39,722 nucleotides of DNA from Candidatus Poribacteria bacterium (GTDB lineage Bacteria > Poribacteria > WGA-4E > GCA-2687025), in the NCBI GenBank assembly GCA_016866785.1, contig VGLH01000019.1, positions 1 through 39,722 on the forward strand. The letters are read 5' to 3'. Every line of letters begins with the position of its first letter. The stretch's first letter is position 1. The notes under the pieces were generated by a model. That model did not search any database and was not told the origin of the DNA. It saw nothing but the letters and a program-made list of their open reading frames with translations. Positions 1-39,722 of this stretch are shown here, one piece after another. Made by a program: the position numbers and the translations under genes.

Positions 1-389
1 TACAAGGGAACCACGCGCGTGCATCTGGCGGGACGCTGGAAGCAGGGATGCAAGGAACCTCTTTGGGTTATCACGTCGTTGGAGCCGGAGAAGGGTCTCG
101 AACTCTACGAGAAGCGCATGAAGAGAAGCGCAGGAAGATCGAGGAGAGTTTCAAAGACCTGAAGTCGCTTCTGCACCTGGACAGACTGATGAACAGGAGC
201 CGGGGGCGGATGGAGAAGACGATCGCCTTGACGCTCATCGCCTACGCGTTGGCTACTTGGTGGGCGAAGCGGCGCGAGATGCTCTCTACGAGAAAAACAC
301 AGGAGTCCTACTCCCCGCTCTTCGTCCTCCTGAAACATCGGATCCCTCGCGCGCAAACGGATTCACGCTCGCCGTCGGATCGAGATTAG
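1..389 (+). pseudogene. IS4-like DDE transposase, 3' remnant, multiply frameshifted
   Basis: The window opens inside a transposase coding region. Frame 1 reads about 41 residues (bases 1-123, ending ...LELYEKRMK). The homologous reading then moves to frame 3 (from about 111, KIEESFKDLKSLL and MEKTIALTLIAYA), to frame 2 (from about 257, VGEAARDALYEK), and back to frame 3 (from about 290, YSPLFVLLKHRI), stopping at 387-389. The KIEESFKDLKS...MEKTIAL...YAIAYLVGEA pattern is the C-terminal end of IS4-type DDE transposases as I know them. The glutamate in KIEESF is the likely third member of the catalytic DDE triad. At least three frame changes in under 400 bases make this a dead copy unless the assembly is poor here. 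The upstream part lies outside the window, and I could not define an inverted terminal repeat. Confidence 0.7.
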
Positions 390-421
390 CCGTCATCGGA
401 TCCCTCGCGCGCACAAACGGA
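336..421. repeat. 26-bp direct repeat at the transposase 3' end
   Basis: Bases 336-361 and 394-421 are the same sequence (beginning CATCGGATCCCTCGCGCGC and ending AAACGGA), except for a CA dinucleotide inserted in the second copy. The first copy lies in the last codons of the transposase remnant and the second just past its stop. This looks like a local duplication formed as the element decayed. It could also be a relic of the element's terminal region. Confidence 0.75.
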
Positions 422-653
422 CGCAGAACATCCGTCGCGACGCCTATCAACGGTGGATACTCCTCATCGCGCCCACTGTCCCAACTTAGCGGAGCAGGTC
501 AGGCGAATTCCTTGACTACTCGCAACATGCCCGGCTATGCTTTGGCTTTCCTCACCTGCGGGAAGTCGACGAGCTGAGCCGCAGGCGTGTTCAAGGCGCG
601 ATGGATCGAACCGACTGGCGCGCCCACTCGTCGTAGAAACCCGAGGACGACCC

Positions 654-1562
654 ATGCATTTCCTCACACTGAGCGACTACACGCGGGACGAACTCGACGC
701 GATGATCGACCTGGCACTGGAGGTCAAGGGAGCGCCCGAACGCTACCGAACCGCCCTCCAGAACAAGGTGCTCGCACTCCTCTTCCTCAAGCATTCGACG
801 CGGACGCGCGTGTCGTTTGAGGCGGGCATGGCACAGCTCGGCGGGTCGTCCAGCTATCTCAGCCCTGACACGACCCAGTTGGGCAGAGGCGAGACCCTGT
901 CGGATACCGTGGGTTCCCTGTCGCGGTACGTCGACGCCATCGTCGCGAGGGTCTTCGAACCGGAGCAGCTTGCGGAGATCGCCTATTCCGCGAGCGTTCC
1001 CGTCATCAACGGGCTCACGAACTTCGACCACCCGTGTCAGGTGCTCAGCGATATCGTGTCGATCCTCGAACACAAGCGGCTGCTGAAGGGTCTGAACCTG
1101 ACCTTCATCGGCGCGGCGGATAACAACATCGTCAACTCGCTGCTCCACATCTGCCCGCACTTCGGTGTGAACCTGACGATCTCCGCACCGGCGGGCCAGA
1201 GCCCCAACGGAACCGTCGTCCACGCCGCCCAAGCTGTCGGGAAGACCACGGGCTCGACGATCGGTCTCAACTCCGACCCCGTCGCCGCCGTGCGGAAGGC
1301 CGACGTCATCTACACGGACGTCTGGTTCTCCATGCACGAGACGCCGACCGACGAGGGCTTGGCGCTTTACAAACCGTATCAGGTGAACGCCGACCTGATG
1401 AGCAAGGCTCCGGCGGAGGCGATCTTCATGCATTGCATGCCGGTGCATCGCGGCTGGGAAGCCACGGACGAAGTCGCAGACTCGCCTCAGTCGATCATCT
1501 TCGATCAGGCGGAGAATCGGCTCCACACGCAGAAGGCGATCCTGCTGACTCTCCTGCGCTGA
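654..1562 (+). CDS. argF: Ornithine carbamoyltransferase
   Basis: A 302-residue enzyme expected to make citrulline from ornithine and carbamoyl phosphate in cytosolic arginine biosynthesis. The carbamoyl-phosphate loop is STRTR (48-52) followed by VSFE. The second substrate motif DHPCQ is at 125-129, the ornithine-side DVWFSM at 222-227, and the catalytic-Cys motif HCMPVHRG at 260-267 (family consensus HCLPxxRG, so Leu and Ala are Met and Val here). Length matches the family at about 300. The ATG at 654 was chosen because GAGG sits at 643-646 and the homologous N-terminus (FLTLSDYT) begins there, although the frame is open further upstream. No other arginine genes are nearby. An ABC exporter starts 18 bases downstream. 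A catabolic or acetylornithine-type transcarbamylase cannot be excluded from sequence alone, but the Cys motif favours OTC. Confidence 0.93.
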   Translation: MHFLTLSDYTRDELDAMIDLALEVKGAPERYRTALQNKVLALLFLKHSTRTRVSFEAGMAQLGGSSSYLSPDTTQLGRGETLSDTVGSLSRYVDAIVARVFEPEQLAEIAYSASVPVINGLTNFDHPCQVLSDIVSILEHKRLLKGLNLTFIGAADNNIVNSLLHICPHFGVNLTISAPAGQSPNGTVVHAAQAVGKTTGSTIGLNSDPVAAVRKADVIYTDVWFSMHETPTDEGLALYKPYQVNADLMSKAPAEAIFMHCMPVHRGWEATDEVADSPQSIIFDQAENRLHTQKAILLTLLR

Positions 1563-1580
1563 GCGCGGAGGCGGGAACCG

Positions 1581-2759
1581 ATGCAAGCGCTCTTCCTCAG
1601 AGACATGGCATACCGTCGGCTGCGAGTGCTGCTGACGGTTCTCGGAATCGCCGTCCTGGCGACACTCATCCTGCTCTTCGGCGGAATCATGAACGGCCTG
1701 CGCTGGCAGGCGCGGCGATACGTCTCCTTCACAGGGGCGGACCTGTGGCTCTCGCGCGAGCGCTCCGGCGGCGTGTTCGTCGGGTTCACGCTGCTGAACC
1801 CGGAGTACATCGAGCCCGCCGTGCGGGGCAGCGCTGGGGGCCATCTCGACCCTGACAAAGACATCTCCCCCCTTATCTTCGCGCACGCCCGGCCGGTCAT
1901 CCGACGAAACGGGCTGGAACACGAGGTCAAGGCGGTCGTCGTCGGATACCGCCTGGGGAGGCTTGGGGGGCCCGCCGCCAAAGACCTGCTGCGCGGACGG
2001 CTCTTCGTGCCGAGCCCGGAAGTCTATTCGCCGGAGCAGCAGCCCCCGATGGAGGCGGTCGTCGACGAGTCCCTCGGCTTGGAGATCGGCGAGTCGCTCG
2101 ACATCGGCGGACACGAGATACAAGTCGTCGGGCTCGTGCGCAAGATGATGTTCGTCTTCGACACGCCGCTGGTCTTTGTCGACGTGCGCACGGCGCAGAA
2201 GGCGGTCCTCGCCGATGTCATCTATGTGAACACCTTCCTGGCGAAGCTGAAGCCCGACGAATCGCCGTCGGAAGTCGCCGCTGCACTTAACGACGCCAAC
2301 CGAGGCATCCGCACGACGCTCGCCGTCGAGACGGCGACCTCCGGGGAGACGATCGGCTCCATTCTCAAGAACTTCGTCGACGAACCGATGAAGGGCGTCC
2401 AGTTCCTGCGCGTGATGCTCTGGCTGGCAGCCGGCTTGATCGTCGGGATGATCACCTACGTCACGACGATGGAGAAGACGCAGGAGGTCGGGGTCATGAA
2501 AGCCATCGGCGCGACGAACCGCTACGTGTTCCGCCTGATTCTGAACCAGGTGGTGCTCATGTCGGTCGCAGGCGTGGTTCTGGGCGTCGTGCTCGCGTTG
2601 GCTGCCGTCCCGGCGTTCCCGATCTTCGTGCTGCTGAACCCGATCGAGGCGACGATCATCAGCCTGCTGAGCGTGCTCGTCTGCATCGGCGGTGGCGTCT
2701 TCGCGGCGCTGAGGGCTCTGCGGGTCGATCCGATGGTCGCCTTCCGCGGGGAGCTCTGA
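1581..2759 (+). CDS. FtsX/MacB-type ABC transporter permease (DevC-like)
   Basis: A 392-residue inner-membrane permease with the MacB/FtsX layout: one N-terminal transmembrane helix (about 14-36), a large extracytoplasmic domain (about 45-270), then three C-terminal helices (about 276-296, 319-345 and 357-376). The cytoplasmic coupling segment EKTQEVGVMKAIGATN (298-313) is the hallmark of this family. The C-terminus VDPMVAFRGEL is also typical. The gene lies one base before the start of its ATPase partner, so the two form a transporter. Such pairs work as mechanotransmission or lipoprotein/peptide export systems rather than simple pumps. The substrate cannot be told from sequence, and there is no adjacent membrane-fusion protein. 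Confidence 0.9.
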   Translation: MQALFLRDMAYRRLRVLLTVLGIAVLATLILLFGGIMNGLRWQARRYVSFTGADLWLSRERSGGVFVGFTLLNPEYIEPAVRGSAGGHLDPDKDISPLIFAHARPVIRRNGLEHEVKAVVVGYRLGRLGGPAAKDLLRGRLFVPSPEVYSPEQQPPMEAVVDESLGLEIGESLDIGGHEIQVVGLVRKMMFVFDTPLVFVDVRTAQKAVLADVIYVNTFLAKLKPDESPSEVAAALNDANRGIRTTLAVETATSGETIGSILKNFVDEPMKGVQFLRVMLWLAAGLIVGMITYVTTMEKTQEVGVMKAIGATNRYVFRLILNQVVLMSVAGVVLGVVLALAAVPAFPIFVLLNPIEATIISLLSVLVCIGGGVFAALRALRVDPMVAFRGEL

Positions 2760-2760
2760 C

Positions 2761-3459
2761 GTGGCGCACGTCCTCGAAGGGATTGAGCTGAGTCGCCATT
2801 TCGGCGAGGGAGACGCCCGCGTCGCCGCTGTCGATGGCGTGAGCGTCGCCTTCGACAAGGGCGAGCTCGTCATGGTCACCGGCGACAGCGGATGCGGCAA
2901 GACGACGCTCATCAGCATGCTCGGCGCGATCTTGACGCCCAGCGCCGGGACCGTCCTGATCGACGGCGTCGAGGTCGATTTCCGCGACCGGGATGCCCTG
3001 CCGCGCCTCCGCCAAGAGAAGATCGGCTTCGTCTTCCAGCTCTTCCACTTGATTCCCTATCTGACGGCAGCTGAGAACGTCATGCTGGCGCTCGATATCG
3101 CTGGCGTGCGCGGCTCCGAGGCGGAAAGACGCTCCCAGGAGCTGCTGACCCAGGTGGGACTGGGGCATCGGCTGGAGCACCGACCCTCGCAGCTCTCCGG
3201 CGGCGAGAAGCAGCGCGTCTCGTTCGCCCGGGCACTAGCGAACCGTCCCAGCGTCATCTTCGCCGATGAACCGACGGCGAACCTCGACAGCACGCAGTCG
3301 CAGAACCTCCTCGACCTCATCCGCGAACTCCGCGAGCAGCACGAGACGACCATCATCGTCGTCACGCACCATCTTTCGCTCCAGCAGGACGCCGACCGCG
3401 TGCTCCACATGCGCGACGGACGACTCGTCGATCCCGTCGCGGACTCTCCCAATCGCTAA
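2761..3459 (+). CDS. ABC transporter ATP-binding protein (LolD/MacB/DevA-type)
   Basis: A 232-residue ATPase with a full motif set: Walker A GDSGCGKTT (41-49, second Thr in place of the usual Ser), Q-loop within FVFQLF (90-95), signature LSGGEKQR (145-152), Walker B VIFADE (165-170) and the switch His in VTHH (H203). The start is the GTG at 2761, one base after the permease stop, giving tight translational coupling. The family energises FtsX-fold permeases. Together with the permease it forms a complete two-gene exporter or envelope-modifying ABC system. The signature and D-loop (ANLD) are intact, so I expect it to be active. Confidence 0.95.
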   Translation: MAHVLEGIELSRHFGEGDARVAAVDGVSVAFDKGELVMVTGDSGCGKTTLISMLGAILTPSAGTVLIDGVEVDFRDRDALPRLRQEKIGFVFQLFHLIPYLTAAENVMLALDIAGVRGSEAERRSQELLTQVGLGHRLEHRPSQLSGGEKQRVSFARALANRPSVIFADEPTANLDSTQSQNLLDLIRELREQHETTIIVVTHHLSLQQDADRVLHMRDGRLVDPVADSPNR

Positions 3460-3468
3460 GGAGCCCCT

Positions 3469-4233
3469 ATGCTCGCCATCGACCTGAGCGGCAGGCTTGC
3501 GCTCGTCACCGGCGCTTCCGGGCAACTCGGTCGCGTCATCGCCCGTACGCTCGCCACAGCGGGAGCTGATATCGCGGTTCATTACCTGACCAACCGCGAG
3601 CAGGCGGACACCGTATGCGCGGATATCCGCTCGTTGGGACGGCGCGCCGCCGCCGTACAGGCAGACGTCGGCGACCAGGAATCGGTGGAAGCAATGCAGC
3701 GGACCGTCGCGGAGCAACTCGGAGAGCCCGATATCGTCGTCTGCAACGCGGTTTCGCAGTACCGATGGACGACCGTCCTCGAACAGGAGGTCGCCGACTA
3801 CGAGAGCCAGTTCCGCTCGTGCGTCATGCAGAACGTCCTCATGGCGAAGGCGTTCGCGCCGGCGATGATTGCCAGAGGGTGGGGACGCTTCGTCGCCACG
3901 AGCACGGAATGCGCCATGCAGAACGCCCCGAACCAGTCCGCCTACGTCTCCGGAAAACGGGGCATGGACGGCGTTCTGAGGGTTCTGGCAAAGGAACTGG
4001 GACCCAACGGCATCACCGTGAACCAGGTCGCTCCCGGCTGGACGATCAGCGAGCGGCATCGCGCCTCCGGCACGGAGCGCAGCGAGTCCTACGAGCGCAA
4101 CGTGCCGCTGCGACGGCGCGGCGAGGACTTCGACATCGCCAACGCCGTGGCGTTCTTCGCGTCCGATCTGGCGGGGTTCATCACCGGCGTGTTCCTGCCG
4201 GTCAGCGGCGGAACCGTCATGCCCGCCATCTGA
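3469..4233 (+). CDS. Short-chain dehydrogenase/reductase (SDR)
   Basis: A 254-residue NAD(P)-dependent oxidoreductase of the classical SDR family. The cofactor motif TGASGQLG is at 14-21, and the CNA variant of NNAG at 92-94. The catalytic Tyr and Lys are Y159 and K163 (YVSGK). At the catalytic Ser position relative to Tyr stands T146, with S145 next to it; Thr here is less common but found in active SDRs. The C-terminal FITGVFLPVSGG is the usual SDR dimer edge. AAGGAG at 3458-3463 sets the ATG at 3469, nine bases after the ABC ATPase, so it is probably cotranscribed with the argF/ABC run. The substrate is unknown. FabG-like names are likely to be attached automatically, but nothing here points to fatty acid synthesis. 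Confidence 0.9.
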   Translation: MLAIDLSGRLALVTGASGQLGRVIARTLATAGADIAVHYLTNREQADTVCADIRSLGRRAAAVQADVGDQESVEAMQRTVAEQLGEPDIVVCNAVSQYRWTTVLEQEVADYESQFRSCVMQNVLMAKAFAPAMIARGWGRFVATSTECAMQNAPNQSAYVSGKRGMDGVLRVLAKELGPNGITVNQVAPGWTISERHRASGTERSESYERNVPLRRRGEDFDIANAVAFFASDLAGFITGVFLPVSGGTVMPAI

Positions 4234-4306
4234 CGGCGGCACGTGACACCGCCGCAGGCGTCGGCTACGAATCTGACGGGCGATGCCGAACCGTGGAGCC
4301 TCCCGC

Positions 4307-5452
4307 ATGGACCCACGCACACGCGTCTTAGCGGCTCTCGCTGGCAAGATGCCCGACCGCGTGCCGATCCACCACATCGGGTTTTCGAGCGCGGCGGCGT
4401 CCCTTGTGCTCGGACGCGAGGCGTACGTCGGCGGCGGAGTACAACAGTTCCGCGAGGCGACCGCGCTCTGGGAAGGCGAAGACGCCCATCGCGGTTTCCT
4501 CCACCGGTCTCTTGAAGACGCGTTCGACCTCGCGCAGGCGCTCCACCAAGACATACTGCGCCTTCGTTACTGGCGCATGCCCACCAAGCCCACCGCCCGA
4601 CTCAGCGAGACGACCTTCCTCTACGGCGATCAGGAGAGCGCCTGGCGCATCATGCGCTACGACCCCGACACGGAGCTCTACCAGGTCGTCGCCCGGCATC
4701 CGGTGGAGACGGCGCAGCCGTCGTTCGAGTCCATCGAAGCGATGATCGTGCGCCACGAAGAAGCGCTCGACCGCGCTGGCGATAGCATCGAGAGCTTCCC
4801 CGACATTGAGGAGCTCATCCGCACCTACGCGTCGTGCTATGTCGTGCGCGTCGAGGGCGGCTCGCTGGCGATTCCGTACGAACCGGTCTGGCTGGAGGCA
4901 GTTGTCGCACGCCCCGATCTGGTGGGCAGGTTCCTCGACGTGCAGATGCGGCACGGACTGCGGCGCATCGCGGGACTCGAACGGGCAGGCGTGCGCGTCG
5001 TGTTCGGGGGCGGGGATTTGGCGAGCTCGGCGGGGCCGTTCTATTCGCCCGAAGCGTTCCGGTCGCTGATGCTGCCGAGGCTCCAGCGCCTAACCGACGC
5101 CTGCCACCAGCGCGGCATGTACTACCTGTTCGGGACGGATGGGAATACCTGGGAGATCGCCGACGACCTGCTGGGCGCGTCAGGCGTCGATGGCTACTTC
5201 GAGATCGATCGAGCCGCTGGCATGGACATGAACCGACTGCGAGAGCGGTTCCCCGACCTGGTTCTCATCGGGAACGTCAGTTCCCTGACGCTCCATCGCG
5301 GCGGGCCCACCGACGTGGACGCCGAGACGCGCTCGTGCCTGGAGGCTGCGTCGGCGGGCAGGGCGATCGTCGGGGTGTCCAACTACGTTCTCAAGGGGAC
5401 CCCGCCCGTCAACCTTCGCGCTATGATGCGCGCGATCGAAAGTGCTCTCTGA
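4307..5452 (+). CDS. Uroporphyrinogen-decarboxylase-like (URO-D superfamily) protein 1
   Basis: A 381-residue TIM-barrel protein of the URO-D/methyltransferase superfamily, which covers haem-pathway URO-D and the MtaA/CmuA corrinoid methyltransferases. The recognisable stretches are an N-terminal TRVLAALAGKMPDRVP (5-20), a GGGDLAS...GPFYSPEAF block (234-251), GTDGNTW (276-282), and FPDLVLIGNVSS (315-326). It lacks the H-x-C zinc site of the methyltransferase branch: the equivalent stretch reads YLFGTDGN. It therefore probably binds no zinc and may act on another small substrate. I chose the ATG at 4307 because GGAG lies at 4295-4298 and family N-termini begin there; an in-frame ATG at 4283 lacks a Shine-Dalgarno. 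Two further superfamily members lie at 20212 and 21288. True haem-pathway function is unlikely. Confidence 0.85.
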   Translation: MDPRTRVLAALAGKMPDRVPIHHIGFSSAAASLVLGREAYVGGGVQQFREATALWEGEDAHRGFLHRSLEDAFDLAQALHQDILRLRYWRMPTKPTARLSETTFLYGDQESAWRIMRYDPDTELYQVVARHPVETAQPSFESIEAMIVRHEEALDRAGDSIESFPDIEELIRTYASCYVVRVEGGSLAIPYEPVWLEAVVARPDLVGRFLDVQMRHGLRRIAGLERAGVRVVFGGGDLASSAGPFYSPEAFRSLMLPRLQRLTDACHQRGMYYLFGTDGNTWEIADDLLGASGVDGYFEIDRAAGMDMNRLRERFPDLVLIGNVSSLTLHRGGPTDVDAETRSCLEAASAGRAIVGVSNYVLKGTPPVNLRAMMRAIESAL

Positions 5453-5469
5453 CGGGCCCGGGCACAAGA

Positions 5470-5491
5470 GATGGCGGGTCGCCCCGCCATC
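5470..5491. terminator. Bidirectional hairpin between converging genes
   Basis: A perfect 9-bp stem (GATGGCGGG at 5470-5478 with CCCGCCATC at 5483-5491) and a 4-base loop sit between the converging URO-D-like gene and the barrel gene. It lacks a strong U-tract on either strand, so it is a likely but not certain terminator. Confidence 0.6.
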
Positions 5492-5511
5492 CCTCGTCCT
5501 CTCCTAATCGC

Positions 5512-6834
5512 CTAGAACACGAAACGCACGTTCCCCGACAGCCAGTCGGCTTCGAGGTCCCCGTAATAGGCGACGCCCACTTCGAGAACTGCCAGCCGCA
5601 CGGTCGCCCCTGCCGTGAGGAACCCCTGGTTGTTGCCGATCCTGCCCGTGACGCGGAACGGACTCCGTGGGAACAGCGTCGCCTCCGCGCCGAGATGGAG
5701 CTTGTCGGCAATCGTGCGGTTGCGGAAATCGACGAGGAAGTCGTCTCCTGCGCCGTTGCTGAGGCTCGCCGCGACGAGGACATCCAACAGCGCGTTGTCC
5801 ATCTTCAGGAACTGCAGCGGGCGTCCCGCGACGGCGATCGTGCGCGTGGCGGGGAACTTCTCGTCGCCCAGCTTGGACGCCAGGTTCCGAAGGACGAGGG
5901 CTGTCGTCAGGTAGTCCGTGTGGTCCACCTGGAACCCCGCGTCGATCCCGAAGCCCGTCTCCTTGGTCGTGTTCCCTTCGAGGAAGTCCAGCGCGTCGGC
6001 GAACGAGTCGATCGACCCATCGTCGAGCATGGACGTATCGAAATGCTCGGCGCGAAACGCCTCCGGGTCGAGCATATCGATGATCGCGAAGCGATCGTTC
6101 ATGTACCGCCGCGAGATGATGCGGTAGGAGAGCCCGCATCTGGCTCTGTCGATGAGAGGCAGGTCCGGCAGGTCCATCTCGCCGGCGACCGCCGCGCGCA
6201 CGGTCAGGATGTCCGCCGCCGCCTGGAGCACGATGTCGTCGTCGAGCACGTCCAGCACGGGAGAGCCCCAGCGCAGCCCCGCGCGCTCCATCCGGGCCCC
6301 GACTAGCACCTGATTCGACACAGACGCCCCACCGACCAGCCGGATGCCGGCGACGTCGGGTAATGGCAGGACGACGGAGGCGACGGGAACGTGCGCAACG
6401 CCTTTCAGGTTCTCCGCCCGGATGCGCTCCAGCCGATCTACGATGACTTGGGCTTCCGGCGTCGTCAGCACGTTTGCCGGATCGCCTTCCGCCTTGCCGA
6501 CGAGCGCATCGATGTCTCTCGTCAAGTCCTCGAACTCGGCGGCTTCTTCGGCCAGGTCGCGCGTTGCCCTGCCCTGCATGAACAGGTCTAAGCTGAACCG
6601 TCGGAAGTGGGCGATCCCCGCCGGATTGTATTCGAACGCGCTGGAGTCGTTGGCGACGGCTTCGTACGCCTCGCCCATGCCCATCGCGCGGATGCCCCGG
6701 TTCAGGAGCGTCGGAGCCTTCGCGTCGCCGGACGCGCCGACGGGCCCGATCACGAACACGGCGAGCACGGCGAGAACGCCGGCGCATCGGGACGCAGAGG
6801 AGCGCATGGCGGTTCGGTGGCGTCTTCGATCCAT
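5512..6834 (-). CDS. Outer-membrane beta-barrel protein (PorV/TraF/FadL-like N-terminus)
   Basis: A 440-residue secreted protein. A signal peptide with a hydrophobic core (about 18-32) ends near GASGDA. It is followed by the NRGIRAMGMGEAY (45-57) and AFEYNPAGIA (66-75) signature shared by PorV, TraF-like and FadL-like barrels. Alternating hydrophobic strands run to the C-terminus, which ends in Phe (VRFVF), the usual signal for barrel insertion. The ATG at 6834 is preceded by AAGGGG about nine bases upstream; a later in-frame ATG at 6807 lacks one. The gene follows its lipoprotein neighbour by 15 bases, so the two probably form an outer-membrane pair. What it transports or anchors cannot be told. 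Confidence 0.8.
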   Translation of the reverse strand: MDRRRHRTAMRSSASRCAGVLAVLAVFVIGPVGASGDAKAPTLLNRGIRAMGMGEAYEAVANDSSAFEYNPAGIAHFRRFSLDLFMQGRATRDLAEEAAEFEDLTRDIDALVGKAEGDPANVLTTPEAQVIVDRLERIRAENLKGVAHVPVASVVLPLPDVAGIRLVGGASVSNQVLVGARMERAGLRWGSPVLDVLDDDIVLQAAADILTVRAAVAGEMDLPDLPLIDRARCGLSYRIISRRYMNDRFAIIDMLDPEAFRAEHFDTSMLDDGSIDSFADALDFLEGNTTKETGFGIDAGFQVDHTDYLTTALVLRNLASKLGDEKFPATRTIAVAGRPLQFLKMDNALLDVLVAASLSNGAGDDFLVDFRNRTIADKLHLGAEATLFPRSPFRVTGRIGNNQGFLTAGATVRLAVLEVGVAYYGDLEADWLSGNVRFVF

Positions 6835-6849
6835 CGCGGGTGTCCCCTT

Positions 6850-7746
6850 CTACTGCACGATGTTCAACAGCTCCGCGGGGAGCGCCTCAAGCGTGAATCC
6901 CCAACTCTCGACCTCGCGCAGGATTTCGGCGGCGAGCTGCTCGTTGACGGTCGTATCCAGGTCGTCGAGCGCATTCTTGAGCTGTGGCGAGATTTCGTTC
7001 GCCAGGAGCACCGCCTGAGCCACATGGTAGATGGCGCTTCGTCGGAACACAGTGGGATCCAAGTCGGGAGTCAGCCCTCCGACGTTGATCTTGCCGCCCG
7101 TCAGAAGCGCGACGGCGTCCAACACCGCCTGCCGCTGCTCCGGTCCGAACAAGGCGATCACCTCATCCGGACTCATGCCTTGGATGTCCACGAGCAGTTG
7201 GAACTCGTACACCTTGCCCGACACCAGGTCTCTCGGATAGGCGATCTGGAAGAGGTCCTCTCCCGCTTGCTGCAGCCGCGATACGGCGTCCAGCGCGTAG
7301 AGATAGCCCAAGTACAGATGCACCAGCGCTTGATCGCTCGTGGACAGTCCCAAGTCCTTGAGCTGCGCAGGCGACGCGGGCACGTTGCGCTCGAGCGCCA
7401 TCAGCTCCAGCGGGTCGAGCGACACTTCCATGGCGTCGAAGACGTTGTAGAACTCGGTGATCGCCACTTCCAGGTTGTCCTGCGTCTCCGGCTTCGCCAG
7501 CTCGTCTGGATCGGGCAGGACTTCGCGCAGCGAATCGAGTTCCGACACGTTCTCGAACGAAATCTCGATGTTGGCAGCCTTGAGAGCGGCTTCGGCGGCA
7601 GCGAGGGCTCGGTTCGCCTCTTGCACGGCTGCCGGCAGGTCCTCCTCGCGCATCTCGTCCCGACTCGAGCATCCGAACGGCATCGCGATCAAGACGCCTA
7701 GCAGCAGGCCGCTCGCCAACCTGCCGACGGCGCGCCAACGGTTCAT
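6850..7746 (-). CDS. Predicted lipoprotein partner of the barrel protein
   Basis: A 298-residue protein with a charged N-terminus, a hydrophobic segment (about 9-22) and a cysteine at 26 (MPFGC) followed by SSRDE. This is a lipobox-like site, though Pro at -3 is not standard. The rest is strongly helical, with Ala/Glu/Leu-rich stretches and no known catalytic motif, suggesting a helical-repeat (TPR-like) accessory protein. AAGAAGGG lies directly before the ATG. It is transcribed ahead of the beta-barrel gene with a 15-base gap, so I infer a periplasmic or outer-membrane-leaflet partner of that barrel. I do not recognise the family. Confidence 0.7.
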   Translation of the reverse strand: MNRWRAVGRLASGLLLGVLIAMPFGCSSRDEMREEDLPAAVQEANRALAAAEAALKAANIEISFENVSELDSLREVLPDPDELAKPETQDNLEVAITEFYNVFDAMEVSLDPLELMALERNVPASPAQLKDLGLSTSDQALVHLYLGYLYALDAVSRLQQAGEDLFQIAYPRDLVSGKVYEFQLLVDIQGMSPDEVIALFGPEQRQAVLDAVALLTGGKINVGGLTPDLDPTVFRRSAIYHVAQAVLLANEISPQLKNALDDLDTTVNEQLAAEILREVESWGFTLEALPAELLNIVQ

Positions 7747-7758
7747 GACCTATCCCTT

Positions 7759-7794
7759 CTTGAGTCGTCTCTTGAGTCGTCTCTTGAGTCGTCG
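7759..7794. repeat. Three tandem 12-bp repeats in the lipoprotein leader
   Basis: CTTGAGTCGTCT occurs three times head to tail (7759-7770, 7771-7782, 7783-7794, last base G in the third copy), 13 bases before the start of the lipoprotein gene on its 5' side. The ribosome-binding purines abut the array. It could tune the leader by copy-number change or be a protein-binding array. Confidence 0.9.
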
Positions 7795-7873
7795 CAAGAC
7801 CTGTGGCGGTGACGCCACTTGGTCTCGCAGTGATCGAGGGTCTCGGATGTGCGGCAGTCCGGACCGGACCCGA

Positions 7874-7906
7874 CAAGAAAACGGCGAAGCGGCAGTACCA
7901 CTTCGC
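7874..7906 (-). terminator. Rho-independent terminator after the M23 peptidase gene
   Basis: On the minus strand a 9-bp stem (GCGAAGTGG with CCGCTTCGC, one G-U pair; bases 7906-7884) with a five-base loop is followed by CGTTTTCTTGT. Position and U-rich tail fit termination of the SDR/DUF4091/M23 run. It also separates that run from the lipoprotein/barrel pair. Confidence 0.8.
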
Positions 7907-7953
7907 GCGATATCCTGATTCAGTATGGTGAAACGCATTGACGAGCGCTGGGT

Positions 7954-9105
7954 TCAGCGGCGCAGAACGCTGACCGGATCGAGCGACTTTCCGTCGCGCC
8001 AGACCTCGAAGTGCAGGTGCGGTCCCGTCGTGTAGCCGGTGTCGCCCACGAGGGCGATTCGCGCCCCCTGCTTCACCTTCTGACCGCGCTTTACGAGAAT
8101 GCGCGAAGCGTGGGCGTATCGGGTGGAGTACCCGCTTTCGTGATCGACCACGACCAGGTTCCCGTAGCCTCCCAGGCGTCCTGCGTAGCTCACGGTTCCA
8201 CTGCGCGCTGCGCGGATCGGGTATCCCGAGCCCGTCGCGTAATCGACGCCCTTGTGCATCGTCCACCGCCCGCTGATGGGGTGGGTTCGGTAGCCGTAGC
8301 CCGACGAGATGGGCCCCGGCGCAGGCGAGGCGAATCGCTCGGCTCGCGTGCGGTTCCTGCCCACCGCGACGGCGTTCGTGCGTCCGGTCCGGATCAGGAA
8401 CCGAGGAATCTTCGCCGACGGCAGGAACAACTCCTGACCGACCTTGACGACGTCCGGGTCCTCCAGCGCGTTGGCGTCGACGATCTTGTCGATCGTCACG
8501 TCGTACGCAAGGGAGATGTCTTCGAGCGTGTCGTCTTTCTCGATGACATGCAGCAAGCCGCGCCGATCCGGCACGCGGAGCTTGTCGCCGGGATGGATCG
8601 ACCGGCTGCTCTTGAGCCGGTTCACGCTGAGCAGCGTGTACCAATCCACTCGGTAGCTGCGTGCGATCACGGATAGGCTTTCGCCGCGCCGCACCTCGTG
8701 GGTGACGTACTGAACGCCCGCCTTCCGTTGAGATGCGGGCGTCTCCTGCGCGGCAACACGCGCGCTCGACTTCCCCGCCGCGACACGCGCAGGCTCCGGC
8801 GTATCGGCAACGGACATGTCAGGCGTCTCCGCAGGCTCGGTGGCGTCGATCACCTGCGCGTCGCGCGCGAACGCGCGAGCTCCGCCCAGGTGTGGCAGTT
8901 GGAACGACGCGATTTCGGTATCGTTGGTGGACGATTGCGGCTTCGGAATCGCCAGAACCATCATCGCGAAGGCAGACGCCAAGGAGAGAATGAAGTATGC
9001 CCAAGCGCGGACTCGACCCGCGCGTTCCTGGCGCGCCTTGCGGCTGTAGCGGTTCCCCCGCTTCGGTTGTTCGGAGCGCAACTCGTCCAGTCGTCGTAGC
9101 TCCAT
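7954..9105 (-). CDS. Membrane-anchored LysM/M23 peptidoglycan endopeptidase
   Basis: A 383-residue protein with a basic cytoplasmic N-terminus, one transmembrane helix (34-53), a low-complexity Pro/Ala/Thr linker (about 80-130), two LysM peptidoglycan-binding domains (133-178 and 184-229) and a C-terminal M23 zinc metallopeptidase domain (about 268-377). The zinc-site residues are present: HKGVD (H284 and D288) and HLH (363-365), with H332 in YAHAS. It should cut cross-bridges in the periplasm, or act as an activator like NlpD/EnvC if inactive, but the intact ligands argue for activity. GGAAGGAG precedes the ATG. The stop is followed by a clear terminator, so it is the last gene of the SDR/DUF4091 run. 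Confidence 0.92.
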   Translation of the reverse strand: MELRRLDELRSEQPKRGNRYSRKARQERAGRVRAWAYFILSLASAFAMMVLAIPKPQSSTNDTEIASFQLPHLGGARAFARDAQVIDATEPAETPDMSVADTPEPARVAAGKSSARVAAQETPASQRKAGVQYVTHEVRRGESLSVIARSYRVDWYTLLSVNRLKSSRSIHPGDKLRVPDRRGLLHVIEKDDTLEDISLAYDVTIDKIVDANALEDPDVVKVGQELFLPSAKIPRFLIRTGRTNAVAVGRNRTRAERFASPAPGPISSGYGYRTHPISGRWTMHKGVDYATGSGYPIRAARSGTVSYAGRLGGYGNLVVVDHESGYSTRYAHASRILVKRGQKVKQGARIALVGDTGYTTGPHLHFEVWRDGKSLDPVSVLRR

Positions 9106-9144
9106 CGCTTCTCCTTCCGTGCGAGCCCTTGCCGTGTCAGGGCA

Positions 9145-11091
9145 TCAGCGCGGCGACGGCAGTTCGTGCGCGCCGCAGAACGCGCCCAGTCGCTCCAGCG
9201 CCTGCGCGATTCGAGCGCGATGCTCGTAGATGGCGGCTGGATCGGTCGCGAACTCCGTCATGCTCTTTGAAATGGCATCGGGAACCATCAACAGGTCTTC
9301 GCTCTGCGCCAGATGAGGCTCGATCTCCGCGTTCGCGTCGCTCGACAGATTCGCCAGCGATGCCCGGATGACCTTCACCGTCTCGCGCAGGAGCCACAGG
9401 TATTCGTAGTCTTCGATCCCTTCGCGCAGCATCTCCCACCGGATTGAGCTCGCGGGCCCGTCCAGCGACTTGCGCGGCGACGTCCCGACCGTCTCCGGCG
9501 GCGGGTAGATGAACCGTCCGTCGCCGTTGCCCCAGTGACCGACATGCCCCGGTTCGCGCCCGTAACCGGTCTGGTAGCTCATCGGGTCGGCGTAGGGATC
9601 CTGGATGCCGTCGGGGAACGCGAGGTCACTCGTCCAGTAGTTCGATTGCCAGACGAGGATGCCATCCACGCCGTACTTCCACGTCTGCCAGAGCCAGACG
9701 CGCAGCTCCGTCGCCGGGTGGTCGGTGAACAGCGTTACGTAGGGAGCCTTCGGCGCGGTGCAGATGTACCACCAGAACCGCTCGCCCTTCTCTCGGCGCG
9801 GTTCCGCCAGTTCTGGATCGAAGTCGGGCGTCATCGCGCACCAGAGCTCGACGTAGCCATGCAGCGCTTCGGACGGTTCCTCCGTCAGCATCCGATTCAG
9901 TTTCGGCGCGGCTTGGCGAATGTTCTCCATCCCCGCCTTGACGAAGTCGAAATCCTTGGGTTCCGGCTCGTCGAACCAGTAGATGTACGCCTTGTCGAGC
10001 CAGCCCTTCTCTTCGAGGTGAGTCTCGATCTGCTGAGCGTATTGACGGAACAGCCGGTTGTACTCAGGAGAGCCCTGCGCGTGACCGAAGAACTCGCCAG
10101 CGTGGTGCGAGTGGAAGGTTCCTCCTCCGACGCCTCTCAGCGGCAGGCGCAGCGAGTTGAACCCGAACTCGTCGAAGTAGCGCGATGCCGCCGCATCGAA
10201 GCGCGTGAAGTCGACGCGGATCTGAGACGGCGTGACGCTCTCGTCGAGGCGCACCTCGATGGGATCCAGCGATGTCGGGTCGTAAGGCGAGATGCGATGC
10301 GCCGAAAAACTCCGATAGTAGCGGTCGACGACGGTGCGAAGCTCCTCGTCCGTATCCAGTCGGTGGTACCGTCGGACGACGCCCGGCGAGAACCCGAACG
10401 CCGTCTGGACGTGCGTTTCCCGCGGCAGGGCGAAGTCCCACACGTGCAGCCGGTAGGGAACCTCGGAGCTCCAGTCCTCCGCGTCGAGCGAGATGGCGCC
10501 GCTGTAGTCGCCGGGCGTCGCGTCGCTCGGAATGTACACGGTGACCCAGATCGGCACGTTGACGCCCGCTGTCAGATCGAACGGCTCCTGGATCGACGCG
10601 ATCGGATCGGGCCAAGCGCCCACGGAGCCCGTGTTGTCGGTCGGCTTCGTCACGGGAACGTAGAGGACTCGCGCCACGGAGACATGCCGAGATGCGATCT
10701 CCGCGCTGCCAGAGGACTTGAGCCCGGACGCCGTCACGCGAAGCCGCCGGAGATGACGTTTGGGGCGGATGACGATCTGGAAGGATTCGTACTCATGGCG
10801 GGCGGCGGAGATGGTCGCGGCTTCCGCGACCGCAGTCGGCACGTCGCGGCGCTTGCCGACCTTGCGGGTGGCGTCCGCCCACCAGACATCTGCAGCGGAC
10901 GTCGCGAGCAGCGTCTGCCCGTAGTCGGAAGCTGTCAGCGGTGAAGCCATGAGCGTCTCTGTCTGGATGATGATTCGGGCGAACGCGACGATCAAGACCA
11001 GGTGAAGAGGCGCCGCAACGGCTGCCAGGATACTATACGTCCCTCGACAGCAGCCGGTTGCATGGCGAATCTCTCGCCTAGTCTGCCGCAT
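9145..11091 (-). CDS. DUF4091 / GH123-like glycoside hydrolase
   Basis: A 648-residue protein of the DUF4091 type, related to GH123 beta-N-acetylgalactosaminidases. It has an N-terminal beta-sandwich (about 60-215, including WVTVYIPSDATPGDYSG) and a TIM-barrel half with YWFDEPEP near residue 370. There the paired Asp-Glu matches the GH123 catalytic pair. The C-terminal EMLREGIEDYEYLWLLRE is a reliable DUF4091 signature. The start is uncertain. An ATG at 11091 overlaps the upstream SDR stop by 14 bases and gives a hydrophobic signal-like segment (20-42). A second ATG at 10950 gives a shorter cytosolic form, and a TATAGT box lies between them. The likely role is release of amino sugars from glycans; the exact substrate is unknown. 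Confidence 0.82.
   Translation of the reverse strand: MRQTRREIRHATGCCRGTYSILAAVAAPLHLVLIVAFARIIIQTETLMASPLTASDYGQTLLATSAADVWWADATRKVGKRRDVPTAVAEAATISAARHEYESFQIVIRPKRHLRRLRVTASGLKSSGSAEIASRHVSVARVLYVPVTKPTDNTGSVGAWPDPIASIQEPFDLTAGVNVPIWVTVYIPSDATPGDYSGAISLDAEDWSSEVPYRLHVWDFALPRETHVQTAFGFSPGVVRRYHRLDTDEELRTVVDRYYRSFSAHRISPYDPTSLDPIEVRLDESVTPSQIRVDFTRFDAAASRYFDEFGFNSLRLPLRGVGGGTFHSHHAGEFFGHAQGSPEYNRLFRQYAQQIETHLEEKGWLDKAYIYWFDEPEPKDFDFVKAGMENIRQAAPKLNRMLTEEPSEALHGYVELWCAMTPDFDPELAEPRREKGERFWWYICTAPKAPYVTLFTDHPATELRVWLWQTWKYGVDGILVWQSNYWTSDLAFPDGIQDPYADPMSYQTGYGREPGHVGHWGNGDGRFIYPPPETVGTSPRKSLDGPASSIRWEMLREGIEDYEYLWLLRETVKVIRASLANLSSDANAEIEPHLAQSEDLLMVPDAISKSMTEFATDPAAIYEHRARIAQALERLGAFCGAHELPSPR
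11032..11037 (-). promoter_or_regulatory. Possible -10 box before the internal start of the DUF4091 gene
   Basis: TATAGT on the minus strand, within GACGTATAGTATCC, lies about 80 bases before the ATG at 10950. No convincing -35 box is seen at 16-18 bases. If used, it would favour the shorter protein. Confidence 0.3.
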
Positions 11092-11887
11092 CGCCCAGGT
11101 TCCATCCGCCGTCGAGAACGGCGATGCGCCCCGTCTTGTAGTGCGCGCGCGGATGCGCGAGCGTCAGCGTCTCGAAGACGACGGCGTCCACGTCGGCGAA
11201 CTTCGTCACCGGCAGCTTGCCTTCGCGCAGCGCCTCTTCCTTCCTGCCGATCGTCGCCAAGCCCATGCCGGCGTACACGACGCCGACCGCGACCACGTGC
11301 ACATTGATATCGTCGGAACGTAGCTCCAGCGCCAGCGCGCGCATCCGACGCTCCATCGAGCGCTTCGATTCCGCGTAGCGCTTCAGGTACTCCGCGCTGA
11401 ATGACTTCCATTCCGTGACGTAGGACGACAGCGAGATGATCGCCCCGCGCGTCGGCGTCTGCGGCGAGGCGTGTGCGTTCTGTCGAATCGCCGCAGCGGC
11501 TTCCCGCGCGAAGTCGGTCGGGGCGACCGCGTTGATCGTGCGCTGATCCCGAACGCGAGCGGGCGTCAGATCGTCGCGATAGCAGACACCCGCACTGTTG
11601 ATCAGGACGTCGAGCCGACCGAACCGACTGAGCACTTCGTCGAGAACCCGCCGCCGATCCCGTCGGCTCTTGATGTCAGCGCGCAGGAGCACTAGGCGCC
11701 CGTCACGGACTGCCTCGGTTTGGTCTTTACGAATAGAGGCTTCGGCTTCGATGGACGCCGGCGACGCCCCGCGATGGAAGGCGAGAACACGGGCGCCGGC
11801 TTCGAGGAATCCGTCGGCGATGGCTCGCCCGATCCCTCGGGTGCCCCCGGAAACGATGACTGCACGTCCCTGGTGGCTCAGGGACAT
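11078..11887 (-). CDS. Short-chain dehydrogenase/reductase (SDR)
   Basis: A 269-residue classical SDR with cofactor motif SGGTRGIG (13-20), NSAG (97-100), structural Asn in TINA (N119), Ser pair 154-155 in ISLSS, and Y171/K175 in YAESK. The Ser-to-Tyr spacing is a few residues longer than usual, caused by the KSFSAEYLKR insert. The C-terminal TGRIAVLDGG is typical. It is the first gene of a minus-strand run with the DUF4091 protein (14-base overlap if the long start is used) and the M23 peptidase. A sugar or sugar-derivative substrate would fit the neighbour. The ribosome-binding site is weak. The Gfo/Idh gene is divergent, with 268 bases between. Confidence 0.88.
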   Translation of the reverse strand: MSLSHQGRAVIVSGGTRGIGRAIADGFLEAGARVLAFHRGASPASIEAEASIRKDQTEAVRDGRLVLLRADIKSRRDRRRVLDEVLSRFGRLDVLINSAGVCYRDDLTPARVRDQRTINAVAPTDFAREAAAAIRQNAHASPQTPTRGAIISLSSYVTEWKSFSAEYLKRYAESKRSMERRMRALALELRSDDINVHVVAVGVVYAGMGLATIGRKEEALREGKLPVTKFADVDAVVFETLTLAHPRAHYKTGRIAVLDGGWNLGDAAD

Positions 11888-12155
11888 TGGGTCTCAACCA
11901 TCGGTGCTCCGTTCGGCGGGAGCGTTGTGGCGTCCTTGCTGCGTCGAGACTGCGCCGGAATCAAGTCGTCGCTCAGGATAACATATGAATCTGACGGAAG
12001 CAAGGCGAGTCTCCAGATGGCGTTGACGTCGGTTCTCGCGACGGCGATACTGCGTGTGCGCAGAGCACCCGGTTCCGCGCCTGCCCAGCGCGGATCACCA
12101 GATGCCAGCGTTCATCGGCTCGTGCAGGCTATCCAGCTCGGGAAGGGACTTCGGA

Positions 12156-13238
12156 ATGAAGATCGGGATCGTCGGCTGCGGGAACATCAGCGGCGCTTAC
12201 TTCGGCGGCGCGCAGAAGACGGATGTCGTCGAGATCAAGAGTTGCGCCGACCTCAATATGGACGCCGCGCGGCGTCAGGCGGAGAAGCACGGCTGCGAAG
12301 CCGTCACTGTCGACGCCCTGCTGGCGGACCCCGAAATCGAGCTCGTCGTCAACCTGACGATCCCCCGGGCTCACGCTGAGGTCGCTCTCCGCGCCATCGA
12401 GGCTGGCAAGCACACCTACAGCGAGAAGCCGTTCGCCGTCGACGTCGCCAGCGGTAAGCGCGTCATCGACGCGGCGCGCGCGAAGGGCGTACGGGTCGGA
12501 TGCGCGCCGGACACGTTCCTCGGCGCGGGCATCCAGACGTCGCGCAAGGCGCTGGACGGCGGAGCCATCGGCAAGCCGCTTGCCGGTTCCGCCTTCATGT
12601 GCGGACATGGACACGAGAGCTGGCATCCGAACCCGGCGTTCTACTATGACATCGGCGGCGGGCCCATGTTCGACATGGGGCCCTACTACGTGACGGCGCT
12701 CGTCAACATCCTGGGACCCGCCAAGCGCGTCGCGGCGGTCACGAGCAAGGGCTTCGACGAGCGTATCGCCACAAGTGAAGCCGCGAAGGGCTTGCGCATC
12801 CCGGTCAACACGCCGACGCACCTCGCCGGAACCATCGAGTTCGCCAACGGAGCCGTGGTCACGATGATCATGAGCTTCGACATGTGGCGGCACGGACTCC
12901 CCTGCATCGAGCTCTACGGCACGGAGGGCTCCATACGCGTTCCCGACCCCAACGGGTTCGGCGGAACCGTCTCGGTCAGCAAGGCGCGGGAGGACTGGCA
13001 GGAGGTCCCCCTCGCGTTCCCGAACAACGCGCGGATGATCGGCGTCATCGACATGGCGCAGGCGATCCGGTCCGGACGCCCTCACCGCGCGAACGGCGAG
13101 CTCGCCTACCACGTGCTGGAGGTCATGGCGTCCTTCGAGCGGTCATCCGTGACGGGCAGACATGTCGAGATCAGCACGCAGATCGAGCGCCCTGCTGCGA
13201 TGGCGCTGGGCTTGGCGGAGTGGGAGATCGACAAGTAG
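12156..13238 (+). CDS. Gfo/Idh/MocA-family oxidoreductase
   Basis: A 360-residue NAD(P)-dependent sugar or inositol-type dehydrogenase. The Rossmann motif GIVGCGNIS is at 4-12, and the family cofactor/active-site triad EKP at 90-92 (Lys91). A C-terminal beta-sheet domain includes NTPTHLAGTIEFANGA and a conserved DIGGGPMFDMGPYY stretch (about 165-180) carrying the usual substrate-side His/Asp area. GGAAGGGA at 12141-12148 fixes the ATG at 12156, although the frame is open 100 bases further upstream. It stands alone, divergent from the SDR/DUF4091 run, so it may share a control region with it. The exact substrate is unknown. Confidence 0.92.
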   Translation: MKIGIVGCGNISGAYFGGAQKTDVVEIKSCADLNMDAARRQAEKHGCEAVTVDALLADPEIELVVNLTIPRAHAEVALRAIEAGKHTYSEKPFAVDVASGKRVIDAARAKGVRVGCAPDTFLGAGIQTSRKALDGGAIGKPLAGSAFMCGHGHESWHPNPAFYYDIGGGPMFDMGPYYVTALVNILGPAKRVAAVTSKGFDERIATSEAAKGLRIPVNTPTHLAGTIEFANGAVVTMIMSFDMWRHGLPCIELYGTEGSIRVPDPNGFGGTVSVSKAREDWQEVPLAFPNNARMIGVIDMAQAIRSGRPHRANGELAYHVLEVMASFERSSVTGRHVEISTQIERPAAMALGLAEWEIDK

Positions 13239-13279
13239 CCGCAGACCCGTCCCGCGCGAGCGTGATGCCTTGACTCTAG

Positions 13280-13354
13280 GCTCCCGTTTCCGCGGGAGCG
13301 ACGTGTGGTCGTGCTCCGCGCCTGGTGGTTCGTCATTCCCGCGAAAGCGGGAAT
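13280..13354. repeat. REP doublet (two inverted hairpins, REPIN/BIME-like)
   Basis: Two palindromes face each other. The first is GCTCCCG (13280-13286) with CGGGAGC (13293-13299) around a 6-base loop. The second is ATTCCCGC (13335-13342) with GCGGGAAT (13347-13354) around a GAAA tetraloop. The second is the widespread bacterial repeat that reads CGTCATTCCCGCGAAAGC. The first is a diverged copy in inverse orientation, also ending in GCGACG. Such doublets are spread by RAYT transposases elsewhere. This one lies between the dehydrogenase stop and uvrB and may also end the upstream transcript. Confidence 0.8.
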
Positions 13355-13360
13355 CCAGAA

Positions 13361-13366
13361 TACAAT
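13361..13366 (+). promoter_or_regulatory. Possible uvrB -10 box
   Basis: TACAAT follows the second REP hairpin directly, 78 bases before the uvrB start. The base 17-bp upstream position falls inside the hairpin and has no good -35 hexamer, so this is a weak call. Confidence 0.3.
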
Positions 13367-13443
13367 CGCACGCTTGCTCGTACGTCCCTGGCGACCTACT
13401 CTAGGTCGTAGCAACGCGTCCACGTACCGCCAGGGGCGTTCCC

Positions 13444-15423
13444 ATGCCCGACCTGCAAGTCGTCTCCGAGTTCGAACCCGCCGGTGACCAGCCCAGAGCC
13501 ATCGACGGGCTGGTCGAAGGGCTCCGCGCCAACGAGCCCTACCAGACGCTCCTCGGCGTCACCGGCAGCGGCAAGACGTTCACGATGGCGCACGTCATCG
13601 AGCGCGTCCAAAAGCCCACGCTCGTCATCTCGCACAACAAGACGCTCGCCGCGCAACTCTTCGGGGAGTTCCGCGAGTTCTTTCCCCACAACGCCGTCCA
13701 CTACTTCGTCAGCTTCTACGACTACTACCAGCCGGAAGCCTACATCCCCTCGACGGACACCTACATCGAGAAGGACCTGCTTCGTAACGAGGAGATCGAG
13801 AAGTACCGGATGATGTCCACGGCGTCGCTCCTGACGCGCCGGGATGTCATCGTCGTCGCCAGCGTGTCGTGCATCTTCGGCATCGGCTCGCCGGAGGAGT
13901 ACCAGCGGCAGAACATCACGCTGAAGGTGCGCGACCGGGTTCGCCGCAACGAGCTCATCCGACAGCTCGTCGAGATCCGCTACAAGCGGAACGACTACGA
14001 CTTCTCGCACGGCTGCATCCGATCGCGCGGCGACGTCATCGAGGTCTTCCCGGCGTACAGCGACAACGCCTACCGGATCGAGCTCTTCGGCGACGAGATC
14101 GAGCGCATTCGCGAGATCGACACGGTCACTGGCGAGATCGTCGCGACGCTCGACAACGTCGTCATCTTCCCGGCGTACCACTTCATGACCGCGCCGGAGC
14201 GGATGGAACGCGCCCTGCTCGACATCGAGCTGGAGCTCCAGAGCCGTATCGAGTGGTTCATCCAAGAAGGCAAGCTGCTCGAAGCCCAGCGGATCGAGCA
14301 ACGGACGCGGTTCGACCTGGAGATGCTCCGCGAAGTCGGTTCCTGCCAGGGCATCGAGAACTACTCGCGCCATCTCGACGGCAGACAGCCCGGAGAACCC
14401 CCGTACTGCCTCATCAACTTCTTCCCGGACGACTACCTGCTGATCATCGACGAGTCACACGTCACGCTGCCGCAGCTACGAGGTATGTACTTCGGCGACC
14501 GCTCCCGGAAACAGACGCTCGTGGACTACGGGTTCCGCCTGCCTTCGGCGCTGGACAACCGTCCCCTACGGTTCGAGGAGCTCCAGAAGCTCCTGAACCA
14601 GGCGATCTTCGTCTCCGCGACACCGGGCCCCTACGAGCTGGATGTCTCCGAGCGCGTCGTCGAGCAGGTCATCCGCCCGACCGGACTTGTCGACCCGGAG
14701 ATGCTCATCGTCCCAACGCGCGGGCAGATCGACCATCTCATCGGTGAATGCCGCAAGCGCGTTGCCAAGAAGCAGCGAGTCCTCGTGACGACCTTGACCA
14801 AGCGGATGTCCGAGGACCTGACCGACTACCTCACCGAGGTCGGTCTCCGCGTCCGGTATCTCCACTCCGAGATCGACACGCTGGAACGCACGGACATCCT
14901 GCGCGACCTGCGCGAGGGCAAGTTCGACATCCTCGTCGGCATCAATCTGCTGCGAGAGGGGCTCGACCTGCCGGAAGTCTCCCTCGTCGCCATTCTCGAC
15001 GCCGACCGCGAGGGGTTCCTGCGCTCCGAGACGTCGCTCATTCAGACCGCCGGACGCGCCGCACGCAACGCCGAGAGCACCGTGATCCTCTACGCCGACA
15101 ACCTCACCGGCTCGATGGAACGCGCCATCGCCGAGACGACGCGTCGCCGCACGCTTCAGCTCGAGTTCAACGAGAAACATGGGATCGTCCCCCGCACCAT
15201 CGTCCGGGGCGTCCATGCCTCACTGCACCTCGACGAGACGCCGGACGAGAAAGACCTCGACGCGCCGCTCATGGTCGCCGAAGGCGCGGACGCCGAGGAC
15301 GTCGCCGCGATCATCGCCTCGCTCGAAGCCGAGATGCGGAATGCCGCGCAGGCGCTGGAGTTCGAGAAGGCGGCGGCTCTGCGCGACCAGATTCAGGAAC
15401 TGCGCGAAGGGCTGGGCGAGTGA
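13444..15423 (+). CDS. uvrB: UvrABC system protein B
   Basis: A 659-residue DNA damage-recognition helicase of nucleotide excision repair, loaded onto lesions by UvrA and binding UvrC for dual incision. Walker A GVTGSGKT lies at 38-45. The beta-hairpin region that locks onto DNA carries YYQPEAYIP (94-102) and DTYIEKD. The helicase motifs DESH and QTAGRAARN are intact. The C-terminal UVR domain (about 615-655, including [14 protein letters not shown]) is the UvrC-binding coiled coil. Length and motif order are normal. GGGGCG precedes the ATG. It heads a tight run: its stop overlaps the HAD gene start by four bases. Confidence 0.98.
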
Positions 15424-16100
15424 GTTCCAGACCCCTGCGAGCCGTCTTCTTCGACATGGACGGGCTCATCATCGACACGGAGTCGCCGGATTACGCCGTG
15501 TGGAGGGACGTTCTGTCGGAACGCGGGTTTGAGCTCCCGATGAGACTCTGGTCCACCTGCATCGGCACTTACGGAGGGATCGACGGCGTCTTCGAGACGC
15601 TGGGCGTTCCCGATGACGTGCGCCAGGACGCGCGAGCCGTGAAGCGGGATCGCTATCGGGCGGCTGTCGCGGCGGCGATGGTTCCACTGCCGGGGTTCCC
15701 GGAGCTCTTCGGTTGGCTTCGGTCGCAGGACGTTCAGTGCGCCGTCGTTTCGACATCGTCGCCTGACTGGGTCGAGTTCGTGTTGGGTGGACTCGCCATC
15801 GCCGACGCGTTCGACTTCGTCTTGTCCGGAGGCGACGTCGCGCGAGGGAAGCCGCATCCCGATCTTTACGAGCTTGCCGTACGCAAGGCGGGCAGTCCTA
15901 TCGAGGAGTGCATCGCGTTCGAGGACTCGGCGAACGGCGTCCTCGCCGCGTCGCGGGCTGGCGTGTCCGTCGTCGCCGTGCCAAACACCATGACCGAAGA
16001 TCAGGATTTCTCGCGGGCGACGGCGCGCGTATCGTCCCTGGAACACGTTGACGGGGCGTTCCTGCGAAGCCTCGGCTACGAGGTCGCCGACTCGTCCTGA
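15420..16100 (+). CDS. HAD-superfamily hydrolase (beta-phosphoglucomutase/phosphatase-like)
   Basis: A 226-residue HAD subfamily I enzyme. Motif I is [12 protein letters not shown] (10-21; nucleophile D12, acid-base D14). Motif II Ser is in VVSTSS, motif III Lys in GKPHPD, and motif IV the Asp in AFEDSANG. A helical cap sits between motifs I and II, as in beta-phosphoglucomutases and the YcjU/GPH phosphatases. The start is the GTG at 15420, read in GTGA overlap with the uvrB stop, so it is translationally coupled. It may dephosphorylate a sugar phosphate or nucleotide-like metabolite; uvrB linkage alone does not define a repair role. Confidence 0.9.
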
Positions 16101-16109
16101 AAGGTCAAC

Positions 16110-16253
16110 ATGCGACGAGGGAACGCCGATAGACGATTGGCGGAGCTCGAGGACGAACTGAGCCTGGCGCGCTGGGAGCATCGGCGGCGGCGCATCTTCT
16201 GGATCGTCGGAGCGCTTCTCGTCGCCGGGTTCGTCCTGTTCTGGGTCTTCTGA
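16110..16253 (+). CDS. 47-residue single-pass membrane protein
   Basis: A small gene nine bases after the HAD stop, with AAAGG before its ATG and a TGA at 16251. It encodes a charged, helical N-terminus (about 1-28, rich in Arg and Glu) followed by one strongly hydrophobic helix (about 29-47, starting IFWIVGALL and ending FWVF). The Arg-rich patch RRRR just before the helix predicts a cytoplasmic N-terminus. Its tight spacing and its position in the uvrB run suggest a real gene. I recognise no family. Confidence 0.6.
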   Translation: MRRGNADRRLAELEDELSLARWEHRRRRIFWIVGALLVAGFVLFWVF

Positions 16254-16276
16254 TCGCCGGGTGACATGGACTGCAC

Positions 16277-16666
16277 ATGGCGGAATACGCGTTCGACGAC
16301 AGCTTCAGCGCGGAACCGGAACGGGAGCGCTCGCGGCAGAGAGTTGAGCGCCAAGCCGTCCTCCTGTGGGTCGCCTTCGACGACTTGGACTCGCTGCGCG
16401 ACGCCGACCTGACGGGCATGGACCTCTCCGGCGCCGACCTGTGGGGAGTCGATTTCCGTCGGCTCGACCTGCGCGGATGCCGGTTCGACGGAAGCAACTT
16501 CCTGGGCGCAGACCTGCGCAACGCGGATGTCCGAGGCTGCAGCTTCCGCGATGTCTACCTCGGTCACACCCACATGGCGGGCGCGATCTACGACGACGAC
16601 ACCGTGTTCCCCGACGACTTCGAGCCGGTCGAGAACCTGATGCTGTTCTTCGGCGCCGAACTCTAG
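16277..16666 (+). CDS. Pentapeptide repeat protein
   Basis: A 129-residue protein whose middle (about 38-103) is built of A(D/N)LXX pentapeptide repeats (e.g. DADLTGMDLSGADLW and LGADLRNADVRG), which form a right-handed quadrilateral beta-helix. The first 36 residues are charged and helical. The end (YDDDTVFPDDFEP) is the common capping sequence of this family. About a dozen repeats is short compared with the DNA-mimic Qnr/MfpA group, so gyrase binding cannot be assumed. No clear Shine-Dalgarno lies before the ATG. It lies in the uvrB run between a small membrane protein and a GT9 gene. Confidence 0.85.
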   Translation: MAEYAFDDSFSAEPERERSRQRVERQAVLLWVAFDDLDSLRDADLTGMDLSGADLWGVDFRRLDLRGCRFDGSNFLGADLRNADVRGCSFRDVYLGHTHMAGAIYDDDTVFPDDFEPVENLMLFFGAEL

Positions 16667-16675
16667 CGCGAGTCC

Positions 16676-17722
16676 ATGGGCGAACGGCTGCTGTTCCTCG
16701 TGTCGTGGCTCCTGTGGAGGATCGCGTTCGCCCACCGACGCCTGCCGGAACATCCGCGAGCCATCCTCGTCGTCAAGCTCGATCATCTGGGAGATGCCAT
16801 CCTTGCGACGCCCGTCCTGACGAACCTACGACGCCACTTCCCGGACGCGCGTATCGACCTGCTCTGCGCTCGGTGGAACCGCCCTGCCTTCGCCGTGAAC
16901 CCAAACGTCAACCGCATCCTGGAGCTCAACCCGCGCACGTTCCGCCGGTCGGGTCCGCGTGACCGCTTCGGGCGCGTCCGGCAGGCGCTCTTGGCGCTGA
17001 GAGGCTCGCACGACATCGTCATCACGCTCAGAGGAACCGGGTCGTGCCTGCTGCTCGCCAAGGGCTTCTGGCTCGACCGGGGGGCGGTGCGCGTCGACGC
17101 AGCGCTACGCCGACGACCCAAGCCGATTCACGAAGCCGACATCATGCTGTCGCTGCTTGAGTCGGCGGGGATCACCGTCCGCACGCGCGAGCCGCAGTTC
17201 TTCATCCCGGATGACACAGAACCCGCCTCGGAAGCGTTAGCCCGATTCGGCGTGCCGACCGACCTGCCCATCGTCGCGATGCACGTCGGTTCGCCGGTTC
17301 CCGAGAAGCGGTGGGTTCCCCGAAGGTACGCCGGGTTGGCGAACCGTCTGATTCAGGACGGGATGCGCGTTCTGCTGCTGGGAACGGCGGCAGAGGAGGC
17401 GATGTCCGCCGAAGTGCTGCGCGACATCACCGGCTCGGCGCACGACCTGACGGGCAAGACGAGCCTGGCGCTGACGGCGCGGCTTCTGTCGAGCTGCGCG
17501 GCGTTCGTCGGGAATGACTCGGCGCCGATGCACTTGGCGGCGGCGTTGGGAACACCGACGTTGGGGCTCTTCTTCGCCAGCGACCCGACGCGCTTCGGGC
17601 CCCGAGGTTCCTGCGCCCGGTTCCTGAGCGCATCCGACCCTCGTGCCCTGACCGTGGATGACGTGTATCGAGCCGTCCGAGAGATGCTAGGTCAGACGAC
17701 GATCCGCTCCGGCGCGGAGTAG
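16676..17722 (+). CDS. Glycosyltransferase family 9 (heptosyltransferase-like)
   Basis: A 348-residue GT-B enzyme of the ADP-heptose:LPS heptosyltransferase family. The N-terminal motif KLDHLGDAIL (34-43) and the C-terminal donor-binding block NDSAPMHLAAALGTPTLG (about 279-296) are both present. Family members add heptose or other sugars to lipid A core on the cytoplasmic face of the inner membrane. The first 20 residues are hydrophobic (LLFLVSWLLWRIAF), a possible membrane-association helix. It is the last gene of the uvrB run, nine bases after the pentapeptide gene. Its last 31 bases overlap the convergent fdhD gene. The presence of GT9 supports an LPS-like outer membrane. Confidence 0.9.
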   Translation: MGERLLFLVSWLLWRIAFAHRRLPEHPRAILVVKLDHLGDAILATPVLTNLRRHFPDARIDLLCARWNRPAFAVNPNVNRILELNPRTFRRSGPRDRFGRVRQALLALRGSHDIVITLRGTGSCLLLAKGFWLDRGAVRVDAALRRRPKPIHEADIMLSLLESAGITVRTREPQFFIPDDTEPASEALARFGVPTDLPIVAMHVGSPVPEKRWVPRRYAGLANRLIQDGMRVLLLGTAAEEAMSAEVLRDITGSAHDLTGKTSLALTARLLSSCAAFVGNDSAPMHLAAALGTPTLGLFFASDPTRFGPRGSCARFLSASDPRALTVDDVYRAVREMLGQTTIRSGAE

Positions 17723-18525
17723 ACATTCATCCGTCCATCGCGCAGGAACCCGACGAGCGTCATGCCGCTCTCCAGCGCGAGGTCCACGGCGAGGCTCGAC
17801 GGAGCCCCGACGGACGCCAGCAGCGGAACTGCCGCTGTCAGGCATTTCTGGACGATCTCGAAGCTCGACCGCCCGCTGACGAGGACGATCCGCTTGTCCA
17901 GCGGCGTTCGCTCGTCGATCCACTCGCGCCCCACGAGCTTGTCGACGGCGTTGTGCCGCCCGATGTCCTCGCGGAGCGACAGCAGGTTCCCCTCGAGGTC
18001 GAACAGCCCCGCCGCATGGACGGCTCCCGTGCGGTCGAATCCTGCCTGCGCCGTCCGAAGCACGTCGGGCATCCGTCCGAGCACCGTCGGTGAAACCTTC
18101 CAGTCCGACGCGAGCTCCGGGAATCCGATGTTGTGAATGCCTTCGATGGACGTGCGGCCGCAGACGCCGCACGAGGTGTTCACCATGAGCGTCCGCTTGT
18201 GCTCTCGCCCGACGCCGGAATGGTCGTCGGGCAGCGTGACGACGATGGCGTTCGCCCGCAGTTCCTTGGGAAGTCGGCGATCCGTCGAGTGGCTGATGTC
18301 GAGGACGTCGTCGCGCGACCGGATGATGCGCTCGCCGAAGAGCAGACCGGCGGCGAGCTCGTCGTCGTTGCCCGGCGTGCGCATCGTCGCCAGGAGCGTG
18401 CTCACGCGCTCCCGATGCCGGATGCGGATTTCGAGAGGTTCTTCGACGGCGACCGTGTCGAGCGTCCTCTCGGAGCGCTCGCCGATGACGCGAAGTATCT
18501 GGGAGTGTTCGGATGCGGATCGCAT
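17692..18525 (-). CDS. fdhD: Formate dehydrogenase accessory sulfurtransferase
   Basis: A 277-residue protein that carries sulfur from IscS to the molybdenum or tungsten bis-pterin cofactor of formate dehydrogenase. The catalytic motif NTSCGVCGR is at 116-124 with Cys119 and Cys122, the loop known from E. coli FdhD. Further family stretches are VEEPLEIR, ELAAGLLFGERI and SLREDIGRHNAVDK. The start is the ATG at 18525 with GGAG six bases upstream; longer readings through the open frame have no homology. It is the last gene of a minus-strand run after PhyH and DJ-1 genes. No formate dehydrogenase gene lies in the window, so its client enzyme is elsewhere. Confidence 0.93.
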   Translation of the reverse strand: MRSASEHSQILRVIGERSERTLDTVAVEEPLEIRIRHRERVSTLLATMRTPGNDDELAAGLLFGERIIRSRDDVLDISHSTDRRLPKELRANAIVVTLPDDHSGVGREHKRTLMVNTSCGVCGRTSIEGIHNIGFPELASDWKVSPTVLGRMPDVLRTAQAGFDRTGAVHAAGLFDLEGNLLSLREDIGRHNAVDKLVGREWIDERTPLDKRIVLVSGRSSFEIVQKCLTAAVPLLASVGAPSSLAVDLALESGMTLVGFLRDGRMNVYSAPERIVV

Positions 18526-18542
18526 CGTCGCTCCGGAACGGG

Positions 18543-19211
18543 TCAGTCGCGGGCGAACAGGTTGCCGAAGTCCTCTGCCATCTGCCGCGCAAGCTCCGCG
18601 ACGTCCTTCGAGGAAGCATCGAACCCGTCCAGTTCGATATCCTTCCGCCGGATGTAGTCGCGCGCGGCGTTCAGGCGTCGCATGAACTCGCGCATCCAGG
18701 GCGCATTGTCCCAGAATGTCCGAGCCGTGACCAGGTTCCCATCGGTGACGACCGGCTGGTTCAGGTAGGTCGCGCCGGAGAACTCGGCGTCGTAGCGGCA
18801 CTTGGCGACCGTCGTGACGCGCTTGCCTCGGATGATATCCGCCGCCGCGACGATCTCGATACCGTGGCACACGCACCCGATGGGCTTGTTCGTCTGGTCG
18901 AAGTGCCGTGTGATCGCCATGAGGTCGGCATCGTAGCGCAGGTATTCCGGCGCCCGCCCGCCGGTGATGAGGAGCCCGAGGTACTCGTTCGGGTTCACGT
19001 CGCCGAACGCGATGTCGCTGGCGAGCTTGTAGCCGATGCTCTCGACGGTGATATCCCACGTGGGGTTCGGATCGTGAATGACGAGCTGATACGTCCGTTT
19101 CTTCGGCGCCGCGAGAACGCACTCGTAGCCGTCCTCCTGCACGCGGAAGTAGGGGTAGAGCGTGTCGGTCGCCTCGGCGGCGTCGCCGATGACCAGCAGA
19201 ACCTTGTCCAT
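18543..19211 (-). CDS. DJ-1/PfpI-family protein
   Basis: A 222-residue glutamine-amidotransferase-like protein of the PfpI/DJ-1 superfamily. The signature GGRAPEYLR (84-92) and the nucleophile elbow CHG (Cys115, His116) are intact. The family covers intracellular peptidases, protein deglycases and glyoxalase III-type enzymes, often linked with aldehyde stress; the substrate here is unknown. AGGGAGAT precedes the ATG at 19211. It lies 29 bases after the PhyH gene and 17 before fdhD, so the three are probably cotranscribed. Its C-terminal 60 residues extend beyond the basic PfpI fold as a charged helical tail. Confidence 0.88.
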   Translation of the reverse strand: MDKVLLVIGDAAEATDTLYPYFRVQEDGYECVLAAPKKRTYQLVIHDPNPTWDITVESIGYKLASDIAFGDVNPNEYLGLLITGGRAPEYLRYDADLMAITRHFDQTNKPIGCVCHGIEIVAAADIIRGKRVTTVAKCRYDAEFSGATYLNQPVVTDGNLVTARTFWDNAPWMREFMRRLNAARDYIRRKDIELDGFDASSKDVAELARQMAEDFGNLFARD

Positions 19212-19240
19212 GGGTATCTCCCTATCGCCGCGCCGGGAAC

Positions 19241-20038
19241 TTAGCCCCAGCGCTTCTCCGGCGGATCGAACACGAATCCGTGAAAGAGGCTTCGGCGCTC
19301 GACGGACAGTCCGTTGTAGAACGCGGGTGGATAGCCCCAGTGTTCCGCCGACGCCATCATCCAGGGGTGTTCGTAGGCGTAGTAGAGCATGATGCGCGCG
19401 CCGCCCGTCCGTGTCCAGGGTCCCGAAGAGTGCCACAAGGCGTTGTGGAACAGGATCGCCGTGCCTGGCTTGCCGCAGACCTGAACGGCTCCTTCGAAGA
19501 GCCCCGTCCGGTGCAGGTCGGAGGCATCGGGCGGCAGCGCCGTCTTGTGGCTGCCGGGAACGACGCACAGGTTGCCCGTCCCGGGCTCCGCCATGTCGCT
19601 CAAGTAGTACCCGATCTTGAGCTGCAGCAACGGGATCGGCGCTCCGAAAAGCCGGTAGCCGTTGTCGTGACCGTCGAGATGCCATCCCATGCCACGCCCC
19701 GGCTGGGGGTACTCGATGATCGCGTCCGAAGCGTGATGGTGCGGCTTGGCGTTCAGCAGACCGGTGATATAGGGCATGACCGGCGCATAGTCGAGCATGT
19801 CGAGGAGGCGCGGATCGTCGTCGAGGATGTAGAAGATGCGCGTGCTGTCGCCGGCGACGTGCGTCATGCCCGTGTGGGGCGTGCCGGCTAGCTGAAGCTG
19901 CCGCCTCCGGTCGCGCGCGGCAAGAACCGCCTCTAGGAGCTCAGCTACGAGCGGCTCCGGCAGGAACTCGTCGAGAACCAGATAGCCGTTGTTGTCGAAG
20001 AAGAAGTGTTCGGCAGTTGTGGGTCGGTCGGCGGTCAC
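19241..20038 (-). CDS. Phytanoyl-CoA dioxygenase family (PhyH) oxygenase
   Basis: A 265-residue Fe(II)/2-oxoglutarate-dependent oxygenase. The iron ligands are seen as WHLDGH (H120, D122) and the distal LWHSSGPW (H203), and the 2-oxoglutarate Arg is R215 in GGARIMLYY. Family members hydroxylate lipids, natural products or small acids such as phosphonates and ectoine. The GTG at 20038, with AGAAGGTG upstream, was chosen over an open extension to 20140 that lacks family similarity. It heads a minus-strand run with DJ-1/PfpI and fdhD and is divergent from the second URO-D-like gene (173 bases between), where both would be controlled. The substrate is not predictable from sequence. Confidence 0.88.
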   Translation of the reverse strand: MTADRPTTAEHFFFDNNGYLVLDEFLPEPLVAELLEAVLAARDRRRQLQLAGTPHTGMTHVAGDSTRIFYILDDDPRLLDMLDYAPVMPYITGLLNAKPHHHASDAIIEYPQPGRGMGWHLDGHDNGYRLFGAPIPLLQLKIGYYLSDMAEPGTGNLCVVPGSHKTALPPDASDLHRTGLFEGAVQVCGKPGTAILFHNALWHSSGPWTRTGGARIMLYYAYEHPWMMASAEHWGYPPAFYNGLSVERRSLFHGFVFDPPEKRWG

Positions 20039-20211
20039 GGCAGCACCTTCTCGTCGGGGTCCGTGTCTATGTGTACTCGGTCTCCCGCTCAGAGCGCAAG
20101 CGTTGGCACCGAGACCAGATCGCGCCGCAGGGGACGGCATCGCCCTTTACACGGCGCCTCGCTTCGTTCACGATTCCTGCGTGTGAGGTGGCGTGCGCCG
20201 TGGGGAATGAG

Positions 20212-21264
20212 ATGACTTCGCGAGAGCGCCAGCTAGCCGCCATCCGGCACGAGATACCCGACCGCATCCCGGCTGACGCCATCGCGATCGAGAACGTCCC
20301 TGCCATCGCGGCGCATCTGGGCGTCGAACCCGGAGCTGCCGTCGAGCGGCTCGGACTGGACGGACGCATCGTCTCAGCGCCCTACGTCGGCGTCGTCAAG
20401 CCGCCGGAAGACGGATTCGGGTTCACCGAATGGGGAACGCCGTCCACCGGCGACTACGGCGCGTGGCGCAACAACCCCCTCGCGAGCGCCGCCTCCATCG
20501 CGGACATCGAGCGCCATCCCGTCCCCAACCCCGACGACTACGACTATTCCCGCTCCGCCGAGGTCGCTCGGTCCATCGGTGACAGCCGCGCCGTGCGAGG
20601 GCCCTACTGGAAGCCCCTCTTCTGTCAGGTCTGCGATCTGTTCGGCATGGAAGAGGCGATGGCGCGGATGCTCCACGAACCCGCGTTATTCGAGGCGGCG
20701 CTCGAACGCGTCTTCGAGCACATCGCCGGGTTCTGCGAGCGCATCCTGGATGCCTGCGGCGACGACATGCCGATCCTCTGCCTCGGCGACGACTTCGCCA
20801 CCCAGCGCGGACTGATGATCTCGCCGTCGCACTGGCGGCGGTTCCTGAAGCCCCGATTCGCCAAGCTGTTCGACATCGGCAAGCGGCGCGGCAAGCTCGT
20901 CTGGTTCCACTCCTGCGGCGACATCTCCGCCATCCTGCCCGACCTGATCGAGATCGGCGCTGATCTCTGGGAGACCGTCCAGCTCCACACCTTGCCGATG
21001 ACGCCGGAACGGCTCAAGCGCGAGTACGGAGCCGACATCGCCTTCTTCGGCGGCATCAACACGCAGAACCTGCCCTTCACAACGCCGGAGCGCGTCGCCG
21101 ACGAAGTGCGGCGCTGCATCGACGTTCTGGGAACCCAGGGCGGCTACATCTGCGGGCCCGACCACCACATCAAGCCCGACGTGCCGCCTGAGAACGCGCT
21201 CGCGCTCTTCGACGCCATCCATGCCTACCGACGCGAAGGACACACGACGCTCGCCCCGAACTAG
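20212..21264 (+). CDS. URO-D superfamily protein 2, with methyltransferase-type zinc ligands
   Basis: A 350-residue URO-D superfamily TIM-barrel. It differs from the other two copies here in having WFHSCGDI (H233, C235) and YICGPDHH (C314), which match the His-x-Cys plus distal Cys zinc site of MtaA/CmuA-type corrinoid methyltransferases. It could therefore activate a thiol (coenzyme M-like or homocysteine-like) for methyl transfer, but no corrinoid protein is encoded nearby. GGGGAATGAG lies before the ATG at 20212. It is divergent from PhyH and leads a plus-strand run with URO-D protein 3 (23-base gap). Other reading: a glycerol- or sugar-degrading enzyme, as suggested for uncultured lineages rich in this family. 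Confidence 0.82.
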   Translation: MTSRERQLAAIRHEIPDRIPADAIAIENVPAIAAHLGVEPGAAVERLGLDGRIVSAPYVGVVKPPEDGFGFTEWGTPSTGDYGAWRNNPLASAASIADIERHPVPNPDDYDYSRSAEVARSIGDSRAVRGPYWKPLFCQVCDLFGMEEAMARMLHEPALFEAALERVFEHIAGFCERILDACGDDMPILCLGDDFATQRGLMISPSHWRRFLKPRFAKLFDIGKRRGKLVWFHSCGDISAILPDLIEIGADLWETVQLHTLPMTPERLKREYGADIAFFGGINTQNLPFTTPERVADEVRRCIDVLGTQGGYICGPDHHIKPDVPPENALALFDAIHAYRREGHTTLAPN

Positions 21265-21287
21265 GGCGGAACCGCGAAGGAAGCCCC

Positions 21288-22361
21288 ATGACCGCTGCCG
21301 AGAAGTTGCGAGCGATCTTCGACGGAGAGCTCGTCGACTGCGTGCCGTTCGCGCTCAAGGGATGGCGCATTCCCCACGGCGAAGACGAAGACGCCCTCCT
21401 CCGCGACGGCATGGGCGTCCTCGATGCGCGCTCGGTCTACCGGGCCGCCAGCCCGAACGTCCGACACGCCTCGGAGCGCTTCGAGCGCGATGGAGCCGTG
21501 TTCCACCGCAGCATCACCCAGACTCCCGTGGGCGAGCTGTCGTCCGTCTCGCAGCGCATCCCAGCTCCCCGTACGGAGAACACATCCTGGCGGGCGGAGT
21601 TGCCCTTCAAGCGACCGGAGGACTACGCCGTTCTGCTGTTCATCGTCGAGGACCGCCGCTACGAAGCGGACTATGCCCCGTTCGAGCAGGCGCTCGCCGA
21701 AAACAGCCCGATCGCGTTCTTCAAGACGACGGCTCCCGGATCGCCGCTCCACACGATCATGTACGAGTATATGGGCATCGAGACGTTTGCGATCGAGTGG
21801 GAAGAGCGGCGCGACGAGATCATCGCGCTTCACGACGCGATGGTTCGCAGCGAGCGCGACCTGTTCGCCATCGTGGCGCGGTCGCCGGCGAAGGTGATCC
21901 AGTGCGGGGGCAACTACTGCCCCGAAGTGCTCGGCAAGGAACGGTTCCTCGACTACGTGCTGCCCCACTGGGAGGAGGTCGGTGGGGTGTTCCACGAGCA
22001 TGGCAAGCTGCTGGGGAGCCATCTCGACGCCAACAATCTGCTGTGGGCGCAAGAGGTCGGCAGCTCTCCGCTGGACTGGATCGAAGCCTTTACGCCCTCG
22101 CCCGATACGGACATGAGCGTCGCCGACGCGCGTCGGCTCTGGCGCGGTAAGACGCTCTTCATCAACTACCCGTCGTCGGTCCATCTTCGGACACCCCAAG
22201 CCATCCGAGAAGCCACGATCCGCATCCTCGAAGAAGCAGCTCCAGGAGACCGGTTCGTCATCGGCATCACGGAGAACGTGCCGGAGGGCAGGTGGCGCGA
22301 GAGCTTTCGGGCGATCCTCGACGCCTGCAACGAGTTCGGCATCACGCCCATAGGCTCCTGA
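21288..22361 (+). CDS. URO-D superfamily protein 3, divergent
   Basis: A 357-residue protein distantly related to the URO-D superfamily. It has the usual N-terminal TAAEKLRAIFDGELVDCVPF, the active-site-proximal GGNYCPEVLG (about 203-212), and LLGSHLDANNLL (about 243-254). It lacks the H-x-C...C zinc site of protein 2, carrying GSHLDA in place of HSCGD. The ATG at 21288 is preceded by GAAGGAAG, 23 bases after protein 2, so the two are probably cotranslated and may form a heterodimer or act in consecutive steps. A promoter-like sequence lies after it, separating it from the aspartoacylase-like gene. Function unknown. Confidence 0.75.
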   Translation: MTAAEKLRAIFDGELVDCVPFALKGWRIPHGEDEDALLRDGMGVLDARSVYRAASPNVRHASERFERDGAVFHRSITQTPVGELSSVSQRIPAPRTENTSWRAELPFKRPEDYAVLLFIVEDRRYEADYAPFEQALAENSPIAFFKTTAPGSPLHTIMYEYMGIETFAIEWEERRDEIIALHDAMVRSERDLFAIVARSPAKVIQCGGNYCPEVLGKERFLDYVLPHWEEVGGVFHEHGKLLGSHLDANNLLWAQEVGSSPLDWIEAFTPSPDTDMSVADARRLWRGKTLFINYPSSVHLRTPQAIREATIRILEEAAPGDRFVIGITENVPEGRWRESFRAILDACNEFGITPIGS

Positions 22362-22370
22362 CCGCGCGCG

Positions 22371-22400
22371 TTGACGCTCCACAGCCGCGCATGCTAGCGT
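22371..22400 (+). promoter_or_regulatory. Promoter-like sequence before the aspartoacylase-like gene
   Basis: TTGACG at 22371-22376 is followed after 18 bases by TAGCGT (22395-22400), which sits within TGCTAGCGT and so has an extended -10 TG. The gene starts 41 bases downstream. Confidence 0.45.
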
Positions 22401-22441
22401 GAACCTGCGCCAAGCCACGCACCCGCTGAGCACGAGCCGCC

Positions 22442-23425
22442 ATGCTGGACGCACACGTATCCCTCCGCGTTGGTTCCCTGTCCGCTGCGCCCGGAGAGCG
22501 CGTCGCGGGCTTCCTGTCCGCCGGAGAGGCGCGCGACGGCTCGGCGGTGGGCGTTCCCGTCGTCCTGCTTCGCGGGGCGGAAGCCGGTCCCGTCCTCTAC
22601 GTCCAAGCCGTCAGCGACGGCGACGAGCTGAACGGTCTCGGCGTGATCCATCGACTGTTGCGCGAGATCGAGCCGTCGTCGCTGCGCGGCGGGGTCATCG
22701 TCGTCCCCATCGCGAACTACCACGCGTTCCACGCACGGCAGGCTTACAGCCCCATCGACGGCAAGAAGCTGAACCGGTGCTTCCCCGGACGCCCCGACGG
22801 TTCCACGAGCGAACGCCTCGCACACCGGCTCTTCCATGATGCCGTTCTCGCGTCGGACCTGTGCATCGACCTGCACCAGGGCGGCGTCCGTCCGATGATC
22901 GACGAGGTGCGCGTACGTACTCCGCGAGAACACACACTGCACGACGCCTGCCTCGAACTGGCGCGCGTCTTCGGGATCGGCTACATCCTCGACGAGCCAG
23001 GTCCTCCGGGGCAGTTGGCTCAAGCGGCCCCGGATCGCGGGATTCCGACCGTCGACCCGGAGCTCGGAGGCTGCCACGGCTGGGATCGCGGGAGCATCCA
23101 GAAGGGGCTCCGGGGCCTTCGGAACGTGCTCTGCCACTATGGCTTCGTCGATGGAACCGTCCTGGCTCCGGCGCGGCAGTGGCTCGTGCGGCGCTTTGTC
23201 ACCGTGCGCGCGGAACGCGGCGGCTTCGTCGAATGCAGCGTCGCCCTCTACGACCACGTGAACCAGGGAGACGAGCTCGCGACGATCTGCAACGTGTTCG
23301 GGCAGGCGGTCGAGACGATTCTGGCTCCGTCCGGCGGCGTCGTCTGGTCGCTGCCGATCTACCCGTCGGTCGCCAGCGGCGAGGCGATCCTCACGCTCGG
23401 CGACGCGCCTGAAGAACTCATATAG
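22442..23425 (+). CDS. Succinylglutamate desuccinylase/aspartoacylase-like protein, altered zinc motif
   Basis: A 327-residue protein with the fold of the AstE/AspA zinc amidohydrolases (M14-like). The family signature LNRCFPG (110-116) and the third zinc ligand DLHQGG (H145) are present. The first motif, normally GxHGDE, reads SDGDE (58-62): Glu62 is kept, but His is replaced by Asp59. Asp can bind zinc, so activity may be changed rather than lost. The family deacylates N-acyl amino acids; relatives of this outlier type have no known substrate. The C-terminal domain (about 240-327) with a biotinyl-like GGVVWSLPIYPSVASGEA is present. Its neighbours suggest organic-acid or sugar-amide breakdown. 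Confidence 0.82.
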   Translation: MLDAHVSLRVGSLSAAPGERVAGFLSAGEARDGSAVGVPVVLLRGAEAGPVLYVQAVSDGDELNGLGVIHRLLREIEPSSLRGGVIVVPIANYHAFHARQAYSPIDGKKLNRCFPGRPDGSTSERLAHRLFHDAVLASDLCIDLHQGGVRPMIDEVRVRTPREHTLHDACLELARVFGIGYILDEPGPPGQLAQAAPDRGIPTVDPELGGCHGWDRGSIQKGLRGLRNVLCHYGFVDGTVLAPARQWLVRRFVTVRAERGGFVECSVALYDHVNQGDELATICNVFGQAVETILAPSGGVVWSLPIYPSVASGEAILTLGDAPEELI

Positions 23426-23448
23426 CATCGAAGGCGAGCAGGAGACCC

Positions 23449-24516
23449 ATGCCGACCGGAGCACGGTTCACGGGCGAGCGCCACACCAGCATCGACGGCC
23501 GCACCGGCGTCGAGGTGGTGCGGTTCACGTCAGCCGACGCCATCCACCACACACTCTACTTCACGAAGCCCAGCGTCACGGCCGACGGGGAGCGCTTCGT
23601 CTTCGTGTCGGACCGGGACGGGGGCTGGAACCTGTTCGCGGCAAGCCTCGACGCCGACGAGATCGTTCAACTGACCGAAGGCGGCGACCTGAACCCGTTC
23701 TCAGCGGTAAACAGCCCGGACGGAACCCGCGTCTATTTCACTGCTGGGAACCAGGTTCGATCCGTGCGGCTCGACACGCTGCGGGTGTCCGTGCTCGCCG
23801 ACTTCGGCGATGCGTCGCTCGGGGGGTGTTCGCTGGACGCATCGGGCGCGCAGATCGTGACGGTCGTGCGGCGCGGCGGATCGTCCGAGCTAGCGACCGT
23901 GCGCACGGACGGCATGGGCTATTCCGTGTTCTACGAGCCGCCGCGCGAGGTCGGCTATGTGCAGTTCTGCCCGGCGGATTCCGGCTGCGTGCTCTACTCG
24001 AGCGGCATCGACCAACGCATGTGGACCGCCACGACGCGGGGCATCAAGGATCGGCCGCTCTACCTGCACGACACCTCGCAGTGGATCACGCACGAATCGT
24101 GGCTGGGGCAGAGCGACACGGTCATCTTCACGCGCTGGGGCTACGGACTGCTCGCCATTGACCGGAACGGAGGCACAGCGCGCACGATCACACGGCAGAA
24201 CGCCTGGCACGCGTCATCGCGGCGTGACGGCGGCATGATCGTCGCCGACACGGTTCTGCCGGATGTGGGCCTGTTGCTCATCGATCCGACCGACGGCCGC
24301 ACGACGGTTCTGTGCCATCCCGAGGCGACGTCGCAGGGCACGCGGTGGGGGTACGACACTCCCGAGGCCGGAACCGTCACCGCTGAGACCTACGGGCCCC
24401 AGTGGACGCATCCGCACCCGGCGTTCAGCCCGGATGGGAGATGGGTCAGCTTCACATCGGATCGCACCGGTTCGGCTCAGGTCTATCTCGCTAGGGTCCC
24501 GGATTCGGTTGGTTGA
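23449..24516 (+). CDS. Oligogalacturonate-lyase-like beta-propeller (PL22 type)
   Basis: A 355-residue seven-bladed propeller-type protein. The metal site of known oligogalacturonate lyases (His, Gln, His, His) is visible: WHASS has H254, and QWTHPH has Q318, H321 and H323. The Q-x-x-H-x-H spacing equals that of the Yersinia enzyme, and the distance to the earlier His is within one residue. The AIHHTLYF segment near residue 33 also fits. It would cleave unsaturated or short uronides by beta-elimination in the cytosol, as no signal peptide is seen. AGGAGACC precedes the ATG. It lies 23 bases after the aspartoacylase-like gene. The substrate could be another acidic oligosaccharide. Confidence 0.8.
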   Translation: MPTGARFTGERHTSIDGRTGVEVVRFTSADAIHHTLYFTKPSVTADGERFVFVSDRDGGWNLFAASLDADEIVQLTEGGDLNPFSAVNSPDGTRVYFTAGNQVRSVRLDTLRVSVLADFGDASLGGCSLDASGAQIVTVVRRGGSSELATVRTDGMGYSVFYEPPREVGYVQFCPADSGCVLYSSGIDQRMWTATTRGIKDRPLYLHDTSQWITHESWLGQSDTVIFTRWGYGLLAIDRNGGTARTITRQNAWHASSRRDGGMIVADTVLPDVGLLLIDPTDGRTTVLCHPEATSQGTRWGYDTPEAGTVTAETYGPQWTHPHPAFSPDGRWVSFTSDRTGSAQVYLARVPDSVG

Positions 24517-24567
24517 AGCCGCGACGGAACGGCGACCTGAGCGGTTCACCACGGCAAGGAGAACCTG

Positions 24568-25314
24568 ATGAGGCACGCGACCTGGAAACTGGGCTTCGTC
24601 GTCCTCGTTACCGCCCTCGTGGCGTCCGGCTGTGCCCGAGTCGGATCGTCTGCCGGCGCCCAGGAGGCTGTGGACGCGACATCGGAAATGCAGTTCATGA
24701 CCGACGGGAAGTGGGTCGCGTTCGCGTCGGGCAGTTCATTGAGTCCGGCTGCGCGTTCGGACGTTCAGATACGTTGGGCGCGTCCCAACTACGGCACGTC
24801 GAGCTGGAAGCGGGCAGTCGTCTCGGGCGGCGGAGAGGACACGGCCGGCGTCAGCGGCGCGCACTGGATCTGGTACCCGCAGGAGGGGTTCGAGTTCGGC
24901 GCGGACAACTCGCTGCCGGACAACCGGCGCGTCGTGCACTTCCGCCGGGAGTTCTACAACAAGCTGCTCAACGCCGACCTGAAGGACCCCTACGTCGAGG
25001 TCGTCGCGTCGGGTAAGATATCCTTCCAGGTCTATCTGAACGGGTACGTTCTGGATCAAGACGACGAGGCAATCTACGGCTCGACCCCGTTCGAGCGCCG
25101 CCAGACGATGCGGAACCGCCAACAGCAGCAGGGCCAGGCTGGTTACGAGATGATGGATCGGCAACTCAAACGGTTCAGCCTGAGGGACCGTCTGGTCGTG
25201 GGCAAGAACGTCATCGCCATCGAGGCGACGGCGCACGTGAACAACGATGTCGGGGGTCGGCCGATGCAGAACCACGTGCGCAGCGGCATCGCTGCCAAGG
25301 TGGAGATTCAGTAG
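24568..25314 (+). CDS. Predicted lipoprotein with a carbohydrate-binding-like domain
   Basis: A 248-residue protein with signal peptide and lipobox (LVASGC, Cys22). The body resembles the jelly-roll domains found at the N-termini of rhamnosidase-type proteins: HWIWYP (about 95-100), then VVHFRREFYN and a beta-strand region with VASGKISFQVYLNGYVL (about 147-163). These features suggest glycan binding, as an inference from pattern rather than a proven family hit. Residues about 180-195 are Gln/Arg-rich (RQTMRNRQQQQGQ), an unusual low-complexity loop. AAGGAGAACCTG precedes the ATG. Its position after the PL22-like gene supports a surface-binding role in uptake of acidic sugars. Confidence 0.7.
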   Translation: MRHATWKLGFVVLVTALVASGCARVGSSAGAQEAVDATSEMQFMTDGKWVAFASGSSLSPAARSDVQIRWARPNYGTSSWKRAVVSGGGEDTAGVSGAHWIWYPQEGFEFGADNSLPDNRRVVHFRREFYNKLLNADLKDPYVEVVASGKISFQVYLNGYVLDQDDEAIYGSTPFERRQTMRNRQQQQGQAGYEMMDRQLKRFSLRDRLVVGKNVIAIEATAHVNNDVGGRPMQNHVRSGIAAKVEIQ

Positions 25315-25333
25315 CGCGACGTCAAGGGAACGC

Positions 25334-26170
25334 ATGTCGGAGCGCCCGAAGGACCTGCGCGCGGCGATGCGCGCCTTCTACTCGTCGTCGGAGGTCTACA
25401 GAGGCCTTCTGGAGGCTCACGGCGAGTCCTATCAAGCCCCCTACGTCGAGCTCGTCAAACGCTGGACGCCCGACCGGGGCTCGCTCCTGGAGATCGGCGG
25501 TGGCAACGGCGTTGGCGCGAGGATGTTCGCCGAGGCGGGGTACCGGGTCGTCGGCACCGACGTCTCCCCTCTCTTCCTGCGAGACGCCGGCGAGTGGCGG
25601 CGCGAGAACCTCTCCTACACCGTCTGTGACGGCCTCGTGCTGCCCTTCCCGGACGGCCGGTTCGATATCGTCTGCTCCAACGAATACCTGGAGCACGTTC
25701 CCGACGCCCAAGCCGCGCTCGACGAGATGTCGCGCGTGACGGCTCCCGGAGGACGGGTACTGGTCTTGGGACCCAATCTTTGCTCACCCGTCGTGCCGAT
25801 GCGCGAGGCCGTTCGGTTCCTACTGGGTGGGCGGAGCGAGGGCGTCTGGTCGCGCAGCGCGCTGGATGGTCTGCGCCTCGCGTTTCGCAACGCTGCCACG
25901 CTGGAACGCAAGAAACGGCGGCGAGAAGTCCAATTCCTCTACCGCGATCCCGATCTGGACGACCAAGCCATCGGCGGCGACTCCGACAGCGCCTATCTGG
26001 CGAACCCCGTCGATCTGGAGCGATACTTCCGACGCGCCGGTTGGCGCATCGTGAAGATCGCCGACGGGTTCGGGTGGCGAGGGAGGCTCCTGTCCCGCAT
26101 CGCGCCACGCTACTCCCCCTATCTGTGCTTCGTCGCCGAGAAGCCCGGCGCTGTCCCGACAGGGCGATGA
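25334..26170 (+). CDS. Class I SAM-dependent methyltransferase
   Basis: A 278-residue methyltransferase of the UbiE/COQ5 or Methyltransf_11 type. Motif I LLEIGGGNGVG is at 51-61, the acidic residue after beta-2 is D76 (GTDVS), motif II is DIVCSNEYLEHVPD (111-124), and motif III includes GGRVLVLGPNL (139-149). The C-terminal 130 residues are less standard, with an Arg/Lys-rich segment (RNAATLERKKRRREVQ). AAGGGAAC precedes the ATG at 25334; longer in-frame readings from 25247 lie inside the lipoprotein. It is the last gene of the 22442-26170 run, before the repeat region. The substrate is unknown. Confidence 0.85.
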   Translation: MSERPKDLRAAMRAFYSSSEVYRGLLEAHGESYQAPYVELVKRWTPDRGSLLEIGGGNGVGARMFAEAGYRVVGTDVSPLFLRDAGEWRRENLSYTVCDGLVLPFPDGRFDIVCSNEYLEHVPDAQAALDEMSRVTAPGGRVLVLGPNLCSPVVPMREAVRFLLGGRSEGVWSRSALDGLRLAFRNAATLERKKRRREVQFLYRDPDLDDQAIGGDSDSAYLANPVDLERYFRRAGWRIVKIADGFGWRGRLLSRIAPRYSPYLCFVAEKPGAVPTGR

Positions 26171-26174
26171 GCCT

Positions 26175-26300
26175 CTGTCATTCTGAGCCGAAGGCGAAGA
26201 ATCTCGCGATAGCTGGAAGTCTTGAGCCAGGAATCTGGTCGCTCCAGACGATGCTTCGGGAAGCCTGCCCTGAGGGGAACCGAAGGGCTCAGCATGGCAG
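26175..26300. repeat. MITE-like element with 14-bp inverted ends
   Basis: The ends CTGTCATTCTGAGC (26175-26188) and GCTCAGCATGGCAG (26287-26300) are inverted copies matching at 12 of 14 positions. The left end continues into CGAAGGCGAAGAATCTC, a sequence pattern widespread in uncultured bacteria as an intergenic repeat. No coding capacity is seen in the 126 bases. Confidence 0.75.
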
Positions 26301-26313
26301 GGGAAGCCACATT

Positions 26314-26375
26314 GTAGGGGCGACGCGGTGCGTCGCCCGTCTCGCGATGTGGGCGACCCGTCGGGTCGCCCCTAC
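26314..26375. repeat. Double-hairpin GTAGGGGCGAC repeat
   Basis: An 11-bp perfect inverted repeat (GTAGGGGCGAC at 26314-26324 and GTCGCCCCTAC at 26365-26375) encloses two independent hairpins with 9-bp perfect stems and 3-base loops. One is GGGCGACGC with GCGTCGCCC (26318-26338), the other GGGCGACCC with GGGTCGCCC (26351-26371). Both share GGGCGAC ends. It follows the MITE-like element by 13 bases and may also terminate transcription between the methyltransferase and the phosphoesterase. Confidence 0.85.
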
Positions 26376-26454
26376 GAACGCCATCGTGTCTCCGAAACAA
26401 CAGCTCAGGACACCGTGCCCCGTGGATGGCAGACGAGAAGGAGACCCTTGAGCG

Positions 26455-26946
26455 ATGGTCCTCGGACTGATCTCGGACACGCACGACCGGCTCGACAAGC
26501 TGGAGCAGGGCGTTGCGCTGCTGGCGACGCGCCGTCCCGACCTCGTCGTCCATGCCGGCGACTTCATCTCGCCGTTCACCGCGCGGTACTTCAAGCCGGT
26601 CACCGATGCCGGGCTTCCGTTCGTCGGCATCTTCGGCAACAACGACGGAGAGCGCTTCGGCCTGCGTCGACTCTACGAGCACGTCGGCGTCATCCACGAA
26701 GACCCGCATGCCTTCGAGTTCGGCGGCAGACGTATTCTGCTGACGCACAAAGAGATTCTCGTCGATTCGCTGGCGCGCAGCGGCGATTACGACATCGTGC
26801 TCTATGGGCACACGCATCGCGTCGATGTTCGGACGGAGCCCTGTCTCATCGTGAACCCCGGCGAGGGCTGCGGCTGGCTCACCGGCAAGGCGACGCTCGC
26901 GTTCATCGACCTCGACGCGCTGAAAACAGAGATCGTCGAGTTCTGA
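26455..26946 (+). CDS. YfcE/MJ0936-type metallophosphoesterase
   Basis: A 163-residue calcineurin-like phosphoesterase with the full dinuclear metal motif set: DTH (D8, H10), GD (D36), GNND (61-64), the His of LLTH (H98) and GHTH (118-121). This small family has phosphodiesterase activity on model substrates and uncertain physiological roles. AGAAGGAGA lies about 10 bases before the ATG. It stands after the repeat region and before a two-domain acetyltransferase (33-base gap). Length and motif order are normal for the family. Confidence 0.93.
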   Translation: MVLGLISDTHDRLDKLEQGVALLATRRPDLVVHAGDFISPFTARYFKPVTDAGLPFVGIFGNNDGERFGLRRLYEHVGVIHEDPHAFEFGGRRILLTHKEILVDSLARSGDYDIVLYGHTHRVDVRTEPCLIVNPGEGCGWLTGKATLAFIDLDALKTEIVEF

Positions 26947-26979
26947 CACGTCACAGGATCGGGAGGCGACCCCAAACGC

Positions 26980-28008
26980 ATGTACCGACTTCTCGAGACG
27001 GAACGGCTCCGAACCGATGAGGACTTGGAGATCGGCGTCATCGTCGCACCGGACGCCGACCACATCGACGAAGTGACGCCCTTCCTAGCCCACAAGCCGC
27101 CTCCCTACGATGCGCACATCCGACGTTCTCTGGCGGGGCCCCTCGACGAGCTGGAGACCTACTTCTACGTCGGCAAGCGCGACGGGCGGATCATCACGAA
27201 CATCATGACCGTTGAACACGGTGGCGTCGGCATTCTGGGACACGTCTACACGACGCCCGGCGAGCGCCGCAAGGGAGCCTGTGACGCCGTCATGCGCCGC
27301 CAGATGGATGACTTCCGCGCGCGCGGCGGGAAGGCGCTCCACCTGGGAACCGGTTTCGACTCGGCGGCGTACCACATCTACCGCAGAAACGGCTTCAAGA
27401 GCGTCTACCCGCGATCAGGATTCATGCGATACTTCGCCTCAGCCGACTTCGACGCGCAGCACTTCGCCCGTCGAGACGCCGCCGCCCGTCCGATGCGGTG
27501 GTCGGACTGGGGCCCCATGACGGCGATCACCGGGCGAATCGGCGGCGACTGGCTGCGGTCGGTGCGCCATCGGCTGATGGGTCCGGTCAACTTCGAAGGC
27601 GGCTATCTGTCGCTGTTGCGACAGATCGAGCAGGAGGGACTCCAGGGGCGCATGCTGGTCACGACCGACGGACGACGCGTCGGGTTCGCCACCGTGGGAG
27701 TTCATCCGCTCTGGCGTGACGTGTCACTGCTCGACCTCCACTGCCACCCGAACTTCTGGGACGATGCGAAAGCCCTCTGGACGTCGCTCGATCATCCGAG
27801 CGGCAAGGTGCAGTGCTACGCGGACGAGACTTCGCACGCGAAGGTCGCGGCACTGGAAGGGCTGGGTTTCCGAGTTGAGGCGCGCTTGGAGAAGCAGATC
27901 CGGCGGTACGTGCGCCCGGATTGGCGCCCGGACGACTCCGACGACCCCATGTTCGACGATTCTGCGGCGGACGAGAGCCTCCTCGACGCCTTCGTGCTGA
28001 GCCTGTAA
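26980..28008 (+). CDS. GNAT acetyltransferase with two tandem domains
   Basis: A 342-residue protein. The first GNAT domain has the acetyl-CoA motif VYTTPGERRKGACDAV (about 90-105) and the C-terminal YHIYRRNGFKSVY. A second, weaker GNAT-like half (about 200-310) includes VGFATVGVHPLWRDVS and AALEGLGFRVEARLE, but lacks the clear R/Q-x-x-G-x-G/A loop, so it may only serve structure or dimerisation. The Shine-Dalgarno-like GGGAGG lies 15 bases before the ATG, longer than usual, so the start is not certain. The substrate is unknown. A 15-bp hairpin terminator follows the stop. Confidence 0.8.
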   Translation: MYRLLETERLRTDEDLEIGVIVAPDADHIDEVTPFLAHKPPPYDAHIRRSLAGPLDELETYFYVGKRDGRIITNIMTVEHGGVGILGHVYTTPGERRKGACDAVMRRQMDDFRARGGKALHLGTGFDSAAYHIYRRNGFKSVYPRSGFMRYFASADFDAQHFARRDAAARPMRWSDWGPMTAITGRIGGDWLRSVRHRLMGPVNFEGGYLSLLRQIEQEGLQGRMLVTTDGRRVGFATVGVHPLWRDVSLLDLHCHPNFWDDAKALWTSLDHPSGKVQCYADETSHAKVAALEGLGFRVEARLEKQIRRYVRPDWRPDDSDDPMFDDSAADESLLDAFVLSL

Positions 28009-28040
28009 GACTGCAACATCGGCACTCGCTGAACGCAAAC

Positions 28041-28076
28041 GCGCGTCCATCGCTTTGGCAGAAGCGATGGACGCGC
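28041..28076 (+). terminator. 15-bp perfect hairpin after the acetyltransferase
   Basis: GCGCGTCCATCGCTT (28041-28055) pairs exactly with AAGCGATGGACGCGC (28062-28076) around a six-base loop, 32 bases after the stop. No U-tract follows, so termination would rest on the strong stem or on Rho. Confidence 0.7.
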
Positions 28077-28090
28077 AAGGATCGAACGTC

Positions 28091-28111
28091 GAGTCCGCTG
28101 TTGGCGGACTC
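28091..28111. terminator. Second hairpin, 8-bp stem
   Basis: GAGTCCGC (28091-28098) pairs with GCGGACTC (28104-28111) around a five-base loop, 14 bases after the first hairpin. It may act as a back-up terminator; no U-tract is present. Confidence 0.5.
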
Positions 28112-28382
28112 ACGGTGAGGGCGCGACCCCCCACGTCGTGAATCTGTGCCACGCAACGTGACGAAAAGACGATGTCTCTGGATCGAGACCCTAGCCGTTT
28201 GAGCGAAGTGGGCGACAACGACGGACCCTCAAGCCGGGACCGACATCACCTGCGAGCCTCGCGCACTTAATAGACGCGAATACCATCCAGAATCCGACAT
28301 CTTTTTTCGGTCATACGTCACCTGCCGCGTGTGAGCGCGTTCGTTGGTGGCGACAGGCATCGACGCCCGCGGATCGGCAGAT

Positions 28383-28419
28383 GAAAGCCCCGCCGCACGT
28401 GACGCGCGACGGGGCTTTC
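28383..28419 (-). terminator. Terminator of the first secreted paralogue
   Basis: GAAAGCCCCG (28383-28392) and CGGGGCTTTC (28410-28419) form a 10-bp stem. Read on the minus strand it begins 29 bases after the stop at 28449 and has the classic A-tract/T-tract shape (GAAAG...CTTTC). Confidence 0.8.
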
Positions 28420-28448
28420 CTAGTTCGTTCTCTCTGGGCGTCGGAGTC

Positions 28449-29255
28449 CTAGAAGGACTTCAGGGATGCCCAGGAGGTGGTGAGCTTGGCGGCCGGCTCA
28501 ACGGCGGTCGAGGAGCCCAGCGTGATGACCCAGTTGTTGAAGAGCTCGGTCATGACGGCAGCGCGCGGCTGGGCGTCGTCGGCGACCTGAATGACGATCC
28601 CGACGCGTCCGCCGGTCTTGGTGTGCTTGATGATGACCGGGTCCATGTTCCCGCCATCGGCGCTGGTGCCGAATGCCATCTCGACCTTCCAGTTCGCGTC
28701 GCCGTCGACCTGCGCCTTCTTGAAGGAACGAGGAGCCTTGAACTCCTTGAGGCTGGGCAGGTACTTCTTCCCGTCGGCGGTCGGGATCGACTTGTTCCCG
28801 TCCGTCCAGAGGTCGAAGTTGGAGTTGGTGATCGTCTTGAGCCCGACATCGCCGTTGGAGCCGGCGCCCTGGTTCACGTAGAAGATGTAGTCGGCGGTGT
28901 TGAGAACCATGTTCCCGCCGTTGATGAACCCTTCGACGATCGAGTCGTCCTTCTGGGCGTTGCCGGGCGTGTAGATGGTCTCAGCGATGTCGCCGAAGAG
29001 GACGATGATGTCGATCTTGCCGTTGTTCGTGCGAGCCTTGGCGAAGTCGGCGAGCGCCTTCACATCGTAGTTCTTGATGCTGGCACCGACCTTGACGTCC
29101 TTCTTGAGGGCGTCGCCGATCTCCACGGCTTTCGCCTTGGCGATCCAGCCGACGTTGTCGTTGTAGAGGGCGATATCGCCGAGCGTGGCAGCCGAAGCGG
29201 TCAGAGCGGCGCCGAGCAGGAGGGCGCTCGTCACGCCGGTCATCTTGCGAAGCAT
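28449..29255 (-). CDS. Secreted protein of a two-member paralogous family, member A
   Basis: A 268-residue protein with a typical Sec signal peptide (1-22, ending TASA). The mature part begins TLGDIALYNDNVGWI and carries the shared family blocks NTADYIFY (about 119-126), NGDVGLK.IT.SNFD (about 133-147), APRSFKK.Q.D.D.NW, and DPVIIKHTKTGGRV, then QPR..V.TE..NNW near the C-terminus. The central IDIIVLFGDIAETIY and NGGNMVLNTADYIF have the feel of a glutamine-amidotransferase-like (ThuA) fold, but no Cys or other catalytic motif is seen. GAGGAGAACGG precedes the ATG. I do not recognise the family. It has its own promoter and terminator, so it is expressed alone. Confidence 0.82.
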   Translation of the reverse strand: MLRKMTGVTSALLLGAALTASAATLGDIALYNDNVGWIAKAKAVEIGDALKKDVKVGASIKNYDVKALADFAKARTNNGKIDIIVLFGDIAETIYTPGNAQKDDSIVEGFINGGNMVLNTADYIFYVNQGAGSNGDVGLKTITNSNFDLWTDGNKSIPTADGKKYLPSLKEFKAPRSFKKAQVDGDANWKVEMAFGTSADGGNMDPVIIKHTKTGGRVGIVIQVADDAQPRAAVMTELFNNWVITLGSSTAVEPAAKLTTSWASLKSF

Positions 29256-29285
29256 TGCCCGTTCTCCTCGTTGGTGTGAGACGCG

Positions 29286-29304
29286 CCGAGTTCCGCGAAC
29301 TCGG
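29286..29304 (-). promoter_or_regulatory. 5'-leader hairpin or operator of member A
   Basis: CCGAGTTC (29286-29293) and GAACTCGG (29297-29304) form a perfect 8-bp palindrome around a CGC centre. On the minus strand it begins about ten bases after the -10 box, so it is at the very 5' end of the transcript. It may stabilise the mRNA or bind a regulator. Confidence 0.5.
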
Positions 29305-29313
29305 TTTGGGTGG

Positions 29314-29343
29314 AGTATGTCAGGCTCGCGCGCCTGATGTCAA
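29314..29343 (-). promoter_or_regulatory. Sigma70-type promoter of member A
   Basis: On the minus strand a perfect -35 box TTGACA (29343-29338) is followed after 18 bases by CATACT (29319-29314) in ACATACTCC. The predicted start of transcription is near 29307, giving a leader of about 50 bases before the ATG at 29255. Confidence 0.7.
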
Positions 29344-29344
29344 T

Positions 29345-29371
29345 GCCGCCGGAACCGGGGGCTCCAGCGGC
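29345..29371 (-). terminator. Terminator of member B
   Basis: On the minus strand a 12-bp stem (GCCGCTGGAGCC with GGTTCCGGCGGC, two G-U pairs) with a three-base loop starts nine bases after the stop of member B. It abuts the promoter of member A, insulating the two genes. Confidence 0.65.
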
Positions 29372-29379
29372 GGTTGCTG

Positions 29380-30183
29380 CTAGCGGACACTCGTCTTGAT
29401 CTGACCCCAAGCGACGGACGCCTTGCCCTGCGGCTGCACGGCTTCCGGCGTCACGGCCTCCTTGAGCCAGTTGTTGAGCATCTCGGTCAGGACGGCGCCG
29501 CGGGGCTGGCCATCGTCGGAGACCTGGATCGCGATCGCCACGCGTCCGCCCGTCTTGGTGTGCTTGATGACGACGGGATCGAGGAAGTCGGCTCCGTTGT
29601 CGGCGAGAATGACCTCGATCTCCCAGTTCTTGTCGTTATCGATCTGGCTCTTCTTGAAGGAGCGCGGAGCGGAGAACGCCTTGAGGCTCGGCGTGTACTT
29701 CGCGCCGTCCTTGGTCGGCTTGTTCGCGTTGCCGTCAGTCCACTGGTCGAAGTTGCTGTCAGTGATGCTCTTGAGACCGACGTCGCCGTTCTGAACGCCG
29801 TCGGAGTAGTAGAAGATGTAGTCGGCGGTGTTCAGGAACATGTTGCCGTCGTCGAGCCACTTCTCGGCGAGGCTGCCGTCCGGTTGGGCGTTCCCGGACT
29901 TGTAGAGGGAGCCGGGGAACCCGCCGAATGTGATGATGACGTTGACCTTGCCGTTGCCGGAGCGCTTCTCGACCCAGCCCTGGATATCCTTGGCAGCGAC
30001 GATCTCAGCGCTCGGAGCGAGTTTCTGGTTCTTGACGATAGCATCAGCGCCTGCCTGGGCGGTTCCCGCTCCGATCCAGCCGACATGGGCGATGTAGATG
30101 CCGATGTCGCCGATCGGCTTGGCAGAAGCCGCGCCGACAAGAACCGCCGATCCGAGAATGGCACAAAGGATACTCTTGCGCAT
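29380..30183 (-). CDS. Secreted protein of a two-member paralogous family, member B
   Basis: A 267-residue paralogue of member A, with signal peptide (1-21, ending AASA) and mature start KPIGDIGIYIAHVGWI. The shared blocks match those of A: NTADYIFY, NGDVGLKSITDSNFD.WTDGN, APRSFKKSQ, DPVVIKHTKTGGRV and QPRGAVLTE.LNNW. The most different part is the N-terminal third (about 25-75), where A and B share little apart from the spacing. Lysine- and Asp-rich with many Asn, they look like abundant secreted or S-layer-type proteins, though no anchor is seen. GGAAGGAG precedes the ATG at 30183. It has a consensus promoter. I do not recognise the family; a ThuA-like fold is only a guess. Confidence 0.82.
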   Translation of the reverse strand: MRKSILCAILGSAVLVGAASAKPIGDIGIYIAHVGWIGAGTAQAGADAIVKNQKLAPSAEIVAAKDIQGWVEKRSGNGKVNVIITFGGFPGSLYKSGNAQPDGSLAEKWLDDGNMFLNTADYIFYYSDGVQNGDVGLKSITDSNFDQWTDGNANKPTKDGAKYTPSLKAFSAPRSFKKSQIDNDKNWEIEVILADNGADFLDPVVIKHTKTGGRVAIAIQVSDDGQPRGAVLTEMLNNWLKEAVTPEAVQPQGKASVAWGQIKTSVR

Positions 30184-30640
30184 TGGCTGTATTCTCCTTC
30201 CGGTCCGCGTGGTTGGTGGAGAAGACGTTCACGCGTTGCGGGATGGTGACTGAGACGGCTTTCCTTGTGGCTGAAAACCGCCACTATTATAGCGTTCCGC
30301 ACCGCGCAAAGCAAGGCGAACGAACTGACGCCATCGCATGGGATAGGACAGCACCTGATCGTATGGGCTTCGTTGGGATCGTCGCGTTCCGAGAGGAGGC
30401 ATCGCATCCGATACATACACGGCACTTCACCGGTGGAGGCAACTCGTCCGACCCCATATTCAGTGGATGAGGTCAGATGCAGACCTGCCAGACCCAACTT
30501 ACTTCCCATCGAAAATCGAACAGCCCTTGCCCGACACGATTCCCACAAGACCTCGACGCGAAGTCGTGATACGATTGCGTTCGGACTACTTCGATATGCC
30601 GAAGCTCGCCCTTTCTGCGTGCGTGAGGAGATAGCGCGTC
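30184..30640. other. 457-base divergent intergenic region
   Basis: This region separates member B from the cytochrome gene. It carries the minus-strand promoter at 30286-30314 and the cytochrome ribosome-binding site (GAGGAGATAG, about ten bases before 30641). I see no convincing gene or hairpin, and no clear plus-strand promoter for the cytochrome. The frames open here lack any start-site or composition support. Confidence 0.6.
30286..30314 (-). promoter_or_regulatory. Consensus promoter of member B
   Basis: On the minus strand TTGCTT (30314-30309) and a perfect TATAAT (30291-30286) are exactly 17 bases apart. The predicted start is near 30279, giving a leader of about 95 bases before the ATG at 30183. 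This is the best promoter in the window and implies strong constitutive expression. Confidence 0.8.
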
Positions 30641-33600
30641 ATGCGATACCGGCCCGACGAGACGCCCGTTGAGCAGAAATCCTACTCGGGGTTCTTTTTT
30701 CTGCTGGGCGTCGTCTCCCTGTTGGTGGCGGGGTGGGTCACGTTCAACGAGTTCCAGACCCGAAGACCGTGGAAGAAGTACCAGTCCGACTTCTACGAGC
30801 TGGAGCGCGTCCGGCTCAAAGCCGCCATCGATGACCTGGAAGCGGAGCTGGAGTCGCTGGGCGTCGATCCGGGCGATATCGACCAGATCGTTGCGCTCGA
30901 TACGTCCCTGTCGCCTCGCGAAATCGACGCCCTCGTCCGAGAGACGATGGTATCGACCTACGGAAGCGTCGAGGCGTTCAACGCGGCGTGGGCTAAGATC
31001 GACATCACCGAAGGCGGCGGGAAGGTCGCCCACGAAGTCGTCGACCGGGGATTCACGGACGCTTTCTGGCATAACGAGCTGACACTCGCCGACCTCGAAC
31101 GCATGTACCACGAGGAAGACGGCAAGCTGCGCATTCAGAGCGCGCGCCGTGACGCCGAGTACTACGAATACTCGACCGACCGCGATGCCGAGTCGGAGAA
31201 ACGCCGCTTCGAACGCGCCGACCGGTTCATGAACGAGCGCATCCAGGGACGGGATGCCGCCATCGCCGCGTTGCGCGGTGCCACCGATACGATGCGCCTA
31301 TGGCTCGCCGACTTCCAGAAGGCGAAGGGAGCCGCACAGACGCGCAAGGAGCAAGAAGGACTTCAGGGCTATTCCGGCGAAGTCATCGCACTCGCCAAGG
31401 ACCTGGATGCCGCGCGCGACCAGCTTGGGCTCGTCCAGTACAACCTGATCGGGCTCCTGACGCAGTTCAAGGAGGCGAAGCGCCCCCAGATCCGGCAGGT
31501 CATCCTCGGCGAGGTCGCCCACGAGACGAACAACGTCGATCGCTGCGCCACTTGCCACATCGTCGCCGACAAGGACGGCTACGACATGTGGATCAGCGAC
31601 GCGGCGTCCGTGCTCGACACCGGGGCTCTCGTCAAGGCGACGCCCGTCCCGGACCGCCTTGGAACCTTCACGCCGAATCCCGCGCGCGTCGTCGGCGATC
31701 TGAGCGAGCTCGTCCTGAGCCGTCCCGCCCAGAAGGGCAAGCTGTGGAGCGAGCCGCTCGTCTACATCAACGGAGTTCGCGTCTACCCGGAGCAGGGGTT
31801 CCGCGTCTCAGGCTGGACCGTGCGGTGGGATACGGAGTTCGCTCAGGCACAACTCACCGGCGGCGCGGTCATCGAAGTCCTACAGGCATATCCGAAGCTC
31901 TACCAATCGCATCCGCATCGGGAAGCGCTTTTCACCGCGCACCCCAACGAGAAGTTCGCCTGCATCACCTGCCACGACGGTCAGGGACGAGCCTTGACCT
32001 GGACCGACGCCGGGTGCGACTTCCGGGAGAATCCGGACAGCCCGAGCTCACCCATGTTCTACTGGGAAGCGCCCGTCCTGTCGAACGCGTCCAAGCTGGA
32101 CGGAGCCATCGAAGCCGCCAAGGCGGTTCTGCCTCAGCAGGCGCTCGCCGAGATCGCGCGCTACCTGCACGTTCCTGTCTCGGTGGTCGTGCGGCATGAG
32201 GCATCGCTCGACACCGACTGGAGCTATCGCCGCACGTCGCACTTCCACCCGAAGGTCAATGGCGAGCCCTTGGGCAGCTTCGCGGAAGCGAAGTGTCGTT
32301 CGTGCCACAACGAGGCGCTGGAGCTCGACTACGCGCCCACGCTCTCCAAGGCGAAGCGGCTGTTCGAGAAGCTGGGCTGCGGCGGATGCCATCTCGTCGC
32401 CGACTACGAGCGACTCCTCTACGATCCGCAGGTCGACTACGTCGAGTACCGCCGAGCCCAAGTGGGCCCGTCGCTCACGTGGGACGCGCGCCTCGCCGCC
32501 GCTTCCCAATCTCCGCCCGGCGTTCCGAATCGCGGCATCGGCTGGAAGCTGAATGAGAAGACCGGGCAGCAGTGGATGGTCAACTGGCTCAAGAACCCCC
32601 GGAGCTACCTGCATGACACGCGGATGCCCAGCTATCGGTTGTCCGACGCCGAAGCCAAGGCGCTGACCGCGTTCCTCTTGGCTCCGACCGGCTGGGGGTC
32701 GAGCATGTCCTCGTCGCCGTTGGCTTCAGCGGGCGAAGCCGGGGGTTTCCAGTTGGTGGCGGACACATCGGCGACCTCCTCGGCGGATGTGCCGATCAAC
32801 CCGGACAACGTGCGCAAGGGCGAGCTCCTCGTCGTCAACACGGGTTGCCTCGCGTGCCACCAGATCCGCGATTCGCAGACGGGCACCATGCGCGGGAACA
32901 CGTTCGGACCCAACCTGTCGATGGCGGGCTCCAAGCTGAGCCGAAAGTTCCTCGAGCAGTGGCTGGAGAACCCGCGCACGTACGACCCGAAGACGATCAT
33001 GCCCGCGATGTTCGACAACGTCTCTCCGACGGAGCGGCGTGACCAGATTCGAGCGATCACCGACTACCTGCTGGCGCAGAACGACACGTCATGGATGCGG
33101 AGCAGCGAGTCCTTCGAGATCACGCCGAAGCTCATCGAGCAGGGCGAACGCATCTTCGGACCCTCTGGCAAGGGCTGTGTCGGCTGCCACTACTTCGAGG
33201 CGGACATGCCGGACGGATCGGGAGGCACGCGCAAGGTCGGCGGAGCCGCATGGCTGGGGCAGCAGATCGGACCGGAGCTCACCGATTTCGGCATCAAGAA
33301 GCCCGAAGTGCTCGACTTCGGATTCGCGAAGCACCGCGAAATCGCCTACTTCGGTGACCGCAACGCCCTCCTGTGGGGCGAGCTCCTGCGCGAGAACGAA
33401 GACGGCTCCATCGTCGTGCGCACCGTGGCGAACCAGGCGGATCCGAACGCGGCAAAGGGATTCTTCTACAAGAAGGGCGAGGACCTGACGGAAGTCTCCA
33501 TCGCCGCCGACATGCCGCGGAGCGTCACGAAGGTCGAGAACACCTGGCACGACTGGGCGTTCAACAAGATCAAGGAGCCGAACCTCTACGCGACGGAGGT

Positions 33601-34708
33601 CAACTCCATCGCGCAGAACATGCCGAACTTCTATCTGTCCGACGACGAAGCGGCTGCGCTGCTCGTGCTCCTCAAAAGCTTCAAGGGCGGGTCGCATGTC
33701 CCGGAGGCGTATCGCGACCACCTCACAACGCGCGAGAAGCGCATCGAACGCGGCAGGATGCTCGTCACGCGGTACAACTGCGTCGGGTGTCACGTCGTCG
33801 AGGAATCCATCGCAACCGTCGACGGACGCCTGATCAAGGGCTGGGAGATCGGCAAGCACGTCCTCGATGACCCGCTGCTGCCGGCGGTCCCGGGTCCCGA
33901 CGGCATCCTCGGCACGGACGACGATGTCCGAGGTGGATGGGCGGTTCCCGTGTCGCCCTTCGGCGCGATGACGAACGTGCGGATGTCCTATGATCCAGCG
34001 CGTCCAAACGAGGATGTCCAGAAGTCGCAGATCAGCCTTCCCGCGGAGGCGCTGGAACTGCGCAACCCGAGCGGCACGTTCGTCGGGTTCCACAGTGTTG
34101 GGAGCCCTCTGTCGTTCATGCGCGGCGGGTACATGTACGAGGCTAACGGACATCGCGTCCAAGTCCAGCACGGGCCCGTGCTGACGTTCGCCGGGAAACG
34201 GTTCCGACCGGAGTGGCTCTTCGACTTCATCAAGCGTCCCTATCCGGTGCGGCAGTATCTGTTCATGCAGGGGCAGAGCCGCATGCCGCTCTACCACTTG
34301 ACGGACAGCGAGGTTTCCGACATCGTCGCCTACCTGATGGCGCTCGTGGACGAGCCGTACCCCTACGAGTCGATCATCCCGTCGCCGCAGGCTGATTTGG
34401 TCGCCATGGGCAAAACGATGTTCCTCAACGAAGCCCGCTGCGCGTCGGGCGCGTGCCATCCGTCGACGGCTCCCAAGCCTGAGAACCGAGCGCCCGATCT
34501 CGTCTCGACGGCGCGTCTCAAGCCGACATGGGTCAAGGAGTGGATCGCCAATCCCGAAGCCTTCTGGCCCGGGAACGGCATGCCCTACTTCCCATGGGAT
34601 ATGGGCGGCTCGGCGATCTATCCGCAGTACGCCGACGGCAACGTCGATACGCAGATGAACGCCCTGCGCGACTATGTGCTGGCGCTGGGCAAGCCGCGCC
34701 AGCGATAG
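30641..34708 (+). CDS. 1355-residue membrane-anchored c-type cytochrome with eight haem sites
   Basis: One N-terminal transmembrane helix (17-33), then a charged coiled-coil stretch (about 45-290), then periplasmic haem domains. CxxCH sites are at 302, 441, 552, 580, 736, 846 and 1047, and an eighth site, CASGACH (1267-1273), is a CX4CH variant. Candidate axial methionines follow the last five: M662, M787, M994, M1215 and M1314, each in a MP context typical of class I cytochrome c. The first three haems lack such a Met and may be bis-His. Sites 552 and 580 are close together. Residues 1086-1096 (DGILGTDDDV) resemble a calcium loop. A Ser/Ala linker (685-715) divides the protein. It probably moves electrons in the periplasm for a respiratory or quinol-linked complex. 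GAGGAGATAG precedes the ATG. Confidence 0.85.
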   Translation: MRYRPDETPVEQKSYSGFFFLLGVVSLLVAGWVTFNEFQTRRPWKKYQSDFYELERVRLKAAIDDLEAELESLGVDPGDIDQIVALDTSLSPREIDALVRETMVSTYGSVEAFNAAWAKIDITEGGGKVAHEVVDRGFTDAFWHNELTLADLERMYHEEDGKLRIQSARRDAEYYEYSTDRDAESEKRRFERADRFMNERIQGRDAAIAALRGATDTMRLWLADFQKAKGAAQTRKEQEGLQGYSGEVIALAKDLDAARDQLGLVQYNLIGLLTQFKEAKRPQIRQVILGEVAHETNNVDRCATCHIVADKDGYDMWISDAASVLDTGALVKATPVPDRLGTFTPNPARVVGDLSELVLSRPAQKGKLWSEPLVYINGVRVYPEQGFRVSGWTVRWDTEFAQAQLTGGAVIEVLQAYPKLYQSHPHREALFTAHPNEKFACITCHDGQGRALTWTDAGCDFRENPDSPSSPMFYWEAPVLSNASKLDGAIEAAKAVLPQQALAEIARYLHVPVSVVVRHEASLDTDWSYRRTSHFHPKVNGEPLGSFAEAKCRSCHNEALELDYAPTLSKAKRLFEKLGCGGCHLVADYERLLYDPQVDYVEYRRAQVGPSLTWDARLAAASQSPPGVPNRGIGWKLNEKTGQQWMVNWLKNPRSYLHDTRMPSYRLSDAEAKALTAFLLAPTGWGSSMSSSPLASAGEAGGFQLVADTSATSSADVPINPDNVRKGELLVVNTGCLACHQIRDSQTGTMRGNTFGPNLSMAGSKLSRKFLEQWLENPRTYDPKTIMPAMFDNVSPTERRDQIRAITDYLLAQNDTSWMRSSESFEITPKLIEQGERIFGPSGKGCVGCHYFEADMPDGSGGTRKVGGAAWLGQQIGPELTDFGIKKPEVLDFGFAKHREIAYFGDRNALLWGELLRENEDGSIVVRTVANQADPNAAKGFFYKKGEDLTEVSIAADMPRSVTKVENTWHDWAFNKIKEPNLYATEVNSIAQNMPNFYLSDDEAAALLVLLKSFKGGSHVPEAYRDHLTTREKRIERGRMLVTRYNCVGCHVVEESIATVDGRLIKGWEIGKHVLDDPLLPAVPGPDGILGTDDDVRGGWAVPVSPFGAMTNVRMSYDPARPNEDVQKSQISLPAEALELRNPSGTFVGFHSVGSPLSFMRGGYMYEANGHRVQVQHGPVLTFAGKRFRPEWLFDFIKRPYPVRQYLFMQGQSRMPLYHLTDSEVSDIVAYLMALVDEPYPYESIIPSPQADLVAMGKTMFLNEARCASGACHPSTAPKPENRAPDLVSTARLKPTWVKEWIANPEAFWPGNGMPYFPWDMGGSAIYPQYADGNVDTQMNALRDYVLALGKPRQR

Positions 34709-34726
34709 CACGGACGGTTCGGCGGA

Positions 34727-34755
34727 AAGCCCTCTCCGTCGTACGGAGGGGGCTT
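34727..34755 (+). terminator. Hairpin terminator after the cytochrome gene
   Basis: AAGCCCTCTCCGT (34727-34739) pairs with ACGGAGGGGGCTT (34743-34755), with one wobble pair, around a CGT loop, 18 bases past the stop. The tail is not U-rich, but the AAGCC...GGCTT shape is typical. Confidence 0.75.
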
Positions 34756-34771
34756 CGTCGCTGTCTGCGGC

Positions 34772-34800
34772 TTGCCGCCGATGGGGTTCTCCATTAGAAT
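34772..34800 (+). promoter_or_regulatory. Promoter of the envelope operon
   Basis: TTGCCG (34772-34777) and TAGAAT (34795-34800) are 17 bases apart, 46 bases before the lipoprotein ATG. The same TAGAAT hexamer recurs at 38089. Confidence 0.65.
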
Positions 34801-34846
34801 CCGTGCCGTCCATTGCCGTCACGGCACACCATTGGGTGAGTGATCC

Positions 34847-35248
34847 ATGAGCCGGGCACCGATTCGGGTCGTCCTGTGCGCCCTTGTGTTCGCAGGATGT
34901 GCTGCGCGGGAAGCGAACTGGTACCGCATCTACGATGCGCGCGCCGAGTTCGAGGCGCTCCGAAGCGCGCCCGGCGTCGAAACCATCGAGGCGGAAGTCC
35001 GAGACGCCAAAGAGCTGCTCGATCGCGCCGAGCGAGGCCTATCGAAGAAGCGCCCAGACGACGCCGCCGACCTTTCCGAGATCGTCCTGCTCCGCATCGA
35101 GTACGCGCGCGCCGTGGCGCGACGCAATCTGTCCGAGCGAGACGCCGTTGCCGCCGAGTCCGCGCTCGACGCGATCTCGAACGCCGCTGAAGCGCAGCGC
35201 GAACGGCTTCAGCAGGCTCAGGCGGAACTCGCCGAGCTGACGCCATGA
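34847..35248 (+). CDS. Small coiled-coil lipoprotein (DUF4398-like)
   Basis: A 133-residue protein with a signal peptide and lipobox (LVFAGC, Cys18) followed by a long helical, Glu/Arg/Ala-rich region (about 30-130) likely to form a coiled coil. It is similar in style to the DUF4398 segments found in OmpA-linked lipoproteins. GGTGAG precedes the ATG. It overlaps the OmpA gene start by four bases (ATGA), so both are translated together and probably form an envelope complex that spans the periplasm. I do not know the precise family. Confidence 0.75.
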   Translation: MSRAPIRVVLCALVFAGCAAREANWYRIYDARAEFEALRSAPGVETIEAEVRDAKELLDRAERGLSKKRPDDAADLSEIVLLRIEYARAVARRNLSERDAVAAESALDAISNAAEAQRERLQQAQAELAELTP

Positions 35249-36993
35249 TGCCAGAGACGCGCACAGAAGCGCGCCGCGCCCGGCTCCGCAGGGGGAAGGG
35301 GAATCGACCCTACGTCGCGGATTGGCTCCTGGGCGTCCTGACGTGTGTGTGGGTCGTAGCCGGATGCGGCTCCTCGATCAAGCCGCTCGTCGTGCAGCAG
35401 GCGCTCGACGACGCGCAATCCGCCTTTGTCGCAGCCGGGAACGTCGACGCCGCCGAGCTTGCCCGCCAGGACTATCGGCAAGCGGAACGACTCCTTGCCG
35501 AAGCCGTGCGGCAGCAGCAGGATGGCAACCAGCGCGAGAGCTATTACCTCGCTCTGCGTACGCGCCATCAGAGCGATGTCGCCCGCGCGAAGGCGGAAGA
35601 GCAGAAGGTACGCCAGCGCGTCGATCTCGCGCTACAAGGCTTCCTCGAAGCGCGGCTGGAAGAAGCCTCACTCCGGGTCGAGACGGCAGATACCGAACGG
35701 CAGATCGCCATCACCTATCGCCAGCGCGCTGAGCAGGACGCCCGCGCCGCCCGCGCTGAAGCCGAAGCTGCCAACGAGAACGCTCAAGCGACCTCGACCG
35801 ATTCCGCGATCGCCATCGCGAAGTCCCGGTCCGAAGCCGAGATCGACAAAGCCGAGTTCATGCTGAGCCTCGCCACGGAAACCGAAGCCGCCGTCTACGA
35901 CCTACAGGGACACACGGAGACAACGCACCTGGTCCAAGAGGCGAAGCGCCTCCATGGCGAAGGGGACTATCGTGCCGCGCGGCTGAAAGCGATGGACGCC
36001 TACCGTGTTGGCGACGAGACTCGCCTCACCGCGATGACCAAGCGAGACGCCGCTCGACGCCAGCAGGCGCAGTCGCGGATCAACGGCGCGACGAACGCCG
36101 CGAGCGAGATCGGCAAGGCGGCGCTGCTCATCGAGATGGCTCGTAAGGCGGGGGCTCCCCTCCACGCGAAGCAGGCGCTCGACGAAGCCGCCGCTGCCCA
36201 TCAGCGCGCCACTCGAATGATGGAGACGGAAGCGTTCTCGGATGCCTCACAGGCAGCCATCCAAGCGCAGGCGTCGGCGGAACAGGCGCGCGTGACCGCC
36301 ACGGCAAGGGCCGAGCAGATCAAGCTGCAGCGAAAGAAGGAAGAGCGGATCGCACAGGTCAAAGACACGATCCTGCGAGTCCAGCGTGGGAAAGACGGCA
36401 TGGACGACTTCACGCGATCCGTGTCCGCGAGGCAGCTCGAATCCGTTGACGGCTTGGTGCGCCTAGCAGACAAGCTGATTTCGGAAGACAAGGTGGACCT
36501 CGCCCTCGTCAACGCGGAGCGCGCCGAGGCTCTCATCCAGGAAGCCATCCAGTACGTCAAGGACGGTCAAGCGGCGGAGAGTGACGTGCTGAACCAGGCG
36601 AAGGGGATCGAGAACGTCCAAGCGTTCGCTACGGGGAGGGGAGTCGTCCTGCGGGTCACCGGAGACGCCTTCCCCGTGAGCCGGAGCGATCTGAGCAAGG
36701 AGTACTTGCCGGTCGTGACGAAGATCGTCCAGGTCGTGCGTCCCTACGCGGCGCGGTATGGGATCGCCGTCGAGGGGCACACGGACCGATCCGGGAACGC
36801 TGACACGAACCTGCGGCTCTCGAAGGCGCGTGCGGCGACCCTCGCGCGACATCTGACCGAGGCGCTGGCGACGCCCTCCGCGCAAGTGAGTTCCGAGGGG
36901 TACGGCGACACGCAGACGATTCCCGACATCCCACCAACGAACGCGAAGAACCGCCGCATTGAAGTCATCCTCCTTACGCGCGAGCGTCCGTGA
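35245..36993 (+). CDS. OmpA-family lipoprotein with a long coiled-coil region
   Basis: A 582-residue protein. The N-terminus is basic and leads to a hydrophobic segment with a lipobox (VVAGC, Cys41). A DUF4398-like helical region (about 50-110) and a very Ala/Glu/Arg-rich coiled coil (about 115-400) follow. The C-terminal OmpA peptidoglycan-binding domain (about 465-580) has GHTDRSG near residue 510 and SSEGYGDTQ, with the diaminopimelate-binding Asp and Arg both present. It should tether the outer membrane or a periplasmic scaffold to peptidoglycan. The start is the ATG at 35245 in ATGA overlap with the preceding lipoprotein. The next gene overlaps its end by 35 bases. Confidence 0.88.
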   Translation: MMPETRTEARRARLRRGKGNRPYVADWLLGVLTCVWVVAGCGSSIKPLVVQQALDDAQSAFVAAGNVDAAELARQDYRQAERLLAEAVRQQQDGNQRESYYLALRTRHQSDVARAKAEEQKVRQRVDLALQGFLEARLEEASLRVETADTERQIAITYRQRAEQDARAARAEAEAANENAQATSTDSAIAIAKSRSEAEIDKAEFMLSLATETEAAVYDLQGHTETTHLVQEAKRLHGEGDYRAARLKAMDAYRVGDETRLTAMTKRDAARRQQAQSRINGATNAASEIGKAALLIEMARKAGAPLHAKQALDEAAAAHQRATRMMETEAFSDASQAAIQAQASAEQARVTATARAEQIKLQRKKEERIAQVKDTILRVQRGKDGMDDFTRSVSARQLESVDGLVRLADKLISEDKVDLALVNAERAEALIQEAIQYVKDGQAAESDVLNQAKGIENVQAFATGRGVVLRVTGDAFPVSRSDLSKEYLPVVTKIVQVVRPYAARYGIAVEGHTDRSGNADTNLRLSKARAATLARHLTEALATPSAQVSSEGYGDTQTIPDIPPTNAKNRRIEVILLTRERP

Positions 36994-38044
36994 CCACCGC
37001 TCCCGCGCGCGGGGCTGCGCCGTCAGTCTGCTCGCCCCGGTTGCGCTCCTCCTCTGGCTCGCCTACTACGTGCTGACGGTGGACCCCGTCCCGGTCACCG
37101 AATCCGTGGGTTCCGCCCCGACAGGTTCCGCGTCAGTGCCCGTGCGCGATGCGACCGTCGCTGGAGCCTTCGGACCCAGGTTCCCCGGAGCGCGCGCCAT
37201 CGTCCAGACAGCCGCCGGGTTGCACACGACGCGTGTCATCGGATGGGACGCGGATCATCACGCCCTCCGACTGGAGGAACCTCTGCCGTTCGACGTATCC
37301 GCCGACCAGCCCGCGACGGTCGCGTCGACCGACGTCGCCACAGCGGTCGCGCGCTTCGATGACCGCATCGGGCTGCGACGGTTCCCGGCGTCCGATTCGC
37401 GCATCATCGCGTACACCTCGCAGGGCATGTCGAAACCCGTGATGCGACGCGCTGGAGAGTGGGTCAAGGTCGAGATCCGCTCGCCGGTCGAGGGATGGGT
37501 TCCTGCGGATCGCGCCATTTCCGTCGACGAGGGCGAGGTCGCCGACCGCGCGCTGATGCCCGCCAACGTGCCCGTGCGCCGCACGCCCTACGCCGACGAA
37601 GCCCTCGTGCGCTGGGAGGGAAGGATCGTCACCAAGCGTGTGCAGGAGACTACGGACGGGTCCCGGCAGCACGAAATCAACGCCGAGGCTCCCAACGGCG
37701 ACCACCGGACGTTCACGGTTCCACAGACGGCTTGGAACGCGTTCGCGGCGACGGACTACATCATCGACCGCGAGGGCAAGGGCATCTCCAAGGCGGAACC
37801 CCCGATGGCGTTCACGCAGCCGTCGCCACCCTATGAGGTCATCGCGCGCGAAGGCGCGTGGCTCCGCATTGAGCTCCAAGACCAGGGATGGGTCACGGAC
37901 GACTCGTGCACGTTCGACGTCGTCTTTCGCTACAAACTGAGCCGCCGTCAGACGCTTCGTCGCTGGCTGTTTCGAGCGCCGGTCGTCGGTGCGCTTGCTG
38001 AACGCCTGACGAACGCCTACTTCCGCGTCCCAACCGGAAGCTAG
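36959..38044 (+). CDS. Membrane protein with two SH3-like domains
   Basis: A 361-residue protein with a basic N-terminus and one transmembrane helix (about 25-41, VALLLWLAYYVLTV). Two SH3b-like beta-barrel segments follow: DSRIIAYTSQGMS...WVKVEIRS..EGWVPADRA (about 144-186) and YEVIAREGAWLRIELQD.GWV (about 296-319). Bacterial SH3 domains usually bind peptidoglycan or proteins. The start is a TTG at 36959, overlapping the OmpA gene by 35 bases; the in-frame ATG/GTG starts further on would lose the helix, so TTG is preferred. It completes the lipoprotein/OmpA operon and fits an envelope-anchoring role. Confidence 0.7.
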   Translation: MKSSSLRASVRDHRSRARGCAVSLLAPVALLLWLAYYVLTVDPVPVTESVGSAPTGSASVPVRDATVAGAFGPRFPGARAIVQTAAGLHTTRVIGWDADHHALRLEEPLPFDVSADQPATVASTDVATAVARFDDRIGLRRFPASDSRIIAYTSQGMSKPVMRRAGEWVKVEIRSPVEGWVPADRAISVDEGEVADRALMPANVPVRRTPYADEALVRWEGRIVTKRVQETTDGSRQHEINAEAPNGDHRTFTVPQTAWNAFAATDYIIDREGKGISKAEPPMAFTQPSPPYEVIAREGAWLRIELQDQGWVTDDSCTFDVVFRYKLSRRQTLRRWLFRAPVVGALAERLTNAYFRVPTGS

Positions 38045-38085
38045 TGGTCGGGCTCTCCCGCTGGCAGCGTCTCGCGACCGGTTCG

Positions 38086-38094
38086 TGTTAGAAT
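38086..38094 (+). promoter_or_regulatory. Extended -10 promoter before the deleted gene
   Basis: TGTTAGAAT is an extended -10 element (TGn plus TAGAAT). No clear -35 is seen 17 bases upstream. AAAGGAGATG lies before the ATG at 38140, so the leader looks functional even though the gene behind it is not. Confidence 0.55.
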
Positions 38095-38139
38095 AGCGCA
38101 GGGCGGAATCGCGGCGGCACACAAAGGAGATGTCGGTCA

Positions 38140-38411
38140 ATGGCTGAGCGCAGACCGATCTTCCGATTGAGCCAGGAGCAGGTCTGGAAGCAGTTCGCCA
38201 AGGACATCGGCGCGGAGTTCGAGTCGGGCGGCAGCGTCTGGGGCGGCGACAAGATCACGGCGAAGACACGGACGAGCTCTTCCTGGAGGTCGTCGGGATC
38301 GTCCGCCGCCCGATGCGGCTGCTGGCGCTCTACGAGCTCTTCGCCGAGACGCTGAACCGCCTGTGCCATCTCGGATCGGCTTATGAGGACGATCCGTTGC
38401 TGTCGTCGTGA
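38140..38411 (+). pseudogene. Gene remnant with internal deletion and frame change
   Basis: The first 41 codons (MAERRPIFRLSQEQVWKQ...WGGDKITAK, ending about 38262) and the last about 48 codons, in a different frame (DTDELFLEVVGIVRRPMR... to SAYEDDPLLSS, stop 38409-38411), look like the two ends of one protein. I recall full-length relatives of about 180 residues that join such an N-terminus to this C-terminal PEDTDELFFQVVGV...ELF.E.LN..C..GSAYEDDP pattern. Here the middle of about 90 residues is missing, and the two ends are out of frame by two bases. The promoter and ribosome-binding site are intact. Read as it stands it would yield a useless 71-residue protein. Confidence 0.6.
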
Positions 38412-38536
38412 CAGCGTCGTAGGCGAGTGGGCTAGGTGATCTCGCGGGAGACAGACCAGCGCCAGTGCGCATTTGCCCAACGTAGTGGCAAGCCGCCTCG
38501 GTCCGGCTGCTGCGCTCTCTGGAACGGAGAAACCCG

Positions 38537-39722
38537 ATGAGCGATGAGAGGAACCCCGATCTCGACAACCGACCGCGCACGACGTCCGGTCCCCTCAAGG
38601 GCGATTTTGTCGCGCCGGCAGAAGCAGACGACAGCGACGAACGCTCGGACGCGCTGCCCCAACAAGAGGAATTCTGGCGACCGCCGGTGCGGTTCGGTAG
38701 CGTGCCGGTCGAGAAGGAACCGCTGGGTTGGGACCGACGCCTAAAGTTTCGCAAACTCTTCCCGCAAGTCATGTTGCCGTTTCAGGTCGTCGAGCGCGTC
38801 TCGTTCGGCAATCCCGCGCTGGAACCGAACCGTTTGTTCTGGGGCGACAACCTGCACGTCATGCGCCAACTACCGAACGAGAGCATTGACCTCATCTACA
38901 TTGACCCGCCGTTCTTCTCCGGTCGGCAGTACAACGTCATCTTCGGCGACCAGAACGAACTGCGCTCGTTCTCCGACATCTGGGAAGGCGGGATGCCGGG
39001 TTATCTCATCTGGTTGAATGCCCGGCTCTACGAGATGAAGCGATTGCTCAAGAAGACGGGGAGCATTTACGTTCATCTCGACTGGCACGGGGCCCCATAC
39101 GTCAAAGTTGAGATGGACAAATTATTCGGATTCGAGAACTTTCAGCGGGAAATTGTCTGGGACATCAGCGTACTGTCGAGATTCAAGACCCGCGCGAACA
39201 ATTGGATCCGCGGACACGACACTTTGCTTTTTTATACGAAAGGGAAGGATTTCATATTTAACAAGCAAAGCACGGAGCACCGAGCTGAATACAGCGCACG
39301 ATTCAACAAAATTGATAAGGACGGACGGCGATTCTTTGACGGACGAGGGAATCGTAGGTATCTCGATGAAGTCATCGAACAGGGAAAGGCGATAGGAGAT
39401 GTCTGGAGCGACATAATGTCGTTCCAACAGATACCGACGTCCAAGGAGCGTATTGGATACCCAACTCAAAAGCCCGAAGCGCTTGTTGAAAGAGTAGTGA
39501 AAGCAAGCTGCCCGGAAGGTGGCGTCGTCGCTGACTTTTTTGCGGGGGGGGGGTACAACACCCGCTGTCGCGCAACGGTTCGGACGACGCTGGATCGCCT
39601 GCGACCAGTCGCGCGTCGCGGTCGCCATCATGGCGGATCGGCTGGCGCGTGGCGCCGAGCAGTTGCTGCTCGATCACACGACCACGCCGATACCCGACTT
39701 CACGGTCGAGCACTGGGGCGTC
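38537..39722 (+). CDS. Beta-class DNA methyltransferase (N6-adenine/N4-cytosine), frameshifted at a G10 run, 3' end outside window
   Basis: A site-specific methyltransferase that would modify host DNA, probably with a restriction partner outside the window. Motif IV DPPF is at residues 123-126 and motif I DFFAGGG at 333-339. Motif IV before motif I is the beta-class order. ERIGYPTQKPEAL (305-317) and DVW.DI are typical. Just inside motif I a run of ten Gs (39544-39553) has one base more than the family reading needs. The +1 frame from 39555 continues TTPAVAQRFGRRWIACD and runs to the window end, while the annotated frame turns to nonsense. Bases about 39110-39500 are AT-richer than both flanks. 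GGAG precedes the ATG at 38537. Confidence 0.85.
   Translation, partial: MSDERNPDLDNRPRTTSGPLKGDFVAPAEADDSDERSDALPQQEEFWRPPVRFGSVPVEKEPLGWDRRLKFRKLFPQVMLPFQVVERVSFGNPALEPNRLFWGDNLHVMRQLPNESIDLIYIDPPFFSGRQYNVIFGDQNELRSFSDIWEGGMPGYLIWLNARLYEMKRLLKKTGSIYVHLDWHGAPYVKVEMDKLFGFENFQREIVWDISVLSRFKTRANNWIRGHDTLLFYTKGKDFIFNKQSTEHRAEYSARFNKIDKDGRRFFDGRGNRRYLDEVIEQGKAIGDVWSDIMSFQQIPTSKERIGYPTQKPEALVERVVKASCPEGGVVADFFAGGGYNTRCRATVRTTLDRLRPVARRGRHHGGSAGAWRRAVAARSHDHADTRLHGRALGR

Follow-up and report, generated by a model that had tools for sequence, protein, structure and literature searches.

An octahaem cytochrome c from Poribacteria as the probable cytochrome c1/f equivalent of a b6f-like complex encoded on a separate contig

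The stretch of DNA analysed here (the window; 39,722 nucleotides) lies on contig C19 of a 4.3 Mb genome of Candidatus Poribacteria bacterium (G000) and encodes a cytochrome c of 1355 residues. Judged from sequence comparisons, and with a probability of about 90%, this protein belongs, as the octahaem c subunit, to a Rieske/cytochrome b complex of the b6f-like type, where it would be functionally equivalent to cytochrome c1 or f; the genes for the remaining subunits appear to lie on a different contig of this genome, C95. The pairing of the unlinked octahaem gene with the C95 subunits is proposed on the grounds of homology and co-occurrence. The window contig matches other contigs of the genome in GC content and tetranucleotide composition, which makes contamination via this contig unlikely, and the genome carries genes with matches to PF01578, a cytochrome c assembly family.

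Haem sites and their ligands

The original prediction of seven CXXCH sites plus one CX4CH site is borne out by the open reading frame (Table 1). The CXXCH motifs start at residues 302, 441, 552, 580, 736, 846 and 1047; when the protein was shuffled 20,000 times, chance motifs averaged 0.005 with a maximum of one, so the pattern is not due to chance. The closely spaced haem pair, 28 residues apart, is likewise found as predicted, at 552 and 580. All eight haem-site columns are conserved in 81 or 82 of 82 aligned relatives, and in the same order.

Three Met-ligated domains had been proposed. Met-ligand positions are indeed conserved, and their number is five rather than three: M662, M787, M994, M1215 and M1314 are present in 82, 82, 82, 81 and 78 of the 82 relatives, respectively. 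By order they pair with the haems at 580, 736, 846, 1047 and 1267, and haems 4–8 are thus most likely His/Met-ligated. Haems 1–3 presumably lack Met ligation. His424 and His434 are likely to be the sixth ligands of two N-terminal haems; since there are only two such invariant free His residues for three N-terminal haems (302, 441 and 552), one sixth ligand is unaccounted for.

The eighth site reads C1267-ASGA-C1272-H1273. It had been noted as an unusual haem site. Among the 82 relatives, four residues between the cysteines occur exclusively in the four sequences of the window family (CASGACH, CSAGACH twice, and CSTGECH); in the other 78, the haem-8 cysteine columns are separated by two. Because eight sites and five Met positions are invariant or nearly so throughout the alignment, the CX4CH element is, as aligned, the canonical haem-8 CXXCH site with a two-residue insertion confined to the window family. 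CX4CH has been counted among haem-binding variants in another genome study (PMC10734462).

Table 1. Coordinates of the octahaem cytochrome c gene, its parts (window positions) and the candidate partner genes on contig C95.
Feature	Position	Strand	Remarks
Octahaem cytochrome c gene	30641..34708	+	1355 aa; probable equivalent of cytochrome c1/f in a b6f-like Rieske/cytochrome b complex
N-terminal membrane helix, 16-38	30686..30754	+	one hydrophobic stretch at about residues 14-38 (hydropathy); helix 16-41 in model
Helical/coiled region, 46-284	30776..31492	+	alignment and model; follows family-shared RRPWKKYQ motif
Haem 1 CATCH, 302-306	31544..31558	+	82/82 relatives
Beta-rich segment between haems 1 and 2, 331-415	31631..31885	+	confident prediction, no Pfam match
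Span with invariant free His424 and His434	31910..31942	+	82/82; putative ligands
Haem 2 CITCH, 441-445	31961..31975	+	82/82
Haem 3 CRSCH, 552-556	32294..32308	+	81/82
Haem 4 CGGCH, 580-584	32378..32392	+	82/82; putative ligand M662 at 32624-32626
Haem 5 CLACH, 736-740, class I cytochrome c domain	32846..32860	+	Pfam Cytochrom_C; 82/82; M787 at 32999-33001
Haem 6 CVGCH, 846-850	33176..33190	+	82/82; M994 at 33620-33622
Insertion in haem-6 domain, 893-968	33317..33544	+	occupancy 0.14 in 78 other relatives
Haem 7 CVGCH, 1047-1051	33779..33793	+	82/82; M1215 at 34283-34285 (81/82)
Insertion in haem-7 domain, 1057-1178	33809..34174	+	holds PGPDGILGTDDD loop; largely window-family-restricted
Haem 8 CX4CH, CASGACH, 1267-1273	34439..34459	+	putative ligand M1314 at 34580-34582
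Rieske	C95:1181-1777		best PDB match 9rk3
Cytochrome b6-like	C95:1861-2628		255 aa
SUIV-like	C95:2661-3995		444 aa

Domain searches and structural models

Several features of class I monohaem cytochromes c recur in the protein, namely three Pfam Cytochrom_C stretches, the five conserved Met residues and, in the model of the C-terminal half, helices flanking the haem sites. A match to SoxX (NCBIfam TIGR04485) scored above its cut-off; it covers residues 735-812, one haem domain of the 1355 residues, and was rejected as an identification. A phmmer search of the protein against the PDB gave no match, and a profile search against the PDB yielded only matches to individual cytochrome c domains and comparably short segments.

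AlphaFold2 models of residues 1-700 and 545-1355, built without haem, have mean pLDDT values of 69 and 72. The N-terminal helix would anchor the protein, with the haems on the positive side of the membrane. Where a long coiled coil had been predicted to follow it, alignment and model point to a helical/coiled region, and the helical stretches 16-72 and 149-265 are mostly modelled with high confidence. A beta-rich domain at about 310-420 is also confidently predicted; the region around haems 2-4 is poorly modelled in the 1-700 model. Foldseek comparison of both half models with the PDB returned nothing significant (best E 0.06 and 0.075).

Relatives and gene order

Genome-wide statements in this section and the next rest on sequence searches of genome contigs. 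A scan with the single protein gave no match, but an alignment-based scan did find relatives. A protein search brought up full-length relatives, 54-56% identical to the window protein, in the other three members of its family; those from across the class are more distant (about 31% identity). Of 85 Poribacteria genomes, 75 have an octahaem relative, in each case a single one; beyond this phylum, relatives were found in Nitrospinaceae, Ignavibacteriota, Chlorobi, Binatia, KSB1 and others.

Neighbouring genes were called with HMMs built in this analysis from the Rieske, cytochrome b6-like and SUIV-like subunits. In 72 of 80 named loci, from several phyla, a gene for at least one of these lies next to that for the octahaem protein. 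In class members the order is Rieske, cytochrome b6-like, petD/SUIV-like and then octahaem; the cytochrome b, petD-type and Rieske assignments in the Poribacteria operons were confirmed by Pfam. Of the remaining eight loci, three belong to the other genomes of the window family, three have the gene at a contig edge, one is L136 and one comes from an unrelated, deltaproteobacterial record (G085). L136 was discounted as an unlinked case, its gene being N-terminally truncated with an apparent transposase gene upstream (judged by eye). G085 has one octahaem gene, and its cytochrome b and SUIV genes are on a different contig; linkage is therefore usual without being required.

Among the 85 Poribacteria genomes, octahaem and SUIV genes are found together in 73 and are both absent from 10, and SUIV is never found alone (Fisher P = 2e-11, kinship ignored). 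The two octahaem-only genomes are G050, where the gene is cut at the contig start, and G004, where the cytochrome b gene ends 79 bases before the contig end.

Other respiratory genes accompany some of these loci. Downstream of the octahaem operon in many Poribacteria (L038-L054, e.g. L041:13050-14969) are a bd-like oxidase subunit gene and several genes for mono- and dihaem cytochromes c, an arrangement reminiscent of the bd-like cluster that has been discussed in Nitrospina. In another Poribacteria family (L083, on G030:C62), a cluster that includes a COX1 gene comes after the Rieske-b6-SUIV-octahaem operon. A further Rieske/cytochrome b cluster (L084:5272-9448, on G005:C61) encodes a shorter relative, a 683-residue protein with eight CXXCH motifs and a WKHYQNEF-type motif after its membrane helix.

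Candidate partner subunits on contig C95

In all four genomes of the window family the octahaem gene is unlinked and its partners lie on another contig. In the window itself, Pfam found no Rieske or cytochrome b among the genes checked, in line with the original prediction that no respiratory partner sits beside the gene; genome-wide, such genes are present on other contigs. A genome-wide search for a quinol-oxidising complex, which had been suggested as a check, located a Rieske/cytochrome b/SUIV cluster on C95. This contig resembles the window in GC content and tetranucleotide composition (r 0.985), and no multihaem gene was found on it. The same split between octahaem gene and Rieske-b-SUIV cluster is seen in G002 (two contigs, 227 and 324 kb), G005 and G004.

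The cytochrome b and SUIV encoded on C95 are 73% and 53% identical, respectively, to the operon-linked Poribacteria version. In a tree, C95 cytochrome b falls among the octahaem-linked cytochromes b. Its Cys61 lies in a TWCMGGIT motif, which we take to resemble the region of the haem cn cysteine of b6. The best PDB match of the Rieske protein is 9rk3 (E 1.2e-35), which is Kustd1480 of Kuenenia (PMC12954380).

Proposed mode of action and alternatives

The original prediction allowed for either a complex encoded elsewhere or a solitary electron wire. The first option has held up: the membrane-anchored octahaem protein most likely serves the Rieske/cytochrome b/SUIV proteins of C95. Quinol would be oxidised at a site on the positive side, with one electron passing to the Rieske cluster and from there to a membrane-near haem of the octahaem protein; that protein would be fixed in place by its single N-terminal helix and by long helices lying against the complex. 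Passing from haem to haem, the electron would then reach a soluble periplasmic acceptor or a terminal oxidase. Assembly with the C95 proteins, the direction of electron flow, the order of haems in the chain and the final acceptor are what we infer in this scheme.

The solitary wire is unsupported. On this reading, the protein would have parted from the Rieske/b complex at the time its gene relocated, and would now act alone, or with other partners, as a membrane-anchored wire. The lack of linkage in all four family genomes and some 300 extra residues, new insertions among them, would fit such a history, but all haem sites, the five Met positions and the helical N-terminal region have been kept, and the same genomes retain Rieske/b/SUIV genes with no other c subunit beside them; this reading is quite improbable. 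Genome G000 also has a second Rieske/cytochrome b cluster, on contig C111 (L079:1251-4354), and the octahaem protein might in principle serve the Rieske and cytochrome b encoded there. That cluster, however, has a multihaem protein of its own alongside, a 505-residue Multi-haem_cyto protein with eight CXXCH motifs, and its cytochrome b lies outside the octahaem-linked group, away from that of C95; C111 was rejected as the partner, and the idea is barely credible.

A different question is whether the complex with the C95 subunits might work mainly in reverse, reducing quinone with electrons drawn from high-potential donors, a mode considered for the bc complex of nitrite oxidisers. The Nitrospina relative has been considered in that setting (PMC3578206); against this, two COX1 genes in the genome fit forward, aerobic flow, and predominantly reverse transport is very unlikely. 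Forward transfer from quinol through the C95 Rieske protein to the octahaem subunit is the preferred reading.

Comparison with known complexes

The domain order had been thought to match no standard cytochrome. This is not supported: the order recurs in 82 relatives, and the kind has been published. An atypical octahaem cytochrome c is encoded beside a b6f-like operon in Nitrospina, with the same operon in Kuenenia and Methylomirabilis (PMC3578206), and Kustd1485 is the large multihaem c subunit of the Kustd1480-1485 complex of Kuenenia stuttgartiensis (PMC12954380). In view of these precedents, the window protein is, by its sequence, a divergent and unlinked member of an already known kind of octahaem cytochrome c.

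With the Nitrospina protein it shares eight haems, their order and, as seen in Nitrospinaceae loci L137, L138 and L142, the operon partners; BLASTP against the L137 protein gives 201 bits (E 5e-57). The Nitrospinaceae protein is about 900 residues long, has CXXCH at every site and is encoded inside the operon, whereas the window protein is longer, has CX4CH at haem 8 and is unlinked. The Kuenenia complex is similar in its large multihaem c subunit, hexa- or octahaem in these Kuenenia complexes, and long complex-wrapping helices, the link being the Rieske match to Kustd1480. The Kustd1480-1485 complex also has a putative NAD(P) oxidoreductase (PMC12954380). The other Poribacteria proteins (about 1036-1094 residues) are orthologous at ~31% identity and have the eight haem sites and five Met; unlike the window protein, they are encoded in a Rieske-b6-SUIV-octahaem operon, followed in several by monohaem c and bd-like oxidase genes, and their haem 8 is CXXCH. 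The likeness to cytochrome f or c1 of b6f or bc1 lies in the presumed position as electron acceptor of the Rieske protein; the canonical proteins are mono- or dihaem, in contrast to the eight haem sites here.

The octahaem Rieske/b complex, known mainly from nitrogen-cycle bacteria, would thus occur in most Poribacteria genomes. Because the gene for the largest subunit can lie away from those for the others, a role as a complex-III-type subunit should be considered for orphan giant cytochromes before they are labelled stand-alone wires.

Remodelling within the window family

Long inserts had been predicted in the domains of the haems at 846 and 1047, and the alignment locates them at 893-968 and 1057-1178, with occupancies of 0.14 and 0.18 in the 78 other relatives. 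Within the window family both insertions are 39-45% identical and less conserved than the haem domains. A calcium-loop-like element, PGPDGILGTDDD, for which calcium binding is putative, lies inside the haem-7-domain insertion. In all, the octahaem protein of the family has about 300 extra residues; its SUIV has about 150, and its Rieske protein a short insertion.

The extra residues and the CX4CH site could mean that the role of the protein is altered in this family. A speculative and rather doubtful extension is that the octahaem subunit was remodelled together with its complex, the SUIV and Rieske insertions included, and that haem 8 may have a shifted geometry or potential and dock an acceptor other than that of the operon-encoded versions. 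The CX4CH variant provides a natural test of how the haem site of a class I domain copes with two additional residues.

Neighbouring genes in the window

Positions 34847-38044, downstream of the octahaem gene, hold genes for a protein with DUF4398, one with an OmpA domain and a weak match to DUF4398, and another with an SH3 domain; these form a cell-envelope group without an obvious connection to respiration. They are followed at 38537-39721 by a gene for a DNA methylase (N6_N4_Mtase), which runs off the end of the window.
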